Shown here piece by piece: positions 1 through 64,000 of a stretch of 64,000 nucleotides of DNA. Positions within the stretch are counted from its first letter, which is position 1. Every line of letters begins with the position of its first letter. The position numbers and the translations under genes were made by a program. A model generated the notes under the pieces. That model saw only the letters and a list, made by a program, of their open reading frames with translations, had not been told where the DNA came from and ran no database searches. Source of the stretch: Olivibacter sp. XZL3 (GTDB taxonomy: Bacteria > Bacteroidota > Bacteroidia > Sphingobacteriales > Sphingobacteriaceae); the NCBI RefSeq assembly GCF_004368405.1, contig NZ_SBJH01000064.1:1-64000 (forward strand). Direction: 5' to 3'.

Positions 1-2
1 CT

Positions 3-50
3 AAGCAGATTGAAGAGATGCTGATGGAAAAAGAAAGATTGGCAGCATAA
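3..50 (+). CDS. 3' end of an unidentified gene entering from the left edge
   Basis: A reading frame open from the window edge ends at TAA (48-50). Its 15 residues are charged (K-Q-I-E-E-M-L-M-E-K-E-R-L-A-A), as in a C-terminal helix. The product cannot be recognised. It is in a different frame from the FtsX fragment that follows, so it is either the preceding gene or part of a rearranged junction. Confidence 0.3.
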   Translation, partial: KQIEEMLMEKERLAA

Positions 51-145
51 AAAAGTCTCCTATTTTAAGTTGCAATTCCAGTAACAGCTTCTTCAAAATA
101 GCTCATACAGAAAGTGATTTCGTAAAAACCTTAGGGCTTACTCTT

Positions 146-907
146 TTGGATGGCCGCGATATTGATTTTACCCACTCCCCTGCCGACAGCGCTTCGGTTT
201 TGTTAAATGAAACAGCCGTTAAACGAATGGGATTAGAGAACCCAGTAGGAAAATACCTGAAATGGGGCCAGGAAACCTATACTATAGTAGGGGTGATAAA
301 AGATTATATCATGGATTCGCCTTATGAAGATGTACAACCATTGTTAATCCTGGCGAGTAATCAATACATGTATAATATCGTGATTCGTTCTAACCCTCAG
401 CTTCCGATGTCCCAGACTATTCAGGGTATTGAAAAAATCATAAAAAAGTTCAATCCTGCTTATCCGTTCTATTCTAAATTTGTAGATGAACAATATGCCA
501 GGAAGTTTAACGACCAGGAAGAAATGGGAACGTTGGCGTTTATATTCTCTATGCTGGCAATTTTCATATCCTGTTTGGGTCTTTTTGGTTTAGCTTCTTA
601 TATTGCAGAAACCCGAACCAAAGAAATCGGAATCCGTAAAGTACTTGGAGCTTCTGTGACAGGTATCTGCACCATGTTGTCTAAGGACTTCGTTAAATTG
701 GTTATCATTTCCCTGGTTGTCGCCTCGCCAATCGCATGGTGGGCAATGAACAAATGGTTGGACGATTTCACTTATCGAATCGATATGCAATGGTGGATGC
801 TGGCTATCGCCGGAGGATTGGCAATTATTATCGCATTGCTCACCGTTAGTACGCAGTCTTTAAAAGCGGCATGGACAACCCCGGTAGATAGCTTACGGAA
901 TGAGTAA
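146..907 (+). pseudogene. ABC transporter permease, C-terminal part (MacB/FtsX type), 5'-truncated
   Basis: This is the C-terminal third of a MacB/FtsX-type permease, a family whose complete Bacteroidota members run to roughly 780-800 residues. The end of the periplasmic MacB-like domain is visible (VLLNETAVKRMGL, VGVIKDY), then three membrane segments near residues 128-150, 178-200 and 216-238, and the typical C-terminus LRNE. The EIGIRKVLGAS coupling-helix motif lies between the first two. The first start in frame is TTG at 146, but family-like sequence (SDFVKTLGL) continues upstream in the same frame to about position 110. The frame then stays open back to about 14 without an obvious N-terminal domain. 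The gene therefore looks truncated at its 5' end, with its first two thirds missing. A working transporter is unlikely from this piece alone. Confidence 0.8.
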
Positions 908-987
908 ATAGTAATGAATGCGGTTATTTCACCCTTTTTCAGAAACTTATAAATTAAAACGTATTTCACAAACTAGGTGAAAATTCA

Positions 988-1083
988 AGAAATACCATCC
1001 CTCCCCTCCTAACAGATTCCAGAAACAATTTTAATCGGTTCCGTTTTTTGGTTTTTTACGGAAAGCCGTAAACTAAGAAGTAA
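988..1083 (+). repeat. Copy A of a ~85-95 bp direct repeat carrying a small hairpin
   Basis: This stretch resembles 2845-2940 in the same orientation. Shared blocks include AGAAAyACC, CTCCCCTC, CAGAAACAA, TCGGTTC and TTTTTACGGAAA. Both copies end in the same 6-bp stem with a 4-nt loop, here TTACGGAAAGCCGTAA at 1056-1071. The pair brackets the RhuM-family gene and the flavin reductase. Confidence 0.6.
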
Positions 1084-1230
1084 GTAGTGCTTGCTAGGAA
1101 TCAGAGAAAAATATCAATTGATATACGATCTTTTTTCGTCTCTCGCTTGGTGAATCTAATTTTTTTAGTATTTTTGTTTATACTAAACCTTAAAAATTAC
1201 GGCATTCTCGGACCTAACCAGGAATTAACA

Positions 1231-1740
1231 TTGAAAAAGATAAAAAACCAAATCGAAATATACCAAGCTAGTGATGGCCAAACGAAGATCGAGGTAACAT
1301 TCGAGCAGGATACTGTGTGGCTAGATACCAACTCCATGGCGGCGATTTTGGATGTTCAACGACCGGCCATCGTTAAACATATAGGCAATATCTATAAATC
1401 TGGCGAATTAAAAGTAGAATCAACCTGTTCCATTTTGGAACAAGTTGCTGCGGATGGTAAAAAAAGAAAAATTAACTTTTATAACCTTGATATGGTTATC
1501 TCAGTGGGTTATCGAGTTAATTCTACAAAAGCAACATTATTCCGCCAGTGGGCTACCCAACGACTGAAAGAATACCTTGTGCAAGGCTACGCCATCAATG
1601 AAAAACGGTTGGCACAAAAGCAGCAAGAGGTACAGACTTTAAAAGACGGAATCCGCATTTTGGGCCGTGCCATAGAGTTTATTGAAAAAGAAGAAAAGCC
1701 AAGAAAAAAAGTTGGATACGAAATCGGAAACTCACGTTAA
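1231..1740 (+). CDS. RhuM-family (virulence protein RhuM-like) protein, C-terminally short
   Basis: The protein matches the RhuM family, whose biochemical role is not established. Recognisable segments are IEIYQASDGQTKIEVTFEQDTVWL (quoted here in parts: IEIYQASDG, KIEVTFE, TVWLDTNSMA), AIVKHIGNIY, the SGEL turn, KRKINFYNLDMVISVGYRVNS and FRQWATQRLKEYLVQGYAINE. TTG at 1231 is the preferred start because it sits about 8 nt after AGGAA and begins where family similarity begins. The frame is open further back to 1087, but that part is hydrophobic and does not fit the family. Family members usually run to about 330 residues. This one stops at 169, after a coiled-coil-like stretch, so the C-terminal domain is missing. 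Two degenerate copies of the same gene lie at 11.6-12.0 kb and 16.8 kb. Confidence 0.7.
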   Translation: MKKIKNQIEIYQASDGQTKIEVTFEQDTVWLDTNSMAAILDVQRPAIVKHIGNIYKSGELKVESTCSILEQVAADGKKRKINFYNLDMVISVGYRVNSTKATLFRQWATQRLKEYLVQGYAINEKRLAQKQQEVQTLKDGIRILGRAIEFIEKEEKPRKKVGYEIGNSR

Positions 1741-1751
1741 TAAAAATTTGA

Positions 1752-2648
1752 ATGAGGTTAAAAACGATTGATGCGTCATCATTAACACCGACGGAAATGC
1801 AAGGTTATTTGCACTACGCCATTGCACCCCGGCCGATATGTTTTGCATCCACTATTGATAAAAACGGCGAGGTTAACTTAAGTCCGTTTAGTTTTTTTAA
1901 TGTGTTTAGTGTCAATCCGCCGATATGCGTTTTTTCGCCAACAAGCAGGGCGCGGGATAACACCACTAAGCATACGCTTGAAAACGTTTTGGAAATACCT
2001 GAGTGCGTGATTAATATTGTGAACTATGATATGGTTCAACAGACCTATTTAACGAGTACGGATTATCCGAAAGGAGTAAATGAGTTTTCCAAAGCGGGGT
2101 TTACTCAATTGGCTTCGGAGACGGTAAAGCCACCCAGGGTGGCGGAATCGCCTGTTCAATTGGAATGTGTAGTGAAGGATGTGATATCGTTAGGGAAAAA
2201 CGGAGGAGCAGGTAATTTGGTTATTGCAGAGGTGAAACGGATTCATATCAATGAAGATATTTTGGATGCCAATGGCAAAATAGACGCTCATAAAATAGAC
2301 CTGGTGGCTCGTTTAGGCGGTGATTGGTATTGTAGGGTAACCCGCGATAATTTATTTAAAATTGCCAAACCAATAGATTATGCCGGAATGGGTATCGGCG
2401 TAGATGCTTTTCCTGAAGCGGTTAAAAACTCCAACGTATTAACCGGGAATAATTTGGGCTTATTGGGGCTTGTTAAAACGCTACCATCCGATGACGAGGT
2501 GGAAGCCTTTCGCAATACCGATGAAATGAAAGAACTGCTTGATGCTGCCATCGACAGCCATACCCGCACCATACGCCTGCATTTAAAAGCCAAGCATTTA
2601 TTGGATAACGGCCGTGTAATGGATGCCTGGAAAGTATTGTTGATGTAG
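1752..2648 (+). CDS. Flavin reductase family protein (DIM6/NTAB, FMN-binding)
   Basis: The 298-aa protein has the split-barrel flavin reductase-like fold of the DIM6/NTAB family, which binds FMN and usually reduces flavin or serves as an oxidoreductase partner. Diagnostic segments are the N-terminal YAIAPRPICFASTIDKNGE, LSPFSFFNVFSVNPP and the RDNTTKHTLEN loop, followed by FVINIVNYDM-like and SPVQLEC segments. The ATG at 1752 lies 11 nt after the RhuM stop, so the two may be co-transcribed. Both are bracketed by a direct repeat. The reading frame is intact and full length for the family. The actual substrate cannot be read from sequence. Confidence 0.9.
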   Translation: MRLKTIDASSLTPTEMQGYLHYAIAPRPICFASTIDKNGEVNLSPFSFFNVFSVNPPICVFSPTSRARDNTTKHTLENVLEIPECVINIVNYDMVQQTYLTSTDYPKGVNEFSKAGFTQLASETVKPPRVAESPVQLECVVKDVISLGKNGGAGNLVIAEVKRIHINEDILDANGKIDAHKIDLVARLGGDWYCRVTRDNLFKIAKPIDYAGMGIGVDAFPEAVKNSNVLTGNNLGLLGLVKTLPSDDEVEAFRNTDEMKELLDAAIDSHTRTIRLHLKAKHLLDNGRVMDAWKVLLM

Positions 2649-2836
2649 CTTGTACACCTTGTCATTTCCAACGGGAGAGATCACCAGTTTATAGATGACC
2701 TCTAATTACGTTCACAGGTACCTGACCTGCCATCGAAGAAGTCCGTCCATCACGCCGCGGTATCACTCAACACATTAGACCCCACCACTACATTGGCGGT
2801 AATAGGTTCATGATATTCTTCGATGGTATAATTCAC
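2649..2836 (-). other. Intergenic stretch with possible minus-strand coding remnant
   Basis: On the minus strand a 28-codon open piece (2836 down to a TGA at 2750-2752) reads VNYTIEEYHEPITANVVVG and then VLSDTAA. A shifted frame continues as RDGRTSSMAGQVPVNVIRGHL. The two look like adjacent parts of one broken coding region, but I do not recognise the protein. Nothing else is seen up to the repeat at 2845. Confidence 0.25.
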
Positions 2837-2844
2837 AAAATTTG

Positions 2845-2940
2845 AGAAACACCTTCACTCCCCTCTTATGTTGTCACAGAAACAAATTTAGTCGGTTCTA
2901 TTTTTGGATTTTTACGGAAAACCGTAAGGAAGGAGAAGTG
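2845..2940 (+). repeat. Copy B of the ~85-95 bp direct repeat carrying a small hairpin
   Basis: Second copy of the sequence at 988-1083, in the same orientation and visibly diverged. Its hairpin is TTACGGAAAACCGTAA (2912-2927). The stem is identical to that of copy A, and only one loop base differs. Confidence 0.6.
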
Positions 2941-2943
2941 TAT

Positions 2944-2976
2944 AAAAAAAGCCATCTCTTGTGACCGAGATGACTT
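2944..2976 (-). terminator. Rho-independent terminator for the Rpn-type gene
   Basis: Read on the minus strand, a hairpin with CATCTC/GAGATG core arms (2953-2958 and 2967-2972), extended by AAG/CTT across a mismatch, is followed by a run of T. It lies 27 nt past the stop of the Rpn-type gene. Confidence 0.65.
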
Positions 2977-3002
2977 AAAACACTCTTATATCAGTTGTAA
3001 AC

Positions 3003-3975
3003 CTACAACTTCTCTACTACCGCCAAGGGCAGTTTTAAACTTTCGGCAATGACGTGGTTGGCTACACCTGCTTTTTTAAAAGATTGCGCAGAGGCCAATT
3101 TCTCTTGATCTGCTTTTAAGCGCTCTTTTTCAGCTGCTTTTTCAGCAGCCTTTTTCTCAGCAAGCGACATCGCGCTGTTCCATAACCATTTGTCCTGCAA
3201 ACTTGCTTCGTATGCCATTCTTTCCTCCTTTGTTAAATTGGACACTTCTGCTATTTTAAAAATACGCTGAAATATCCGTTTGTTCATGAACGTTGGGATC
3301 TTATCCGCCTTACTTAGGTTATTCAATAGCCAGAACCACCGATCCTTATCCGTTTTGATTTCCTCGTCCTTTTTTACAGACCGAGCATAAAATAAAAAAA
3401 AATTAAAACACGTTTTATGCGAGCTCTCGCCCACCTTTTGAAACAAACAATAGGCGAAACTTAGGGAGTTCTAGGAATATATAGCTCAATTTACTGTAAA
3501 AAATTCTTCCCGAATCTTTGTCTATCAGGGAGATACTCTTCAAATACCGTTCCCGTTCCTTTTCATCCATCCTGAATTCCAATATGCCTATAAAAATCAC
3601 TTCCGGTAGTTCAAAGTTCCAGTATTCGACCCCTTTGGGATATTGGCTGCTTATAAGCCGCGATGTACTGAACATAACCCGCTCCTTGAAGTTATCGTGG
3701 TTCATGCGCTGCATTTCCACAATGATTTCTTCTCCATTATCACTTGTACATCGCAGATCAAAAATTACTTTCTTCTGATCAGCTGTTTCGCCCAAATATT
3801 CTGTCGGGCCATATACAAGGCTTTTAATACGTTTACTACTTCCGATCAATTCATTCAAAAAAGGGATCAATATATCCTGATGGGCAGGTCTTCCAAACAA
3901 AAATTTGAATCCAAAATCACTCCCCGGATCGATATATCGACCAACAGCAGGGTTGTCCAAGTTGTTTTTAGTCAT
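3003..3975 (-). pseudogene. Rpn-family PD-(D/E)XK nuclease/putative transposase, frameshifted
   Basis: The gene belongs to the Rpn/PF12784 group of PD-(D/E)XK nucleases annotated as recombination-promoting nuclease or putative transposase. The N-terminal part starts at ATG 3975 and shows YIDPGSDFGFKFLFG, the nuclease core (VIFDLRCTSDNGEEIIVEMQ, with D...E-x-Q) and YWNFELPEVIFIGIL. It ends at a stop at 3415 just after IFLELPKF. The rest of the family fold continues in another frame from about 3390 down to 3003 (IKTDKDRWFWLLNNLSKADKIP, SNLTKEERMAYEASLQDKW, then a charged helix and the C-terminal VIAESLKLPLAVVEKL). At the junction an A/T-rich segment is bordered by an 8-bp inverted repeat, GCATAAAA (3385-3392) and TTTTATGC (3413-3420). 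This suggests a small insertion and not just a one-base slip. Confidence 0.8.
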
Positions 3976-4210
3976 GCTTTGATATTTAGGTCATTTACAA
4001 ATATACCAAAACACACCTAAATACTAAAAAAATTAGCTTTATTTTGTAGCTGATTGTCGAAAACAATACCTATTGTTAGGATGAGATTAGTTAACCTAAG
4101 ATTTTCTTACTTTGCGATAAAGAAAATCTTTCTCTTCCTCAAAAATTTTGCTTACGGCTTCCATATCTATATACAGTTGATTTTACACGATCATAGCTAA
4201 AAAATTCCAG

Positions 4211-6748
4211 TTACTTATTCTTCAATTTCTGTAAACGTTCTTTTGCTGAAGGGATGACGTCATCATCTTCTTCATAGTTTTTAATCACACTTTCCAATGT
4301 CTTCCTCGCTTGGAGCTTATCGCCTTTGCCCGCATAGGTATCCGCAAGCAGGATGAAGCTTTTGGCCACCCAATAGTCGTATGACGCCAGGTTGTTGATC
4401 ACATCAAAGGCCGTTTCCTGGGCTTTGTCGTATTCCTTGCCTTCATACTGCAGTTGCCCCATGCGGTACCGTGCTTCTGCGCCGATTGCTGTTTGGCTCT
4501 TCTGCGCCGCCAGATTCAGTTCCTTCATGGCGAGCTCCGCTTTCCCTTCCTGCAGCAGGACCCGCGCGCTGTATAAGTGTGCCTTGGCAAGGTCCTCGTC
4601 TGATGACCGATCGTAATTCTTAATCAACTTCACATACTTGGCCACCTGCTCGAAGTCGCCGATTTCGAAATAACACATCATCAGGTTTGTTACCGCGTAG
4701 CCATAATGTTTTTTATACTCTGCAGTAAGCTCAAGTTTTTTTAGGTGTACAATGGCCTCGTTGTATTCCTTCAAGCTCAGGTATAAAGCAGCCACCGTCA
4801 ACAAAGTATTCTCCGTATACTGGCTCGTCCAGTCGTTCAGGATCATGTTCAGGTCGTGCAGCGCTTCCTTCGGGTGCCCGGTATGGTACAAACTCACCCC
4901 GCGGATATAACGGGCATGTTTTTCCTGTATGGGTTTCGGGAATTTATCAAAATACGCATTGATCGCTTCCACAGCTGGTCCGTACTCTCCCCTGGTAAAC
5001 AAGGAACGCGCTGCCTGGAAAGCCAGGTTGTCCTGCTCCGCGGCACTCAGATCACCGATATTCGCGCCGGTCGCATAATGAATATAACTCGAAGCGTCCC
5101 CCTGATCCAGGTAGATGTTTTCAATGGAACGTAGCGCCTGCCTTGCCTCATTGCTTGTTGCGTATTTTTCCACCACCTTCTGGAAGGTGGCCAACGCCGC
5201 TTCGGTGTCATCTTTATTGTACTGGACAAGACCGATGGTCATCAATGCCCTGGGGACATAGCTGCTGCGGGGATATTGTTCGATCATCTGCTGCAGCCCT
5301 TCGATGGCGGCATCGTAATCTTCCATAGTGAAATACGTATACGGGACCTCAAAAGCCACGTCATCGGCATAGTTCGAACCGGGAAATTGTTCAACAACGG
5401 ACCTTAGGGTGCTGAGCTTGGCTTCATTGTCGCCCTGCAATCCCTGGATAATGCCGCGCTGAAACAACGCATAGTCCTGATTGGGAGCTTGGCTGTTGAT
5501 CAGCTGGTCATAGTATTCGTTGGCCCGGTCGTAATTGCGCAGGGACAAATAGGAATCGCCCAAACGTGCGATCACGTCATGACGTACATTTTCCTCTAGC
5601 GAACTTCCCTCGCTAACCAAAAAGCGTTCAAAATAATCGGCAGCTACGCTAAAGCTATCGTTGCGGAACGCCGCATAAGCCAGGCCATAATTTGCATAAC
5701 TGTATACATTGGTGTTTCGTGCGGCGGGCAACTGGAGGAACCGGGAAAAGTTTTCCACCGCCTCCCTGTACTTGCGCACTTCATACATCGCCTCCGCTTT
5801 CCAATACGTGGCCAAGGCCGCCATTTCTGCATCGATCGGAAATTTTTCCGATCGCATGAACAGGGATATGCTGTTTTCGAAGGCACGCTCATTATAGAAC
5901 TCCAATCCGCGGTAATAGGTTACCTTTTGGTAGACCCTATCGGCTTCCCGCCCCCTGTTGTCGAACGATTCCAGCATAGCTACCCCTGCATGGAAATTGC
6001 TCGTGCCCGACAAAACGGCGGCCAACAGTGTTTCCACATTCTCTGTTTTTTCAGCATCAGGTTCACGATCCGCATATTTCTGAGCGATATATTGCTGGAG
6101 GACCTCCCGCGCAGCCTGGACGGAGTCCAATTCATATAAGATTTTGGCATAGTTAAACAACCCATCCGATTTCAATGCCTGATCGAAATCCAGTCTGGAC
6201 GCTTTGACAAACGCATTCCGTGCACCTTGCTTATCGCCCGTTTCTACGGCAATATGGCCCAAAGTAATTAATGCGCCCTGATAAAAGGCATCCGGATCTG
6301 CCACCTTCTCCAGAATAGCTGTTGCTCTTTCGTGTTCGCCTGCCAGGTAGGCGATGGAGCCGATCCGGAAATTATCGATATTGCTGCGTGAAGCGTCCGG
6401 ATACCGTTCAATTAATTTAACGTAGTAAGCTTGTTTGAATTTGTTTTGTGCAAAATACGTGGCGGCGGCGATCTGGCGCAGCTCGACCGCAAGCGATTCC
6501 CGGTCGAATTCCATATCCGGGCTCCGGCGGATCTTTACGGCATCGGCCAGCATCGGCCGGTAATCACGGACGACATCGATGGACCCCATAGACGCAGATT
6601 GCCCTTCGTCCCGCTTCTCACTGGCTTGTCGCTTCTCTTGCTGCTGTTCTTCCTCCTCCTGCGCATAGCCCATAAGCAGCAAGGCTGAAAAGGCCGCGGT
6701 AAGCAGGTGTTTCAGGTACTTATAGCCGATCCTTTCTTTTAATATCAT
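4211..6748 (-). CDS. Large tetratricopeptide-repeat protein, probably exported
   Basis: The protein is an 845-residue alpha-solenoid of TPR units. Repeated motifs such as AYYLAGEHERATAIL-like, YWKAEAMYEVRKYREAVENFSRFL, ALMTIGLVQYNKDDTEAALATF and ARYRMGQLQYEGKEYDKAQE run from about residue 80 to the end. TPRs mediate protein-protein contacts, and the partner is unknown. I chose the ATG at 6748 because it precedes a basic, hydrophobic signal-like segment (YLKHLLTAAFSALLLMGYAQ). The frame is open to 6829 without extra family-like sequence. A low-complexity E/Q stretch follows the signal, then VVRDYRPMLADAVKI, which resembles a short N-terminal motif common in Bacteroidota envelope proteins. The gene is visibly more GC-rich than its AT-rich neighbours. 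Periplasmic or outer-membrane-associated location is an inference. Confidence 0.85.
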   Translation of the reverse strand: MILKERIGYKYLKHLLTAAFSALLLMGYAQEEEEQQQEKRQASEKRDEGQSASMGSIDVVRDYRPMLADAVKIRRSPDMEFDRESLAVELRQIAAATYFAQNKFKQAYYVKLIERYPDASRSNIDNFRIGSIAYLAGEHERATAILEKVADPDAFYQGALITLGHIAVETGDKQGARNAFVKASRLDFDQALKSDGLFNYAKILYELDSVQAAREVLQQYIAQKYADREPDAEKTENVETLLAAVLSGTSNFHAGVAMLESFDNRGREADRVYQKVTYYRGLEFYNERAFENSISLFMRSEKFPIDAEMAALATYWKAEAMYEVRKYREAVENFSRFLQLPAARNTNVYSYANYGLAYAAFRNDSFSVAADYFERFLVSEGSSLEENVRHDVIARLGDSYLSLRNYDRANEYYDQLINSQAPNQDYALFQRGIIQGLQGDNEAKLSTLRSVVEQFPGSNYADDVAFEVPYTYFTMEDYDAAIEGLQQMIEQYPRSSYVPRALMTIGLVQYNKDDTEAALATFQKVVEKYATSNEARQALRSIENIYLDQGDASSYIHYATGANIGDLSAAEQDNLAFQAARSLFTRGEYGPAVEAINAYFDKFPKPIQEKHARYIRGVSLYHTGHPKEALHDLNMILNDWTSQYTENTLLTVAALYLSLKEYNEAIVHLKKLELTAEYKKHYGYAVTNLMMCYFEIGDFEQVAKYVKLIKNYDRSSDEDLAKAHLYSARVLLQEGKAELAMKELNLAAQKSQTAIGAEARYRMGQLQYEGKEYDKAQETAFDVINNLASYDYWVAKSFILLADTYAGKGDKLQARKTLESVIKNYEEDDDVIPSAKERLQKLKNK

Positions 6749-7055
6749 TGTTGGTTTGTATTTCTGAGCTCTTCCAAACATTTCTTCGTCAAGGTGATAA
6801 AATCCCAAATTACATTTCTTCATAACCAATCAAATTTACGTATTTAAAACATTTTTCACAGAATTGCACAAGGAATTAATCAAATGTAATTACGTCATCC
6901 ACAATTTCCCGATCTTTGGCAATGTAAATAGCTGTCGTGCCATTAACTTCGTCGTTTATGATCGTCCAAAGATTCAGAAAATCCTTCCTTGATTTGCTTA
7001 CAAGCTTCAGGGGTTTGCATACATGAGCGGAATTTGGTTTACCGACCTTTGGATT

Positions 7056-8060
7056 ATGGAAATAAAACAAATAGCACTGGGCAGCCAGGGTTTGGTTGTA
7101 CCGGTGATCGGCCTGGGCTGTATGGGTATGACGGGCTTTGAAGAAGGACATATGTATGGCCCTGCGGATGAGCAGGAAGCCATCGCGACGATTCACCGCT
7201 CGCTCGAATTGGGTGGTAATTTTTTGGATACCGCCGATCTGTACGGGCCGTTTAAAAATGAGCAGCTCATCGCTAAGGCAATCAGCGGCAAACGAGATCA
7301 GTATATTTTGGCCACCAAGTTTGGCTGGGAAATCGATGACAACAATAAAGTTACCTGGTCCATTAATGGTAAAAAGGACTACGTAAAGAAATCTATAGAA
7401 CGTTCGCTAAAGAATCTCCATACCGATTACATTGATCTATATTACCTGCACCGCCTGGATAAGAATACACCGATCGAAGAAACGGTTGAAGCCATGGCCG
7501 AATTGGTTAAAGAAGGTAAAATAGGTTATATCGGTCTGTCGGAAGTATCGTCTGAGACGGTTAAGCGGGCGCATGCCGTGCACCCGATCACCGCCGTACA
7601 AAGCGAGTATTCTTTATTTGAACGAAGGGTGGAAGAACGCGGGGTGTTAGCAACATTAAACGAACTGGGCATCGGGTTTGTAGCTTACTCGCCATTGGGC
7701 CGTGGGTTTTTATCGGGACAGATAAAAAGCATCGATGACCTGCCGGAGAACGATTTCCGCAGAGCGATCCCGCGTTTCCAGGGTGAAATGTTTAATAAGA
7801 ATATTGAATTGGTCGAAGCTATCGAAGCCATGGCTGAAGCAAAGAACGTCACTTCTTCTCAGCTGGCTTTGGCCTGGATCATGAGTAAAGGGATTTTACC
7901 GATCCCGGGAACGAAACGCAGAAAGTACCTGGAGCAAAACCTTGCGGCGACTACCATTGAGTTAACGGAGGCGGATCTTTCCCAACTGGAAAGCATCGTG
8001 CCTTTGGGTACGGATACGGGCGCACCTTATGATGAGTTCAGTATGGGCTTAATTGATTAA
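7056..8060 (+). CDS. Aldo/keto reductase
   Basis: NAD(P)H-dependent aldo/keto reductase of 334 residues, close to the usual 330 of the bacterial YghZ/Tas-like group. The catalytic tetrad is visible as D58 and Y63 ([11 protein letters not shown]), K88 (ILATKFG) and H132 (LYYLHRLD). The cofactor-binding C-terminal segments [17 protein letters not shown] and the [10 protein letters not shown] loop are present. ATG 7056 is chosen because family similarity begins at [11 protein letters not shown]; an in-frame start at 7023 only adds unrelated residues. The next gene, an AraC-type regulator, starts 8 nt after the stop in the same direction, so the two are probably one transcript. Confidence 0.93.
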
Positions 8061-8068
8061 CTTTGTAT

Positions 8069-8956
8069 ATGAACGCCATCAACTCCCTATCAGAATTTCA
8101 CCGACTGCTGTCGTTGCCCGAACCGCGACACCCGCTGGTGAGCGTGATCAATCTGGCGGAAAGTGTTTTTTTGGAAGACGCTATCTGGAAAGGCTTCGTT
8201 AACCGCTTTTATTGCGTGGCGCTCAAACGCGAAGCCAAAGGTAAGATCCGGTACGGACAGCAGCATTATGATTACGATAAGGGTGTATTGAGTTTTACCG
8301 CGCCGAACCAGGTGCAACAACTGGACCTGCAAAATATCGAGTGCGGGTCCGGTTATCTCCTGATCTTTCACCCCGATTTCCTTTTGCACCATACTTTGGC
8401 GAACAGCGTTCATCGCTACGGTTTTTTCGATTACGCGGTTAACGAAGCGCTGCACCTGTCGGCCGAGGAAGAAGATGACCTGATTACGATCCTTCAAAAA
8501 ATTGACAAGCAGTGCCAACATATTGATAAGCATACCCAGGAGATCATTCTGACGCATATCGAGAGTTTGCTAAAATACTCCAACCGTTTTTATGAGCGGC
8601 AGTTTTTGACCCGCAAGAATAATAATTCAGCACTGCTAACCAAATTCGAACGGTTGATCGACGACTACTTTAAGAGTGACGTACAGGGTTTGCTCACAGT
8701 ACAATATATTGCTGCGCAGATGAACCTGTCACCGAACTACCTGAGTGATCTGCTTCGGATTCATACCGGGCAAAACACACAGCAGCATATTCATGAAAAA
8801 CTGATCGCGAAAGCCAAAGAAAAACTTTCCACGACCAGTCTTTCGGTCAGCGAGATCGCCTATGCATTGGGCTTTGAACATGCCCAATCCTTTAGCACGC
8901 TTTTCAAAAAGAAGACAAATTTATCACCGTTGGAATTTCGTCAGGCTTTTAACTGA
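8069..8956 (+). CDS. AraC-family transcriptional regulator
   Basis: A 295-residue one-component regulator with an N-terminal cupin-like ligand domain (about 1-170) and a C-terminal double helix-turn-helix AraC domain (about 190-295). The first HTH shows TVQYIAAQMNLSPNYLSDLLR, and the second carries the signature SVSEIAYALGFEHAQSFSTLFKKKTNLSPLEFR. ATG 8069 is preferred over TTG 8063. It follows the aldo/keto reductase by 8 nt. This pairing of an AraC regulator and a reductase is common, and it probably controls the reductase or other carbonyl-detoxification genes. The inducer is unknown. Confidence 0.92.
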   Translation: MNAINSLSEFHRLLSLPEPRHPLVSVINLAESVFLEDAIWKGFVNRFYCVALKREAKGKIRYGQQHYDYDKGVLSFTAPNQVQQLDLQNIECGSGYLLIFHPDFLLHHTLANSVHRYGFFDYAVNEALHLSAEEEDDLITILQKIDKQCQHIDKHTQEIILTHIESLLKYSNRFYERQFLTRKNNNSALLTKFERLIDDYFKSDVQGLLTVQYIAAQMNLSPNYLSDLLRIHTGQNTQQHIHEKLIAKAKEKLSTTSLSVSEIAYALGFEHAQSFSTLFKKKTNLSPLEFRQAFN

Positions 8957-9017
8957 TTACCGGAGATTAGCTTTTTAAAATAATAGGCTTTCTGAGAACC
9001 ATCTTGAATGCGCTTTA

Positions 9018-9310
9018 TTAAAGCTTTACTTTTATACCTCCGTTTATAACAAAGCCATCAACTGGGGCGTAAATATCGCGAAATACCGGATTGCTAATGC
9101 TTCCTGTATAAATGCTATCAAACTTGGTCTGCCGAATATCGCCGAAATTCTCAAAGTTGATGAAAACCGAAAAGCGTTCGTACAGCTTTTCTGCCATGAA
9201 CCCCGGCGGTCCAGTAACTTTTCCCCGTCGCCCCATCATTGAGCGTCTGTTTCCTGAAACAAAAGGCTTCTAAGCCGATTTTCCACTGGTCCATACTTTA
9301 ATTCCATTCT
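9018..9310 (-). pseudogene. TonB-dependent receptor, C-terminal remnant with frameshift
   Basis: On the minus strand, 9018-9195 encodes a typical last part of a TonB-dependent outer-membrane receptor (FMAEKLYERFSVFINFENF, then TKFDSIYTG, and the terminal GFVINGGIKVKL). Just upstream a different frame reads WKIGLEAF followed by RKQTLNDGATGKSYWTAG, which is the directly preceding barrel segment in this family. The shift falls in the GGGGTTCATGG region near 9190-9195. No upstream barrel, plug or signal sequence is present, so only about the last 95 residues remain. This is a relic, not a gene. Confidence 0.8.
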
Positions 9311-9415
9311 CTTCACACGGTCGATATTTTACCAAGCTCCTTGCATACCGAAGATTATTGTGTATTTTTAAAAGCTGTACATGACGTACTGACTGCCTTC
9401 AAAGCGTTTAAAATT

Positions 9416-10333
9416 ATGGCTGGAAGTGAAAGAATACTCAAACTCAGTTTATTTTTCTTGATTCTATCGGTTTCATCTTTTGGGCAAAGTCCACTTCAAA
9501 CACAATTTGAACAAATTGCTAAAAACACAAAAGGCAATGTCGGCGTTTGTGCATTGATTATAGAAACAGGAGAATCAATATCATTTAATGGCGACAAAGC
9601 GTTCCCCATGCAGAGCGTTTATAAGTTTCCCATTGCAATGGCAGTACTTAAAAAGGTAGATGAAGGAGAACTTTCATTAGATAAAATGATAGAAGTTGAT
9701 CAATCGGAGTATATCCCTAAAAACGGCCATAGCCCGATACGGGATAACTTCCCCAAGGGCACCAATCTTACAATAAGAGACCTTTTAAAATATAATATAG
9801 AAGAAAGTGACGGCACTGCATGCGATGTGTTGCTTCGACTTTTAGGTGGAACAAAAAATGCAGAACGATACATTCATAAACTGGGAATAATGGACATCGC
9901 CATTTCGACCACTGAAATGGTGCAAGTGGCAAATGATACCATCCAGTATCAAAATTGGGCAACGCCCAAAGCGATGAGCCAACTACTGAAGACATTTTAC
10001 GCAGCCGGAGACCTTTCTAAAAACAGCAGCGCGTTGCTTCTAGGATACATGTCTGTATCGTCACCTTATTTTGACCGAAGAATAAAGGGATTATTGCCGC
10101 AAGAAACAGCTGTTGCCCATAAGACTGGTACGGCAGGAACGATCAACGGCTTAACAAGAGCAACAAACGATGTAGGCATCATTACACTTCCTAATGATCA
10201 ACATTTGGCCGTATCCGTTTTTATTTCTGATTCTTATGATTCTCAAAAAGAACGCGAATTAACTATTGCTAAAATTTCAAGAGCAGCTTTTGATTATTGG
10301 GCAAATCGGGATAACTCTATAGTTCGACAATAG
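9416..10333 (+). CDS. Class A beta-lactamase (subclass A2-like)
   Basis: A 305-residue serine beta-lactamase that would hydrolyse beta-lactams in the periplasm. It has an N-terminal signal peptide (ILKLSLFFLILSVSSFGQ), the active-site serine motif S-V-Y-K (Ambler S70-x-x-K73), an S-D-G motif in the S130 loop (IEESDGTACD), the omega-loop Glu in STTEM (E166) and the K-T-G box (HKTGTAG, K234). The QYQNWATPKAMSQLL segment and overall layout resemble the A2 branch found in Bacteroidota (PER/CfxA-like). ATG 9416 gives a clean signal peptide; upstream in-frame codons from 9341 do not fit. The usual Asn132 of the SDN motif is Gly here. Its neighbours are a TonB-receptor relic and a VOC gene, and no regulator is adjacent. 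The substrate range cannot be read from sequence. Confidence 0.93.
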   Translation: MAGSERILKLSLFFLILSVSSFGQSPLQTQFEQIAKNTKGNVGVCALIIETGESISFNGDKAFPMQSVYKFPIAMAVLKKVDEGELSLDKMIEVDQSEYIPKNGHSPIRDNFPKGTNLTIRDLLKYNIEESDGTACDVLLRLLGGTKNAERYIHKLGIMDIAISTTEMVQVANDTIQYQNWATPKAMSQLLKTFYAAGDLSKNSSALLLGYMSVSSPYFDRRIKGLLPQETAVAHKTGTAGTINGLTRATNDVGIITLPNDQHLAVSVFISDSYDSQKERELTIAKISRAAFDYWANRDNSIVRQ

Positions 10334-10567
10334 CAGGCCGGGGAATGTCCCTTTTTTCTGAAATGTGTATGTTCATCTGCGAAATGTTGTTTTTCAAAAA
10401 TATACATTTTCCTTCCGGAAAGGGTTTGTCTAAAGAACATTAAGAGAAGCCCATCGTACTTGATACGGAACTGGCTTCTGTGAGTAAAAAAATCAGATCT
10501 GGCACTTATCGTCCCTTGGACCAACGCGTTTACGATTCATTGGTGAGCGCACGGGATGAGTCAACGG

Positions 10568-11035
10568 TTATTTTTCTTCCAGATCAGCAATGATTATTTT
10601 TTTCATTTTCATTACTGCCTTAAAGGCATATTCCTGCTTTGCCTTGTCCTTATTAGACTCCAGTTTAAAATATTGCTCCGGGACTATTTGCCAGGAAAGC
10701 CCGTATCTGTCTTTCAGCCAGCCGCAGGGACCTTCACTGCCGCCATCGGCGGTGAGCGCTTCCCAATAATAATCTACTTCAGCTTGGTCCTTGCAGTGCA
10801 CCACAAATGAAACAGCTTCGTTGAATTTGAACATTGGCCCGGCTGCTAATAGCTGGAAATCCATTCCCAGGATATGAATAGTAGCGGTATCAAATTCGCC
10901 TCCAGCTTCGGGTTGGTTTTTAAAAGCTTTGTGTGATTTCAGTTTGCCATCTTTGAAGACGGACAGGTAGTATTCTGCCGCTTTTTTAGCATCATTTTCT
11001 ATCCATAAACATGGGGTTATTATTTGCTTTGCCAT
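10568..11035 (-). CDS. VOC-family protein (PhnB-like)
   Basis: A 155-residue vicinal-oxygen-chelate fold protein of the PhnB-like/3-demethylubiquinone methyltransferase-like group. Visible features are ITPCLWIENDAKKAAEYYLSVF at the N-terminus, FQLLAAGPMFKFNEAVSFVVHC in the middle and WLKDRYGLSWQIVPEQ near the C-terminus. These are the characteristic signatures of the group. Members of this group have very varied or unknown substrates. The C-terminus adds a lysine-rich tail (AFKAVMKMKKIIIADLEEK) seen in several relatives. The gene is intact. It lies upstream-to-downstream of the DUF1801 gene on the same strand with a 56-nt gap, so an operon of two small stress-type proteins is possible. Confidence 0.88.
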   Translation of the reverse strand: MAKQIITPCLWIENDAKKAAEYYLSVFKDGKLKSHKAFKNQPEAGGEFDTATIHILGMDFQLLAAGPMFKFNEAVSFVVHCKDQAEVDYYWEALTADGGSEGPCGWLKDRYGLSWQIVPEQYFKLESNKDKAKQEYAFKAVMKMKKIIIADLEEK

Positions 11036-11091
11036 CGCTTTTTAATTTTAATCGTTTTTGTATAATTTAACTATTACTTGTTAATTTCATT

Positions 11092-11469
11092 TCAGTATTT
11101 CCATTTAGCGTCGTTTTCTTTTAGATCGCTTAGCCGGTACTCAGCTATTTTTTTAATGAGGTCGATAGCTAAGGGCTCATCATAGCGGAATTGAATGCTG
11201 TCCTTATTAGTTTTATAATTTGCCAATTCTTTCAGGAAAGGTTGCATTGCAGGTGCCGTAGGAACGAAATTCAAATGATTTTTGAATGCCGCATAGGAAA
11301 ACAGAATCCTGTTTTCGACAAACGTAGGGTGTCCCCACTTTAATTCTTCTGAAGCATTCGGCGCTACTTCTTTTAAGATTTTCCGAATTTCCTTCAATTG
11401 CTGTTGTGCGTTTTCGGGTGCAGCGTTGATGTATTCATCTATATTGCTTGGTTTGGCATTTGGTTTCAT
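11092..11469 (-). CDS. DUF1801 (YdhG-like) domain protein
   Basis: A 125-residue DUF1801 protein. The family includes the Bacillus YdhG/frataxin-like iron-chaperone group, but many members are uncharacterised. Diagnostic sequences are IDEYINAAPENAQQQLKEIR near the start, EELKWGHPTFVENRILFSYAAFKNHLNFVP in the centre (quoted in pieces: KWGHPTF, FSYAAFKNH, LNFVPT) and IKKIAEYRL at the end. ATG 11469 fits the family start; the frame extends 15 codons upstream without similarity. It is probably co-transcribed with the downstream VOC gene. Confidence 0.85.
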   Translation of the reverse strand: MKPNAKPSNIDEYINAAPENAQQQLKEIRKILKEVAPNASEELKWGHPTFVENRILFSYAAFKNHLNFVPTAPAMQPFLKELANYKTNKDSIQFRYDEPLAIDLIKKIAEYRLSDLKENDAKWKY

Positions 11470-11632
11470 AATCTTGTGTTTTAAAACATTAATCGCTATT
11501 ACAAAGATGCACAACTATTTAGCAATCGTGATGTGCATTAATGACAACAAAAGGGTGATTTACGACAAACTTTATTTTGCATTACAGGCTGTGCAGAAAC
11601 TTAGTGTGCCCCGGGCATTAAGATGGTTTTGT

Positions 11633-12024
11633 AAAGCTAACGATGGCCAAACACAGATCGAGGTAACGTTTGAAAAGATACCGTTTGGCTGAGCAACAAC
11701 AGACGGCCAGTTTGTTTAAACAGAATATTAGTCTGCACATCAATAATCGTCTTTAAAGAAGGAGAGTTAAATAAGGTAGCAACTGTCAAGGAATCCTTGG
11801 TGGTTCAACTTGAAGGAAGTAGAAAGGTTAAGCGGAAAATAGATTAGTATAATCTTAATATTATCATTTCTGTTGGATATCGCCAAATCTTCACAAGGTA
11901 CTATATTCCGCCAATGGGCCACTCAAAAAGACTGGTACAAAAGCAGCAAGAGGTACAGACTTTAAAAAACGGCATCTGCATTTTGGCCCGTGCCGTAGAA
12001 AATAAATATAAGAAACTGACGTAA
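11633..12024 (+). pseudogene. Degenerate RhuM-family gene (second copy)
   Basis: DNA from GATGGCCAAACACAGATCGA through GTTTGAAAAGATACCGT matches the start of the gene at 1231-1740. Later pieces match its middle (GTTGGATATCGCCAA, CTATATTCCGCCAATGGGCC) and its end (AAAGCAGCAAGAGGTACAGA, CTTTAAAA, GGCATCTGCATTTTGGCCCG). The order is conserved, but there are several stops and frame changes and at least one internal deletion after the CCACTCAA segment. It covers the gap between the DUF1801 and HxlR genes. No translation is expected. Confidence 0.8.
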
Positions 12025-12027
12025 GAC

Positions 12028-12402
12028 TTAATTTCCTATATCCGAATGAGTTAATGTCTTAGCGATTACTTCCCGCAACCTTTCCGAATTCGCATCGCCC
12101 CATTCACCTATAGCACCGATTACAGGGATTAAGCTCTTCCCAAATTCTGTAAGGCTATATTCCACTTTTGGAGGAACCACGGGGTAAATTTTACGGGTGA
12201 CAAGTTCATGCTGTTCCAGTTCCTTTAACTGAACATTCAAAACCCGACGAGACGCATCAGGTATTTTACGTTGCAATTCACTTGGTCGTTTGTGCCCTTG
12301 CCCGATAAACCAAAGTAGGCGCATCTTCCACTTGCCATATAAGACCTCGCCTATGAGGTCAAGTCCGCAATTTAAGTTCGGTGTTGTTTTCCGTTCATAC
12401 AT
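12028..12402 (-). CDS. HxlR-family transcriptional regulator (copy 1)
   Basis: A 124-residue winged-helix regulator of the HxlR/DUF24 family. It shows CGLDLIGEVLYGKWKMRLLWFI with the conserved Cys near residue 12, the recognition region RPSELQRKIPDASRRVLNVQLKELEQHELV, and the wing VPPKVEYSLTEFGKSLIPVI. Such proteins often sense electrophiles or oxidants through the Cys and control an adjacent oxidoreductase. It diverges from the SDR operon at 12526. On the minus strand a TAACTTTG -7-like box (12407-12414) lies only 4 nt before the ATG, which suggests a very short leader. Confidence 0.92.
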   Translation of the reverse strand: MYERKTTPNLNCGLDLIGEVLYGKWKMRLLWFIGQGHKRPSELQRKIPDASRRVLNVQLKELEQHELVTRKIYPVVPPKVEYSLTEFGKSLIPVIGAIGEWGDANSERLREVIAKTLTHSDIGN

Positions 12403-12420
12403 ATTGCAAAGTTACACCTA

Positions 12421-12515
12421 TGTACGAAAATGTACAGTATGGGACAAATTTATCACTATATGAATCGTTTATCCGTACTTGTGAGATCATATCATACTTC
12501 TGAAATTTGTACAAA
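12421..12515. promoter_or_regulatory. Candidate HxlR operators in the HxlR/SDR divergent promoter
   Basis: Two GTAC-centred palindromes lie between the divergent genes. TGTACGAAAATGTACA (12421-12436) has 5-bp arms and a 6-nt spacer, and TTTGTACAAA (12506-12515) is a perfect 10-mer ending 10 nt before the SDR start codon. GTAC-cored operators are known for HxlR/DUF24 regulators such as YodB and CatR. The link to this particular HxlR protein is inference. Confidence 0.55.
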
Positions 12516-12525
12516 AGAACTTTAT

Positions 12526-13320
12526 ATGGAGCAAAAAATAGATTATCAGAACGAGTTATCAGGTAAAATTGCCTTGGTAACCGGAGGTACAAAGGGCGCA
12601 GGAAAGGCAATTGCCAAGCGCCTTAAAAATGCAGGAGCTAAGGTTATTGTAACAGCGAGAAATGTACCGGAGTCTTTCGAAGAGGATTTCTTCTTCATCC
12701 CAGCAGACTTAAGCAGAGCCGAAGGAGCTGGAAAGGTGGCTGATGAAGTGTTTAAAAACTTTGGAGATATTGATATACTGGTTAACAATCTGGGCGGATC
12801 AGATACGCCTGGAGGTGGATTTGCCTCTGCAACCAACGAGAATTGGGAGGAGACGCTTCAAATTAATTTATTGGCGCCCGTACGGCTGGATAGCGCTTTT
12901 TTACCTAAAATGATAGCGAAAAAAAATGGAGTGATCATTCATATAGCGTCCATACAGGCAAAATTACCATTATATGAATCTACGCTTCCCTATGCAGCGG
13001 CAAAAGCAGGGCTGGTTAATTATAGCAAAGGATTGTCAAAGGAGGTTACGCCGAAGGGAGTGCGTGTGTTGACTGTTTCTCCCGGAGGAATCATGACCGA
13101 TGCAGCCAAAAGGATGATGGAAAGGATATCCAAAAGCAATAACATTACGGTACAGGAAGCAGAACAAAGTGTCTTGGATGCTCTGAGAGGAGTTCCTTTT
13201 GGAAGATTTGCCCAACCCGAAGAGGTAGCCGAATTGGTAGGATTTTTAGTTTCCCCTAGGGCAGCTTATTTGACGGGTGCTGAATTCGTGATTGATGGGG
13301 GAACCGTTCCAACGATTTAA
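12526..13320 (+). CDS. SDR-family oxidoreductase
   Basis: A 264-residue classical short-chain dehydrogenase/reductase. It has the nucleotide-binding motif TGGTKGAG (TGxxxGxG) near residue 20, the NNLG variant of the NNAG motif, the catalytic Ser in HIASIQ and the catalytic Y-x-x-x-K (YAAAKAG), then the C-terminal GGTVPTI. ATG 12526 is chosen because homology starts at YQNELSGKIALVTGG. In-frame upstream ATGs at 12430-12460 lie in the operator region and are unlikely. It leads a three-gene unit with DUF1330 and SnoaL-like genes and faces an HxlR regulator. The substrate is unknown. Confidence 0.92.
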   Translation: MEQKIDYQNELSGKIALVTGGTKGAGKAIAKRLKNAGAKVIVTARNVPESFEEDFFFIPADLSRAEGAGKVADEVFKNFGDIDILVNNLGGSDTPGGGFASATNENWEETLQINLLAPVRLDSAFLPKMIAKKNGVIIHIASIQAKLPLYESTLPYAAAKAGLVNYSKGLSKEVTPKGVRVLTVSPGGIMTDAAKRMMERISKSNNITVQEAEQSVLDALRGVPFGRFAQPEEVAELVGFLVSPRAAYLTGAEFVIDGGTVPTI

Positions 13321-13330
13321 TGGATCCGAT

Positions 13331-13621
13331 ATGTCAGCATATGTAATTTTTATCAGAGTTAAAACACTCGATAAGACCGAACTTGAAAAATATTGGTCAC
13401 TGATAGAAGAGACCATGAAAGGACACCCAATTGAAGTTTTGGTACCCTATGGAAATTTTGAAGTACTTGAAGGGGAACAGATCGAAGGTGTCGTTGTCGC
13501 AAAATTCCCGGATATGAAATCGGCAAAAAAATGGTATAACAGTAAACCTTACCAGGAAGCAGCCCTACATAGACAAAAAGGAGCTATATACCACGGTATA
13601 TTGGTAGAGGGTACTGCATGA
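13331..13621 (+). CDS. DUF1330-family protein
   Basis: A 96-residue dimeric alpha/beta-barrel-type small protein of the DUF1330 family. It shows SAYVIFIRVK at the start, PYGNFEVLEGEQIEGVVVAKFPD in the middle (conserved E-G-x-x-x-x-x-x-V-V-x-x-F-P pattern) and AKKWYNSKPYQEAALHR. No specific function is established for the family. ATG 13331 follows the SDR stop by 10 nt. Its TGA overlaps the ATG of the next gene by 4 nt (ATGA), which indicates translational coupling. Confidence 0.88.
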   Translation: MSAYVIFIRVKTLDKTELEKYWSLIEETMKGHPIEVLVPYGNFEVLEGEQIEGVVVAKFPDMKSAKKWYNSKPYQEAALHRQKGAIYHGILVEGTA

Positions 13622-13968
13622 AAAATAAATCAAAATATAAAAATATGAACTTACCAAAAGCAGTCGCCGATTTGGTGAAAGCCCAGGACAACTTAGATAG
13701 TACTGCGTATGCAAATTGTTTTAGAGAAGCAGCACATGTTGTTGACGAAGGCAAAACCTATGCAGGCCGAACCGCAATAAAGAACTGGATCGAAAAAGCC
13801 AACAAGGAATACAAAATTGTAATGAAACCTATTGACTTCACCACAGCGGCACAGAACCATATTTTATCAGCTGAAATTTCCGGAAAATTTCCCGGAAGCC
13901 CTATCACGTTGAAATACCATTTGGAATTGGAAGAAGGGCTGATCAAATCACTGAAAATCACCTCATAG
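13618..13968 (+). CDS. SnoaL/NTF2-like fold protein
   Basis: A 116-residue protein with the nuclear transport factor 2/SnoaL-like cone fold. It opens with LPKAVADLVKAQDNLDSTAYANCFREAAHVVDEGKTYAGR (recognisable as DSTAYANCF, VVDEGKTYAGR, AIKNWI), followed by antiparallel strands ending ITLKYHLELEEGLIKSLKI. Members act as small-ligand enzymes or binding proteins, and no catalytic assignment can be made here. It overlaps the DUF1330 gene by 4 nt, so it is the last gene of the SDR operon. A second in-frame ATG at 13645 (MNLPKAV) is an alternative start and agrees better with the family N-terminus. Confidence 0.85.
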   Translation: MKNKSKYKNMNLPKAVADLVKAQDNLDSTAYANCFREAAHVVDEGKTYAGRTAIKNWIEKANKEYKIVMKPIDFTTAAQNHILSAEISGKFPGSPITLKYHLELEEGLIKSLKITS

Positions 13969-14068
13969 GAAATTTATAATCCGGCAGGTTAATTCTATGG
14001 AGGCTCCGGTTATCACCAAATTTTGAAACAACACCCATGTGGACATTAAATTTTTAATTCGAAAAACG

Positions 14069-14992
14069 ATGATTGGAAAACTTTTTATTGCCGTAACGCT
14101 ACTTCTTTTATTAATACCCGAGATTCGCGCACAGAGCAGCAACAAGGGTAATCAATCCGGGATTGTATTATCGGAACGAATTCTACCTGCTCCGGAAGCT
14201 GTTTTCAAGATGTTTCAGAATGCGGGCATGAATCCTGTACCCCATGAGCTGACCGATCTGGAAATTCAAAAGGTCGAAAAGGCCTTTGCTCTTCTACCTC
14301 CCTTGCACCGAAAAATTTTACAGGAACATTTGTACAGCATCAGCTTTATGGACAATATGCCCAATACCGCACTTACATCTCCTATCGAGACAGCAGATTC
14401 GACTAAAAAGTTCAATATAACCTTCCGCGCCGAAACACTTCACGAAACGATTTCCGAGTGGGCGACTTGGAAAGAAAATACTTACTATATTCAACCGGAA
14501 GATTCTGCATATCGTATAAAAGTAGACGGTGGGAAGCTCGATGCGATTGTATATATTTTACTTCACGAAGCTACACATGTAGTAGATGCCGTTTTGAATA
14601 TTACACCACATCCGGATGATAAAGATGTGGTGGTTGAACCCACACCATTTACCTCAGGCATTTGGTACAAAATGAACGTGCCAAATAAAGAATTCATCAT
14701 CCCATCGTTAGAAAAAACACGCTTCAGGAGCGGCAAATCGGTGTCGGTTTGCCATGTTTCAGCAGTCTACAGCTCACTTCAACAGACACCATTTGTTTCG
14801 CTTTATAGTATGGCTTCATAGTTTGAAGATCTCGCTGAAATAGCGACAATCTACCATTTGGTAGAAAAACTTAAGCAACCGTTTCGGGTGTCGGTGATGA
14901 AAAACAATAAGGAGATTTCAAGTTATGAACCATTTAACAATGGATTAGTTAAAAGGAGAATCCGTTCATTGGCAATGTTCTATGAATCGTAA
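14069..14992 (+). pseudogene. HExxH metallopeptidase-like secreted protein interrupted by in-frame TAG
   Basis: The frame from ATG 14069 begins with a signal peptide (KLFIAVTLLLLLIPEIRAQ) and contains LLHEATHVVDAV around residues 168-180, which fits an HExxH zinc site. It stops at TAG 14819-14821, codon 251 of 308. Directly after the stop, in the same frame, the protein continues as FEDLAEIATIYHLVEKLKQP and ends at TAA 14990-14992. The sequence ...SLYSMAS-stop-FEDLAE... is what a Trp codon changed from TGG to TAG would give. The family is uncharacterised. If there is no readthrough, the product lacks its last 57 residues. No frameshift is needed to explain the break. Confidence 0.7.
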
Positions 14993-15073
14993 ATAAAAAC
15001 AACTGTTTGAACAGAAAGAAATATTCCAATTGGCAAATGAAACAAAATGAGCAATCTGCTTTCAATGCTGCTG

Positions 15074-16603
15074 TCAGTTGCCTACAGATTTTGACGGTAC
15101 TGCTTCCGGATGTGAGGCCAATATCTTTTTCATCTCCTCCAAAACTGCAGGCTTTTCCTTGGCTATATTTTTCATCTCTACATCCGAGTTCTGGTAATCG
15201 TACAGTTCATATTCTGCTGATTCGACCGGTGCTCCGATCTTCTTCCATTCTACCAAACGGTAACGGTTCGTACGAATAGCCCGACCTAAACGTCCACCAC
15301 GTGGAAAGCAATGGTAGGCATGATCGCTGATATTAGCGTTGGGATCTCGGAGCAGCGGTACAAGACTGGTACCGTCAAAGGGCTGCTCCACTCTTGGCTG
15401 CGAAAAACCGGCTAGCTCAACTAAGGTTGGATAAATATCTACTGTTTCAACAAGCTGAGAAGTTGCCGTAGCGGGCTGTGAAACACCAGGGGCAACAACA
15501 AGCAGGGGAATTTTGTTGGCCCGTTCGTAATTGACGTGTTTAGTCCATATCCCCATTTCGCCCAAATGGTAGCCGTGGTCTCCCCAGAGCACAACAATGG
15601 TGTTTTCATCAAGGCCAGACTCTTCCAAGGCGTGTAGCACCTTGCCAATCTGCGCATCCACATAACTGACTCCGGCATAATAACCATGAATAAGTTGCTG
15701 CTTTAATTCGAGCGGAAACGGATCCTGCTCTGAAGACGGCCGTATCGGCTTATACTGGTCTATTTCCGTGTCACGCTTTACTGCATATGGCGGAGCATCT
15801 TCGGGTGCTTTTTCATAAGTAGGTAAAGGGAGGTTTTCCTTTTGGTAAAGGTCCCAATATTTTTTGGGCACAGAAAATGGAAGATGGGGTCTGGCAAAGC
15901 CTACGGCAAGAAAAAAAGGTTGATCATCCTGCTTATTCTCACTCAGCTCCCTAAGCCGTTTAACCGCCCGGGCGGCCGTCCGTCCATCCGCATAAGCATC
16001 GTCAGCAACTTCTGGCGACTCCCAAGCCACTCCACGCGGCAGACCTTTTGCGCTTTGATTTGAAAACAAGGCCTCCTCTCTGGTGAAGCCCTCCTGCTTG
16101 CTCGCCGGATCGACATATTCTATTACCAGATCCTTATGATGTGGCACGCTCCACGATTGCTCATCATTGTATGTACCGTGCCCAATATGGAATACCTTAC
16201 CCATCGACTCGGTGTGATAGCCTTGTCCTTTAAAAAACTGGGGCAATGTTGTGGCATTTGGGTAATAGTCACGGAAATTCTGACCAAACCCATAAATACC
16301 CGATGATGAAGATCGGCTTCCCAACATTAAATTAAACCGAGAAGGTGCACATACCGCCTGATTAGCGTAGGCCATATCAAAACGCATTCCTTTCGTTGCG
16401 AGCCTATCCATATTCGGTGTGATGGCTACCGGGTCTCCATAGGTACCTAGAGCCGGTTTTAAATCATCCACTAAAATAAACAGTATATTGGGTCGTTTTT
16501 CTTTGCTATTTTCGTCAATGGCCCATCCTGATAAGGGACACAGGGCTATAAATAAAAGTGCTACAAAGAGACCCCAGGTTTTCTTTTTCATCATCTCAAT
16601 CAA
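15074..16603 (-). CDS. Sulfatase, iduronate-2-sulfatase-like
   Basis: A 509-residue formylglycine-dependent sulfatase that would remove sulfate esters from a glycan or small molecule. A signal peptide (LFVALLFIALCPLSGWA) precedes PNILFILVDDLKPALGTYG, with the calcium-binding DD at 46-47. The active-site motif C-A-P-S-R is at residues 85-89, so Cys85 is the residue converted to formylglycine. HHKDLV, VALWGDHGYHLGEMGIWTKH-like (WGDHGYHLGE) and the C-terminal YELYDYQNSDVEMKNIA match iduronate/choline-sulfatase relatives. No maturase (anSME) or SusCD pair is nearby. M5 at 16591 is an alternative start. A -7-like TAGCTTTG on the minus strand lies at 16664-16671. Confidence 0.93.
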   Translation of the reverse strand: MIEMMKKKTWGLFVALLFIALCPLSGWAIDENSKEKRPNILFILVDDLKPALGTYGDPVAITPNMDRLATKGMRFDMAYANQAVCAPSRFNLMLGSRSSSSGIYGFGQNFRDYYPNATTLPQFFKGQGYHTESMGKVFHIGHGTYNDEQSWSVPHHKDLVIEYVDPASKQEGFTREEALFSNQSAKGLPRGVAWESPEVADDAYADGRTAARAVKRLRELSENKQDDQPFFLAVGFARPHLPFSVPKKYWDLYQKENLPLPTYEKAPEDAPPYAVKRDTEIDQYKPIRPSSEQDPFPLELKQQLIHGYYAGVSYVDAQIGKVLHALEESGLDENTIVVLWGDHGYHLGEMGIWTKHVNYERANKIPLLVVAPGVSQPATATSQLVETVDIYPTLVELAGFSQPRVEQPFDGTSLVPLLRDPNANISDHAYHCFPRGGRLGRAIRTNRYRLVEWKKIGAPVESAEYELYDYQNSDVEMKNIAKEKPAVLEEMKKILASHPEAVPSKSVGN

Positions 16604-16779
16604 TAATTTACGTAATCAGTAGCTGTCGCCATCCGTACAGGTTAGCAATGTGACTGCGAATTTCAAAGCTAATAAAAAGTAAACGATATCATGGATCAAT
16701 TTATAGCCTATTTGTCTCAAGTTCCCTCCTTGCTTTTCTATAGTCCATGGTGGATATTCAAACAATTCCGATTGATATT

Positions 16780-16825
16780 AGCATATAGTTATGCCATCAA
16801 TGAAAATGGCTGGCACAAAAGGGGT
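16780..16825 (+). pseudogene. Short RhuM-family relic (third copy)
   Basis: The stretch around 16786-16820, reading TATGCCATCAATGAAAATGG then CTGGCACAAAAG, matches the AYAINEKRLAQK part of the RhuM gene at 1588-1620 (GCCATCAATGAAAAACGGTT, GGCACAAAAG). Only this piece is clearly recognisable. The remaining 16604-16900 shows nothing else convincing. Confidence 0.5.
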
Positions 16826-16904
16826 TATCTGCGTTTGATAAAATTATTGCTATTTTTGCGGAAGCATTTCCAATTACATTTGTTTTAATTGATAATTCCA
16901 AACG

Positions 16905-17269
16905 ATGTATCAAGAGATTGATTTTTTTATGATCAAAACAAAAAGCGAATCAGGGCAGTTCACGATGCAATGGATGTGTTGAGCGGTAAATGGAAAATAG
17001 CCATTATCTCCTCTATCTGCTATTACAATAAAAGGAGGTTTTCTGATATCTTAAATGATGTGGGGGGAATCTCCAACAAAATGTTAAGCAAGGAATTAAA
17101 AGAATTGGAAATCAACCGGTTGGTTAAAAGAACTGTTTTAGATACGCAACCGGTAATTGTTCAGTACCAGCTTACCGAATACGGACTCACGTTAAAGAGT
17201 ATAATTGATAACCTGGCAGATTGGGGAACAGTCGGGCCCTTGGCAATTCGGCTACCAAACCGAGCTTGA
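16905..17269 (+). pseudogene. HxlR-family regulator (copy 2), frameshifted near the N-terminus
   Basis: The winged-helix body is clear from 16970: MDVLSGKWKIAIISSI, RRFSDILNDVGGISNKMLSKELKELEINRLV and the wing IVQYQLTEYGLTL. The upstream in-frame sequence (FFYDQNKKRIRAVHDA) is also family-like but has no start codon and is closed by TGA. An ATG at 16905 reads MYQEIDFF and runs into the same sequence if one T is added to the T7 tract at 16922-16928. The gene therefore appears to have lost one T, or the assembly has. Starting at ATG 16970 would omit helix 1. Downstream, convergent, lies the molybdenum dehydrogenase operon, so its target is not obvious. Confidence 0.7.
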
Positions 17270-17285
17270 CAATAAGGTTGTCCAT

Positions 17286-19526
17286 TCATTCTAGTAACTC
17301 GTCAAAATGAATTGGCAGCTTGTTAATTCGCTTACCGGTGGCATGGAATACGGCGTTTGCTATGGCTGCCGGCATGGCGACTAAGCCGATCTCCCCTACT
17401 CCTTTAACGCCTAACTCATTGATCAGCTCATCTCTTTCTTCAGCAAATATAACTTCCAATTGGTGGACGTCGGCGTGGGTGGGGATATGGTATTCGGCCA
17501 GATTAGCGTTGACATATTTGCCCAGGTTTTCATCGATAACGGACTCTTCCTGCAATGCTTTGCTGATTCCCCATACCATGGATCCACTTATCTGGCTATG
17601 GGCTGTTCTTGGATTGATAATTTTACCGGCCGCCACAGCAGTAACGGCACGGGTTACGGTAATGGTTTTTAAGTCTTTATCTACCTCCACTTCTACAAAG
17701 GATGCGCTGTGTGTCATTTTACTGTACTTCCGCAACTTTAGCAAATGAGGCTTACCCATTTTGGTGGTTTTAATGGCCTGCCCTTTATTGGCCGCCACGA
17801 TTTCCTGAAAATTGATATGCACGGATGGTTCGTTCACCAGGGCGATTCTCCCGTTTCTAAAAACTAAGTCTTTTTCATCGGCATCCGCCAAAGGTGAATC
17901 GGACATCTCCTTTACTTTTTCCAACAGTTTTTTCTTAAGGGCTTTCGCTGCCATAACGATAGCCACACCGGTAGAGCTGGTCATGGATGAACCTCCCTGA
18001 AACATCGAGAAGGGCTTTTTACTATCACCATAACCGAAAATCACATCTTCAATAGGCAGTCCGAGTTCATCGGCAGCGATTTGAGTCATCACGGTAAACG
18101 TCCCGGTCCCGATATCGGTAACGGCATTGTTTATCATCAATTTTCCTTCTTTTGTGAGAATCGCCTCGATGCGCGACGGAAACTGATAAGCGTCCCACAC
18201 GCCAGTGGCCATGCCATAGCCGACCAATTTATTGCCGCGTGTCATGCTGCCGGGTTCTGGATTGCGGTTGCTCCAGCCGAAGCTGTCTGCCGCCTGCCGG
18301 TAACATTCCCTGAGCGCCTTGCTGGTAAAAGGCTTTTCGGTCGACGGATCGACCTCGGCGTAATTGCGTAACCTTAGTTCAAGTGGATCGATCCCCAACT
18401 TGTAAGCCAACTGGTCCATCGTACATTCAATGGCATGCATAGCGGTTACACCGCCCGGTGCACGCATATCGGTAGGCGTAGAAAGATCGAGGGGAACCAC
18501 TTTATATTCAAATCGGGTATTGGATATGGGATACAAACGGTGGCTCCAAGAGGATATGACTTCGGTATAATCTTCATAAGAGGATGTTTCCACAAAAGCC
18601 GCGTGCCTGGCGGCTGTCAACTTCCCATTTTCGTCCGTAGCGAATTGCAATTGCTGCAGATTTTGCGGCCGATGTGCCAAGGTGAACATTTGGTGGCGAT
18701 CCAGCACAACCCGTACATTACGCTTTAGATGAAGCGCCGCCATTACCGATAAAAAAAGCTGATACTGAGGCCGCAGGCCTGAACCGAAGGCACCACCCAC
18801 ATAAGGCGCCAGCACACGCACGTCTTTATAGCGGAGACCGAACACATTCGCCACAAAAAGCTGATTATTGATGGTGCCCTGCGTTTTATCGTAAATGGTG
18901 AGTTTACCATTCCCTTCATACACGGTGGTGGTTGCGAAAAGTTCCATGGGGTTGTGGTGCTCATTGCCATGATAGTATTCGGCATCGACTTTAAACGGCG
19001 CAGCTTCGTAGGCCTTTTCAAAGTTGCCCGTAGGTGCAGGCGGCGGCGGTTTTAACGCGGTTGCTATTCCCTTCTTCGCGGGCCTTGCTTTACTCAGATT
19101 GGCCTCCACGGAAGTGACGAAAGGCTCCTCTTCATAGTCCAGCTGCACGAGGGAAGCTGCATACCGGGCGATTTCGAATTCCTCTGCTACAACCAGCGCT
19201 ACGGGCTGTCCGTTAAACCGAATTTTATTGTCATGTAGGGGCTTGAACACCGTACCTGGAGGCGCATCCATATCGGCATATTGCAGATCAAACCACGCAA
19301 GCCCCGGTCGGTTTTCGTGTGTTAACACTTCTACCACACCAGGCAAAGCCTTCGCAGCGCTTGTGTCAACACGAACAATTTTGCCCTTGGTAATGGTACT
19401 GTTGACCACGTATCCATAAAGCAATTGCGGAACATGGTAATCTGCGGCATATTTAGCGGAGCCTGTGACTTTCTGCCTCCCTTCCAAACGGTTAAGCGGT
19501 TGTCCTATGTTGGGTTTAATTGCCAT
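17286..19526 (-). CDS. Xanthine dehydrogenase-family molybdopterin-binding subunit (PaoC/YagR-like)
   Basis: The 746-residue molybdenum-cofactor subunit of a three-subunit aldehyde/xanthine-type oxidoreductase. The alpha/beta hammerhead is at the N-terminus (GSAKYAADYHVPQLLYGYVV), followed by the molybdopterin-binding region with LAPYVGGAFGSGLRPQ, RAPGGVTAMHAIE, DIGTGTFTVMTQ and FQGGSSMTSSTG. The catalytic Glu is in KGVGEIGLVAMPAA near residue 715. Start ATG 19526 overlaps the end of the FAD-subunit gene by only a few codons, so translation is coupled. The arrangement iron-sulfur, FAD, Mo subunit matches E. coli paoABC, which oxidises aromatic aldehydes. Substrate here is not known. No XdhC/PaoD maturation chaperone follows. 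Confidence 0.92.
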   Translation of the reverse strand: MAIKPNIGQPLNRLEGRQKVTGSAKYAADYHVPQLLYGYVVNSTITKGKIVRVDTSAAKALPGVVEVLTHENRPGLAWFDLQYADMDAPPGTVFKPLHDNKIRFNGQPVALVVAEEFEIARYAASLVQLDYEEEPFVTSVEANLSKARPAKKGIATALKPPPPAPTGNFEKAYEAAPFKVDAEYYHGNEHHNPMELFATTTVYEGNGKLTIYDKTQGTINNQLFVANVFGLRYKDVRVLAPYVGGAFGSGLRPQYQLFLSVMAALHLKRNVRVVLDRHQMFTLAHRPQNLQQLQFATDENGKLTAARHAAFVETSSYEDYTEVISSWSHRLYPISNTRFEYKVVPLDLSTPTDMRAPGGVTAMHAIECTMDQLAYKLGIDPLELRLRNYAEVDPSTEKPFTSKALRECYRQAADSFGWSNRNPEPGSMTRGNKLVGYGMATGVWDAYQFPSRIEAILTKEGKLMINNAVTDIGTGTFTVMTQIAADELGLPIEDVIFGYGDSKKPFSMFQGGSSMTSSTGVAIVMAAKALKKKLLEKVKEMSDSPLADADEKDLVFRNGRIALVNEPSVHINFQEIVAANKGQAIKTTKMGKPHLLKLRKYSKMTHSASFVEVEVDKDLKTITVTRAVTAVAAGKIINPRTAHSQISGSMVWGISKALQEESVIDENLGKYVNANLAEYHIPTHADVHQLEVIFAEERDELINELGVKGVGEIGLVAMPAAIANAVFHATGKRINKLPIHFDELLE

Positions 19527-19539
19527 AATTTGTATGAGA

Positions 19540-20559
19540 TCAAAGTGACGGTTGTGCACCCGGCCGTTGCGACTGGGGATGCAGGGCCATCATGCCGTTC
19601 CGGATGATTGCCCGCTTGGCTAGTTCTATTTTAAAACTATTGTGTTTGTATCCTTTGGCGCCCTGTAAAATAACAGCCGCTGCTTTAGCAAAATTTTCAG
19701 GCGTGGCCGGCTTGCCTTTCAACAATTCTTCCGCCTCCTTAGCCCTCCAGGGCTTGTGCGCAACACCGCCTAAAGCGATCCGCGCTTCCGTGATGACATC
19801 ACCATCTAACTCAAGGCCTGTTGCTACAGACACTAAAGCGAAAGCATAAGACTGCCGGTCGCGTAGTTTTAAGTAAGAATAATTTTGCTCAAATCCTTTT
19901 ACCGGAAGATCTATAGACGTAATCAGCTCGCCGTACTGCAAATTATTATCCCGCTCTGGCTGATCGCCGGGCAAGCGGTGAAAGTCGGCAAACGCTATAT
20001 TACGGTCACCATTCGGACCGGTTACGTTCACAACCGCAGCAAGCGCTGCTAAGGCTACACACATGTCTGAAGGAAAAACGGCTATGCAATGCTCGCTTGC
20101 ACCCAAGATGGCATGTATACGATTATATCCGTTGATAGCGGCGCAGCCTGAACCCGAAACCCGTTTGTTGCATGGCGCATTGGCATCATAAAAATAATAA
20201 CAGCGCGTTCGCTGCAACAAATTACCGCCGTCTGTCGCCATGTTACGTATCTGGGCAGAGGCACCGGCAAGGATGGCTTTTGAAAGCAAAGGGTATCGCG
20301 ACTCGATCAAGGGATGATAAGCCGTGTCGGCATTGGTAACCAATGCACCCAACCTCAGTCCCCCATCCGCTTTTTCGATGATTGCCCTGCAATCGGCCAA
20401 CCGGTTAATATCCACCAGCAACTCCGGATGCGTGAGATTATATTTCCAGATATCTATGAGGTTTGTACCGCCGGCAATAAATGCGGCTTGGGCCTTGGTA
20501 TTAAGTGCCTTTACGGCTTCGCTTGCAGTTTCAGCTCGCAGAAAAGCAAAACTATTCAT
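19540..20559 (-). CDS. Xanthine dehydrogenase-family FAD-binding subunit (PaoB/YagS-like)
   Basis: The 339-residue FAD subunit passes electrons between the iron-sulfur subunit and an acceptor. It has the FAD-binding AAFIAGGTNLIDIWK loop near the N-terminus, GASAQIRNMATDGGNLLQRTRCYYF with Cys-rich CYYFYDANAPCNKR (the extra [4Fe-4S]-site region found in PaoB-type proteins), and a CO-dehydrogenase flavoprotein C-terminal domain (IALGGVAHKPWRAKEAEELL). It overlaps the 2Fe-2S gene upstream by 8 nt and the Mo-subunit gene downstream, indicating one transcript. Confidence 0.93.
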   Translation of the reverse strand: MNSFAFLRAETASEAVKALNTKAQAAFIAGGTNLIDIWKYNLTHPELLVDINRLADCRAIIEKADGGLRLGALVTNADTAYHPLIESRYPLLSKAILAGASAQIRNMATDGGNLLQRTRCYYFYDANAPCNKRVSGSGCAAINGYNRIHAILGASEHCIAVFPSDMCVALAALAAVVNVTGPNGDRNIAFADFHRLPGDQPERDNNLQYGELITSIDLPVKGFEQNYSYLKLRDRQSYAFALVSVATGLELDGDVITEARIALGGVAHKPWRAKEAEELLKGKPATPENFAKAAAVILQGAKGYKHNSFKIELAKRAIIRNGMMALHPQSQRPGAQPSL

Positions 20560-21049
20560 ACATGCCTCCGTCCTTTACTTCCATAATGGCATCAATAATA
20601 CCTATGTTGGCCCCGCAACGACAAAGATTGCCGCTCATCAACTCCTTTACGTCCTCCCGTGTCTTTGCCTTCCCTTCTTTAAACAGACCTATTGCACTGC
20701 AGATTTGTCCTGGTGTGCAATACCCGCACTGAAAGGCGTCGTGATCAATAAAAGCCTGTTGTAATGGGTGTAGCTGATTACCACGAACAACGCCTTCGAT
20801 GGTTGTGATCTCAGCCCCCTCTTTCAACACGGCCAAGGTGAGGCAGCTCAGTATCCGTTTGCCGTCACAAAGAACGGTGCAGGCGCCGCATTGCCCATGG
20901 TCACATCCTTTTTTGGTACCGGTAAGATCAAGGTGTTCGCGCAGTGCATCCAAGAGGCTTACCCAAGGCAGTAACAGTAGTTCGTGTTGCTCTCCGTTGA
21001 CCTTTAAGCGAACCGTTTGCAGTTCGTTGAATTGGTGTTCGTTTTCCAT
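20552..21049 (-). CDS. Xanthine dehydrogenase-family 2Fe-2S subunit (PaoA/YagT-like)
   Basis: A 165-residue two-cluster iron-sulfur subunit. The plant-type ferredoxin cluster is ligated by CDHGQCGACTVLCDGKR and the following CL motif. The second cluster is ligated by CGYCTPGQ and GNLCRCG. ATG 21049 (MENEHQF) is chosen because it directly precedes VRLKVNGEQHELLL. The longer frame from 21112 lacks similarity, and I see no Tat signal, unlike E. coli PaoA. That suggests a cytoplasmic enzyme. It is the first gene of the operon, and the region just upstream carries repeated TTAGCTAA boxes. Confidence 0.93.
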   Translation of the reverse strand: MENEHQFNELQTVRLKVNGEQHELLLLPWVSLLDALREHLDLTGTKKGCDHGQCGACTVLCDGKRILSCLTLAVLKEGAEITTIEGVVRGNQLHPLQQAFIDHDAFQCGYCTPGQICSAIGLFKEGKAKTREDVKELMSGNLCRCGANIGIIDAIMEVKDGGMYE

Positions 21050-21058
21050 TGGATTCAA

Positions 21059-21151
21059 TGTCTTAGCTAAGATCCATACTTTATGAAAGATGTCATCACT
21101 AGCAATGAACAATTTAGCTTTACTATAGTTTCGGATAATTTAGCTAAGACA
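21059..21151. promoter_or_regulatory. Inverted TTAGCTAA repeats upstream of the molybdenum dehydrogenase operon
   Basis: TGTCTTAGCTAA (21059-21070) and its exact reverse complement TTAGCTAAGACA (21140-21151) face each other across 69 bp. A partial third box, TTTAGCTT, lies between at 21113-21120. The first arm is within a self-palindrome (CTTAGCTAAG, 21062-21071) and begins 10 nt upstream of the first gene's ATG. This looks like a multi-site operator; the binding protein is unknown. Confidence 0.5.
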
Positions 21152-21159
21152 CTGATCTC

Positions 21160-22338
21160 TTAGACCGAGCTCTTCACTGGTTTGCGCGAAGCATCGTTCC
21201 GCTTCAAGTTAATATGCTGCCTTGTGTTGCTTTTCTTTTTTTTCTTCTTACGGCCCAACCAAATAAATAACCCAGTGAAGGGCAAAGAAGCGCCAAAAAG
21301 AACGGCTATTACGTATATGATTTTAGTGACCAGTCCGCCTATACTTCCGGTATGGATAGGGAAGATCGTTCTTCTTACTTTCATGCCCCTGGTCTGATCG
21401 ACGTATAATTCGCGGTGCACCAAGTCTCCAGTATAGGCGTTAAAGAACAAGCGATCTACGACGTTGGGCAAGAAAGCATCTTCCTGTTCTTTGGTCACCT
21501 CCAGCACATCTTCCTCTTTATCCAGAGGAAGATGCACGGTCACGGTGCCGCGATAGGGCAAGAGCTCTTGGACTTGCTGGTATGCTTTTTCGAGCACGGC
21601 CCCTTCTATAGCTGCTTTAGGTAAATGGAAGACCGTTTTCACTTTTTGCGGTCCCTTACCATCGAACAGTAAATAAATCCCATTGTTAAACCATTTGTAG
21701 CTCCAGGTAAGACCGGTCAGCGTAATTACAAACAAGATCGGAAAAAAATAGAACCCGCCCACGGCGTGGATGTCCCAGTTCAGACGCTTCGAAGAAGCGT
21801 CCCATTTGATCTTGAGGCGCTGCTTCCACATTTTTGCATTCTTTGGCCACCAGATTACCAGCCCTGTAACCAATACCAGTAGGTAGGACAAACAACACAG
21901 GCCCGTAATAGCTTTGCCAAGGTCTCCCATAAGGAGTCGACGGTGGATCTCCTCCACCACCGAAAAAAAATGGCTCTTGCCGGGCACGTAGTCGCGCAGC
22001 GCCCCGGTATAGGGGTCCAACCCCAGGAACACCCGCTCCATTCGGTCGCCTTCCGTCTGAAAAACCACGTTCCTTTCTCTGTTCTCTTCGTTGATAGTGA
22101 AGCGTGCCACCTGCTGCTTTCCTGCATATCGCCCGGCAAGCGCGGTTAGCTCGTCGAGCGACAGACGCCGGGCTCCGACAGGTCGCTCGGCCGCTTCATA
22201 CAGCGTGGGATAGGAAATAACCTCCAGCTCCTCCTCAAAAACCAATAAAGCTCCTGTAACCGCGGCTATTGAAAAGATCAGCCCTACTGCCAGCCCCAAC
22301 CAGAGATGAAGCCAAGCTATTATTTTTTTCAAATTCAT
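21160..22338 (-). CDS. PepSY-associated transmembrane protein (PepSY_TM family)
   Basis: A 392-residue inner-membrane protein with the PepSY-associated TM helix architecture. TM1 is near the N-terminus (AWLHLWLGLAVGLIFSIAAVTGALLVFEEE), TM2 near 145-165 (ITGLCCLSYLLVLVTGLVIWWP), TM3 near 195-215 (AVGGFYFFPILFVITLTGLTWS) and TM4 near 345-368 before a polylysine tail. Conserved His residues at H11 and in IHRRLLMGDLG, and IHTGSIGG, fit heme or metal coordination. Such proteins sit beside TonB siderophore receptors and are thought to act as ferric-siderophore reductases. It begins 9 nt after the receptor gene, so it belongs to the same iron-uptake transcript. Confidence 0.9.
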   Translation of the reverse strand: MNLKKIIAWLHLWLGLAVGLIFSIAAVTGALLVFEEELEVISYPTLYEAAERPVGARRLSLDELTALAGRYAGKQQVARFTINEENRERNVVFQTEGDRMERVFLGLDPYTGALRDYVPGKSHFFSVVEEIHRRLLMGDLGKAITGLCCLSYLLVLVTGLVIWWPKNAKMWKQRLKIKWDASSKRLNWDIHAVGGFYFFPILFVITLTGLTWSYKWFNNGIYLLFDGKGPQKVKTVFHLPKAAIEGAVLEKAYQQVQELLPYRGTVTVHLPLDKEEDVLEVTKEQEDAFLPNVVDRLFFNAYTGDLVHRELYVDQTRGMKVRRTIFPIHTGSIGGLVTKIIYVIAVLFGASLPFTGLFIWLGRKKKKKKSNTRQHINLKRNDASRKPVKSSV

Positions 22339-22347
22339 GTTTTCGCC

Positions 22348-24807
22348 TTATAAAGTATAGCCAATGGAAATCAGGTAATTTCTCGGAGCTCCCGGGAACA
22401 GACGATTAAAATCAAAACCGCCCACCCAGTATGTTTTATTAAACACATTATTGAAATTGGCCTGGATTTTAAACTTATCAACCCTATAATAGATTGCCGC
22501 ATTTGCCACCATATAGGCAGGCAGTTGCAAGATTGCGCTGTTCGTATTGCGGCGGGTGGCGTAGTTGCTTCCTAAAGCGACTCCCAAGCCACTCAAAGGT
22601 CCGCGGAAAAAGGAATATTTTGCCCAGACGTTCCCTTGGCTCTTAGGTGCATTCGGCACAATTGTTCCTATCTCGCTGGCATCCTCGCTCTCGGTAATTT
22701 TGGTTATGTTGTAAGAAAAATTGGCTGTCACGTTGAGGTTCTGACGAATGTTTCCGTATACCTCCAGCTCCACCCCTTTAGCCTGTTGCTGACCGATTTG
22801 GCGCAGCAAGTCCGGATTATCAGGAGCATTGGCATTCATTAGGATGTTGTTTTGCTCAATGCGATATACAGCGGTGGTGACCGCAAGGTTCCGGCTAAAA
22901 AACTCCATTTTTGCTCCGGCTTCGACCATGTTACTGATCAAGGGGTCGAAAGGTCCTCCATAAGTCTGTGGATCGCCAATGGTGCCCGCTGATTGCGGCT
23001 GATATCCTTCCGTATAGGTACCGTAGAAACTAATCGGATCAATGGGCGTATACACCAAACCTACCCGTGGGACAAAGGCCTTCTGTTGTACCCGGCGTTC
23101 TCCCTCTTTCGTATAGTTCAGCACATCCGTATAAAACTCCTGGCGGAACCCTAGTAAAGCCTGGAATTTATTCCACTTGATCTGCTCTTGCACGTATACT
23201 CCGTTCACAAAATACTTAGAAGGCGTTTCCTCGGCTGATACATTGATGTAACCAGAGATTTCAGAAATGGCATAACTCGGATTTGCTAAATCAAAGTAAG
23301 GCACGTTGGGCGCGGGGATCCCGTTCCTAAACTGATAGTTTTCAGGATGTGCAGGGTCATAAGCGCTGTAGGTGCGACTACCATCCGCACTCAAAAAACC
23401 GCTGGCATTATAGGTGGAGTTTCCTTTCGGGAAGGTCTCCTCGATATGGTCATAACCTACCAGCAATTTATGCTCGAGCGGGCCGGTTTTAAAATCGAAA
23501 TTAAAATAGGTAGTTAAGTTGTCAATGTAATTCTTACGAAGGCGACGGATTGTCTGCATCCCCATCAAGGTAGGGATTTCATTACCCAAGGAGTCCACAC
23601 CATAACGATTAGAAGTACGGTGCTCTAATAGGTCTTCATCATAGAACGATTTCAAGTAAGAGGCGTTGAAGGTGATGTGATCGGAAAAGTGATGTTGGAG
23701 AGAGATAGTTGAAAACAGGTTCAGTTCGTTCTGATAGTCATTCTTTCTGCCAACAGCAAAAGATACGGGGGTGGAATACAGATCCTTTCCGGCAGAAGCT
23801 CCAAAGATCGGTTGCCCGCGGTCAAGCCGTCCTTTATTATATTGATATACCAGGTCGAAATTGATCCGCGTTTTGTCATTCGGCACAAAAGAAAAAGAAG
23901 GAGCCAGCACCATGGCGGAGCCGTCCTGAAGAATACGGAACGATTCGGCATTCTGGTAGGCCAGATTTAAGCGATACAGCAAAGTCTTGGTATCATTCAT
24001 TGGTCCGGTGAAGTCAACAGCCGTACGATAGGTGTTATAGCTTCCCGTTACGAAGCTGATGGCCTTGCGGGCTTCGTCTAAAGGTTTTTTCGTCACCGTA
24101 TTGATTGTACCTCCGGGATCGGTATTTGCGAACAAAGCGGATGCAGGCCCTTTAATCACCTCGATCCTTTCTACATAAGGCAATAAGTTCTGTGCCCATC
24201 CCCTCGTCGAGATGCGCAGGCCATTCACCAAAGTATTGCTGGCCCGAAAACCGCGCAGCACAAAATCATTGTTATTGTAAGAATATTGGTTCACCCCACT
24301 CACATTTTTGATGGCATCGGAGGTTTTGAAAGCCAGTTGATCGTCCAGCGTCTCTTTTGTCACATAGCTGATCGACTGCGGAATTTCTTTAATGGGCGCA
24401 GCGGTTTTCGTTCCACTAAACGACACGGTGTTCTTATAACCACTTTCCTTCCTTCCGATTACTTCAACCGACTGGAGTTCTTCGTTAGCGGGTTCGAGTT
24501 GGACGGTAAAGGCTTTATCCTCCCCTTCTCGCCAAACTGTTTCTACCCGGTAGACTTTATACCCGATAAACGTGCAGTACAGGGTATGCCTACCTGGCAA
24601 AACAGGCAAGGTGAATTGTCCGTTTTCATCGGTTTTTGTGGAAAAAGACTTACGGTCTATCCATACCGTAACACCGGCGAACGGTTCGCCAGAATCGCTC
24701 TTTACCACTCCGCGTACCCTAGTTTGCTGCCTAGCAGCCAAGACGGGAGAAGACGGAAATAGCAGTAAATAAAAGGAACACGCTAGAAATACGCAAAAAT
24801 GCTTCAT
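22348..24807 (-). CDS. TonB-dependent siderophore receptor
   Basis: An 819-residue outer-membrane receptor that imports ferric siderophores using TonB energy. It has a signal peptide (residues 1-24), a carboxypeptidase-regulatory-like beta-sandwich (RVRGVVKSDSGEPFAGVTVW through HTLYCTFIGY, about 30-105), and a plug domain with IKEIPQSISYVTKETLDDQ, VNQYSYNNNDFVLRGF, RIEVIKGPASALFANTDPGGTINTVTKKP. The C-terminal 22-strand barrel ends in aromatic YLISIGYTL. ATG 24807 is clean. It is followed directly by a PepSY membrane protein. A perfect 15-bp inverted repeat lies 17 nt upstream of the start, indicating iron-responsive repression. The siderophore is not identifiable. Confidence 0.95.
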   Translation of the reverse strand: MKHFCVFLACSFYLLLFPSSPVLAARQQTRVRGVVKSDSGEPFAGVTVWIDRKSFSTKTDENGQFTLPVLPGRHTLYCTFIGYKVYRVETVWREGEDKAFTVQLEPANEELQSVEVIGRKESGYKNTVSFSGTKTAAPIKEIPQSISYVTKETLDDQLAFKTSDAIKNVSGVNQYSYNNNDFVLRGFRASNTLVNGLRISTRGWAQNLLPYVERIEVIKGPASALFANTDPGGTINTVTKKPLDEARKAISFVTGSYNTYRTAVDFTGPMNDTKTLLYRLNLAYQNAESFRILQDGSAMVLAPSFSFVPNDKTRINFDLVYQYNKGRLDRGQPIFGASAGKDLYSTPVSFAVGRKNDYQNELNLFSTISLQHHFSDHITFNASYLKSFYDEDLLEHRTSNRYGVDSLGNEIPTLMGMQTIRRLRKNYIDNLTTYFNFDFKTGPLEHKLLVGYDHIEETFPKGNSTYNASGFLSADGSRTYSAYDPAHPENYQFRNGIPAPNVPYFDLANPSYAISEISGYINVSAEETPSKYFVNGVYVQEQIKWNKFQALLGFRQEFYTDVLNYTKEGERRVQQKAFVPRVGLVYTPIDPISFYGTYTEGYQPQSAGTIGDPQTYGGPFDPLISNMVEAGAKMEFFSRNLAVTTAVYRIEQNNILMNANAPDNPDLLRQIGQQQAKGVELEVYGNIRQNLNVTANFSYNITKITESEDASEIGTIVPNAPKSQGNVWAKYSFFRGPLSGLGVALGSNYATRRNTNSAILQLPAYMVANAAIYYRVDKFKIQANFNNVFNKTYWVGGFDFNRLFPGAPRNYLISIGYTL

Positions 24808-24823
24808 AATACAGTATTATTTA

Positions 24824-24880
24824 AACTAATTCTAAATAGAAGCAAAAATAGAAAAAGAAACCAATTATTTAGAATTAGTT
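24824..24880. promoter_or_regulatory. Perfect 15-bp inverted repeat upstream of the siderophore receptor
   Basis: AACTAATTCTAAATA (24824-24838) and TATTTAGAATTAGTT (24866-24880) are exact reverse complements separated by 27 bp. They occupy about -17 to -73 from the receptor start codon. Each arm with its flank (TTTAGAATTAGTTCAAA) is weakly palindromic, as expected for two divergent copies of one operator. Control by Fur or a DtxR-type iron regulator is inferred from the genes served. Confidence 0.6.
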
Positions 24881-25024
24881 CAAATACTGATCAAAAGATA
24901 TTTTATATCAACTTATTGTCGCTAATCAGAAATATAAAATCGTAAGCTATGGATGCCATGGCGTTGACCGCTCTTTAGCGAATCAAACCATTTTGAAAAG
25001 CTAAAAAACAATAGTCCAAATCAT

Positions 25025-25205
25025 GAGATCCGCAATATTCATGACCTATATCCGGACTAAAAGATTGACGTACAGGCAGAACAAGAAGCTTTACTCCGCC
25101 ACGAAACGATTCTCTTCCAATATCCATTCTACTGGCTAAGCTTAGCCGCAATCCTCAAGCATTGGATCGACGAGGTTTTCCAGTATCAGTTCGCTTATGG
25201 TTGCC
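25025..25205 (+). pseudogene. NAD(P)H-dependent flavin oxidoreductase (KefF/MdaB-like) relic
   Basis: A plus-strand frame reads EIRNIHDLYPD, an in-frame TAA (25058-25060), then KIDVQAEQEALLRHETILFQ, YPFYWLSLAAILKHWIDEVF and QYQFAYG. This is the flavodoxin-like core of the quinone reductase family. The N-terminal Rossmann start is lost, and nothing recognisable continues past about 25205. The rest of 24881-25404 shows no other gene. Confidence 0.7.
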
Positions 25206-25404
25206 TAAGTTCAGTTTGTCAGTACAAATCTCCTGTATTCTCTTTTTAGGCTATATATTATGGTATTTCCAATCTCTTAACAATATACGGGTACGAATGC
25301 CGAAATATCGTTAGGCTGACGGTTTACACGACTTCCTCTGAAGCATCTGAACGAAACACTGAATGTGGAGCTGAAAGCTACCGTAGTAAAGTAGAACTAG
25401 ACGG

Positions 25405-26085
25405 CTAAAGGTATGGACGTGCTATTTCGTCTGCCCGTGTCAAGTTCACCTCGCGCTTACTTATGTCGGCGTTTTGCAAAGCGGACTCTAAGGCGTCTTT
25501 GTCGAGATCCTGACAATAGGCCGGTTCCCCGGGTTGCTGCCTCCAAGATTCAGACAGTGAGCCGGCGTCGATGGCGTCAAAGCCGATCTGTTCAATAAGG
25601 CTCGTGACTACTCGCTTTTCCCGCTCGTCATTTCCGGCAACCGATAGCGCAATGCGATTCGGGCTTCCTGGAGGAACAGCCTTCGAAGCTAAGCTTAATG
25701 CAACAATATTGTTAAAAGCTTTAATTACAGAATGGCCAAGTACTTTGCCTACCCATTCGCTATCTGTTAGTCCGCCACTGATATCCGTATTTTGTCCATC
25801 GCGGGAAGGATAGTAATTACCTGCATCAATGATGACCGCCCTAGAGGCCGATAGTATTTTTATAGGGAGAGTCGGTATCGCTTTCTCTGGGGTCGCGAGG
25901 ATGACGATGTCTTTAGCACCAGCCGCTACTTCTGTGGTCACAGGAGTAGCGGCTGTTTTCTCTGCAATTTCGCCTAATGATTCCGGGCCTCTGGAATTAG
26001 CAATGGCAACCTGATGTCCAAGCTTTGTCAAATGTCCGGCTAGTGTACTACCTATATTGCCGGAGCCTATTATTCCGATATTCAT
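25405..26085 (-). CDS. NADPH-dependent F420 reductase-like / NADP oxidoreductase
   Basis: A 226-residue Rossmann protein of the NADP oxidoreductase, coenzyme F420-dependent family. The dinucleotide motif GIIGSGNIGSTLAGHLTKLGH (GxGxxG) is at the N-terminus, with ANSRGPESL contacting the phosphate of NADP. VILATPEKAI, VIIDAGNYYPSRDG, VIKAFNNI and the C-terminal IDAGSLSESWRQQPG follow the family. Bacteroidota generally do not make F420, so the true hydride acceptor is uncertain. It lies 49 nt downstream of the broken monooxygenase gene on the same strand, so these probably form one unit. Confidence 0.88.
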   Translation of the reverse strand: MNIGIIGSGNIGSTLAGHLTKLGHQVAIANSRGPESLGEIAEKTAATPVTTEVAAGAKDIVILATPEKAIPTLPIKILSASRAVIIDAGNYYPSRDGQNTDISGGLTDSEWVGKVLGHSVIKAFNNIVALSLASKAVPPGSPNRIALSVAGNDEREKRVVTSLIEQIGFDAIDAGSLSESWRQQPGEPAYCQDLDKDALESALQNADISKREVNLTRADEIARPYL

Positions 26086-26134
26086 TTTCTTTTTTATTAG
26101 TAAACATTAAACCCGAAAATGCGTTTCCAATTCC

Positions 26135-27265
26135 TCATTTTATTTTCCTAAAAGCCGGCTTGGGTAACTCCAAGTGGCCCCTTAACGTATCGGCTTCATA
26201 CTCTTTGCGGAATATGCCTCGCTCTTGTAATATGGGAACAACCAATTCAATGAAATCCCGCAAACCGTGCGGATGATCCTACCGGAGAATCAACATATCG
26301 ATCGCACCTGCTTCATACCATTGCTGGACTTGGTCGGCAACTTTTTCGGCTGCTCCAAAAAATGCCGGGATTGGAATGCTGCTATTCGGGAGTAAGTTCG
26401 CCAGCTCCAAGTATTTATCGCGCGCTTCCTGCTCAGTCCGGCCTACAATCGGATTTTGCGATTGGGATATGATAAAGTCATCCGGTCGTCTGCCTTTTTC
26501 GATCAGAAGACGCCTTAGTTCATGGGCGATAGCCACCGATTCCTGCAGCGTACTGCCATGGGTAAACACACCGTCTGTATAGCTGGTTGCATGCTCCATA
26601 AAGGTGTAGGAGGTACCGGCAGTATAGAGCACCGGCCGCCCCTGCATGGAACGGCTAATATTTAGGGGGCCTTCAACCGAGAAATATTTACCACTGTAAT
26701 TCACCTTATGCATTTTATAGGGGTTTAAAAATATGCCGCTTCGTTTGTCACGAATAAAGGCATCATCCTCATATGTATCCCATAAACCCAATACGATCTC
26801 CATAAACTCCTTATTCATGGGATATTGGTCGGCTTTCCCCAGATGGCCGCGACTAAAATTCACCATGCCGCCCGGGTTGGAAGTTATGGCATTTAAGGAA
26901 GCACGGCCTTTGCTTATCTTGTCTAACGATAGAATCTGCCGAGCAACGCTATACGGATCGGCATAGGAAGTAGAAACGGTAGCCGATAAACCGATCGTTT
27001 TAGTGTGCATACTCAGGGCCGACATAATTGTAACACCTTCAAACATGCTGAGATAATGCGGAATGTTGCCCGGGCCGACGTGGCTGACATCAACCAAAAA
27101 CAGTGTATCAAATTTGGCTGACTCAGCCAGCTTTGCCTGTTGAATATAAAAATCGATGTTTTCGCTGGCATCCGATGGCATATCGGGATGCTGCCAGCCT
27201 ACATAATTCCAGCCCAGTCCGTCTATATTTGCCGCCAGCTTTAATTTTTTCCTTTTATTGCTCAT
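26135..27265 (-). pseudogene. NtaA/SnaA/DszA-type FMN monooxygenase interrupted by in-frame TAG
   Basis: A luciferase-like flavin monooxygenase of the NtaA/SnaA/SoxA group that would use FMNH2 and O2. From ATG 27265 it reads KLAANIDGLGWNYVGWQHPD, DTLFLVDVSHVGPGNIPHYL, ALSMHTKTIGLSATVSTSYADPY (in pieces), then GRPVLYTAGTS. It stops at TAG 26279-26281 after DMLILR. In the same frame the sequence continues DHPHGLRDFIELVVPILQER, GIFRKEYEADTLRGHLELP and ends at TGA 26135-26137. That is the expected family C-terminus. The frame is otherwise intact over 377 codons. It begins 1 nt after the neighbouring LLM gene stop. Confidence 0.8.
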
Positions 27266-27266
27266 C

Positions 27267-28295
27267 CTAAAGGGCGATTTGACTTTTCTCTTCATTGATG
27301 TCGTCCATCACCTCTTTAAAAAGTTTGATGGACTTAATACGATCTTCCACCTGATATGTAATAGTCACGGTGATAAGTTCATCCACTTGTGTGAGTTCTA
27401 TAAACTCTTTTATCTGCCTTTTCACCGTTTGCTTACTTCCTACAAAAGAGTACTTGAGCATTTGTGCCAAGGTGGGATGCTTTAACGCAGCCCGTAATTC
27501 GGAGGTCAAGGTAGTAGACGGCTGGACCCCTTCATGCACACCGGTCAGTACGCCGAAAAACATCCGAATGTGCGTTGTGAACAACCTTTCTGCTTCTTCA
27601 TCTGTATCAGCAACATAGATATTCGCCCCTGCTATGGTGTAAGGACTTTCCAAAAATTTGGAAGGTTGAAACTCCTGTTCGTAAATGCGCAAAGCATTAT
27701 GCAAATGAGTGGACGCAAAATGACTCGCAAAAGCATAAGGTAAGCCTAATTGCGCCGCAATATGCGCTCCATCGGTGCTCGACCCTAAAATGTAGAGCGG
27801 AACCTTCCGACCTTCCGCAACGGTGGCTCTAACTTTCGCCATTTTATTTTCTGTCGAAAAATACCGTTGGATTTTTCCAATTTCAATTGGAAAAGAATGC
27901 GCTGCCTCCATAAAATCAGAGCGAATGGCACGGGCAGTTTCATGATCGGTGCCAGGCGCTCGGCCGAGTCCGAGATCAATGCGGTCGGGGTACAAATGAG
28001 CCAAGGTGCCAAATTGCTCAGCAATGATCAAAGGCGAATGATTGGGAAGCATAATACCGCCCGACCCGACCCTAATTTTGAAAGTATTTTCGGCTATATA
28101 TCCAATAAGCAGCGAAGTTGCGCTACTACCTATGAATTCAGCATTATGATGTTCGGCGAGCCAAAAACGTTTGTAATTAAGGCTTTCCGCCTGCTTGGCT
28201 ACTTCCAAGGAATCGCTTAGCGTCTGTTTAATGGTTCCGTCTTTGGGAACATTGGCCAATTCCAAAATAGAATAAGCTATATCTTGATTTTTCAT
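27267..28295 (-). CDS. LLM-class flavin-dependent oxidoreductase
   Basis: A 342-residue luciferase-like monooxygenase (alkanal/MsnO8-like group) using reduced FMN. Typical segments are YSILELANVPKDGTIKQTLSDS, KRFWLAEHHNAEFIGSSA, GGIMLPNHSPLIIAEQFGTLAHLYPDRIDLGLGRAPG (seen as RIDLGLGRAPGTD) and VPLYILGSSTDGAHIAAQLG. ATG 28295 is chosen over an upstream ATG at 28337, because homology begins at KNQDIAYS and the upstream one falls beside the operator. A minus-strand TAACTTTG (28322-28329) is a good -7 element, and an HxlR-type palindrome covers its -33 region. It heads the operon with the broken monooxygenase and the F420-type reductase. Confidence 0.9.
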   Translation of the reverse strand: MKNQDIAYSILELANVPKDGTIKQTLSDSLEVAKQAESLNYKRFWLAEHHNAEFIGSSATSLLIGYIAENTFKIRVGSGGIMLPNHSPLIIAEQFGTLAHLYPDRIDLGLGRAPGTDHETARAIRSDFMEAAHSFPIEIGKIQRYFSTENKMAKVRATVAEGRKVPLYILGSSTDGAHIAAQLGLPYAFASHFASTHLHNALRIYEQEFQPSKFLESPYTIAGANIYVADTDEEAERLFTTHIRMFFGVLTGVHEGVQPSTTLTSELRAALKHPTLAQMLKYSFVGSKQTVKRQIKEFIELTQVDELITVTITYQVEDRIKSIKLFKEVMDDINEEKSQIAL

Positions 28296-28339
28296 TTCTT
28301 GTATTTTCAGAAAGATTCTTGCAAAGTTAAGGCACACGA

Positions 28340-28374
28340 ACTTTCTTTTGTATAGTACTTTCCCAAAAGAAAGT
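28340..28374. promoter_or_regulatory. HxlR-type operator, site 1 (perfect 11-bp palindromic arms)
   Basis: ACTTTCTTTTG (28340-28350) and CAAAAGAAAGT (28364-28374) are exact inverted arms around a 13-nt spacer. The site lies just upstream of the -7 box for the LLM oxidoreductase operon. A bound dimer would block that promoter. An almost identical site lies at 28447-28481. Confidence 0.65.
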
Positions 28375-28446
28375 AAAAAAGATGGAATAATGACCCTATA
28401 TGGACATATGTCTGTTAAGGAATCATTTGCAAACTCAGGATAAAAG

Positions 28447-28481
28447 ACTTTCCTTTGTATAGTTCTTACCTAAAAGAAAGT
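28447..28481. promoter_or_regulatory. HxlR-type operator, site 2
   Basis: ACTTTCCTTTG (28447-28457) and TAAAAGAAAGT (28471-28481) have the same 11/13/11 geometry as site 1, and the spacers are alike (TATAGTnCTTnCC). It ends 16 nt before the HxlR start codon, which suggests autoregulation together with control of the divergent operon. The centres are 107 bp apart, close to ten helical turns. Confidence 0.65.
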
Positions 28482-28497
28482 TCATTCAATAAAGGAT

Positions 28498-28863
28498 ATG
28501 GCTGTAAAAAAAGAGTATTGCGATTGTCTGAATACGGTGAAGCCTGTACGGGATGCACTCGACGTGATTAATGGCAAATGGAAATTGCCGATCATCATTT
28601 CTGTGGGCGTAGGCAATGACCGCTTCACCGATATTCAGGACAGTATTCCCGGTATCACGCCGAAGGTTTTGGCAAAAGAGCTGAAAGATTTGGAACAACA
28701 CCGCCTGATTAAACGACATATTGTAGAAGAATACCCTGTAAAGATTTCATATAAATTGGAACCTTATGCCGACACTTTAACTCCCATCATCTATGCACTG
28801 AAAGATTGGGGACTAAACCACCGCGCAAAAATTCTGGAAAGGGATAAATCAAGTACGGGATAG
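28498..28863 (+). CDS. HxlR-family transcriptional regulator (copy 3)
   Basis: A 121-residue HxlR winged-helix protein. It carries the N-terminal conserved Cys (YCDCLNTVKPVRDALDVINGKWKLPIIISV), the recognition helix region TDIQDSIPGITPKVLAKELKDLEQHRLI and the wing PVKISYKLEPYADTL. The Cys is the usual redox or electrophile sensor in DUF24 proteins such as YodB. It diverges from the flavin-dependent oxidoreductase operon, and the shared 200-bp region holds two near-identical palindromes. It is very likely the repressor of that operon and of itself. Confidence 0.93.
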   Translation: MAVKKEYCDCLNTVKPVRDALDVINGKWKLPIIISVGVGNDRFTDIQDSIPGITPKVLAKELKDLEQHRLIKRHIVEEYPVKISYKLEPYADTLTPIIYALKDWGLNHRAKILERDKSSTG

Positions 28864-29004
28864 CGGAAGCTCGGTTCTATGGCGCGAGTATGGGAAGCCC
28901 CACTAGGAAAACAAGAAAATATAACTTGATGTATAGCCGCATATCTTCCTATTTATTGGTTTCTGCTTTAATGAAAAACAGATTATTCCAACCTAAGTTT
29001 AAAG

Positions 29005-29335
29005 AGATGTTAAATCCGTTGACATAACTTGCGAAGCCCTAGCCAGCTGAGTCTGTTTCCCAACGAAAACTTCTTCGGCCCTACTTTTTATGAGTGCTAA
29101 TTCTTTCGGATTCAAATAGCCGAATTCCAATAAAAAATCCAATAATCGTTCATATGCGAAAGTTAGGGGTTTCTTTTAATAGGAGCTCCGACCGATATCC
29201 GCGGCGCTTTTAAAAAGAATTGCTCCGGAAGCAGGTAGTCTTACATGGCGTCGACGAGCTATTCGAATGAATTGATCTTTTCACGCACTGCGCCGACAGA
29301 AAATTTGTCAATTTTTCGCCTTTTCATCGTTACAC
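29005..29335 (-). pseudogene. Coding relics on the minus strand, partly Crp/Fnr-like
   Basis: Between the HxlR and GlxA genes the minus strand holds broken frames. One, about 29160 down to 29007, reads TFAYERLLDFLLEFGYLNPK, ELALIKSRAEEVFVGKQTQL and ARASQVM; the latter part resembles the start of a Crp/Fnr cyclic-nucleotide-binding domain. Another, starting at ATG near 29327, reads MKRRKIDKFSVGAVREKINSFE and has stops soon after; I do not recognise it. No intact gene is present in 28864-29329. Confidence 0.35.
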
Positions 29336-30307
29336 CTCATTGGTCACCCTTGCAAACTTATTCCGGTACTCAATTGGCGTAAGCCCTGTGATCTTTTTAA
29401 AAATATCTCTAAATGCCTTCGTATCGGTATAACCTACGTCAAACATGGTTTCAGTTACATTCTTCCTTGATGCTTCGAAAAACTTCTTAGCGGCTTCTAT
29501 TCGGACTCGTTGTATATACTCTACGGCGGTATTGTTGGTCGCTTCTTTAAATTTTCTTTCAAATGTTCTACGGCTGGTGTTAATTAAGTTTGCCAAAGTT
29601 TCTATCGTTATTTTATTGTGATAGTGTTCTTCGATGTAATCCTGTACTTTCTTAATATCATCATCGCGGTGGTTTCTTTGACCCTTAAATATCGCGAACT
29701 GAGATTGACTATCCCTGCCGATATCCAACGCAAAATATTTTGAAATCATTATTGCTGTTTCTCTATCAGCAAACTTTTCAACCAGGTATAATATCAAATT
29801 CCATAAACTGCTTGCCCCGCCGCTACTGTAAATATTATCATGTTCTGTTATGATAGCGCCGTATTCTACTTCTACATTGGGGTACCTCTCTTTAAATTCG
29901 TTAATATGTGCCCAATGCGTCGAGCATTTTTTACCGTTGAGCAAACCCGTTTCAGCTAAAAGGAAAGCACCGATACATAAACTGGCAATGCTTGCACCTT
30001 TCTCGTGCAACTTTTTAAAATAAGGTATGGCTTCTGCATTAGCCTGGACTCCTTTTGCGGTATCGCCGAACACCGGCGGTATGATAAGCAAGTCGGTTTC
30101 GCTCACCTCTTTAAGCAGCCTATTGGTCTTTATTGTGTATTCGCCGTTATTAGCAGGCACATAATCTTTTAAACCTACATACTCAACGTGGAAAATGGGC
30201 GGTTTTCCAAATGCGGTTAAAAACTCATTGGCCGTATTAAAGGTTCTGAATGGCGGTGTAACGGCCTCAATTACCCCATACTCCGGTACAAAAACAGAAA
30301 TTTTCAT
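29330..30307 (-). CDS. GlxA-family transcriptional regulator (DJ-1/PfpI plus AraC HTH)
   Basis: A 325-residue regulator with an N-terminal class I glutamine-amidotransferase-like DJ-1/PfpI domain (about 1-190). Its nucleophile-elbow-type ASLCIGAFLLAETGLLNG motif includes a Cys near residue 112. The C-terminal AraC domain (about 215-318) shows ITIETLANLINTSRRTFERKF and MFDVGYTDTKAFRDIFKKITGLTPIEYR. It diverges from the SRPBCC/DoxX genes across a 141-bp intergenic region, and probably controls them. The amidotransferase-like domain in this family is thought to sense ligands and is usually not catalytic. Confidence 0.93.
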   Translation of the reverse strand: MKISVFVPEYGVIEAVTPPFRTFNTANEFLTAFGKPPIFHVEYVGLKDYVPANNGEYTIKTNRLLKEVSETDLLIIPPVFGDTAKGVQANAEAIPYFKKLHEKGASIASLCIGAFLLAETGLLNGKKCSTHWAHINEFKERYPNVEVEYGAIITEHDNIYSSGGASSLWNLILYLVEKFADRETAIMISKYFALDIGRDSQSQFAIFKGQRNHRDDDIKKVQDYIEEHYHNKITIETLANLINTSRRTFERKFKEATNNTAVEYIQRVRIEAAKKFFEASRKNVTETMFDVGYTDTKAFRDIFKKITGLTPIEYRNKFARVTNEV

Positions 30308-30405
30308 TAATAATTGGTATTAAGCCGCAAGATATAAATTAGTTTTGTCATAATTCACCCCTAAAGTTGTCATTTTCACAACAGTCCCGATCTTCAATTC
30401 TATTG

Positions 30406-30413
30406 TAATTTTG
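30406..30413 (+). promoter_or_regulatory. -7 element TAATTTTG upstream of the SRPBCC gene
   Basis: The 8-mer fits the Bacteroidota TAnnTTTG -7 consensus and would start transcription about 30 nt before ATG 30449. No convincing -33 TTTG is seen, so activator help, perhaps from the GlxA-type protein, is possible. Confidence 0.4.
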
Positions 30414-30448
30414 AATTATAAATTTTTTCAACAACAAAATCGAACAGA

Positions 30449-30870
30449 ATGGCACAAGCAACAAAAATCACAGTAGAAGCAACAGCAAATGCTCCCGTCG
30501 CAAAAGTTTGGACAACATGGAATACACCGAGTGACATTATGCAATGGAACACGCCTGACCCGAGCTGGCATACGTCAAGTAGTGAAAACGACCTGCGGGT
30601 TGGCGGCAAATTTAAAATAGAATGGAAGCAAAAGATGGCAGCTTCGGTTTCGACTTTGAAGGTGTTTATGACAAGGTGGAACTGTATAAGGAAATCACTT
30701 ATACCATGGCCGATGGAAGAAAGGTAACCACCCTGTTCACAGAGCAGCATGGTAAAACAAATATAGAAACTCAATTTGATGCTGAAACAGAAAACGACCC
30801 AGCGTTTCAGAAACAAGGATGGCAAGCCATCTTGAACAATTTTGTAAAATATGTTGAATCCATTGATTAA
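30449..30870 (+). pseudogene. SRPBCC (AHSA1-like) domain protein, frameshifted
   Basis: The START/Bet v1-like fold of the AHSA1 group is split into two frames. The first, from ATG 30449, gives TKITVEATANAPVAKVWTTW, NTPSDIMQWNTPDPSWHTS and DLRVGGKFKI. The second frame, from about 30620, continues as MEAKDGSFGFDFEGVYDKVE and ITYTMADGRKVTTLFTEQ, ending with GWQAILNNFVKYVESID. Homologues read GGKF-x-x-RMEAKDG without a break. The shift is within AAATTTAAAATAGAATGG at about 30609-30626 and fits loss of one base. The domain binds hydrophobic ligands in relatives. A DoxX-type gene follows after 20 nt. Confidence 0.82.
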
Positions 30871-30890
30871 CAACCCTTAAAACTAACAAA

Positions 30891-31289
30891 ATGAGGAAAA
30901 CTAAAATAATCTTTTGGGTGGCAACTACCATCATTATACTTTGGGAAGGTATAATGCCACTTGGCACCCTGCTGTTTGCACCACAGTATGTAAATGCAGG
31001 GACAAAACCTTTGGGCTATCCTGATTACTTTGCCTACACGCTTATCATCTGTAAGATACTTGGCGTTTTAGCAATTTCCTTCCCTAAAACGCCAAGTAAG
31101 CTAAAGGAGTGGGCTTACGCCGGGCTCACTTTCAATTTGATCTTTGCATTCATCAGTCATGTATCTGTAGATAAAAACGTTGGGTATATGCTGATGCCGA
31201 TTGTAGTGCTGGGCATTCTTGCAGTCTCTTACGTCTATAACTACAAATCCGAATTAATGACTAAGACCGATTATCATGTGCTAACCTAG
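30891..31289 (+). CDS. DoxX-like small membrane protein
   Basis: A 132-residue protein with four membrane segments typical of the DoxX family: IIFWVATTIIILWEGIMPLG, the loop with PLGYPDYFAYTLIICKILGVLAI, WAYAGLTFNLIFAFISHV, and MLMPIVVLGILAVSYVYNY. The PDYFAY motif is characteristic of a Bacteroidota subgroup. Function is not established; members are linked to redox or thiol stress in other bacteria. It follows the SRPBCC gene by 20 nt, an arrangement seen frequently, so they are probably co-transcribed. Confidence 0.88.
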   Translation: MRKTKIIFWVATTIIILWEGIMPLGTLLFAPQYVNAGTKPLGYPDYFAYTLIICKILGVLAISFPKTPSKLKEWAYAGLTFNLIFAFISHVSVDKNVGYMLMPIVVLGILAVSYVYNYKSELMTKTDYHVLT

Positions 31290-31318
31290 TAAATGAAATT
31301 CTTGAGGTCTTATCTAAT

Positions 31319-31720
31319 ATGATTAACCATACCCGTAGCCGATCAGTAAATGCCGTCTTCATTACGTTTTCCGGTAATTGCAGAAAAGCCCTCACTTATT
31401 ACCAAAGCTGCTTTGGAGGCGAACTGCAATTTGAAACATTTGATAAAGACCTACATGGTTATGCGCAAATCCCTATCATTGTTGGGTCGCTGGTTTCCGA
31501 TAGCCTTATTATTTATGGTACCGACTTGGTACACAATGAAGGACGAATACTTGGGAACTATATGTCTATCTTTCTATTGTGTGCCAATACGCATGATAGG
31601 AAGGTACTTATTGAAAAGCTGCTATCAAATAAAGGAGAGCGCTCCGCCAAGCATTACGATGAGCAACAACTCGTTGAAGTAACGGATGCTTTTGATGTTA
31701 GGTGGGTACTGGGTGTTTAG
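31319..31720 (+). CDS. VOC-family protein (PhnB-like)
   Basis: A 133-residue vicinal-oxygen-chelate protein. It shows NAVFITFSGNCRKALTYYQSCFGGELQFETF, the common PhnB-type opening (recognised as FSGNCRKALTYYQ), then SDSLIIYGTDLVHNEG and ANTHDRKVLIEKLL. The C-terminal FDVRWVLGV corresponds to the usual D-x-F-G-V-x-W-x-L/V end. The substrate is unknown. It follows the DoxX-like gene by 29 nt on the same strand and ends 71 nt short of the convergent transporter gene. Confidence 0.85.
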   Translation: MINHTRSRSVNAVFITFSGNCRKALTYYQSCFGGELQFETFDKDLHGYAQIPIIVGSLVSDSLIIYGTDLVHNEGRILGNYMSIFLLCANTHDRKVLIEKLLSNKGERSAKHYDEQQLVEVTDAFDVRWVLGV

Positions 31721-31791
31721 GCCTCCAAACAATACTCCCGCCGAGCAGAAGAAGTGGATGATTTGGTACAGGACATCTAGCTAAAGTCCGC

Positions 31792-32688
31792 TTAGCTTGT
31801 CAGTGAGATATTCTTTTTCCTCCCATACAGATAGGCGATGTTGAAAATCACGACCGCCATAAAGATCATTCCAAAGGCAATAATCTGTACCGTATTGATC
31901 GGCTCCTTATAATAGAGAACCGCCAATAAGAAACTGATAATGGGATTTAAGTACAGCAGGGTACCGACAATGGAAGAATCCAAGCCTTTTAAGGCATAGA
32001 TATTGAGGAACAGCGGAATAATAGTATAGCCCACTGCAATGATGGCAACAAAGCTATAGAAGGTGGTTGTTTTCGGAACGGTAGTATCAATAACCGTTAG
32101 GATCGGAAGCAACAGAATGGTGCTCACAATGATGTGAATGCTGAGCGTAAAGAATTTGTCGAGCTGAAATTTGTTTTTTTGGAGTACCAGGTAAATCGCA
32201 TACGACACGGCAATCACCATGCTGTAAATGAGATCCATAAAATGGCCGTAGGCAAGGATAAGGCAGCTGATCACGCTTAATAATACGGCAAACCATTGCC
32301 CTTTGTTCAACTTCTCGTGTAAGAAAAGGCTGGCCAGAACGGTCGTTAAGATGGGGCATAGCAGATACGCCAAAGAGGTGGCGTTGACACTCACTGCGTT
32401 CATCACGTAGATAAACGAGAACCAATTCAATCCGAGCATAACGGCGCTGAAAAGTACGTTCAGCGCTAGCTTCACCCTCTCCTTTCTGCTCGTTGTTTTG
32501 AGATAACGCACACTGACAGCGGTTTGCTTCCTTCTAAAAATCAAACAGACTGCAATGATGCTGATCGCGGCAAAGATAACCCGGTGAATAAGAACGTCCA
32601 AAGCCTCATAAGCACTTAAAGGTCTTAATACCAATGCGAAAGTACCCCAGATTGCAAAGGCTAATATGGCAGATAGATAATGTTTCAT
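31792..32688 (-). CDS. EamA-family (drug/metabolite) transporter, RarD-like
   Basis: A 298-residue inner-membrane protein with about ten hydrophobic segments arranged as two EamA repeats (about 4-135 and 150-290). Typical EamA sequence is seen in IWGTFALVLRPL, YVMNAVSVNATSLAYLLCPILTTVLASLFLHEKL and LKGLDSSIVGTLLYLNPIISFLLAVLYYKEPI. The overall layout resembles RarD-type permeases, whose substrates are poorly defined. No adjacent regulator is present. The frame and length are intact. Confidence 0.9.
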   Translation of the reverse strand: MKHYLSAILAFAIWGTFALVLRPLSAYEALDVLIHRVIFAAISIIAVCLIFRRKQTAVSVRYLKTTSRKERVKLALNVLFSAVMLGLNWFSFIYVMNAVSVNATSLAYLLCPILTTVLASLFLHEKLNKGQWFAVLLSVISCLILAYGHFMDLIYSMVIAVSYAIYLVLQKNKFQLDKFFTLSIHIIVSTILLLPILTVIDTTVPKTTTFYSFVAIIAVGYTIIPLFLNIYALKGLDSSIVGTLLYLNPIISFLLAVLYYKEPINTVQIIAFGMIFMAVVIFNIAYLYGRKKNISLTS

Positions 32689-32875
32689 GAAGGTATAATA
32701 GCCACTACTTTATCTGACAGCTAATGGCTCTAAAAACTGTCTTTGTTCGGACGAATATACTCCATTTTATTCAAAGTCGACAGCCGCATTTTGTAGGCTT
32801 AGCAAATTTAGGCCACCGCCCCTCGCGGTTGCCGACTACATGTCAGGAGCCGTTGAATATAACGTAAAGCAGCAG

Positions 32876-33230
32876 CTACACGGGTTCAATATCCATTCTT
32901 CGCAACAGACCTTCTTGTAATAAGATAAACATGCTTTACTATTCCATCAAATAACACGTTGTCTTGCAAATCCTTTACTATTTGGTGAACCCTCACTTCA
33001 AGTGTTCCATCTTGTCTTTTTACTAATCCCGTTGGTTCTACTTTTGGATTTATTTCCGACCACTGCCTTGTCCAATATCTACGTATCTCATCGTGTCCAT
33101 TTACATAACCGCCTTCAAAGGCTTTTGGCCACTCTACATCTGGATGAAATGTTGAATGTGCGGAATCAATGTCCCTTGAGTTGAAAGTTGAATATGCTTT
33201 TCTAACTAATTTCTGGATCCGAATATCCAT
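32876..33230 (-). pseudogene. NTF2/SnoaL-like protein with C-terminal frameshift
   Basis: The NTF2-like fold is clear from ATG 33230: IQKLVRKAYSTFNSRDIDSA, HPDVEWPKAFEGGYVNGHDE, IRRYWTRQWSEINPKVEP, then FDGIVKHVY. At that point the current frame turns into LITRRSVAKNGY and stops at 32886. The neighbouring frame gives QEGLLRRMDIEPV and stops at 32876, which is the ending expected for this family. A one-base change near 32915-32920 explains it. The effect on folding would be loss of the last beta-strand. Confidence 0.75.
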
Positions 33231-33279
33231 ATTTCTTGTCTTATTCTATTGTTTATTCGTTTCGGACTTCTACCGCATC

Positions 33280-33507
33280 TCAGGTGTCAATGGAAAATCG
33301 ACAGAAATCCTGTTTCAAATGGATTTGATTAACCAGCCGCTTAAATACCGATTTGGTAAAACGCACAAAAGTACTCTTTTCTTTATCGTATCCCACCCAA
33401 TCAGAAGTGTTCACAAATCTACAGCTGGGCGCCCCTTGGACGTTACCCTTTACCAAGGTGTATCGTTCTGGATTTTGTTCATATATTTCTGCGGTAATCT
33501 TATTCAT
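33280..33507 (-). CDS. Hypothetical 75-aa protein
   Basis: An intact small frame with protein-like composition: NKITAEIYEQNPERYTLVKG, CRFVNTSDWVGYDKEKSTF and VRFTKSVFKRLVN. It has no signal peptide or membrane segment, and I do not recognise the family. It lies between the broken NTF2-like gene (same strand) and the Rrf2 gene (opposite strand). It may be a conserved small protein or the remains of a larger one. Confidence 0.4.
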   Translation of the reverse strand: MNKITAEIYEQNPERYTLVKGNVQGAPSCRFVNTSDWVGYDKEKSTFVRFTKSVFKRLVNQIHLKQDFCRFSIDT

Positions 33508-33674
33508 CGCGTTTCTCTTTATATCAGTAATTCAATTTCTTGACCGTCTTAGTCGGGTGAGACATAGATTCCTTACATTTTTAATTACGTTAACTGTAAA
33601 CGCTTTGGTGACCACCCTATCAACCAGCTGGTTTCGGAGGCTTTTGTTAAAAAATCAAAATAAGTTCAATAAAA

Positions 33675-33705
33675 TTTGGAAACAAAACTTTATTAGTTAC
33701 ATTTG
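33675..33705 (+). promoter_or_regulatory. Promoter of the Rrf2 regulator gene
   Basis: TTTG (33675-33678) and TACATTTG (33698-33705) are separated by 19 bp and fit the Bacteroidota -33/-7 consensus well. Transcription would start about 10 nt before ATG 33723. Confidence 0.65.
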
Positions 33706-33722
33706 CGTTGTAAGTATTTATT

Positions 33723-34160
33723 ATGAAAGCGGATACGAAATTTGCAACAGCCATTCACATATGCCTTTATCTGCAGTATAGGGGAGAAAAGCTTCTCTCT
33801 TCGCAGGAAATGGCTGCAAGTGTGGACACGAATCCGGTCGTAATTAGGCGGGTACTTGCTGATCTGCGCAAAAAAGATATTGTCGGCAGTGTTGCGGGCA
33901 GCCAGGGTGGTTTCTATCTGAAAAGATCGATTGATAAAATAAACCTATGGGACATCTACCAAGCAGTAAATGACAGAGAGCTCTTTCAAAGGCCTAAAGT
34001 GAACGAGGAATGCCCAGTGAGCAGCAATCTGGCACACCTGTTAAAGTTGCCGTTTCAAACGGCAGAACAGGGCATGCGGCCGGGCCTCGAAAAAATAACA
34101 GTGTCAGCACTCTATGCCGAGCTGAAAGATATATTAAAGACATCATCTAAATTCTGTTAA
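33723..34160 (+). CDS. Rrf2-family transcriptional regulator
   Basis: A 145-residue Rrf2 winged-helix protein. It has the N-terminal DTKFATAIHICLYLQYRGEKLLSSQEMAASVDTNPVVIRRVLADLRKKDIV helix-turn-helix (quoted in part as SSQEMAASVDTNPVVIRRVL) and the wing VGSVAGSQGGFYLKRSIDKINLWDIY. Only one Cys is in the usual cluster region (NEECPVSSN), so it lacks the three-Cys Fe-S site of IscR/NsrR and resembles YwnA/CymR-type members. It is followed by a DUF417 membrane-protein gene 89 nt downstream, which it may control. Confidence 0.92.
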   Translation: MKADTKFATAIHICLYLQYRGEKLLSSQEMAASVDTNPVVIRRVLADLRKKDIVGSVAGSQGGFYLKRSIDKINLWDIYQAVNDRELFQRPKVNEECPVSSNLAHLLKLPFQTAEQGMRPGLEKITVSALYAELKDILKTSSKFC

Positions 34161-34249
34161 TAGTCCGCGCACGATATATATCAGGATTTTTTTATTATAG
34201 ACAACTGTAACAAATAAAGTTTTATTTAACATTTTAAAAATCAAAAATC

Positions 34250-34810
34250 ATGAAAAATTCATCAGCAACATTATCAGCCAGAGATGTATCATCGGCAAGC
34301 TACTCTCCGCAAGAAAACAGAACACTTGGCTTTGATACCGTTAAGGCTACCAAATTAAACGCATTTGGAATAGTCGTTTCGCGCTACGGACTGGCGCTTA
34401 TTATTTTAATCTTCGGCGTTTTCAAATTTACCAACTTCGAGGCCGAGGCGATTCAACCGCTTGTAGCTAACAGCCCATTAATGTCATGGCTTTATCAACT
34501 TACCGATTTAAGGGGGGCATCCGCATTGATTGGAATCGCAGAAATTGCTCTGGCCGTGATGATTGCATTACGGGCATGGTTCCCCACGATATCTGCATTA
34601 GGTAGTTTGGGAGCTATCCTGATGTTTATTACCAGTTTGAGCTTTCTGATATCAACTCCCGGTATGTGGACGATTATGGAAGGTTTACCGGTGCCGACAG
34701 ACGGTGGTTTTGTTATGAAGGATATCGTCCTGCTTGGAGTTTCTATATGGACAGCAGGTGAAGCATTACTAATCGCCCAATCAAAAAAAACGCAACTGAA
34801 ACATAAGTAA
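34250..34810 (+). CDS. DUF417 (YkgB/RclC-like) membrane protein
   Basis: A 186-residue inner-membrane protein of the DUF417 family, which includes E. coli RclC (YkgB) of the reactive-chlorine response. Four membrane spans are visible: RYGLALIILIFGVFKFTNFEAEAI with the conserved FGxxKFTxxEA pattern, LIGIAEIALAVMIALRA, LGSLGAILMFITSLSFLISTPG and IVLLGVSIWTAGEALLIA. The GRFVMKD-like element appears as GGFVMKDIVLLG. Its partner here is an Rrf2 regulator and not the RclR of enterobacteria. A role in oxidant resistance is inferred by family only. Confidence 0.9.
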   Translation: MKNSSATLSARDVSSASYSPQENRTLGFDTVKATKLNAFGIVVSRYGLALIILIFGVFKFTNFEAEAIQPLVANSPLMSWLYQLTDLRGASALIGIAEIALAVMIALRAWFPTISALGSLGAILMFITSLSFLISTPGMWTIMEGLPVPTDGGFVMKDIVLLGVSIWTAGEALLIAQSKKTQLKHK

Positions 34811-34940
34811 TGTAAATGGCGACAGGCTGGCCGCTACGTGCTAGCCCGTCGACTACTGAAATGAGCATTTATATTGGTTCGAATTAATTCATTACTGGCC
34901 AGTCAGCATTGCTCTATGCCTTCTCCCCTCGCGCGCTAAA

Positions 34941-35783
34941 TTAGACGAAATCGGTCGACTTGCTAAGTTGCTCATTAGCCGTCAACTGTTCCTTTAGTGT
35001 TTCAATCTTATTTTTAGCCATATTTAAAGCGTCGGTTCCTAAAAATAGATGAAGCGGACGCTGATCACTTTCGGCAACCTGGATAAGGACAGACGCCGCC
35101 TTTTCAGGATCACCGGGCTGATTTCCCGGAATCTGTTCTTGATGTATAGTTTCCAACTCTCTTGCCTCTTTGTATTCGGCAATGGACTTTTCTGCCAGAC
35201 GCAGGGATCCTTTAAGTAAAAAGTTCGTTTTGAAATAACCTAGATAGACGACGGTGGCAGTGATACCAAGTGACTTCACTTCGGCGGACAGGGCTTCCGT
35301 AAATCCCGCTACCGCAAATTTTGTGGCGTTGTAAACGCCCCAACCTGGGAATGTGCCCAAAAATCCGGCGATCGAAGAAATATTAAAGAAAGCTCCGGAT
35401 TTATTTTTCCGGAAGTAAGGCATTACGTTTCGGATAACATTTAGGGATCCGAAAACGTTAACCTCGAAGTTTTTTCTTGCTTCATCATCGCTAAGTTCTT
35501 CAAGAGTTCCTAACTGTCCGTAACCTGCGTTATTAACCACCACATCAATTGTTCCAAATGTATTAACGATCGTCGAAATTGCGTGCGCAACACTTCCGTC
35601 ATCGGTGAGCGTTGTTTCAAGTGGTAGAAATTGTTCACTGCGATCCCCTGCTTCGCTGGTTAAGGTATTTAAGTCCCTTGAAGTGGCCGCCACCTTGTAG
35701 CCCGCTGTGAGTAATTTTTTAACCAAAGTCAGTCCTAATCCTTTTGAGGCGCCAGTAACTAACGATACTTTATTTGTGTCCAT
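34941..35783 (-). CDS. SDR-family NAD(P)-dependent oxidoreductase
   Basis: A 280-residue classical short-chain dehydrogenase. TGASKGLG (TGxxxGxG) is near residue 10, then VVNNAGYGQLG (NNAG), the catalytic Ser in FFNISSIAGF, and Y-N-A-T-K as the catalytic YxxxK. The C-terminal domain PGDPEKAASVLIQVAESDQRPLHLFLG is usual for this subgroup. ATG 35783 fits. It lies 79 nt downstream of an AraC-type gene on the same strand, which probably regulates it. The substrate is unknown. Confidence 0.93.
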   Translation of the reverse strand: MDTNKVSLVTGASKGLGLTLVKKLLTAGYKVAATSRDLNTLTSEAGDRSEQFLPLETTLTDDGSVAHAISTIVNTFGTIDVVVNNAGYGQLGTLEELSDDEARKNFEVNVFGSLNVIRNVMPYFRKNKSGAFFNISSIAGFLGTFPGWGVYNATKFAVAGFTEALSAEVKSLGITATVVYLGYFKTNFLLKGSLRLAEKSIAEYKEARELETIHQEQIPGNQPGDPEKAASVLIQVAESDQRPLHLFLGTDALNMAKNKIETLKEQLTANEQLSKSTDFV

Positions 35784-35862
35784 AATGCATTAAATTATGG
35801 TACAAAGTAACCTAGATTAGGCTATGAGGTGTTTGTTTGAATCACAGGGATACTTGCGAGTT

Positions 35863-36807
35863 TCAAATATGGGATCCTGTAAAGGCATTTTTTCGGAACA
35901 ATGAGGGCGATATCAGTTCCTTTTTCTTAAAAAAAGCAGTGAAAGCCGCCGGGCCGGAAAACCCAAGACCAAAGCTGATACTGCTGATATCCCAGTCAGT
36001 TTGAACAAGAAGGGATTTCGCCTCGTATATTAGCCGTTCTTGAATGTGCTCTCTTAAGGTTTTGCCCGTATGTTGCTTGACAAGCGAGTTCAGGTAATTA
36101 GGATGAACATTTAGGTGTTCTGCAAATTCGGACGCTGTTTTCAGTTTCACTGTATGACATCGGTTATCCAATCGGAAAGACGACTCCAGAAGTGAAAGAA
36201 AACCGTAAATATAGCGGTAGCTTTCTGGTACATCACGCGTCGGTAATTTTTTTCCGGCACGCTTCGCCGCAACGAGGATTAATTGAAGATGCAGCAACAG
36301 CGCTTGCTTTTTGTCATCATAGTCTTCCTGTACTTCCTTAACTATAAATTCAAAGTATTCGTTAATATTTTGAGATTGGCTATCCGATAATCGGACAACG
36401 GATGCTGCCGGCTTAAAGTAAGGGTAATTTCGGAACAACTGAAGCACATGATCGGCATCGTGCTCAAAATATTTGGGGTGAATGAGGCAAAAGTGCCCGC
36501 CAGTATCGGCAGAAGTGGTTTGCCAAGACATAATTTCATCGGGATGTAGGAAGGCAATATCACCTGGTCCCATATCGTACTGATACAAGCCTATCGTAAG
36601 AATGCCTGTTCCCTTGGTCATGTGGAAGATTTTATAAAACTGACGCCGGTTTGGTGAAATGTAGTCAGCAACCGGATAGTCATCCCTCTTCTTTATCACA
36701 AAGTGATTGCTATTAAGCGGATAATGCTGTACTTCTAAAAAGGAACGTTTATATCCAGCTGTTGCAAAGGCATCGATCTCCAATCGGGGAATTGCTTGCT
36801 TTTCCAT
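35863..36807 (-). CDS. AraC-family transcriptional regulator
   Basis: A 314-residue AraC protein with a cupin-type sensor domain (about 40-170; FHMTKGTGILTIGLYQYDMGPGDIAFLHPDE) and an AraC DNA-binding domain (about 210-310). HTH1 reads ASEFAEHLNVHPNYLNSLVKQHTGKTL and HTH2 is in DISSISFGLGFSGPAAFTAFFKKK. The ending LISPSLFRK is a variant of the usual SPxxFR. It is upstream of the SDR gene in the same direction and probably controls it. Confidence 0.92.
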   Translation of the reverse strand: MEKQAIPRLEIDAFATAGYKRSFLEVQHYPLNSNHFVIKKRDDYPVADYISPNRRQFYKIFHMTKGTGILTIGLYQYDMGPGDIAFLHPDEIMSWQTTSADTGGHFCLIHPKYFEHDADHVLQLFRNYPYFKPAASVVRLSDSQSQNINEYFEFIVKEVQEDYDDKKQALLLHLQLILVAAKRAGKKLPTRDVPESYRYIYGFLSLLESSFRLDNRCHTVKLKTASEFAEHLNVHPNYLNSLVKQHTGKTLREHIQERLIYEAKSLLVQTDWDISSISFGLGFSGPAAFTAFFKKKELISPSLFRKNAFTGSHI

Positions 36808-36877
36808 CTTCTAAGTTAACTTAAATTTTTAATAATAAAACAAAGCAAATCGCTTGCGGATTATAGATGATCATCAT

Positions 36878-37290
36878 TCAGTTATGCAGCTTTGCTTTTA
36901 GCATACGTGAAGCATGCGTATCCCCCCCTCCAGCCCCATCTACAAAGTAGATGTGTCGGTCTACGTGATATGAAACATAGCAAGACAGGGTTTTGAGTAC
37001 TTCTGTGACCAATGAACCAGGAATTAGAAAAGTCGCGCCGTCGCCTCCGAAAAAAAAGGAATAACAACTTTATGCTTATGAGAAATATTCAGCACACATA
37101 CGATACTTCCCGTAGCAATTAGGTTGACGGTTCTTTGCAGTCCACGGGCTACAGCGTCAGAAGATCTGCGAATATCGGTGATTACTATCTGCCAGTCTGA
37201 TGGAACAGGCCGAAAACATGTTTCCCGGCCAAGCATCTCTCCTATTGGTGCATGATGGACAGGCAATGATTCATAAAAGCGATCTTCCAT
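36878..37290 (-). pseudogene. DUF3095-family gene fragment with A8/T8 frameshift
   Basis: From ATG 37290 the sequence reads MEDRFYESLPVHHAPIGEML, FRPVPSDWQIVITDIRRSS and VNLIATGSI, the N-terminus of DUF3095 proteins (nucleotide-cyclase-like). The current frame then ends SEATARLF. With one extra T in the T8 tract (plus-strand A8 at 37050-37057) it continues IPFFFGGDGATFLIPGSLVT, the conserved FGGDGAT motif. After about 60 more codons it stops at 36878-36880 with much of the family domain missing. The gene is both frameshifted and truncated. Upstream in-frame residues from 37416 do not match the family. Confidence 0.7.
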
Positions 37291-37425
37291 GCATGTTAAT
37301 TTAAGAGGCATCAACGTATTTGGCAGCAACATGTCGGCACCAATACGGTGAAAGAAATGAACGATACCGACAAATAATTTGGACCAAGGCTTTTTAACGT
37401 GCATCTGTAGGTTCACATATGATAG

Positions 37426-37705
37426 TTATTTCGGTTTCTTTATCAAATCTTTAACCGCACGCTCATATTTATAGTCGGCTACCAATCCGGGGCGCGTATT
37501 TTCGTTTTCTGGGTTTCCATCGCCGTAACCTTTGGCGGCCAGCAATACAGGGTAATATTGATAAAAAACGTTGCCGTCTATCGCAGTCTGATTGTGACAC
37601 GAAGCACACTGTGCGCCTAAAGGTACGGCCGTTTCATTGAGTATCAGCTTTTCAAAGTCGGCAAAACCAAAATAGTTCCAACCCTCAAATATTTGATGCC
37701 GCTGT
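37426..37705 (-). pseudogene. Cytochrome P460-like C-terminal remnant (CxxCH)
   Basis: A minus-strand frame ending at TAA 37426-37428 reads IFEGWNYFGFADFEKLILNE, VPLGAQCASCHNQTAIDGNV, FYQYYPVLLAAKGYGDGNP and a C-terminal ERAVKDLIKKPK. The CASCH motif would bind one heme c. The tyrosine-rich FYQYYPVL segment fits the C-terminus of cytochrome P460-type proteins. A stop directly upstream (about 37713) and absence of a signal peptide show that only the last 85-90 residues survive. Confidence 0.6.
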
Positions 37706-38044
37706 CAGTGCTTTAGTTTTAATCGACATATTTGTATATGTTTATCGTTAGGTAGTCAACTCAGCTGCTATGATTTGCGCTTAGCCAAATTGTCCTCACG
37801 CTTTGACGGATTGATCAGTTGCTTTTCCATTTATTCGTCTACCTTTTCGTTTAACTTTGTAAGTCTCTAAGCACCGTGTTCAATTGTGAGTCTCTCGCAG
37901 ATTGACCAGCATTGTATGCCGATTACTCAATTGATCTTTTTTGAAAAGATCGTTTTAAGCTTTAGTCGGTTTTAAACAAAGAACCTTAAATTTTATAAAT
38001 CGGAAGAAATGCGGACAGTATTCATCGTCAGTGCCGCTCTAAGA
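37706..38044. other. Intergenic region without recognisable gene
   Basis: I see no gene or clear structure here. Short open frames are present on both strands, but none has family-like sequence. A TAACTTTG-like -7 box near 37853 on the plus strand leads into nothing recognisable. Confidence 0.4.
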
Positions 38045-39172
38045 CTAACTGATGCTGAAAAAGAAGTCTTTGATATCTTTCGCAAGTAATCCGGGTTGCT
38101 CTGTAGCAGCAAAATGTCCGCCCCTTGGCATATCCGTCCAATGCTGGATGTTAAACCCTCTCTCAATATAGGATCTCGGCGGCGTGGGCAGCTCCTTTGG
38201 AAACTTAGCAAACGCAACGGGTACTTTTACCATTTCACCTTGACGAAAAGCCAACGGCTTTTTGCTGTTTTCATTATAAATTCTCATAGATGAATGAATA
38301 GTTTGCGTAATCCAGTAAAGTGTGACATTAGCAAGCAGTTCATCTTTTGTAAATGCATTTTCAATATCCCCGCCGTTATCGCTCCAACCGTTGAACTTTT
38401 CGATAATCCAGGCACACAGCCCCATTGGAGAATCATTTAGTCCATATGCTGCCGTCAACGGTTTTGTAGCGTGTAAGTAAGCATAGGCGCCCTCCCGGGC
38501 AGACCATTCCGCTATGGTATTTTGAAACGCTAAAAACTCGTCAGCGCGTTCTTCGCCTTCAGCCAAATAAGGTTCATATGATCCTGAAATATAGTTTAAA
38601 TGTAGCCCTATAACATTTTGAGGATGGTTTAGAGCTAACCATGTGCTAATACCGGAGCCAATATCGCCCCCTTGTGCACCATATCGCTCATATCCCAGTT
38701 CTGTCATTAGGCGGTGCCAAAGACCCGCCACGAAAGCACTGTTGCACCCAGAAGCTGTCGGCTTTCCTGAGAACCCGAATCCAGGTACCGACGGGATAAC
38801 GAGGTCGAAGGAAGCTTGCGGATCCTCCGTCAGCAGCGGGATCAGCTTCATCATTTCCAAAAATGAGCCTGGCCAGCCGTGTGTAATCAGTAAAGGCAAG
38901 CGGCTTTTGCCCTTTCCCTTGATATGGAGAAAATGGATATCGTGACCATTAATATCAGCGACGAAATTGGGATAAGCGTTGACCTCACGTTCAACTTTTC
39001 GCCAGTCGAATTCATGCTGCCAATAATGGTATAGTTGTTTCATATAAGAAAGGTCTGCCCCATAACTCCAGCCCGAACCTGCTAAGGAGTCAGGCCAACG
39101 GGTTATCTGCAATCTTAACTTCAAATCATCCAAGACTTCTTGAGGAACTATGATTGAAAATGGTTTGATCAT
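38045..39172 (-). CDS. Epoxide hydrolase (alpha/beta hydrolase with EHN domain)
   Basis: A 375-residue epoxide hydrolase-type alpha/beta hydrolase. The N-terminal EHN domain (about 3-110) includes DDLKLRLQITRWPDSLAGSGWSYG. The oxyanion-hole motif HGWP is at residues 98-101 and the nucleophile Asp170 is in AQGGDIGSG. The catalytic His353 lies in MPRGGHFAATEQP. It would open epoxides to diols through a covalent ester, though the substrate is unknown. It is divergent from a LysR gene that has a premature stop, across a 149-bp intergenic region. Length and frame are intact. Confidence 0.93.
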   Translation of the reverse strand: MIKPFSIIVPQEVLDDLKLRLQITRWPDSLAGSGWSYGADLSYMKQLYHYWQHEFDWRKVEREVNAYPNFVADINGHDIHFLHIKGKGKSRLPLLITHGWPGSFLEMMKLIPLLTEDPQASFDLVIPSVPGFGFSGKPTASGCNSAFVAGLWHRLMTELGYERYGAQGGDIGSGISTWLALNHPQNVIGLHLNYISGSYEPYLAEGEERADEFLAFQNTIAEWSAREGAYAYLHATKPLTAAYGLNDSPMGLCAWIIEKFNGWSDNGGDIENAFTKDELLANVTLYWITQTIHSSMRIYNENSKKPLAFRQGEMVKVPVAFAKFPKELPTPPRSYIERGFNIQHWTDMPRGGHFAATEQPGLLAKDIKDFFFSIS

Positions 39173-39321
39173 AACATTATTTGAATTCAGGTTTCTAACA
39201 ATAGCATCCTTGCATTTATGTTTAAAGGCATGGAAAGCTGCAAGAGCCAGCAGTAAAAATACCTCATTAAATAATGTAAAAAAATGCTTATTTTGGAGTT
39301 ATTAATGAATTAAACGCATTA

Positions 39322-40224
39322 GTGATGGACATACAGCAAATAAGGAACTTTTTAACGTTATCAGAAGAGCTTCATTTCTGGCGGACAGCAGAAATAACGA
39401 ACATCACACAGTCGGCACTCAGCAGACAAATCCAAGGGATGGAAGAAGAATTGGGCGTCCGTCTCTTTGAACGTAATAAGCGGAATGTAAGCCTGACGGC
39501 ATCAGGAACCTTCCTTAAAGAAAAGTGAACAGCCCTGCTAGATGATCTTGATCATGTGCATAGTTTTGCCCGAAAGATCAGCAATGGTGAAACAGGGCAT
39601 ATCAAGATTGCACATCCAGATTCAATATCTTCATCTATAATACCTGACTTCGTCTCCGGTTTAGCTGAAAGATATCCTGAAATAAGCATCGAACTTGTTC
39701 AACTGCTTTATAAAAATATAGAAGAATCCTTATTGGACTACAAGTTAGACATGGCTTTTACCAGACAGCTCAGCAACCTTCACGGAATTTGTTCCAGTAT
39801 GATCAGTCGACAGTCAGTGGCTCTTTTTGTGCCGGAAAACTCTCCATTACGCTGCCCTGAAGATATCACAGGCTCCGCATTAACGGGACGAAGGTTCATA
39901 CTTCCTGTAGCTGAACGTCGCAGTCGGTTCTACTTCTTTGTCCAGGAAATTTTGGAATATTATGGTGCAGTCCCGCAAGCTTCGTATTATTCAGATTTCG
40001 GTTCGAGCACGCTTGGCTTGGTTTCAAGAGGTCTTGGTATGGCGATATTACCCAGCGGATTTATTCATCATGGCACACCGGGGGTGCGTGCGATAGAAAT
40101 ACAGTTTCACAGTGAACTGTATATCAGTTGGCGGATCGATGAAAAAAATCCCTCAATATTAAATGTAATCAAGGCCTTGGCAGAAATGTTTCCTTTAACA
40201 AAGGTATATGCTGATCCCGTGTAG
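39322..40224 (+). pseudogene. LysR-family regulator interrupted by in-frame TGA
   Basis: The N-terminal HTH is typical: MDIQQIRNFLTLSEELHFWR, TQSALSRQIQGMEEELGVRL and FERNKRNVSLTASGTFLKEK. TGA at 39526-39528 then interrupts. In the same frame the gene goes on as TALLDDLDHVHSFARKISNG with a full LysR effector domain (GHIKIAHPDSISSSIIPDFV, SRGLGMAILPSGFI) to the stop at 40224. Total length is 301 codons, normal for the family. Homologues commonly have Trp at the interrupted place, so TGG to TGA is likely. Without readthrough, only the DNA-binding half is made. It diverges from the epoxide hydrolase gene. Confidence 0.85.
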
Positions 40225-40298
40225 CCTAACCAAGCTCCCGACCGTACAAAATCCAAAATACAACCCTTACCGATTTTTAACCCCAGATTCTTTAGGTG

Positions 40299-40373
40299 CT
40301 ATGCAGCGGAAAGTCCGGCCTGCCCTGCGCCGATAATAACTATTTTGGCTTTATATCGCAAGTTGTTTGCCAT
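40299..40373 (-). pseudogene. N-terminal stub of an FAD/NAD(P)-dependent oxidoreductase
   Basis: From ATG 40373 the minus strand reads AKIVIIGAGQAGLSAA, the FAD-binding GxGxxG motif of flavin monooxygenase-like proteins, then TAG (40299-40301). In the same frame HLKNLGLKIGKGCILDF follows, similar to the normal continuation YHLKxLGL. The region then runs into the end of the LysR gene. Only the beginning of the gene remains. Confidence 0.55.
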
Positions 40374-40385
40374 AGCGAACCTTGC

Positions 40386-41408
40386 TCAGCGCCACCCCAA
40401 TCCGGGCGCCACATGCTTCAATATAGCAGACAGCAGATGCACATTGTAATCCACGCCTAAGGTGTTGGGGATCGTCAAAAGAAGTGTATCTGCTTCTTGG
40501 ATGGCTTCGTCCTGTTCCAATTCCCTGATGAGTTGATCGGGCTCGGCGGCATAAGTCCGTCCGAAAATAGCGCGTTTGTCCTTTTCGATCATACCGATTT
40601 TATCGCTTCGATCGGCTCCCTGTCCGAAATAATACCGATCTCGATCATTTACCAAGGCAAAAATTGATCGGCTCACCGAAGCCCTTGGCTCACGCTGATG
40701 TCCTGCCTTTTTCCAGGCTTCTTTGTACAACCTAATCTGCTCTGCTTGCTGAACATGAAAGGGCTTACCACTTTCGTCGTATTTCAAGGTGGAGCTTTGC
40801 AGGTACATACCGTTCTCGGCCGCCCAAACGGCTGTAGCATTGGAGGCCGCACCCCACCAAATGCGTTCGCGCAAACCCGCTGCATGCGGCTCTAAGCGCA
40901 ACAGGCCCGGCGGATTTGGAAACATCGGATACGGGTTAGGCTCGGCAAAGCCCACGCCCTTTAGTTTTTCCAAAAACTCCAGGGCCTTGCGGCGTCCCAT
41001 GTCGGCGTCGGTCTCCCCTTCCGCCGGTTCATAACCGAAATAACGCCAGCCATCGATAACTTGCTCTGGCGAACCTCTACTGATTCCCAGTTGCAATCGA
41101 CCGCCCGAAATCAGGTCGGCAGCCCCCGCATCTTCCACCATATACAGTGGATTTTCATAACGCATATCAATCACACCCGTGCCGATCTCTATTTTGTTTG
41201 TCTTGGCCCCGATGGCCGAGAGCAGTGGAAACGGCGATGCCAGCTGAGCCGCAAAATGATGTACTCGAAAATAAGCACCATCTAGACCGATTTCTTCAGC
41301 AGCGACAGCCAGTTCAATGGACTGAAGTAAAGTGTCCCTTGCTGTACGGGTGCTGTAGGCAGGATGATCGGACCAATGTCCAAACGAAAGAAATCCTATT
41401 TTTTTCAT
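40386..41408 (-). CDS. LLM-class flavin-dependent oxidoreductase
   Basis: A 340-residue luciferase-like monooxygenase. It shows IGFLSFGHWSDHPAYSTRTA, GLDGAYFRVHHFAAQLASPFPLL, IEIGTGVIDMRYENPLYMVEDAGAADLISGGRLQLGISRGSPE (recognised as GGRLQLGISRGSPEQ) and IWWGAASNATAVWAAENG. These features fit the alkanal monooxygenase-like branch. A reduced-flavin supplier is not adjacent, although a flavin reductase lies at 1.7 kb. It is the last gene of the accessory domain before the intact core genes. Substrate unknown. Confidence 0.9.
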   Translation of the reverse strand: MKKIGFLSFGHWSDHPAYSTRTARDTLLQSIELAVAAEEIGLDGAYFRVHHFAAQLASPFPLLSAIGAKTNKIEIGTGVIDMRYENPLYMVEDAGAADLISGGRLQLGISRGSPEQVIDGWRYFGYEPAEGETDADMGRRKALEFLEKLKGVGFAEPNPYPMFPNPPGLLRLEPHAAGLRERIWWGAASNATAVWAAENGMYLQSSTLKYDESGKPFHVQQAEQIRLYKEAWKKAGHQREPRASVSRSIFALVNDRDRYYFGQGADRSDKIGMIEKDKRAIFGRTYAAEPDQLIRELEQDEAIQEADTLLLTIPNTLGVDYNVHLLSAILKHVAPGLGWR

Positions 41409-41575
41409 AAATTGTTAACGGTAAGAACCTTTCTTTAGTTGTCGCCCTTATGTCTAAAATTGAGAGCCCACAAAAATACTAGCCAAATATACTTAAATAT
41501 CGAGAATGGAAAGCGAATGTTATGCTTATAGAATTCGGCCTCCGTTCAAAAAAATGTTAATTAACGTATTATTAC

Positions 41576-41606
41576 TTTGAAATACAAAGTACTTTTTATA
41601 GCTTTG
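41576..41606 (+). promoter_or_regulatory. Promoter of the 108-aa membrane protein gene
   Basis: TTTG (41576-41579) and TAGCTTTG (41599-41606) are separated by 19 bp, a strong match to the Bacteroidota promoter. The start codon follows at 41629. Confidence 0.7.
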
Positions 41607-41628
41607 TTTAACTTTAAAATGAATCGTT

Positions 41629-41955
41629 ATGAAAACTACTTCAGTAATGAAGCCCATTCACCGGGCTTTGGGAACCTCTATCTTGGTAGGGGCAGCGCTT
41701 GCTCTACTTTTTATAGCGGCTTTTGTGTTTCCGGTTGAGGGTAATCCCGCATGGGGAAAGTTATGGAAAATCAGGCCGCTCATCATTGTTCCCTTGGCTG
41801 GCGCGGCTGGCGGCGCAATTTTTTACTTTCTCCGACACCTAGTTTATCAGGGCGGCTGGAAAAAGATAGTCGTTACTATCGTAGGCATCTTGGTTTATAT
41901 TTTCGGACTATGGGTGGGCACGGTATTGGGCCTAGACGGCACCTTATGGAATTAA
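41629..41955 (+). CDS. Small conserved membrane protein, function unknown
   Basis: A 108-residue hydrophobic protein with three probable membrane helices: LGTSILVGAALALLFIAAFVFP (about 14-35), IRPLIIVPLAGAAGGAIFYFL (about 48-68), and VVTIVGILVYIFGLWVGTVLGL (about 81-102). A conserved-looking GNPAWGKLWKIRP loop joins the first two, and the last residues are DGTLWN. I know of similar small proteins in Sphingobacteriaceae, but no function. It has its own promoter at 41576-41606 and appears monocistronic. Confidence 0.75.
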   Translation: MKTTSVMKPIHRALGTSILVGAALALLFIAAFVFPVEGNPAWGKLWKIRPLIIVPLAGAAGGAIFYFLRHLVYQGGWKKIVVTIVGILVYIFGLWVGTVLGLDGTLWN

Positions 41956-42042
41956 GGAAACAGACCTACGTGATGATCTGGTAGCGCCAGCAGAGGCCTG
42001 CTATCACTAAAAAAATCTTATACGTAAAATAATAATGGAAAA

Positions 42043-42073
42043 TTTAGCCTAACGAGCTAAAAACCGTATTTTT
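42043..42073 (+). promoter_or_regulatory. Promoter of the response regulator/dinB pair
   Basis: TATTTTTG (42066-42073), identical to the -7 box of tRNA-Cys and the SRP RNA, is preceded at 19 bp by TTTA (42043-42046), one mismatch from the -33 consensus. ATG 42096 follows. Confidence 0.55.
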
Positions 42074-42095
42074 GCAAAAAAAGCAATAAAAACAG

Positions 42096-42464
42096 ATGCG
42101 GAATAAGATACTGATTCTTGATGACGATGAAGATATCCTTTACTTTTGCTCGGTAGTGTTTGAGAATTTAGACTTTGAGGTGGTATCTTCTCCTCATAGT
42201 AAAGACATTATCGAACAAGTGGAGCAAGCCCAGCCAGACATTATTTTGATCGATAACTGGATACCGGGATTAGGTGGTGTGAAAGCGACCCAGACACTTA
42301 AAAGTACGCCAAATCTAAGTGATATTCCTATCATTCTGTTTTCGGCAAACAGCAATTTACCCGCATTGGCAGAAGAAGCGGGAGCAGACAGTTTCCTTAA
42401 AAAACCATTTGACCTCGATGAGTTAGAAAGTTTAGCCTTATCTTTATTAAGTAACAAAGCATAG
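42096..42464 (+). CDS. Single-domain response regulator
   Basis: A 122-residue receiver domain without an output domain. Acidic residues D10-D11 (LILDDDED), phospho-acceptor D53 (IILIDNWIPG), S83 region (LFSANS) and K103 (FLKKPF) are all present, so it should be phosphorylated and act by protein contact. No histidine kinase is adjacent. It lies 5 nt before dinB and is probably co-transcribed with it, an unusual partner for a DNA polymerase. Confidence 0.9.
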   Translation: MRNKILILDDDEDILYFCSVVFENLDFEVVSSPHSKDIIEQVEQAQPDIILIDNWIPGLGGVKATQTLKSTPNLSDIPIILFSANSNLPALAEEAGADSFLKKPFDLDELESLALSLLSNKA

Positions 42465-42469
42465 GACAT

Positions 42470-43534
42470 ATGCCTCTTCGTAAGATTATCCATGTCGATA
42501 TGGATGCTTTTTATGCATCCATAGAACAACGCGATAATCCTATCTATAGAGGCATGCCTATTGTTGTTGGAGGTCTCCCCGATCAACGCGGTGTGGTGGC
42601 AACGGCAAGTTACGAAGCGAGGGCCTATGGTATCCATTCGGCTATGTCTTCCCGAAAAGCCCAAAACCTCTGTCCGCAGCTCATATTTGTACGCCCCAGA
42701 TTCGACACTTATAAATCGGTTTCCAACGAAATCCGGGCTATCTTCCGTCGGTATACCGATATTATTGAGCCTCTTTCTTTGGACGAAGCTTATTTAGACG
42801 TTACGGAAGACAAGCTTGGGATGGGGTCCGCTATAGAAATAGCACGCCAGATTAAGGCGGCTATTAAGAAAGAACTTCGTTTAACGGCCTCTGCCGGTGT
42901 TTCCACCAATAAATTTGTCGCTAAAATAGCTTCTGACATGAACAAGCCCGATGGGCTCACCTTTATAGGCCCCTCGAAGATCGAAGCCTTTATGGAGGCG
43001 TTACCTATTCAGAAATTCTACGGCATTGGAAAAGTGACTGCCAAGAGAATGAACAGCCTACAGATTTTTAATGGAGCGGATTTAAAGAAGTTATCCAAAG
43101 CTCATTTAATAAACCTATTCGGTAAAGCGGGGAATTTCTATTACAATATTGTGCGAGGCATTGATGAGCGACCTGTTCAAACTTTCCGCGAACTTAAATC
43201 AATCGGCGCGGAAGACACATTCAGCAGCGATTTAACGAAAGAGGAAGAACTTATCAACGAGTTGAAAATAATAGCAAAACGCGTAGTGAAAAGGCTCGAT
43301 GTTAAAAAAGTACTGGGAAGTACCATTACTGTGAAAATAAAATTTGCCGACTTTAAACAAATCACTCGAAATTATACCCATACAAGCCCCATCAGTTTGG
43401 ATCAGCTCGAGAGCTACGCAATTGATCTCCTGAAAGCAGCGCCTATTGAAGGGAAAGCTGTACGGCTGTTAGGCATAACAGTTTCCAACTTTCAACTGCC
43501 CGGACCGGCGGCCAACCAGCTCTCATTGTTCTAA
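42470..43534 (+). CDS. dinB: DNA polymerase IV
   Basis: A 354-residue Y-family translesion polymerase. The catalytic carboxylates are in HVDMDAFYASIEQRDNP and PLSLDEAYLDVTED. GVSTNKFVAKIASDMNKPDGL and the helix-hairpin-helix YGIGKVTAKRM are typical. The C-terminal little-finger domain follows, ending PAANQLSLF, which fits a beta-clamp-binding QLxLF motif. This marks it as a clamp-dependent polymerase for lesion bypass. It follows a receiver-domain gene by 5 nt. I see no LexA-type box upstream. Confidence 0.95.
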   Translation: MPLRKIIHVDMDAFYASIEQRDNPIYRGMPIVVGGLPDQRGVVATASYEARAYGIHSAMSSRKAQNLCPQLIFVRPRFDTYKSVSNEIRAIFRRYTDIIEPLSLDEAYLDVTEDKLGMGSAIEIARQIKAAIKKELRLTASAGVSTNKFVAKIASDMNKPDGLTFIGPSKIEAFMEALPIQKFYGIGKVTAKRMNSLQIFNGADLKKLSKAHLINLFGKAGNFYYNIVRGIDERPVQTFRELKSIGAEDTFSSDLTKEEELINELKIIAKRVVKRLDVKKVLGSTITVKIKFADFKQITRNYTHTSPISLDQLESYAIDLLKAAPIEGKAVRLLGITVSNFQLPGPAANQLSLF

Positions 43535-43560
43535 AAGCACGTCAAAATCGCCGAAAACAA

Positions 43561-43591
43561 AGAGGACTGTCTTAAAATAAGTACAGCCTCT
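43561..43591. other. Hairpin after dinB
   Basis: AGAGG-A-CTGT-CTT then AAG-T-ACAG-CCTCT fold into a 12-bp stem with two single-base bulges. No T run follows on the plus strand, so it is a poor intrinsic terminator for dinB. On the minus strand the T tract lies on the wrong side. It could be a weak terminator or an old insertion-sequence end. Confidence 0.4.
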
Positions 43592-43698
43592 AAAAAAATA
43601 CAAAAAATTACAAGTGTCTGTTTTTCAGTTATTTGTGTTTTTTGGCGTACCAATTGCGATTTGACCAACAACAATAGAAAGTTAAAAATTAGGAAATC

Positions 43699-44343
43699 AT
43701 GAAAAAGTTATTATTATCGATTACAGCTTTACTTTTCGCAACAGGAGCCTTCGCGCAACAAGAAATGGGCTTCGGTTTGAAGGCCGGCTTGAACTTTCCG
43801 AAGTATAATTTTTCCAATGACGGAGAGAGTGTATCTTCCACCGGGTCGACTACCAACTTCCACGTTACAGCGTTCTTAGATGCGCCTATTGCGACAGATT
43901 GGTTTTACGTACAACCGGGGATATCCCTGCAGGGAAAAGGTGGCAAGCTGGCGGAGACTAACTCCGGCACCTACAAACAAAACACGATGTGGATTGAAAT
44001 CCCCGTTAATTTTGTGGCAAAATTCCCTACCGCTGACGCGGGTAGCTTCTTTTTAGGCGCCGGGCCCTATGTAGCGTTCGGAATTTCAGGTAAAAACAAA
44101 TTTGAATCCAATAATGGAAGCGAGACTTCAACGGATATTCCGGATTTTGAATTTGGAGGCGATGGTGCATTGAAATCGACGGATTTCGGTCTGAATTTTA
44201 TCGGCGGATTTGAATTTAGCAATGGCTTGATGATTCACGGCGGTTACGGTTTAGGTTTAACCAACTTAAATGCCCGCTATGAAGGTACAGATATGAAACA
44301 AACCAACCGCGTTTGGACCGTCGGTTTAGGATTTAGAATCTAA
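43699..44343 (+). CDS. Outer-membrane beta-barrel protein (PorT/OMP_b-brl type)
   Basis: A 214-residue small outer-membrane barrel. A signal peptide (KKLLLSITALLFATGAFAQ) is followed by alternating hydrophobic strands, beginning FGLKAGLNFPKYNF and WFYVQPGISLQGKGGKL, and ending with RVWTVGLGFRI, whose terminal aromatic/hydrophobic strand is the usual barrel-assembly signal. This pattern fits the PorT-like family of Bacteroidota, most members of which have no assigned role. A strong bidirectional terminator follows. Confidence 0.88.
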   Translation: MKKLLLSITALLFATGAFAQQEMGFGLKAGLNFPKYNFSNDGESVSSTGSTTNFHVTAFLDAPIATDWFYVQPGISLQGKGGKLAETNSGTYKQNTMWIEIPVNFVAKFPTADAGSFFLGAGPYVAFGISGKNKFESNNGSETSTDIPDFEFGGDGALKSTDFGLNFIGGFEFSNGLMIHGGYGLGLTNLNARYEGTDMKQTNRVWTVGLGFRI

Positions 44344-44364
44344 ACCCCACATGTCTAGAAAAGA

Positions 44365-44399
44365 AAAAGCTATCGGGTTTTCCGATAGCTTTTTCTTTT
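44365..44399. terminator. Bidirectional intrinsic terminator
   Basis: AAAAGCTATCGG (44365-44376) and CCGATAGCTTTT (44382-44393) form a perfect 12-bp stem with a 5-nt loop, flanked by T-rich sequence on both strands. It ends the barrel-protein gene and the sulfate operon, which converge here. Confidence 0.9.
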
Positions 44400-44415
44400 T
44401 TTAAAGCAAATTTAT

Positions 44416-45669
44416 TTAGTAATCAAGCGCCATTCGAAACATCAAAGCGCCGACGGTCAGGTTCGTTCGGCTATCAATTAAAATGGCTGCTCCATTTGCA
44501 CGATTATCATCGTACAGATCAAAAGGCAGCACATCCGCCGTTTTAAGTAGAACTCGACCTATGTCGTTTAGTTTAAATTCATGAACGCTGTGTTTTTCAA
44601 GCGTGTTGATGTCAACGTTGTAAACAATCTCTTGAATCTTGCAACGCGATAATTTACTATTATGCTGAATAAGGTAAGTAAGCGACGGATCCAGCGGCCG
44701 AGTGTCCATCCAACAAAGATCAGCCTCAACCACCTGCGACTGGTAAGGCAAGCTGGTACTATTTACAATCACATCACCTCGGCTGATATCAATGTCATCC
44801 TTTAAATGGAGCGTCACCGATTGGCCTGCAAAAGTCTCACTCAGCTCTTTGTCGAACTGCTCAATTTTACTGATGGTAGATTTCAGGCCTGATGGCAAAA
44901 CCGTTATCTCATCTCCCACCTTGAGGGTACCGCTAGCCACTTTTCCTGCATATCCACGGTAGTCGTGCAGGTCTTCTGTCTGCGGACGAATAACCCATTG
45001 CACCGGGAGCCGGGCGTAGGCTACGTCTAAATCGCTGCTCACGTCGACGTTTTCTAAATAGTTTAACAGGCTTTCCCCCTGATACCAAGACATATGATCC
45101 GATTTTTGTACCACATTGTCGCCCCGTAATGCACTAACAGGTATGTAATTTACGTTTTGCAAATTCAGTTGATGGGCTAAAGCCTTATATTTTAGAACAA
45201 TGGCATCGAAAACCGTTTCACTGTAGTCGACCATATCCATTTTATTGATACACACGATGAGGTGCTTAATGCCAAGCAGAGATGCAAGATAAGAATGGCG
45301 AATTGTTTGTTCGACTACGCCATTACGGGCGTCTACCAAGATGATCGCCAGGTCGGCTGTAGAGGCGCCGGTCACCATATTTCTGGTATACTGAATATGC
45401 CCGGGCGTATCGGCAATAATAAACTTACGCTTCTCTGTTTGAAAATATTTATAGGCTACATCAATGGTGATCCCTTGCTCGCGCTCGGCCCTTAAGCCAT
45501 CGGTCAATATGGCCAAGTCGATGCTGCCATCATCATTTTTACGATTGGAATTTTGTAAAGCCTCCAACTGATCGGCCAAAATAGAATCTGTGTCATAAAG
45601 CATCCGCCCAATAAGCGTACTTTTACCGTCGTCTACACTGCCCGCCGTAAAGAATTTTAATATATTCAT
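44416..45669 (-). CDS. cysN: Sulfate adenylyltransferase subunit 1 (GTPase)
   Basis: A 417-residue EF-Tu-like GTPase that drives formation of APS by CysD. The P-loop is GSVDDGKST near residue 10, the switch region is EREQGITIDVAYKYF, G3 is DTPGH, and G4 is NKMD. Two beta-barrel domains follow (VQWVIRPQTEDLHDYRGYAG, DISRGDVIVN). ATG 45669 matches the family start; ten extra codons upstream are not conserved. No CysC kinase domain is fused to it, which agrees with an APS-type reductase in the operon. It is the last gene, 98 nt after cysD, and ends at a strong terminator. Confidence 0.95.
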   Translation of the reverse strand: MNILKFFTAGSVDDGKSTLIGRMLYDTDSILADQLEALQNSNRKNDDGSIDLAILTDGLRAEREQGITIDVAYKYFQTEKRKFIIADTPGHIQYTRNMVTGASTADLAIILVDARNGVVEQTIRHSYLASLLGIKHLIVCINKMDMVDYSETVFDAIVLKYKALAHQLNLQNVNYIPVSALRGDNVVQKSDHMSWYQGESLLNYLENVDVSSDLDVAYARLPVQWVIRPQTEDLHDYRGYAGKVASGTLKVGDEITVLPSGLKSTISKIEQFDKELSETFAGQSVTLHLKDDIDISRGDVIVNSTSLPYQSQVVEADLCWMDTRPLDPSLTYLIQHNSKLSRCKIQEIVYNVDINTLEKHSVHEFKLNDIGRVLLKTADVLPFDLYDDNRANGAAILIDSRTNLTVGALMFRMALDY

Positions 45670-45767
45670 TTTCTTTTTAGTATTTGTACCTATAGGCACC
45701 TATATTTCTTTTTCTCTTTTTGCTGTTTATCTAATATGCTGTCGCTATAATGACAGGCATTGATTGA

Positions 45768-46673
45768 TTAAAAGTATCCACCTTTCTTGCGGTCTTCCAT
45801 TGCCGCTTCCGATACTTTATCATCCATCCGCGCTCCGCGCTCACTTATTTTGGATTGACTGATTTCATCAATGATATCGTCTATCAGTACAGCACCCGAC
45901 TCCACCGCTGCCGTACAGGTCATATCCCCTACCGTGCGGAAACGGACTTGTTTTCTCGTGACAACATCTTCTTCGTCCATATTCAGGAATGGCGAAGCTG
46001 CCATGAGCTGGCCATTCCGCGTGATGCAATCACGCTCATGCGCAAAATAAATCGATGGCAGCTCGATACCTTCCCGACGTATATAATTCCAAACGTCCAG
46101 CTCTGTCCAGTTGCTGATAGGAAAAACCCGCACGTTTTCTCCTTTATGGATTTTGCCGTTGTATATATTCCACAGCTCCGGCCGTTGGCGTTTCGGATCC
46201 CATTGACCAAACTCATCCCTAACGGAAAAAATACGCTCCTTAGCGCGCGCTTTTTCCTCATCTCTTCTGGCACCGCCAATACATGCATCAAATCCATGCT
46301 TAGCAATGGTATCGAGCAATGTCACCGTTTGAAGGGCATTCCGACTTGCGTTCTTTCCTTTTTGTTCGATGACCTTTCCCTGATCGATTGATTCCTGTAC
46401 ATAGCCGACAATAAGCTTCTCGCCAATACGCTCAATCATTTTATCGCGATACGCTATTGTTTCCTCAAAATTGTGCCCCGTGTCTATATGAACCAGCGGA
46501 AACGGAAATTTACCGGGTCTGAACGCCTTTTCAGCTAAACGCACTAAGGTAATAGAATCTTTTCCTCCAGAAAAAAGAAGCGCAGGCTTTTCAAATTGAC
46601 CAGCCACTTCTCTTAGAATATGAATGGCCTCTGCTTCTAGCTGATCTAAATAATCTAAACTGTTTTTACTCAT
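45768..46673 (-). CDS. cysD: Sulfate adenylyltransferase subunit 2
   Basis: A 301-residue ATP sulfurylase catalytic subunit (PP-loop family) that makes APS from sulfate and ATP. It has the PP-loop LLFSGGKDSITLVRLA, HIDTGHNFEETIAYRD, CIGGARRDEEKARAKERIFS and FPISNWTELDVWNYI. The conserved C-terminal RKKGGYF is present. ATG 46673 (SKNSLDYLDQLEAEAI) is chosen; the open frame upstream overlaps cysH and is not conserved. The gap after cysH is 10 nt. Confidence 0.96.
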   Translation of the reverse strand: MSKNSLDYLDQLEAEAIHILREVAGQFEKPALLFSGGKDSITLVRLAEKAFRPGKFPFPLVHIDTGHNFEETIAYRDKMIERIGEKLIVGYVQESIDQGKVIEQKGKNASRNALQTVTLLDTIAKHGFDACIGGARRDEEKARAKERIFSVRDEFGQWDPKRQRPELWNIYNGKIHKGENVRVFPISNWTELDVWNYIRREGIELPSIYFAHERDCITRNGQLMAASPFLNMDEEDVVTRKQVRFRTVGDMTCTAAVESGAVLIDDIIDEISQSKISERGARMDDKVSEAAMEDRKKGGYF

Positions 46674-46683
46674 TTTATTTACA

Positions 46684-47385
46684 TTATGATTGAGCGGCAT
46701 GTAGACCGCATTCTTTCTTTGATTGATCTTCCCACCACCAACGTCCGGCCCGGAAATCTTCTCCCTCGCGCACCGCTCTCGTGCAGGGTGCACAACCGAT
46801 ACTTGGGAAACCTTTGTCGTGCAAGGTATTGTAGACGATATGATTTTCCTTTATAAATGCTTTAACGTCCGCTAAGCTCCAATCAAAAATAGGATGAAAC
46901 TTGATGATCTGATTGCCTTCGTCCCACTCCAAATTTCCCATCCCTTGTCGGTTAGCCGATTGTTCCGCACGAATTCCAGTAATCCAACAACCGTTTCCTT
47001 CCAAGGCACGCTTCAGTGGTTCGATTTTGCGAATATAGCAGCATTCCTTTCTGTTTTCAACAGATTCATAAAAACTACTCGGCCCTTTGGTGCTCACCAT
47101 TTCTTCAACCAGCGTTTTTTCAGGATAATAGGCATGGATGGGTTTGTTATAGATTTCTAAGGTTCGGTTCCAAACATAGTAAGTCTCCGGAAACAGTCTT
47201 CCTGTCTCTAACGTAAAAACCTTTATAGGTATATTATTGCTGAAGATGATATGGGTCAGTGCCTGATCTTCCCAACCAAAGCTGGTGGAAAAGACAATTC
47301 TGCCACTAAATTCTTCGGCCAAAAGCCTCAAAGAGGCTACTATATCCAGTCCCTTCAATCTTTCTTTCAAATCAATTAAGTTCAT
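46684..47385 (-). CDS. cysH: Phosphoadenylyl/adenylyl-sulfate reductase
   Basis: A 233-residue thioredoxin- or glutathione-dependent reductase that converts APS (or PAPS) to sulfite. The PP-loop-like substrate site is FSTSFGWEDQALTHII. Four cysteines in CC (KECCYIRK) and GCAPCTR patterns ligate a [4Fe-4S] cluster, which marks the APS-using type. The catalytic Cys is in the C-terminal KECGLH. Absence of cysC from the operon supports direct APS use. It lies between the siroheme/TSUP fusion gene and cysD. Confidence 0.94.
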   Translation of the reverse strand: MNLIDLKERLKGLDIVASLRLLAEEFSGRIVFSTSFGWEDQALTHIIFSNNIPIKVFTLETGRLFPETYYVWNRTLEIYNKPIHAYYPEKTLVEEMVSTKGPSSFYESVENRKECCYIRKIEPLKRALEGNGCWITGIRAEQSANRQGMGNLEWDEGNQIIKFHPIFDWSLADVKAFIKENHIVYNTLHDKGFPSIGCAPCTRAVREGEDFRAGRWWWEDQSKKECGLHAAQS

Positions 47386-47436
47386 TTTGATCTTATTTTT
47401 TCTTGTCTGTCTATTTGCCTATTTTTCACGGTGCTG

Positions 47437-48963
47437 TTAACCAACCAGCAAATGCGTTACAAACAATACAATATTTCTTAAACTGACAATCAGGACGATG
47501 ATCCCTACAAGCATCATTATCGCTTTTGCAGATATCCTGTTCGACACCTTCGCAGCAATCGGAGCCGCTAGAGCGCTTCCGATGATCAGACCCAAAACAG
47601 CTTCCCAATGGGCGCCTCCCAACATGGAGATAAAAGTAAGCGAGCTTAATATAGCGATAAAAAACCGGGTAATCTTCACAGTTCCCAACGAAAATAAGGG
47701 ATGCCTGCCTCCGGCTATTAAATTGGACAATACAATGGATCCCCATCCGCCACCAAACGCCGCGTCTATAAAACCGCCGACAAAGCCCAATAAGCCTATC
47801 CGCTCAATTTTCTTACCTTTCTTCTGCTTTTTTATGTTAAAGGCCTTCATGAGGATAACTATTCCGAGTATCCCTGTATACAAAGCTACTAAAGGTTTTG
47901 TATAGGCACTATAATGTTCTAGTGACGATAGTAAATAAGCCCCTATCACCGCTCCGATTACACCGGGAATGATCAAAAGTTTAAAAAGTTTCCAATTGAC
48001 GTTTCCCATTCTGTAATGCATCCATCCGGCGATTCCGTTACTGAGCACTTCGGACAAATGTATTCCCATACTTGCCGGCGCCGGCGGAATTCCCATTGCC
48101 AAAGAGAAAGACGAGGAAGTCACTCCGTAAGACATGCCAATGGCACCATCAACCATCGCGAAAACAAAACCAGCCCCCAAAAAGTAGTAAAATATAGGGT
48201 TAATGTCCGTTAAAAACGACTGAAATTCCGGCTCCTTATGCCAAAATACGAGGACGCCGACAGCCACCGAAAAGATAATAGCGAGCCAAATTAGCCATTT
48301 AAAATTACGGCGAACGCCCTCTACTGGCGCTTCCGGGGCTATCAAGGGGGCTGTTACCGCATTTAGCTTTTTAACCTTATCGGAAAAATCACCTGTGAGC
48401 TTCGCACGCAATGCGCTCATTTGTTGAAGCGTCTGATCAATCTCCTCCGGAATACTGTCGGCCAGCACTTCCTTCAGGCGTTTTGCTATCGTCGGCGACT
48501 TTCCATTTGTTGAAATCGCTATTTTAAGATCGCCTTTTTTCACAATAGATCCGAGATAGAAGTCACAGAGCGCGGGTTTGTCGGCCACATTAACCAAAAG
48601 ATTTCTTTTGGCAGCGTCGTTTTTGATCTCCTTATTCAATTGGTTGTTATTGGTGGCGGCCACCACCAGCTGCATGCCCTCCATATCGGATGGCTCAAAA
48701 GCCTTCTGTACAATTTCAAGTTGCTTATAGCGCTCGGCTAAGGCAAATATCTCGGGAATAATGTCTTTCGCTACGACTCTGATTTTTACCTGTGGGCTAT
48801 TTCCGATAAGCGCTTGCAACTTTTCGAAGCCGACAGGTCCGCCTCCTATGAGTAGGAGTTTTAAATCGTTCAATTTCAAAAAAACCGGAAACAGTTGGTT
48901 TCCGATTTCTCCTGCATCGGGCGCAGCTAAAAAAGCGGCATCATTCTCCAATAATTGAGGCAT
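47437..48963 (-). CDS. Fusion: precorrin-2 dehydrogenase/ferrochelatase domain plus TSUP permease
   Basis: A 508-residue two-part protein. The N-terminal half (about 24-210) is a CysG/Met8-type precorrin-2 dehydrogenase-sirohydrochlorin ferrochelatase: FPVFLKLNDLKLLLIGGGPV with the NAD site GGGPVG at 40-45, LVVAATNNNQLNKEI, VNVADKPALCDFYLGSIVKKGDLKIAISTNGKSP (seen as NVADKPALCDFYLG). From about 220 it becomes a membrane protein with eight or so helices of the TauE/SafE (TSUP) family, including GAGFVFAMVDGAIGMSYG and GFVGGFIDAAFGGGWG. The first half finishes siroheme synthesis after CobA. The second probably transports sulfate or sulfite. It overlaps cobA by 23 nt. Confidence 0.93.
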   Translation of the reverse strand: MPQLLENDAAFLAAPDAGEIGNQLFPVFLKLNDLKLLLIGGGPVGFEKLQALIGNSPQVKIRVVAKDIIPEIFALAERYKQLEIVQKAFEPSDMEGMQLVVAATNNNQLNKEIKNDAAKRNLLVNVADKPALCDFYLGSIVKKGDLKIAISTNGKSPTIAKRLKEVLADSIPEEIDQTLQQMSALRAKLTGDFSDKVKKLNAVTAPLIAPEAPVEGVRRNFKWLIWLAIIFSVAVGVLVFWHKEPEFQSFLTDINPIFYYFLGAGFVFAMVDGAIGMSYGVTSSSFSLAMGIPPAPASMGIHLSEVLSNGIAGWMHYRMGNVNWKLFKLLIIPGVIGAVIGAYLLSSLEHYSAYTKPLVALYTGILGIVILMKAFNIKKQKKGKKIERIGLLGFVGGFIDAAFGGGWGSIVLSNLIAGGRHPLFSLGTVKITRFFIAILSSLTFISMLGGAHWEAVLGLIIGSALAAPIAAKVSNRISAKAIMMLVGIIVLIVSLRNIVLFVTHLLVG

Positions 48964-49723
48964 ACTCCTTTACAATCGATTTATAGGATGGGTGTAAAGA
49001 AACTACATCCCCGAACACTAAAAGAGCCGGCGCTGTAACGGTTTCCTTTTGAGATTTTTCTATGATCGTATCTACATGGCCCAACACCAATTTCTCTTCT
49101 TGGGTTGAACCTTTTTGTATAATCGCAACTGGTAGGCTTCCTTTGCCTGCAGATTTAAAGATATCCACAATTTCGGCGAGTTTTTTCAAGCCCATGAGTA
49201 CCACGATCGTTGCATTGGTTTGCGCGGCTTGGTACACATCTTTAGATACCTCTCCTGCAGAAGTGGTACCTGTAATTACCCAAAAGCTCTCGCTTACTCC
49301 CCGATGGGTAACAGGAATCTGCTGCAGACCGGGAACGCCTATAGAGCTAGAAATTCCGGGGACAATCGCGATAGGTATATGCTTAGAGGCAGCAAACTCC
49401 AACTCTTCATATCCTCGTCCAAACACAAAAGAATCGCCCCCTTTCAAACGAACAACATGCCCATAATTCAATGCGTAATCAACCATTAACCTATTAACGG
49501 CATCCTGTGAATAACTATGATCGCCCGAGCGCTTTCCTACATAAACCTTGGTTGCAGTCGGACGAATAAAATCAAGAAGTTCATCGCCTACCAACGCATC
49601 GTACAGAACGACGTCTGCGTCTTGTAAGGCTTTCAGCCCCTTTAAGGTAATAAGCTCCGGATCGCCTGGCCCTGCCCCTACTAATGTGATCCGTGGCTCC
49701 CTTTTATTTGTTATATCATTCAT
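48941..49723 (-). CDS. cobA: Uroporphyrinogen-III C-methyltransferase
   Basis: A 260-residue SAM-dependent methyltransferase (SUMT) that methylates uroporphyrinogen III at C2 and C7 to give precorrin-2 for siroheme. It has the tetrapyrrole methylase motifs VGAGPGDPELITLKGL at the N-terminus, DVVLYDALV, VRLKGGDSFVFGRGYEEL, and the PGISSSIGVPGLQQIPVTHRG segment. It overlaps the sulfite reductase gene by 4 nt (ATGA) and the fusion gene by 23 nt, so expression is tightly coupled to the siroheme-using enzyme. Confidence 0.95.
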   Translation of the reverse strand: MNDITNKREPRITLVGAGPGDPELITLKGLKALQDADVVLYDALVGDELLDFIRPTATKVYVGKRSGDHSYSQDAVNRLMVDYALNYGHVVRLKGGDSFVFGRGYEELEFAASKHIPIAIVPGISSSIGVPGLQQIPVTHRGVSESFWVITGTTSAGEVSKDVYQAAQTNATIVVLMGLKKLAEIVDIFKSAGKGSLPVAIIQKGSTQEEKLVLGHVDTIIEKSQKETVTAPALLVFGDVVSLHPSYKSIVKEYASIIGE

Positions 49724-51813
49724 GATTGTAATATCGTTTCCCGTTTAGTTTTAATTAATGTTAAAAATTCTTCGGCACTTGCCAAATAAGTCCGAGCGAA
49801 ATCAGCGGTCGGTTCTTCCTTGTTGATTTTCAACACCATTTCAGCAAAGCTCGTCGGTAAGACAAACTCACCTGTCCCTACATACTTTGCATCAAAATCG
49901 TTTATAACCCCGATATGGGTACTGCTATTAACTCCTTTATCCAATAACATCGCTTTTGCGCTGCTTACTAAGGTGCTATAAGCGTGATAGATCGCGTCAG
50001 ACCAAGCTTCGTTGCTTAACGCTTGTTTAGCCCATGTCAGCTTCTCTTCCGCTTCAAAAAGTAAAGTAGCTACCAGATCAATTACCACACCTGCACACTC
50101 GCCAACACCTATAGCCGTTTTGAAAGTTTCCTCATGCCCCCAATCCACAAATTCATTTTCCCGTAGGGTGCTCAAATCTGCAAGCGGCTTCAGCAACTGA
50201 TAAAAGTAATCTTTTCCTTGACGGTCGTAATATTGCTGAAATCGCTCTCCTGCTTTCACATTTGCTTTATAATCGTCTAATAAAGCTCTCAAGACATCCG
50301 TTGCACGCTTCGATGGCGTTTTTATGACGCGTTCCGCAGCTCGGCCGACACCATCGCCCACAGTACCACCTCCCAGCATTACCTGAACGGCCGGAACAAC
50401 TTTTCCCGCAGCTTTCAATGAACTGCCGTGGAAACCGATTTCCGCAAGTCCGTGCTGGCCACAGGAGTTCATACAACCACTGATTTTGATCTTGATATCC
50501 TTATTAAAAACAAATTCGGGATACTCTTCGTAGACAAGATCTTCCAGTACAGCCGCCAAGGTCATACTGTTCGAAATCCCTAAGTTACAGGTATCTGTAC
50601 CCGGACAAGTGGTAACATCTGCCACGGAATCAAAACCGATTTTTGCAAAACCGATCTTATTGAGCGCATGAAATAATGCCGGCAGATTCTCTTTCCTCAC
50701 ATACTTCAACAATAAACCTTGATTTTGGGTAATTCGGATCTCATCGGCTACTAAAGGGCGGATAAGCGCTATAAAATTTCGCGCCACGTCCGTTTTGATA
50801 TCCCCTATAAGCACCTTAATGAATACTCCGTAAAAGCCTTTTTGCTTTTGTTCAAACACATTGGTTTTTAACCAATATTCATACTGAAGAAGTTCCTCCT
50901 CGGGTATATCTTCTTTTGTTGCTACGCTGGGGATTACCGGCGTGTCGACGGTATTGATATCGATCGGGAAAACTTTGTTCCGTGTAGCGATTTTTTCTTC
51001 CTCAATCAGTCTAAGCACCTCCTCTAGGCCCAATTTCTGGATCAGGTACTTCATTCGTGCTTTATTTCGGTTGTTACGTTCACCATAACGATCAAACACG
51101 CGTACGACGGCTTCTATAAAAGGTATTAATTGATCTTCCGGCAGGAACTCATACACCAGGTTAGCTAAAATCGGCTGTGCGCCCAGTCCGCCTCCAATTA
51201 CCACCTTAAAGCCACGTTTTCCGCTTTCGTCTATTTTCGGTATCAGACCCACGTCGTGCACATAGCTAAAAGCTGTATCCTTTTCACTGGAGGAAAAAGC
51301 AATCTTAAATTTTCGGCCCATTTCCTGACAAATCGGATTCCGAAGAAAGTAGTCAAACGTTGCATAAGCATAAGGCGAAACGTCAAAAGGCTCTTCAGGA
51401 TCGATGCCAGCAGTAGGCGAAGCCGTCACGTTTCTTACCGTATTACCACAGGCTTCCCGAATGGTAACATCGTCTGCTGCTAATTTAGCCCAAAGCTCAG
51501 GCGTCCGGTCTAAGCTGACATAATGGATCTGTATATCCTGGCGGGTGGTTAAGTGCAAATTGCCGCTACCATATTCGTCGGCAATATCGGCTATCCGCAA
51601 AAACTGTTTAAAAGTCACCTTTCCAAATGGAAGCTTAATTCGGACCATCTGCACACCCGGTTGGCGCTGACCGTAAATACCTCTAGCCAATCGCAGACTT
51701 CTGAATTTCTCTTCATGAATAGCCCCCTGTCTAAAACCATGGATTTTTTTCTCAAGATCTATAATATCTTGCTCCACTATTGGATTCTCTAATTCCGTTC
51801 TGAAACTTTGCAT
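49720..51813 (-). CDS. Siroheme sulfite (nitrite/sulfite) reductase with C-terminal HEPN domain
   Basis: A 697-residue enzyme. Residues 1-560 form the twin-repeat siroheme/[4Fe-4S] reductase: ferredoxin-like half domains (VQMVRIKLPFGKVTFKQFLRIADIA), DIQIHYVS, ACGNTVRNVTASPTAG, and cluster ligands C403, C409, C447 and C451 (TTCPGTDTCN and SGCMNSCGQHG). This part reduces sulfite to sulfide. From about 570 to 697 it has a helical HEPN-like domain (CAGVVIDLVATLLFEAEEKL, WSDAIYHAYSTLVSSAKAML), whose role in this enzyme is unknown. It is the first gene of the operon. Nitrite reductase activity is formally possible, but the cys context favours sulfite. Confidence 0.94.
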   Translation of the reverse strand: MQSFRTELENPIVEQDIIDLEKKIHGFRQGAIHEEKFRSLRLARGIYGQRQPGVQMVRIKLPFGKVTFKQFLRIADIADEYGSGNLHLTTRQDIQIHYVSLDRTPELWAKLAADDVTIREACGNTVRNVTASPTAGIDPEEPFDVSPYAYATFDYFLRNPICQEMGRKFKIAFSSSEKDTAFSYVHDVGLIPKIDESGKRGFKVVIGGGLGAQPILANLVYEFLPEDQLIPFIEAVVRVFDRYGERNNRNKARMKYLIQKLGLEEVLRLIEEEKIATRNKVFPIDINTVDTPVIPSVATKEDIPEEELLQYEYWLKTNVFEQKQKGFYGVFIKVLIGDIKTDVARNFIALIRPLVADEIRITQNQGLLLKYVRKENLPALFHALNKIGFAKIGFDSVADVTTCPGTDTCNLGISNSMTLAAVLEDLVYEEYPEFVFNKDIKIKISGCMNSCGQHGLAEIGFHGSSLKAAGKVVPAVQVMLGGGTVGDGVGRAAERVIKTPSKRATDVLRALLDDYKANVKAGERFQQYYDRQGKDYFYQLLKPLADLSTLRENEFVDWGHEETFKTAIGVGECAGVVIDLVATLLFEAEEKLTWAKQALSNEAWSDAIYHAYSTLVSSAKAMLLDKGVNSSTHIGVINDFDAKYVGTGEFVLPTSFAEMVLKINKEEPTADFARTYLASAEEFLTLIKTKRETILQS

Positions 51814-52290
51814 CGTTTACTCTTATTAAATGTTGAGATTGGATCTTTAACCACAAGCCCGACCTCATCGATTGCTAAAAACACAAAAAAAACCTATCAA
51901 CATTAAGAAATCATCAACATAAAAATGACTAAAAAACTGACTTCTTAATATTTCTATTAAGCAAATATATAAAGTATACCGTATTAGTAGTATTAAATTC
52001 CAACTTTTTTTATTTTTTTTTACAAAAAGTCGCTTTACCAACTGCCTTGAAATATGCGCATGCAACGCGGTTTTTACGCCGTTTTTTGCTCCGTTATATA
52101 GCATCTAAACTAAGTATTTCTTTAGACAAAAACTATAAACGCACGCGTCAATGTGTTATACGCTGCTTCTCAAAAAAGAACCAAAGACCAACATCTTTGG
52201 CACGGCATTGCATATGCAGCGCATTTTATCTAAGTTTGAACCGCCGAATCCTGTTGGTAGAAGGCGGTATCAAGACATTAAGTTTTGCTG
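51814..52290. other. Intergenic region, upstream of the sulfate operon
   Basis: AT-rich leader of the minus-strand sulfate operon and of the plus-strand hypothetical gene. It holds a 6-bp-arm palindrome CTTAATATTTCTATTAAG (51944-51961) next to a minus-strand TATATTTG -7-like box (51962-51969). I find no riboswitch-like structure I can defend, and nothing recognisable between 52020 and 52290. Confidence 0.4.
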
Positions 52291-52839
52291 ATGAAACAAG
52301 GAACATCGATCGTATTAATAAGCTGTATATGCTTTTTCTACTTAACCAATTTGGTATCTGCGAAACAGCGATATAGTTTAGACAACTTTATCGTCAAAGA
52401 AAACCTGATTAAGAATAATAAATTGGCAATCATTGCTTGCGATTCGCTGGATGAGCCGACCGACCAACTTAACGGGACATTCTTATTTGTGATCAACGGA
52501 TTTAAACAGCAGCTCTCTTTTTCGGAGGGCGTTGCGATTTCGCCGCATGAAATCGATAAGTCATCCTTCGTATTCTTAAAACACAAAAACGAGCATGGCA
52601 CCCACAGCAAGCTCTATTATGTGCTAAAAAACGATGACGGATTAAAACCGATAAAAATAAATTGGGTTTTTCTTCTATTGGTCCCGCTTGCTATTGTATT
52701 CGTAGCAACGATTTACAAACGGCTCATTTTCTTGGCTATTATTGCACTGATTGCCTTTTTCTACTTTAATTATAACAAAGGGTTGAGTTTTGAAGGCCTT
52801 TTTGAAACTGTCGCTGCCGGGATAAAGAGCTTTTTTTAA
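52291..52839 (+). CDS. Hypothetical exported membrane-anchored protein
   Basis: A 182-residue protein not recognised as a known family. It has an N-terminal signal-like helix (TSIVLISCICFFYLTNLVSA), a soluble middle of about 100 residues with strands (SFSEGVAISPHEIDKSSFVFLKHKN seen as AISPHEIDKSSFVFL), and a C-terminal pair of membrane helices (INWVFLLLVPLAIVFVATIY and LIFLAIIALIAFFYF) before a short amphipathic tail. ATG 52291 is chosen over ATG 52285. It converges on the tamL gene with a 112-nt gap. The layout suggests an inner-membrane protein with a periplasmic domain. Confidence 0.6.
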   Translation: MKQGTSIVLISCICFFYLTNLVSAKQRYSLDNFIVKENLIKNNKLAIIACDSLDEPTDQLNGTFLFVINGFKQQLSFSEGVAISPHEIDKSSFVFLKHKNEHGTHSKLYYVLKNDDGLKPIKINWVFLLLVPLAIVFVATIYKRLIFLAIIALIAFFYFNYNKGLSFEGLFETVAAGIKSFF

Positions 52840-52951
52840 AAATGCACAGACGCTTCGACTTCGCTCAGCATGGCATCGTCATAGGAAAGTTGTGCTGTTA
52901 TGAATAGGTAAACACTTATTCAACTAATAACCAACAACTAAGTGCCGACAA

Positions 52952-55306
52952 CTAAAACGGCATACCGATACCGAAATTATACTGGATGAAATTATAGGGA
53001 TCGGGGCCATTAGTAAGTTGGTAATTGCGCTTAAATTCGCGACTGTTAAATAAATCCCTAATCACCCATTGATCTGCTCCTTCAAACTGCGGATCTTTGA
53101 CTTTAATCCCGGCATCAAACCGGAACACAAAATACTGCAGGTCAAACCGCAGGCCGGCCCCTGCCCCGATGGCCATTTGGCCTAAAAACTTATTAAATTT
53201 AAATTCCCCGCCGGGATTTTCTACACTCTCTTTTAGTCGCCATATATTACCGATATCCGTAAAAGTGGCGCCCTTCAGTTTAGCACCGAAGAAATTGTTC
53301 AGTAGTTTAAATCGATACTCAAAATTACTTACAATTTTGATCTCTCCGAGCTGATCTAAATTCCTTAGCCTATTACGGAGCTCCGTCGTCAAGACGGCGC
53401 GGTTATAATTACCGGGGCCCAGCGTTCGTGCCTGCCAAGCACGTTGATCGTTCATACCGCCACCGAAGAATTGCTTTTCAAATATCAGAAACTCTTGGTT
53501 GTTTCCGAAAGGGACACCGATGCCCGCGTTGATACGTGCGACAAACTGCCGTTCTCCACCCAGATAACGGTAAACTCTAAAATCGACCTCTGATTTGATA
53601 TACTGCAGATAAGGCACATTAAATATGGTGTTTTGTCCGATATCATTCTTTCTAAAGGAGATGAGCTTACTTAATAAGTTCAGGGTATTGCCACTTAGAT
53701 CTAAAAGCCCCCGGAAATAGAGAAAGTTGTCGTAGGTATTCAGCCGTAAGGTATTAAAGGTGTAGGTGTATTGACTACCAATGCCGAAATAAGCGCGGTC
53801 ATTACTTTTTACGTACAGTTCGTATCCCGCATTTTGCAACGAATCTTTAAATGTATTGTCTAATCGACCCAGCCTATATTCCAGCGATATAGGCGTTACA
53901 CTATGCAATTTATATTTCGTATCATACCAATTATAAGAAACGGAGTTAATGACATAACGGTTGCTATACGTATTCAGCTGATCGAATATTTGCCAATTGG
54001 TGGAAAAAACGGTATGTGGCATTCCGTTTTTTCCCATCAACGGGATGGGAAAAGGTACAATCAGCCTGGGGATTGACAGATTAGCTCCGAACTGCAGATC
54101 GCGATTCCATATCCTGCTCCAAAGAGGTCCGCCCAGTTGGGAGTCGAACAAAATACCATAACGGGCTTTTATTTCCAGTTGTTCCGATCCGCCAAACAAA
54201 TTGCGATTGGTATAGGTATTACCAATATTGAAGCCACTACGCCCGGAGGTGAACACATATTCGCCTTCCACGCGATTGGACATGCGCTTCATGGGAGTCA
54301 GCTCATAGTTGACAATAAGATTAGTTGAATCTTTTTTCTCATAGGTAGCTCTGATTCCGCGAAAACTGTTGAGTTCGTATAATCGATCGTAGGTTAAATT
54401 CTCCTTTTCAATATCGAAAATGTCTCCTTTTTTGGGATAGATATAACGGGCGAGCGGCTTTGGACGAAAACGATGCGTATAATCGGCTACTTCCAGTCCA
54501 TTAGGCAATTTGGCTTTGGCAGGCTCGCTGTCTCCTAACTCGCCATTACTATTTTTTATGACGACGAAACTACTATCGATCTTGAAAACCGTATGTCCAC
54601 GCTTCCCTTCCGGATTGTCGATAAAAAGTCTGAGATCGGCCTGACTGCTATTCATGTTGGTATCCACCTCGAAACGAACGTATTGCCGAACATAATCGTA
54701 ATAACCATTCCTCTTCATTAAGCTGTAGATAGACTCGCGTTCTTTTACCAAACTGTCGGTATCAAAACGCATACCCGGATGCAGTGTTTGAAAGTGGGTT
54801 ATATGTTGTCTGTATAAGCTGTCCACTTGTGGATCAGCGATTTCACGTTCAATATAGCGTATTTTGAAAACGCCTCCCTGCTGCACGTCGAAATGTATGT
54901 GGGCCTTTTTACGTTTGATAAAAATATGGCTTGTTACTGCTGCATTGAAATACCCTTTAGAGGCTAAAAAACGCTGAATCTGACTTCTCGAAATTTCCAC
55001 CAAAGAGCTATCCAATATGCTGGGGGATTCGCCAACGTTCCTTATTTTATCGGTGCGGTACTTTCCGTTTTTGCTGTTTGCAAAATTGTAAATGAACAGG
55101 TTTATTTTTGAATTAGGTCGGATTTCACGCTGAATGTACTCGGAGGCCCCTTCTTTAAATTCTTTATTTATACCATTTAACTTTACCTTTGTGACCAATG
55201 CCTGATCATCATTCAACAGTCTGGTAGATCTACAAGACGTAAAAAGCACTGATGCAAGCACTATAGTTGAATAAAAGTATAAGTAAGATAATTGCAATGC
55301 TCCCAA
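52952..55306 (-). CDS. tamL: Translocation and assembly module lipoprotein TamL (BamA/TamA-type)
   Basis: A 784-residue Omp85-family outer-membrane protein. The N-terminus has a lipoprotein signal, with the probable acylated Cys at residue 25 (ASVLFTSCRSTRLL), which distinguishes Bacteroidota TamL from TamA. POTRA-type domains (about 30-360; LNGINKEFKEGASEYIQREI, GYFNAAVTSHIF) precede the 16-strand surface-antigen barrel. The barrel carries FEKQFFGGGMNDQRAWQART, with the GGxxxxRaw motif of Omp85 loop 6, and ends FNFGIGMPF-like (QYNFGIGMPF). It should help insert outer-membrane proteins together with TamB, not present here. The start codon is TTG (55306, or 55295 next), overlapping the divergent ATG at 55297. 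Confidence 0.88.
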   Translation of the reverse strand: MGALQLSYLYFYSTIVLASVLFTSCRSTRLLNDDQALVTKVKLNGINKEFKEGASEYIQREIRPNSKINLFIYNFANSKNGKYRTDKIRNVGESPSILDSSLVEISRSQIQRFLASKGYFNAAVTSHIFIKRKKAHIHFDVQQGGVFKIRYIEREIADPQVDSLYRQHITHFQTLHPGMRFDTDSLVKERESIYSLMKRNGYYDYVRQYVRFEVDTNMNSSQADLRLFIDNPEGKRGHTVFKIDSSFVVIKNSNGELGDSEPAKAKLPNGLEVADYTHRFRPKPLARYIYPKKGDIFDIEKENLTYDRLYELNSFRGIRATYEKKDSTNLIVNYELTPMKRMSNRVEGEYVFTSGRSGFNIGNTYTNRNLFGGSEQLEIKARYGILFDSQLGGPLWSRIWNRDLQFGANLSIPRLIVPFPIPLMGKNGMPHTVFSTNWQIFDQLNTYSNRYVINSVSYNWYDTKYKLHSVTPISLEYRLGRLDNTFKDSLQNAGYELYVKSNDRAYFGIGSQYTYTFNTLRLNTYDNFLYFRGLLDLSGNTLNLLSKLISFRKNDIGQNTIFNVPYLQYIKSEVDFRVYRYLGGERQFVARINAGIGVPFGNNQEFLIFEKQFFGGGMNDQRAWQARTLGPGNYNRAVLTTELRNRLRNLDQLGEIKIVSNFEYRFKLLNNFFGAKLKGATFTDIGNIWRLKESVENPGGEFKFNKFLGQMAIGAGAGLRFDLQYFVFRFDAGIKVKDPQFEGADQWVIRDLFNSREFKRNYQLTNGPDPYNFIQYNFGIGMPF

Positions 55307-56040
55307 AGTCTCAGCTTCAATTTATTAAATCCTTACATCAAAAAAAGTTCAGAAAAGAACACGGTCTCTTTATTGTAGAAGGTCTCAAATCCATAACGGA
55401 CTTTTTTTACTCGGACCATATAATACACAGTATTTACTCCATCCCAAAAGTAGAGCCAAAGATCGATATTTTCGGAAAGAAAATAAAACATTATCCGATT
55501 TCGGATCGCGATCTACAAACAATCAGCACCTTAAAAACCCCTCAAGGGATGTTGGCCTTGGTAGAAATACCGAATCGGCGTCATTTCGATAAAGGCGGAT
55601 TAAGAAACCAATATTCGATTGTTTTAGACACGATTCAGGATCCCGGCAACATGGGAACCATTATAAGGACGGCAGATTGGTTCGGCGTTCGGCACATTAT
55701 CTGTTCGCCCGAAACGGTAGACATCTATAATCCCAAGGTGGTGCAGGCAACCATGGGCTCCTTAGCGCGTGTTTCTGTTTTATATACCGATTTGCGCCCG
55801 TTTCTCAAAGACATCCAACTGCCCGTATACGCGGCGGTACTGAATGGGGAATCTATATATAAAACCGATTTTGGGACAGAGGGTTTAATCGTTTTAGGCA
55901 ACGAAGGTAACGGCATTTCTGCCGATTTGACCGGCAAAGAAACAAAGCCGGTAACCATACCAAGCTTTGGAAACGCCGAATCATTGAACGTAGCGGTATC
56001 AGCGGCTATTTTTTGTTCCGAAATATCCAGAAAAAGATAA
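55297..56040 (+). CDS. TrmH/SpoU-family RNA methyltransferase
   Basis: A 247-residue SPOUT methyltransferase that 2'-O-methylates a ribose in rRNA or tRNA using SAM. An N-terminal substrate-binding domain (IKSLHQKKFRKEHGLFIVEG) precedes the knotted domain with motif 1 VLDTIQDPGNMGTIIRTADWFG, motif 2 VLGNEGNGIS and motif 3 IPSFGNAESLNVAVSAAI. ATG 55297 is chosen as the start of LPKSQLQFIKSLH. The first bases overlap the start of the divergent tamL gene. The tRNA-Cys gene follows at 69 nt. The exact RNA target cannot be assigned. Confidence 0.92.
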   Translation: MLPKSQLQFIKSLHQKKFRKEHGLFIVEGLKSITDFFYSDHIIHSIYSIPKVEPKIDIFGKKIKHYPISDRDLQTISTLKTPQGMLALVEIPNRRHFDKGGLRNQYSIVLDTIQDPGNMGTIIRTADWFGVRHIICSPETVDIYNPKVVQATMGSLARVSVLYTDLRPFLKDIQLPVYAAVLNGESIYKTDFGTEGLIVLGNEGNGISADLTGKETKPVTIPSFGNAESLNVAVSAAIFCSEISRKR

Positions 56041-56084
56041 TGCGATAAAAATTCAAAAAAATTAGTAAAGAAAGATAATTTTAC

Positions 56085-56092
56085 TATTTTTG
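56085..56092 (+). promoter_or_regulatory. -7 element of tRNA-Cys
   Basis: TATTTTTG followed by C, as at the SRP RNA and the response regulator, lies 17 nt before the mature tRNA 5' end. Confidence 0.55.
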
Positions 56093-56109
56093 CAAGCCTA
56101 AACGGAAAG

Positions 56110-56180
56110 GGTCGGATGGCCGAGTGGCTAGGCTGAGCTCTGCAAAAGCTCCTACAGCGGTTCGAATCCGCTTCCGACCT
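56110..56180 (+). tRNA. tRNA-Cys (GCA)
   Basis: The cloverleaf is complete. The acceptor stem is GGTCGGA (56110-56116) with TCCGACC (56173-56179), and the D arm is GCC...GGC. The anticodon stem is GAGCT/AGCTC around CTGCAAA, giving anticodon GCA. The T arm is AGCGG-TTCGAAT-CCGCT. The discriminator base is T (56180), the known identity element of tRNA-Cys. CCA is not encoded. Confidence 0.97.
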
Positions 56181-56208
56181 CACTAAAGATTTATTAAAGA
56201 TAAAAGCC

Positions 56209-56388
56209 ATGGGAGTTACACGCTTAAAAAGAAAAGATAGAAGAAATAAAACAGTATCGCGCTTGGAGGTTCAATTTTTGAAACTTGGACGCAATATTGA
56301 AATTGGAAGCAAATCTAAAGAGCCAAAGAAAAGCCAAGTTGCCAAAAACAATGCTGTTTTAGATAAACTTACTGCGGAAAGTAAATAA
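56209..56388 (+). CDS. Conserved small basic protein, 59 aa
   Basis: A 59-residue, lysine- and arginine-rich frame that starts with MGVTRLKRKDRRNKTVSRLE and continues VQFLKLGRNIEIGSKSKEPK to SQVAKNNAVLDKL. It begins 28 nt after tRNA-Cys and ends just before a clear terminator, so it is probably cotranscribed with the tRNA. The composition is like a nucleic-acid-binding or ribosome-associated peptide, but that is inference; I recall no named family. Good codon structure and position support a real gene. Confidence 0.65.
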   Translation: MGVTRLKRKDRRNKTVSRLEVQFLKLGRNIEIGSKSKEPKKSQVAKNNAVLDKLTAESK

Positions 56389-56407
56389 GAATCCAATAAG
56401 ACGTAAG

Positions 56408-56438
56408 AAAAGACCTGGATAACCTTCAGGTCTTTTTT
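56408..56438 (+). terminator. Intrinsic terminator after the tRNA-Cys/59-aa ORF unit
   Basis: AGACCTG (56411-56417) and CAGGTCT (56427-56433), extended by AAA/TTT, form a stem with a 9-nt loop followed by T6. It separates this unit from the next methyltransferase gene. Confidence 0.88.
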
Positions 56439-56459
56439 CGTTTATAGAAAATTTAAAAG

Positions 56460-57008
56460 ATGCGTAAATTATCAATGGACGAACTGGGGCGTCCCAGTAT
56501 AGAAGAATTCAAACAATTGGACAAGCTGCCGGTAACGGTTGTACTGGACAGTGTGCGGAGCCTCCATAATGTAGGATCTATCTTCAGAACCTGCGACGGC
56601 TTTTCTGTGGAGCGGATTTTGCTTTGCGGCATCACCGGCACGCCACCTCATAGGGATATTGAAAAGACCGCATTGGGCGCCACGCAATCGGTCGCATGGC
56701 AGTACGCAAAAGACATTCGGGAGGCCATAGGGCTTCTAAAGCAAGAAGGCAAAAAAATAATCACGATTGAACAGGCTGAGGGCAGCACCATGCTTCACCG
56801 GTTTAAGCCGGAAGAGCAGGCAAGTTATGCCTTGATCTTCGGTAATGAGGTGAACGGTGTTTCAGATGAGGCGATGGATTTAGCCGATCAATGTATTGAA
56901 ATTCCTCAATTCGGAACCAAACATTCCTTTAACATTGTAATCTCGGCGGGAATTGTTTTATGGGATTTTTATTATAAGCTGAAATTAAAAAGCGACGACC
57001 TCTTTTAG
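56460..57008 (+). CDS. TrmH-family (SPOUT) RNA methyltransferase
   Basis: A 182-residue single-domain SpoU methyltransferase lacking the N-terminal substrate domain found in the neighbour at 55297. Motif 1 is VVLDSVRSLHNVGSIFRTCDGF, motif 2 ALIFGNEVNGVS and motif 3 IPQFGTKHSFNIVISAGI. Sequence TPPHRDIEKTALGATQSVAW is characteristic of a group of small tRNA 2'-O-methyltransferases that includes TrmL/TrmH, although the target is not certain. ATG 56460 is 22 nt after the T run of the terminator. An 8-bp inverted repeat, GCGACGAC/GTCGTCGC, spans its stop codon (56992-57018) without a T run, and may be a weak terminator. Confidence 0.93.
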   Translation: MRKLSMDELGRPSIEEFKQLDKLPVTVVLDSVRSLHNVGSIFRTCDGFSVERILLCGITGTPPHRDIEKTALGATQSVAWQYAKDIREAIGLLKQEGKKIITIEQAEGSTMLHRFKPEEQASYALIFGNEVNGVSDEAMDLADQCIEIPQFGTKHSFNIVISAGIVLWDFYYKLKLKSDDLF

Positions 57009-57042
57009 AAGTCGTCGCGACAAATTTTATAGGACGCTCATA

Positions 57043-58512
57043 TTAGAAGGCATAATCTGCTATGGTGTCTTTACTTTCCAGCACAGACCGGCCCATCAAG
57101 AACTCATCCACCTTTCTGGCGCATTCCCGGCCTTCTGAAATTGCCCATACCACCAATGATTGCCCTCTGCGCATATCTCCCGCTACGAAGACCTTATCTA
57201 CTGAGGTTTGATAGCTTCCCTCCGCTGCGCTTACATTGCCTCTAGCGTCTAAAGAAACACCTAACTGCTTTAACAGGCCCTCGTGTTGCGGATGCAAGAA
57301 ACCCATTGCCAACAGCGCAAGTTCACAAGGTATTTCGCGTTCAGATCCGGGCACTTCCGTAAACTTAACCGGTCTGCCAGACGCGTCTGTTTCCCATTCT
57401 AAGTCGACAACCAAAGCACCTTTTAAGCGACCGTTCTCGTCACCCAAAAAAGCTTTTGTATTGATACTCCAGAAACGCTCACAGCCTTCCTCATGGGATG
57501 TCGTATTTTTGAGTACCATGGGGTACGTGGGCCACGGCATGGAAGGCGTACGCTGTGCAGGAGGCTTCGGCATCAGTTCAAACTGAGTTACCGTCTTGGC
57601 ACCATGCCGGTTAGAGGTACCTACGCAATCAGAACCGGTATCCCCCCCTCCTATCACCAACACATTTTTATCCGTTGCTAAAATTTCTTCCTCCTGGTAG
57701 GCAGATTCTCCGACCCGTTTATTTTGCTGCTTTAAAAATTCCATTGCAAAATGAACGCCCTTTAACTCTCTACCAGGGATATTCAAATTTCTAGGGATTG
57801 TAGAACCACCGGCCAACACAATGGCATCAAAAGCTTTTAACTCATCGGCCGGTACATTTACACCTACCTCGGCATTGCATCGGAAAACAACACCTTCCTG
57901 CTTCAAAAGTTCCAGGCGCCTGTCGATCACCCATTTGTCCAACTTAAAATCAGGTATACCATACCGCAACAATCCGCCAGGTTTATCGTCTCGCTCAAAC
58001 ACGGTTACTTCATGGCCTGCCTTGATCAATTGCGCCGCCGCAGCCAGGCCGGCAGGGCCGGAACCAACCACCGCAACACTTTTGCCCGATTTGACTGTCG
58101 CCGGCTTTGCTTTGGCGAAGCCCTTTTGATAAGCGATTTCGGCGATGTGTTTTTCAATCTCTTCAATAGTCACCGGCGACCGGTTGATACCCAATACGCA
58201 GGCCGACTCGCAAGGGGCAGGACAGATACGTCCGGTAAATTCCGGAAAGTTGTTTGTAGACGATAATATTTCAAAGGCCTCTTCCCATTTGCCATCGTAC
58301 ACGGCATCGTTAAACTCGGGAATAACGTTTCCCAGCGGGCATCCCGAATGACAGAACGGAATACCGCAATTCATGCAACGAGCAGCCTGCGTATTTAATT
58401 CTTCTTCACTAAAGGCGTGAACAAATTCTTTATAGCTTTTAAGTCGCTCTTTAGGAGCTTCTTTTGCGGGGAGCTGTCTTTCAAACTCTTTAAACCCTGT
58501 AATTTTTCCCAT
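57043..58512 (-). CDS. gltD: Glutamate synthase, small (beta) subunit
   Basis: A 489-residue NADPH-oxidising subunit of glutamate synthase. Cys motifs for low-potential Fe-S clusters are in the N-terminus (CMNCGIPFCHSGCPLGN and GRICPAPCESACV). The FAD site is VAVVGSGPAGLAAAAQL and the NADPH site VLVIGGGDTGSDC. FVAGDMRRGQSLVVWAI is typical near the C-terminus. It supplies electrons to GltB for glutamine plus 2-oxoglutarate to two glutamates. It lies 18 nt downstream of gltB on the same strand. Confidence 0.97.
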   Translation of the reverse strand: MGKITGFKEFERQLPAKEAPKERLKSYKEFVHAFSEEELNTQAARCMNCGIPFCHSGCPLGNVIPEFNDAVYDGKWEEAFEILSSTNNFPEFTGRICPAPCESACVLGINRSPVTIEEIEKHIAEIAYQKGFAKAKPATVKSGKSVAVVGSGPAGLAAAAQLIKAGHEVTVFERDDKPGGLLRYGIPDFKLDKWVIDRRLELLKQEGVVFRCNAEVGVNVPADELKAFDAIVLAGGSTIPRNLNIPGRELKGVHFAMEFLKQQNKRVGESAYQEEEILATDKNVLVIGGGDTGSDCVGTSNRHGAKTVTQFELMPKPPAQRTPSMPWPTYPMVLKNTTSHEEGCERFWSINTKAFLGDENGRLKGALVVDLEWETDASGRPVKFTEVPGSEREIPCELALLAMGFLHPQHEGLLKQLGVSLDARGNVSAAEGSYQTSVDKVFVAGDMRRGQSLVVWAISEGRECARKVDEFLMGRSVLESKDTIADYAF

Positions 58513-58530
58513 TTCTCTTACCTAATAATG

Positions 58531-61500
58531 TTATGCCTCAACCAATTTTGCCTGTAAAACCCGTTTGTATTCTTTCGGGAATACTTTCACAAATAGCTTA
58601 CGCTCATTTTTCCAGTTGCTTAGCATACTCGTTGCAAGCTTACTGTTGGTCAAATTGACATGCCTCTTTAACAAACTAATAATCTGTGTTTCGTCCTCTT
58701 CGTCCAACGGATCCAGATCCACCATCTCCAGGTTACAGCGATCTTTAAAGGTACCGTTGATGTCGTACACCCAGGCGATACCGCCGCTCATACCCGCTGC
58801 GAAATTACGACCGGTTTCACCCAATATTAGGGCCCGCCCGCCGGTCATGTATTCACAGCCGTGATCACCGACGCCTTCGACAACTGTTGTGGCGCCTGAA
58901 TTCCGTACCGCAAAACGTTCTCCCGCCTGTCCACATACAAACAGATGTCCGGACGTCGCACCATAAAGTGCCACATTACCGATAATAATATTTTCGTGCG
59001 GAACCAGTTGACTGTCAGTCGCCGGATAAATCGCTAACTGCGCACCCGACAAGCCCTTGCCTACATAGTCGTTCGCCTCGCCTTCCAACTCAAACGAGAG
59101 CCCTTTTGCGGCGAAAGCTCCAAAGCTCTGTCCTGCAGATCCAACGAACTTGAAGTTGATCGTGTTATCAGGCAGACCCTCCGATCCATATATTTTGGAA
59201 ACTTCATTGGATAATAGCGTCCCGATGGTACGATCTGTATTTTTTACATTGAAGGTACCAAATACCGGTGTTTTGCTTTCCAGTGCTTTAGCAGCTTGTT
59301 TTAGCATTCCCCAATCTAAAATCATGTCCATACCATGATCTTGCAACTCGGTTTGGTATAAGCTTTTGCCTGATGGGTTTTGCGGCGCATATAAAATACC
59401 CGACAGATCTAGCTTATTAACCTTCCAATGATCGATATCTTCACGAACCTTTAAGAATTGAGCTCTGCCAACCATGTCGTTGATCGTTTTAAAGCCCAAG
59501 CTTGCCATAATCTCGCGCAACTCTTCTGCCAAGAATTTAAACAGGTTCACAATATCTTCCGGTTTTCCCGTAAACAGCTTACGCAGTTCAGGATCTTGTG
59601 TAGCAACCCCAACCGGACAAGTATTCAGGTGACATTTACGCATCATGATACATCCGCCAGCCACCAAGGCAGCGGTTGCCACGCCCCATTCTTCGGCTCC
59701 CAGCAAAGCGGCGATGGCCAAATCTCTTCCAGTTTTAAGCTGACCGTCGGTCTGCAACACAACGCGGCTACGAAGTTGGTTCTTCACCAAGGTCTGTTGA
59801 GCCTCAGCTAAACCGAGCTCCCATGGTAGTCCGGCATGTTTGATAGAGCTGATCGGAGAAGCACCCGTTCCGCCGTCATAACCGGCAATCAGGATTACGT
59901 CGGCGTGCGCCTTTGCTACACCGGCAGCAATAGTACCTACACCCGCTTTTGACACCAACTTCACATTGATACGGGCGGCGCGGTTTGCATTCTTCAAATC
60001 GAAAATCAGTTGCTTTAAATCTTCAATTGAATAAATATCGTGATGTGGCGGAGGCGATATCAGTCCGACACCTGGCGTAGCGTGCCGTACCCTTGCAATC
60101 CACTCGTCCACCTTATGTCCGGGCAATTGTCCGCCTTCCCCCGGCTTGGCACCTTGTGCCATTTTTATCTGTAATTCATCGGCCTGCGTTAGGTAGTTCG
60201 ACGTTACACCGAAACGCGCAGAAGCAATCTGTTTAATGGCCGAGCGCATGGAGTCGCCGTTAGGCAAAGGCTTAAACCTGATCTCATCTTCGCCCCCTTC
60301 TCCGGTATTGCTCTTTCCGCCTATTCTGTTCATAGCGATAGCTAATGTACTGTGGGCCTCATGAGAAATCGAGCCAAAAGACATTGCACCTGTGGCAAAG
60401 CGCTTCATGATACTTTCTGCGGGTTCCACTTCCTCTAAAGGAATCGGTGCGCGGTGCTTTGCAAAATCAAAAAGTCCACGCAACGTGTACATGCGCTCTT
60501 TTTGGTTATTAATATGCGCTGCATATTGTTTATAAATTTCGTAATTGCCCGTTCTACAAGCCTGTTGCAGCAAATGAACGGTAGTGGGGTTAAACAAATG
60601 CGCCTCGCCTCTTCTACGCCATGCATAAATTCCGCCTTCCGGTAAGAGATTGGTCTTCTTCTCAATATGGAAACCACGATTATGTTTACTTAGTACTTCG
60701 CGGGCTATATCATCCAATCCCAACCCACCGATACGGGATACCGCACCGCAGAAGTATCTGTCGACAACGTCTTTATGTATTCCCAGCACTTCAAAGATCT
60801 GAGCGCCATTGTAAGATTGCAAAGTAGATATTCCCATTTTAGAGAATATTTTTAACAATCCGTTGCAAACAGCCTTTACGTAATTCTTCGAAAGTTCGGG
60901 CCAGGTGAGTTGCGTTTCTATCACGCCTTCTTCCTTAAGCGTGCGTATGGACGCAAGTGCCATGTAAGGATTAATAGCGGTAGCTCCGAAAGCTAACAGA
61001 CAGGCAAAGTGGTGAACTTCCCAAACGTCGCCTGCTTCAACAACTAAACCAACTGCGCCGCGATAACCCGTCTTTATTAAATGGTGATGTACAGCCGATA
61101 CTGCCAACAGCGAAGGAATTGCCGCGTGCTGCGAATCGATCGCTCTATCAGACAATATCAACACCTCGAAACCGTCGCGAACAGCATCTTCCGCGTAGCG
61201 GCATAGGCGCGCTAAACCTTCCTCCAAAGATCCTTCCTTGCCGTCGGCTTTAAAATAAGTTTGTAAAGTCTTTGCTTGAAAAATCCCTGTATCGATACTT
61301 CTCAGTTTCTCTAAGTCTCTACTCGTCACAATAGGGTGTTCCAGGGCTACGCAATAACAATGCATCTTATCCTCATCCAGAATATTTCCCGAGTTACCAA
61401 TGAAGGTAGACAAGCTCATCACCAACCGCTCACGAATCGGATCGATTGGCGGATTCGTAACTTGGGCAAAGTATTGTTTAAAGTAGCTGCTCAAATGTTG

Positions 61501-63045
61501 CGGATGTTCGGAAAGTACCGCTAATGGAACATCTGTTCCCATCGAGCCAACCGGCTCTTTGCCATCCAAGGCCATTGGAATCAGGATTCCTTCTACGTCT
61601 TCCCGCGAATAGCCGAATATTTGCTGGTACTTGAATACCGACTCTTTCGAAAGATAGGTAAAAGTAACGCGAGGATCCGCCAAGTCCTTAATATGGATTT
61701 TGTATTTATCAAGCCATTCCCCATACGGCTGTTTGGTCGCAAGTTCATGCTTGATATCAGCGTCGCTTAAGATCTCGCCTTTCTCCATGTCAACCAAAAA
61801 AATCTTTCCGGGTTGCTGGCGTCCTTTCGTAATGATTGTACTTTCATCTAAAGGGAGTGCTCCTGCTTCAGAGGCCACTACCACACGATCATCGTTTGTT
61901 ACCGCATAACGGAGTGGTCGCAGTCCGTTACGGTCAAGCGTTGCACCAATGGTTTTTCCGTCTGTAAAACATAGGGCAGCCGGACCGTCCCAAGGCTCCA
62001 TGATAGTGGCATGGTATTCATAAAAAGCTTTGCGCAGTGGATCCATCGAGGTGTTTCCGTCCCAAGCTTCCGGCACCAACATCAAAAGCACATGCGGAAG
62101 CGAGCGTCCGCTATGTAGAAGCAGCTCCACGACGTTATCCAAAGAAGCCGAATCGGACAAACCGGGATCCACCACAGGAAGTAGAATTTCTAATTCTTCG
62201 TCGGAAAAATAAGGCGAAGAAATAGATCTCAACCCGGCATAAAAACGATTTAAGTTTCCGGTGAGTGTATTTATCTCACCATTATGGGCAACAATTCGGA
62301 ATGGCTGCGCCAATTTCCAAGAAGGGAAAGTATTGGTCGAAAAACGGGAATGGACTAACCCGAAAGCAGAAACAACCCGTTCATCTGACAAATCGTTATA
62401 ATAAGAGCGCACCTGATAGGTGGTTAGCTGTCCCTTATAAATCAACGTTTTACTCGACAAGGAAGGCATATAAAACTGTTCCTTGGCTTCGCCTAGCTCC
62501 TCCTTTATTTTTTTTACCAGCAGCCTGCGCAGTACAAATAACTTACGGTCAAAATCCTCTGTATTGCGAATCTCTTTCGGGCGCTCTACAAAAAATTGAA
62601 TGATGTTCGGTTCGGCACTTAAAGCGGTCACCCCAACGCCTTCCGAGTTCACCGGCACCTCTCGGATACCCAAAAAGTTAAGCTTGAGCTGTTCACAAGA
62701 TTCTTTAATCAACTTTCTACATTGCTCGTTAAGCGACTCATCTTTAGGTAAAAAGGTCATTCCTACCCCGTAGTAACCCGGTTCTCCCAGTCTTATATCC
62801 AGCTTACTACATTCTTCCCAAAGAAATTCGTGCGGTATTTGAATCATGATACCGGCTCCATCGCCGCTCTCTTCATCGCAACCACAGGCCCCTCTGTGTT
62901 CCATGTTCTCCAACATTGTCAACGCGTCTTGAACTTGACGATGACTTTTTAACCCCTTTAAATGAGCCACGAACCCCACACCGCACGCATCATGCTCAAA
63001 ATCAGGACGATACAATCCCTGTTCTACCATATCTTCAACTGTCAT
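58531..63045 (-). CDS. gltB: Glutamate synthase, large (alpha) subunit
   Basis: A 1504-residue enzyme of normal length. The class II glutamine amidotransferase domain has its catalytic Cys21 (FEHDACGVGF), exposed after removal of a short propeptide. The central domain follows, then the FMN-binding synthase barrel (EGGEDEIRFKPL, AQGAKPGEGGQLPGHKV, AGYDGGTGASPISSIKHAG), the 3Fe-4S motif in CIMMRKCHLNTCPVG, and a C-terminal GxGxG domain (GANATTVVEGVGDHGCEYMTGG-like, seen as VEGVGDHGCEYMTGG). Ammonia from glutamine is channelled to 2-oxoglutarate. It is the first gene of gltBD. Confidence 0.97.
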   Translation of the reverse strand: MTVEDMVEQGLYRPDFEHDACGVGFVAHLKGLKSHRQVQDALTMLENMEHRGACGCDEESGDGAGIMIQIPHEFLWEECSKLDIRLGEPGYYGVGMTFLPKDESLNEQCRKLIKESCEQLKLNFLGIREVPVNSEGVGVTALSAEPNIIQFFVERPKEIRNTEDFDRKLFVLRRLLVKKIKEELGEAKEQFYMPSLSSKTLIYKGQLTTYQVRSYYNDLSDERVVSAFGLVHSRFSTNTFPSWKLAQPFRIVAHNGEINTLTGNLNRFYAGLRSISSPYFSDEELEILLPVVDPGLSDSASLDNVVELLLHSGRSLPHVLLMLVPEAWDGNTSMDPLRKAFYEYHATIMEPWDGPAALCFTDGKTIGATLDRNGLRPLRYAVTNDDRVVVASEAGALPLDESTIITKGRQQPGKIFLVDMEKGEILSDADIKHELATKQPYGEWLDKYKIHIKDLADPRVTFTYLSKESVFKYQQIFGYSREDVEGILIPMALDGKEPVGSMGTDVPLAVLSEHPQHLSSYFKQYFAQVTNPPIDPIRERLVMSLSTFIGNSGNILDEDKMHCYCVALEHPIVTSRDLEKLRSIDTGIFQAKTLQTYFKADGKEGSLEEGLARLCRYAEDAVRDGFEVLILSDRAIDSQHAAIPSLLAVSAVHHHLIKTGYRGAVGLVVEAGDVWEVHHFACLLAFGATAINPYMALASIRTLKEEGVIETQLTWPELSKNYVKAVCNGLLKIFSKMGISTLQSYNGAQIFEVLGIHKDVVDRYFCGAVSRIGGLGLDDIAREVLSKHNRGFHIEKKTNLLPEGGIYAWRRRGEAHLFNPTTVHLLQQACRTGNYEIYKQYAAHINNQKERMYTLRGLFDFAKHRAPIPLEEVEPAESIMKRFATGAMSFGSISHEAHSTLAIAMNRIGGKSNTGEGGEDEIRFKPLPNGDSMRSAIKQIASARFGVTSNYLTQADELQIKMAQGAKPGEGGQLPGHKVDEWIARVRHATPGVGLISPPPHHDIYSIEDLKQLIFDLKNANRAARINVKLVSKAGVGTIAAGVAKAHADVILIAGYDGGTGASPISSIKHAGLPWELGLAEAQQTLVKNQLRSRVVLQTDGQLKTGRDLAIAALLGAEEWGVATAALVAGGCIMMRKCHLNTCPVGVATQDPELRKLFTGKPEDIVNLFKFLAEELREIMASLGFKTINDMVGRAQFLKVREDIDHWKVNKLDLSGILYAPQNPSGKSLYQTELQDHGMDMILDWGMLKQAAKALESKTPVFGTFNVKNTDRTIGTLLSNEVSKIYGSEGLPDNTINFKFVGSAGQSFGAFAAKGLSFELEGEANDYVGKGLSGAQLAIYPATDSQLVPHENIIIGNVALYGATSGHLFVCGQAGERFAVRNSGATTVVEGVGDHGCEYMTGGRALILGETGRNFAAGMSGGIAWVYDINGTFKDRCNLEMVDLDPLDEEDETQIISLLKRHVNLTNSKLATSMLSNWKNERKLFVKVFPKEYKRVLQAKLVEA

Positions 63046-63290
63046 TGTTATTGCTTAGTTTAAATAGATTGCTAAAATAACATTAATATTCGACAATATT
63101 AAATTTTTATTACAGTTTATACCTAAAAGTTGACGAAATATCTAGAATAACAGCAGATACTTAAGAAAATCGCAAACGCTTTGGTTAAGCCACTAACACC
63201 TCGGTGATGAGTACGTAAAAAAAAACGACCTGATCTCCAGCAACCTAGCACTATTTATAAAAAAAGAGCAAGCGAATTAAGTTTTTTTCC

Positions 63291-63298
63291 TATTTTTG
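63291..63298 (+). promoter_or_regulatory. -7 element of the SRP RNA gene
   Basis: TATTTTTG followed by C lies a few nt before the predicted 5' end of the RNA. No clear -33 TTTG is seen at the usual distance. Confidence 0.5.
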
Positions 63299-63302
63299 CG
63301 GT

Positions 63303-63402
63303 GGGTAAGTCTTTTACGACCAGCTCCCTTGAACTCCCCCAGGGTGGGAACACAGCAAGGGTAAAAGGTTGAGCGGTGCGATAAAAGGGGCTTGCCCTTT
63401 TT
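63303..63402 (+). ncRNA. ffs: Signal recognition particle RNA, small bacterial type
   Basis: A single long hairpin of about 100 nt. The end helix pairs GGGTAAGT near 63304 with GCTTGCCC near 63395, allowing G-U pairs. The middle pairs TTTTACGACC with GGTTGAGCGG-type sequence loosely. The apical helix VIII region holds CTCCCCCAGG followed by a GGGAAC loop and ACAGCAAGGG, the SRP54 (Ffh)-binding motif with symmetric and asymmetric internal loops. It is followed by a T7 tract. Ends are approximate. It guides ribosomes making membrane proteins to the translocon. Confidence 0.85.
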
Positions 63403-63411
63403 TTATTTCCT
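63395..63411 (+). terminator. T-tract terminator of the SRP RNA
   Basis: The closing SRP helix is followed directly by TTTTTTT. The RNA's own end helix therefore serves as the terminator stem. Confidence 0.55.
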
Positions 63412-63449
63412 TTTTACACGCACCTGTCACTACAGTTGCAAATATTGGT

Positions 63450-63457
63450 TACTTTTG
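63450..63457 (+). promoter_or_regulatory. -7 element of the transaldolase gene
   Basis: TACTTTTG fits TAnnTTTG and lies 35 nt before the ATG at 63493. A -33 box at the proper distance is not evident. Confidence 0.4.
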
Positions 63458-63492
63458 TTGCAATCAAAACCAAGTTTTAACAAAAATATCTT

Positions 63493-64000
63493 ATGAAATT
63501 TTTTATAGATACCGCAAATCTTCAGCAAATAAAAGAAGCACAAGATTTAGGGGTTTTAGACGGCGTTACGACCAATCCCAGCTTAATGGCCAAAGAAGGC
63601 ATTAGCGGAGAAAAAAATGTAATCAATCACTACAAGGCTATTTGCGCTATTGTGGACGGTGACGTGAGCGCAGAAGTTATCAGTACGGACTACGAAAACA
63701 TTATTAAAGAAGGCTTGGAGCTGGCAAAGCTAGATGATAAGATCGTCGTTAAAGTTCCAATGATCAAAGAGGGCGTAAAGGCCATCAAATACTTCAGCAG
63801 CGAAGGTATCAAAACGAACTGTACGCTTGTTTTCTCTGCAGGCCAGGCCTTGTTGGCCGCAAAAGCGGGTGCTACCTACGTTTCTCCATTCATTGGTCGA
63901 CTAGACGATATTTCTACCGACGGTTTAAGTCTGATCGAGGATATCCGTTTAATCTACGACAACTATGGCTACGAAACACAAATTTTAGCTGCCTCCGTAC
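63493..64000 (+). CDS. Transaldolase / fructose-6-phosphate aldolase (3' end beyond window)
   Basis: The first 169 codons of a short-type transaldolase (TalB-subfamily fsa/tal of about 215-220 residues), running off the right edge. It starts [20 protein letters not shown], with [13 protein letters not shown], and [10 protein letters not shown], in which K is the Schiff-base lysine. [32 protein letters not shown] is also conserved (seen as [15 protein letters not shown] and [10 protein letters not shown]). It acts in the pentose phosphate pathway, moving dihydroxyacetone units, or as an F6P aldolase. It follows the SRP RNA by about 90 nt. Confidence 0.95.

Follow-up and report, generated by a model that had tools for sequence, protein, structure and literature searches.

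HypR (YybR), YodB, and QsrR, thiol-switch repressors of the DUF24 type, combine cysteine-based sensing with oxidoreductase targets and repression. The founding HxlR of Bacillus subtilis, according to its published description, is a positive regulator of hxlAB that acts from DNA sites as a dimer, and formaldehyde raises its DNA binding (PMC7835342). The same source describes HxlR/DUF24 proteins as dimers and gives a distance of 34.8 Å between the recognition helices in the HxlR-DNA complex (PMC7835342).

We analyzed a window of 64,000 nucleotides from Olivibacter sp. XZL3 (NZ_SBJH01000064.1, positions 1 to 64,000), which belongs to Bacteroidota. At 28498-28863 on the plus strand, it encodes a 121-residue HxlR/DUF24 winged-helix regulator with a cysteine at position 10 (hxlR; PF01638, 82.5 bits against a cut-off of 20.8). 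The best match of this protein among solved structures is B. subtilis HxlR (PDB 7bzd, 7bze, and 7bzg; 1.5e-17), which belongs to the same Pfam family and also has an N-terminal cysteine. Structure matches show that fold and family are also common to HypR, YodB, and QsrR. B. subtilis HxlR carries a formaldehyde-bridged Cys11-Lys13 pair, whereas the formaldehyde-type cysteine and lysine, two residues apart in helix 1, were not found in the window protein, whose group has no general lysine two residues after Cys10. In the 81 proteins compared, six residues occur at position 12 (D, N, E, S, A, and K); the window protein has N, and two proteins have K. Cys10 itself is invariant (81 of 81 proteins, the window’s own included), and residues 50-73, which presumably lie around the recognition helix, are nearly invariant in 80 full-length proteins. 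By analogy, the regulator may sense through the thiol of Cys10.

The neighboring genes differ from hxlAB as well. The leftward operon starts with a luciferase-like monooxygenase (27267-28295, minus strand, ATG at 28295; PF00296, 124.5 bits), overlapped by a second one (26279-27295, minus strand; PF00296, 134.7 bits). An F420-type NADP oxidoreductase (25405-26085, minus strand; PF03807, 63.1 bits) is the probable third gene, and similar gene sets are found at orthologous loci. These are redox enzymes of the flavin/NADP type, whereas hxlAB functions in formaldehyde fixation. We scanned 62 of 64 minus-strand neighbors of orthologous hxlR genes (L143 was left out, as was L081, whose distance is negative), counting families that may overlap on one protein. 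Luciferase-like monooxygenases (24) and F420-type oxidoreductases (22) were followed by nitroreductases (7), short-chain dehydrogenases (6), and a nitronate monooxygenase (1). On the other side, hxlR is followed by a convergent gene for a DJ-1/PfpI and AraC-type regulator (29330-30307, minus strand), with no motif copy nearby. The window contains three HxlR-family genes within 17 kb (12079-12342, minus; 16976-17230, plus; and 28498-28863, plus), the genome has 17 full-length HxlR matches, and of the window’s three genes only the one at 28498-28863 has the 35-bp site described below.

The gap between the leftward ATG and hxlR contains two 35-nt sites which are 89% identical in a repeat search of the window. 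Site 1 (28340-28374, plus strand) is the putative HxlR operator for the leftward redox operon, found by the repeat and genome searches with a position-matrix score of 53.2. Site 2 (28447-28481, plus strand) is the putative HxlR operator over the hxlR promoter, with a score of 48.9 and counterparts at orthologous loci. As originally predicted, 16 nt separate the end of site 2 from the hxlR start. Allowing three mismatches, the 35-mer matched twice in the window compared with no match in 100 dinucleotide shuffles. In the whole 5.36-Mb genome it again matched only at sites 1 and 2, and the reversed pattern matched nowhere. The original prediction gave both sites an identical geometry of two 11-nt arms around 13 nt. 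The start-to-start distance of 107 bp and the perfect arms of site 1 agree with it, but the arms of site 2 pair at only 9 of 11 positions in this reading, and the repeat search gives site 2 10-nt arms at 90%.

The original prediction had taken these sites as the HxlR-binding motif and pointed to orthologous promoters as the place to look for it. We fetched the best 80 of 514 matches with an alignment of five orthologues, and a simple finder of ATG-to-stop ORFs identified the left neighbors. The position matrix was built from five seed sites and trained on the same loci, and the main count was repeated with the two 35-mers of the window as the sole query, allowing at most 10 mismatches in 35. 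The matrix once scored 18.6 in the reversed control, so matches under about 19, such as one of 17.7 at 10406 in the window, were ignored. Among the best 80 of 514 loci, 63 carry a site 11-27 nt before hxlR (median 23), of which site 2 is the positional counterpart, and the reversed control gave none in the same 80. The same site precedes the relatives of this HxlR across the phylum Bacteroidota. In a separate search of 100 relatives, the window-derived pattern matched, besides its own two sites, at two places only, both directly preceding hxlR genes 78% and 75% identical to that of the window.

The position of the site varies with the strand of the gene to the left of hxlR. Within the best 80 of 514 loci, the site adjoins hxlR in 63 of the 64 with a minus-strand left neighbor (L143 is the sole exception) and in none of the 16 with a plus-strand one. 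The left neighbor in those 16 loci is, by sequence, a same-strand luciferase-like gene, and hxlR looks like the downstream gene of an operon. The site is found 1.1-2.6 kb upstream in 14 of the 16, one of them marginal (L118, 10 mismatches), and in the operon-type loci examined it separates the operon head from a divergent redox gene. Because the site moves upstream when the neighbor is on the same strand, it tracks the promoter rather than the gene start. Three of the best 80 of 514 loci (L096, L129, and L143) have no site at all.

The site and the regulator occur together in genomes. Among 251 genomes of the bacterial family, with orthologues called at E ≤ 1e-40, the orthologue is present in 19 and the consensus pattern in 16. 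Every one of these 16 also has the orthologue (hypergeometric 1.3e-22, or 1.8e-21 minus the window’s own genome, with kinship ignored in both), and none of the 232 family genomes lacking the orthologue has the site. G190, G255, and G280 have the orthologue and not the pattern. Of the 22 sites found in these genomes, 20 are within 1.5 kb of an orthologue, and for the remaining two (L155 and L160) the orthologue is farther along the same contig, at about 2.4 and 6.2 kb. The 63 of 80 promoters and the 16 of 16 site-bearing genomes with an orthologue back the assignment of the motif to HxlR. Taken as sequence comparison, this strongly supports an operator that is genuine and highly conserved and that belongs to an established type of regulation; the HxlR reading is right and the anatomy requires correction. 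Four genomes of the same genus (G001-G004) have neither the orthologue nor the site while distant genera have both, a patchy distribution which suggests horizontal transfer. In one genome, a second hxlR orthologue is truncated and has two sites, one of them good and the other decayed (L186, G010:C3, about 123573-124167), apparently a decaying copy of the locus.

The consensus from the 63 orthologous sites is ACTTTCCTTTGTATAGTRCTTTCCYAAAGGAAAGT. The 13-bp region between the arms is conserved about as well as the arms themselves and contains a third half-site. The palindrome CTTTCC-N4-GGAAAG has its halves at positions 19-24 and 29-34, and every base pair in it is complementary in 58-63 of the 63 sites. 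A second, weaker one, ACTTTCC-TTT-GTATAGT, has its halves at positions 1-7 and 11-17, with five of seven pairs complementary in 38-63 of 63 and the other two in 3 and 15. The half-sites are at 28340-28346, 28357-28363, and, inverted, 28368-28374 in site 1, and at 28447-28453, 28464-28470, and, inverted, 28475-28481 in site 2. Position 29 is changed from G to A in both window sites, weakening the core there. Half-site centers are 10 bp apart (about 34 Å) in both inner palindromes, and the centers of the outer 11/13/11 arms are 24 bp apart.

We therefore do not favor a single dimer spanning the outer arms; with recognition helices 34.8 Å apart (PMC7835342), 24 bp is too far, making such a dimer unlikely. 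The outer arms as one unit were also rejected because covariation is lacking in the 63 sites. Positions 1 and 35 are paired in 42 of 63 against 40.3 expected (p 0.38), and positions 6 and 30 in 49 of 63 against 47.5 (p 0.23). Positions 2 and 34 gave a p of 0.015 which rests on one sequence; kinship is ignored in all three values. One 11/13/11 palindrome, as in the original prediction, is therefore not the best anatomy. The 10-bp spacing fits the published 34.8 Å and would suit a protein that binds each inverted repeat as a dimer. Together with the outer arms that do not covary, it leads us to infer two dimers per 35-bp site. The consensus most likely reads as two abutting dimer sites, with CTTTCC-N4-GGAAAG as the near-invariant one.

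For the HxlR family at large the two-dimer geometry finds no support, since palindromes of this kind show no excess upstream of the genome's 17 HxlR genes. Perfect 6-bp arms separated by 3-5 bp precede 4 of the 17 compared with 3.1 expected from shuffles, and perfect 7-bp arms precede 1 of the 17 compared with 0.9. A family-wide operator rule was rejected on these numbers. The paralogues L004 (GTTTCC-AAAA-GGAAAC) and L011 (GTATCC-AAAA-GGATAC) are the only two resembling the core, which is a hint, and a similar-looking 35-bp site is seen by eye at L015.

The flavobacterial sigma-A −7 box is TAnnTTTG at −12 to −5 (PMC9723704). Positions 4-11 of the site read TTCCTTTG, one base off this consensus, and the register is kept in orthologues. 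In site 2, this predicted hxlR −7 box (28450-28457, plus strand) lies inside the left half, with a predicted start at about 28462. The predicted −33 box, TTG (28427-28429, plus strand), is 20 bp before it, and a TTG is found at the same spacing in 47 of the 63 orthologous sites. At −16 to −9, the motif CAAAnTTA reads TAAnTTTG on the opposite strand; it is exact in 42 of 63 sites and within one mismatch in 45, compared with 0-2 in the ten other registers tried. The flank TTGCAAAnTTA thus combines the predicted hxlR −33 box with a predicted divergent −7 box on the other strand, and from these two registers it can be shared by promoters that face in opposite directions. The predicted leftward −7 box, TAACTTTG (28322-28329, minus strand), is 10 bp outside site 1, with a predicted start at about 28317. 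Relative to that start, site 1 spans about −23 to −57, in line with its original placement over the −33 region of the oxidoreductase operon. No TTG was found in the window sequence 17-23 bp before this −7 box. A sigma-70 scan, whose promoter type is not that of Bacteroidota, found nothing, and a terminator scan found no terminator-like site.

In a local alignment, about 28300-28382 matches 28409-28495, so that the similarity includes the flanks. The site 1 copy has the perfect leftward box and a spacing one base longer, and the site 2 copy has the consensus rightward spacing and a decayed leftward box, TGAGTTTG. The alignment of the flanks and the complementary retention of boxes point to a duplicated module whose copies may have divided the work.

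We consider it probable that this HxlR is of the thiol type, represses its own gene from site 2, and acts from site 1 on the luciferase-like/F420-type operon, using a duplicated promoter-operator module. Both sites would be operators of the adjacently encoded HxlR, and each 35-bp element, with its three half-sites, would most likely hold two abutting HxlR dimers, one on RCTTTCC-N4-GGAAAGY (positions 18-35) and the other on ACTTTCC-N3-GTATAGT (positions 1-17). The hxlR −7 box at site 2 would then lie under the left dimer and the first transcribed bases under the right one, resulting in autorepression. The site 1 operator most likely blocks the leftward promoter too. DNA binding would be released or altered when an electrophile or oxidant modifies Cys10, and the redox enzymes would be induced. 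In most relatives a single operator would serve both divergent promoters. Here the promoter-operator module would be present twice, with copy 1 keeping the perfect leftward −7 box and copy 2 the rightward consensus spacing. It is also possible, at somewhat below an even chance, that the locus represents a phylum-wide compact cassette in which every element has a dual role and one two-dimer operator serves both genes, here duplicated and with its work divided. The left half-site would then double as the regulator’s −7 box, and TTGCAAAnTTA as the −33 box and the opposite-strand −7 box.

For site 1, repression is a likely sign rather than a firm one, because B. subtilis HxlR, the founding member, acts as an activator. 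HxlR could activate the leftward operon from site 1, as the founding member does for hxlAB, and use site 2 for autorepression. The positive role of the B. subtilis protein and its increased DNA binding with formaldehyde (PMC7835342) are in favor of this. Site 1 is also located upstream of the −7 box predicted for the leftward operon, and the absence of a TTG −33 box at the right spacing would suit an activator-dependent promoter. However, site 1 is only 10 bp from that −7 box, extending over all of the −33 zone, and the Cys11/Lys13 pair is unmatched in this group, with K at position 12 in 2 of 81 proteins. We regard activation as unlikely. Binding by a different regulator is very improbable. 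Such palindromes could suit many transcription factors and we found no specific support for another one, while the site is present in 16 of 19 genomes with the orthologue and 0 of 232 without it, and is found at the operon head instead in loci whose hxlR is a downstream gene. Long inverted arms in two near-identical copies could also belong to a repeat element, a terminator, or a transcribed hairpin instead of an operator. The genome holds just these two copies, no terminator-like site was found, and the predicted starts place site 1 and the left arm of site 2 outside the transcripts of both genes, making this explanation hardly credible.

Cooperative looping over about ten helical turns, with HxlR dimers bridging sites 1 and 2, was part of the original prediction and finds no support here. 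The 107 bp correspond to 10.2 turns at 10.5 bp, and 7 of the 16 operon-type loci likewise have regions with two operators (L071, L076, L078, L079, L085, L087, and L092; the weakest site counted is the left site of L078, 19.3). In these seven pairs, one operator lies near each of two divergent promoters. However, three of them have core dyads 50-51 bp apart, three others 71-72 bp, and the seventh 34 bp, and the second site is inverted, whereas it is direct in the window. All 63 adjacent-type loci among the best 80 of 514 have a single operator, with no second site scoring at least 12 within 500 bp. In addition, the degenerate orthologue copy in G010 has its site and decayed site about 284 bp apart, and HxlR/DUF24 proteins are described as dimers (PMC7835342). 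We consider looping improbable. The helical phase of the pairs (50-51 and 71-72 bp are two turns apart) was not used, since they come from few related genera and the window pair is oriented otherwise. One operator per promoter recurs and a fixed phased distance does not.

Control of each promoter from its own operator can be compared with the arrangement in Pedobacter sp. Leaf170 (L099) and Arcticibacter pallidicorallinus (L101). Their loci have the orthologous regulator, the 35-bp operator, the promoter registers, and a redox neighbor as in the window, but their intergenic region is shorter and contains a single operator for both promoters, where the window has two. The two arrangements offer a natural before-and-after pair for how divergent promoters uncouple. 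The sites define a precise candidate operator for a large HxlR group in Bacteroidota and link the group to flavin-/NADP-type redox enzymes. In open-licence papers on HxlR sites, HxlR with luciferase-like genes, and YodB operators, the motif is undescribed in titles and opening abstracts. Extra motif copies occur near other genes, 379 bp past the hxlR start on the minus strand in L091 and L093, and at +1736 in L097, −3904 in L103, and −1676 in L142. These copies suggest a regulon that may extend beyond the adjacent operon.
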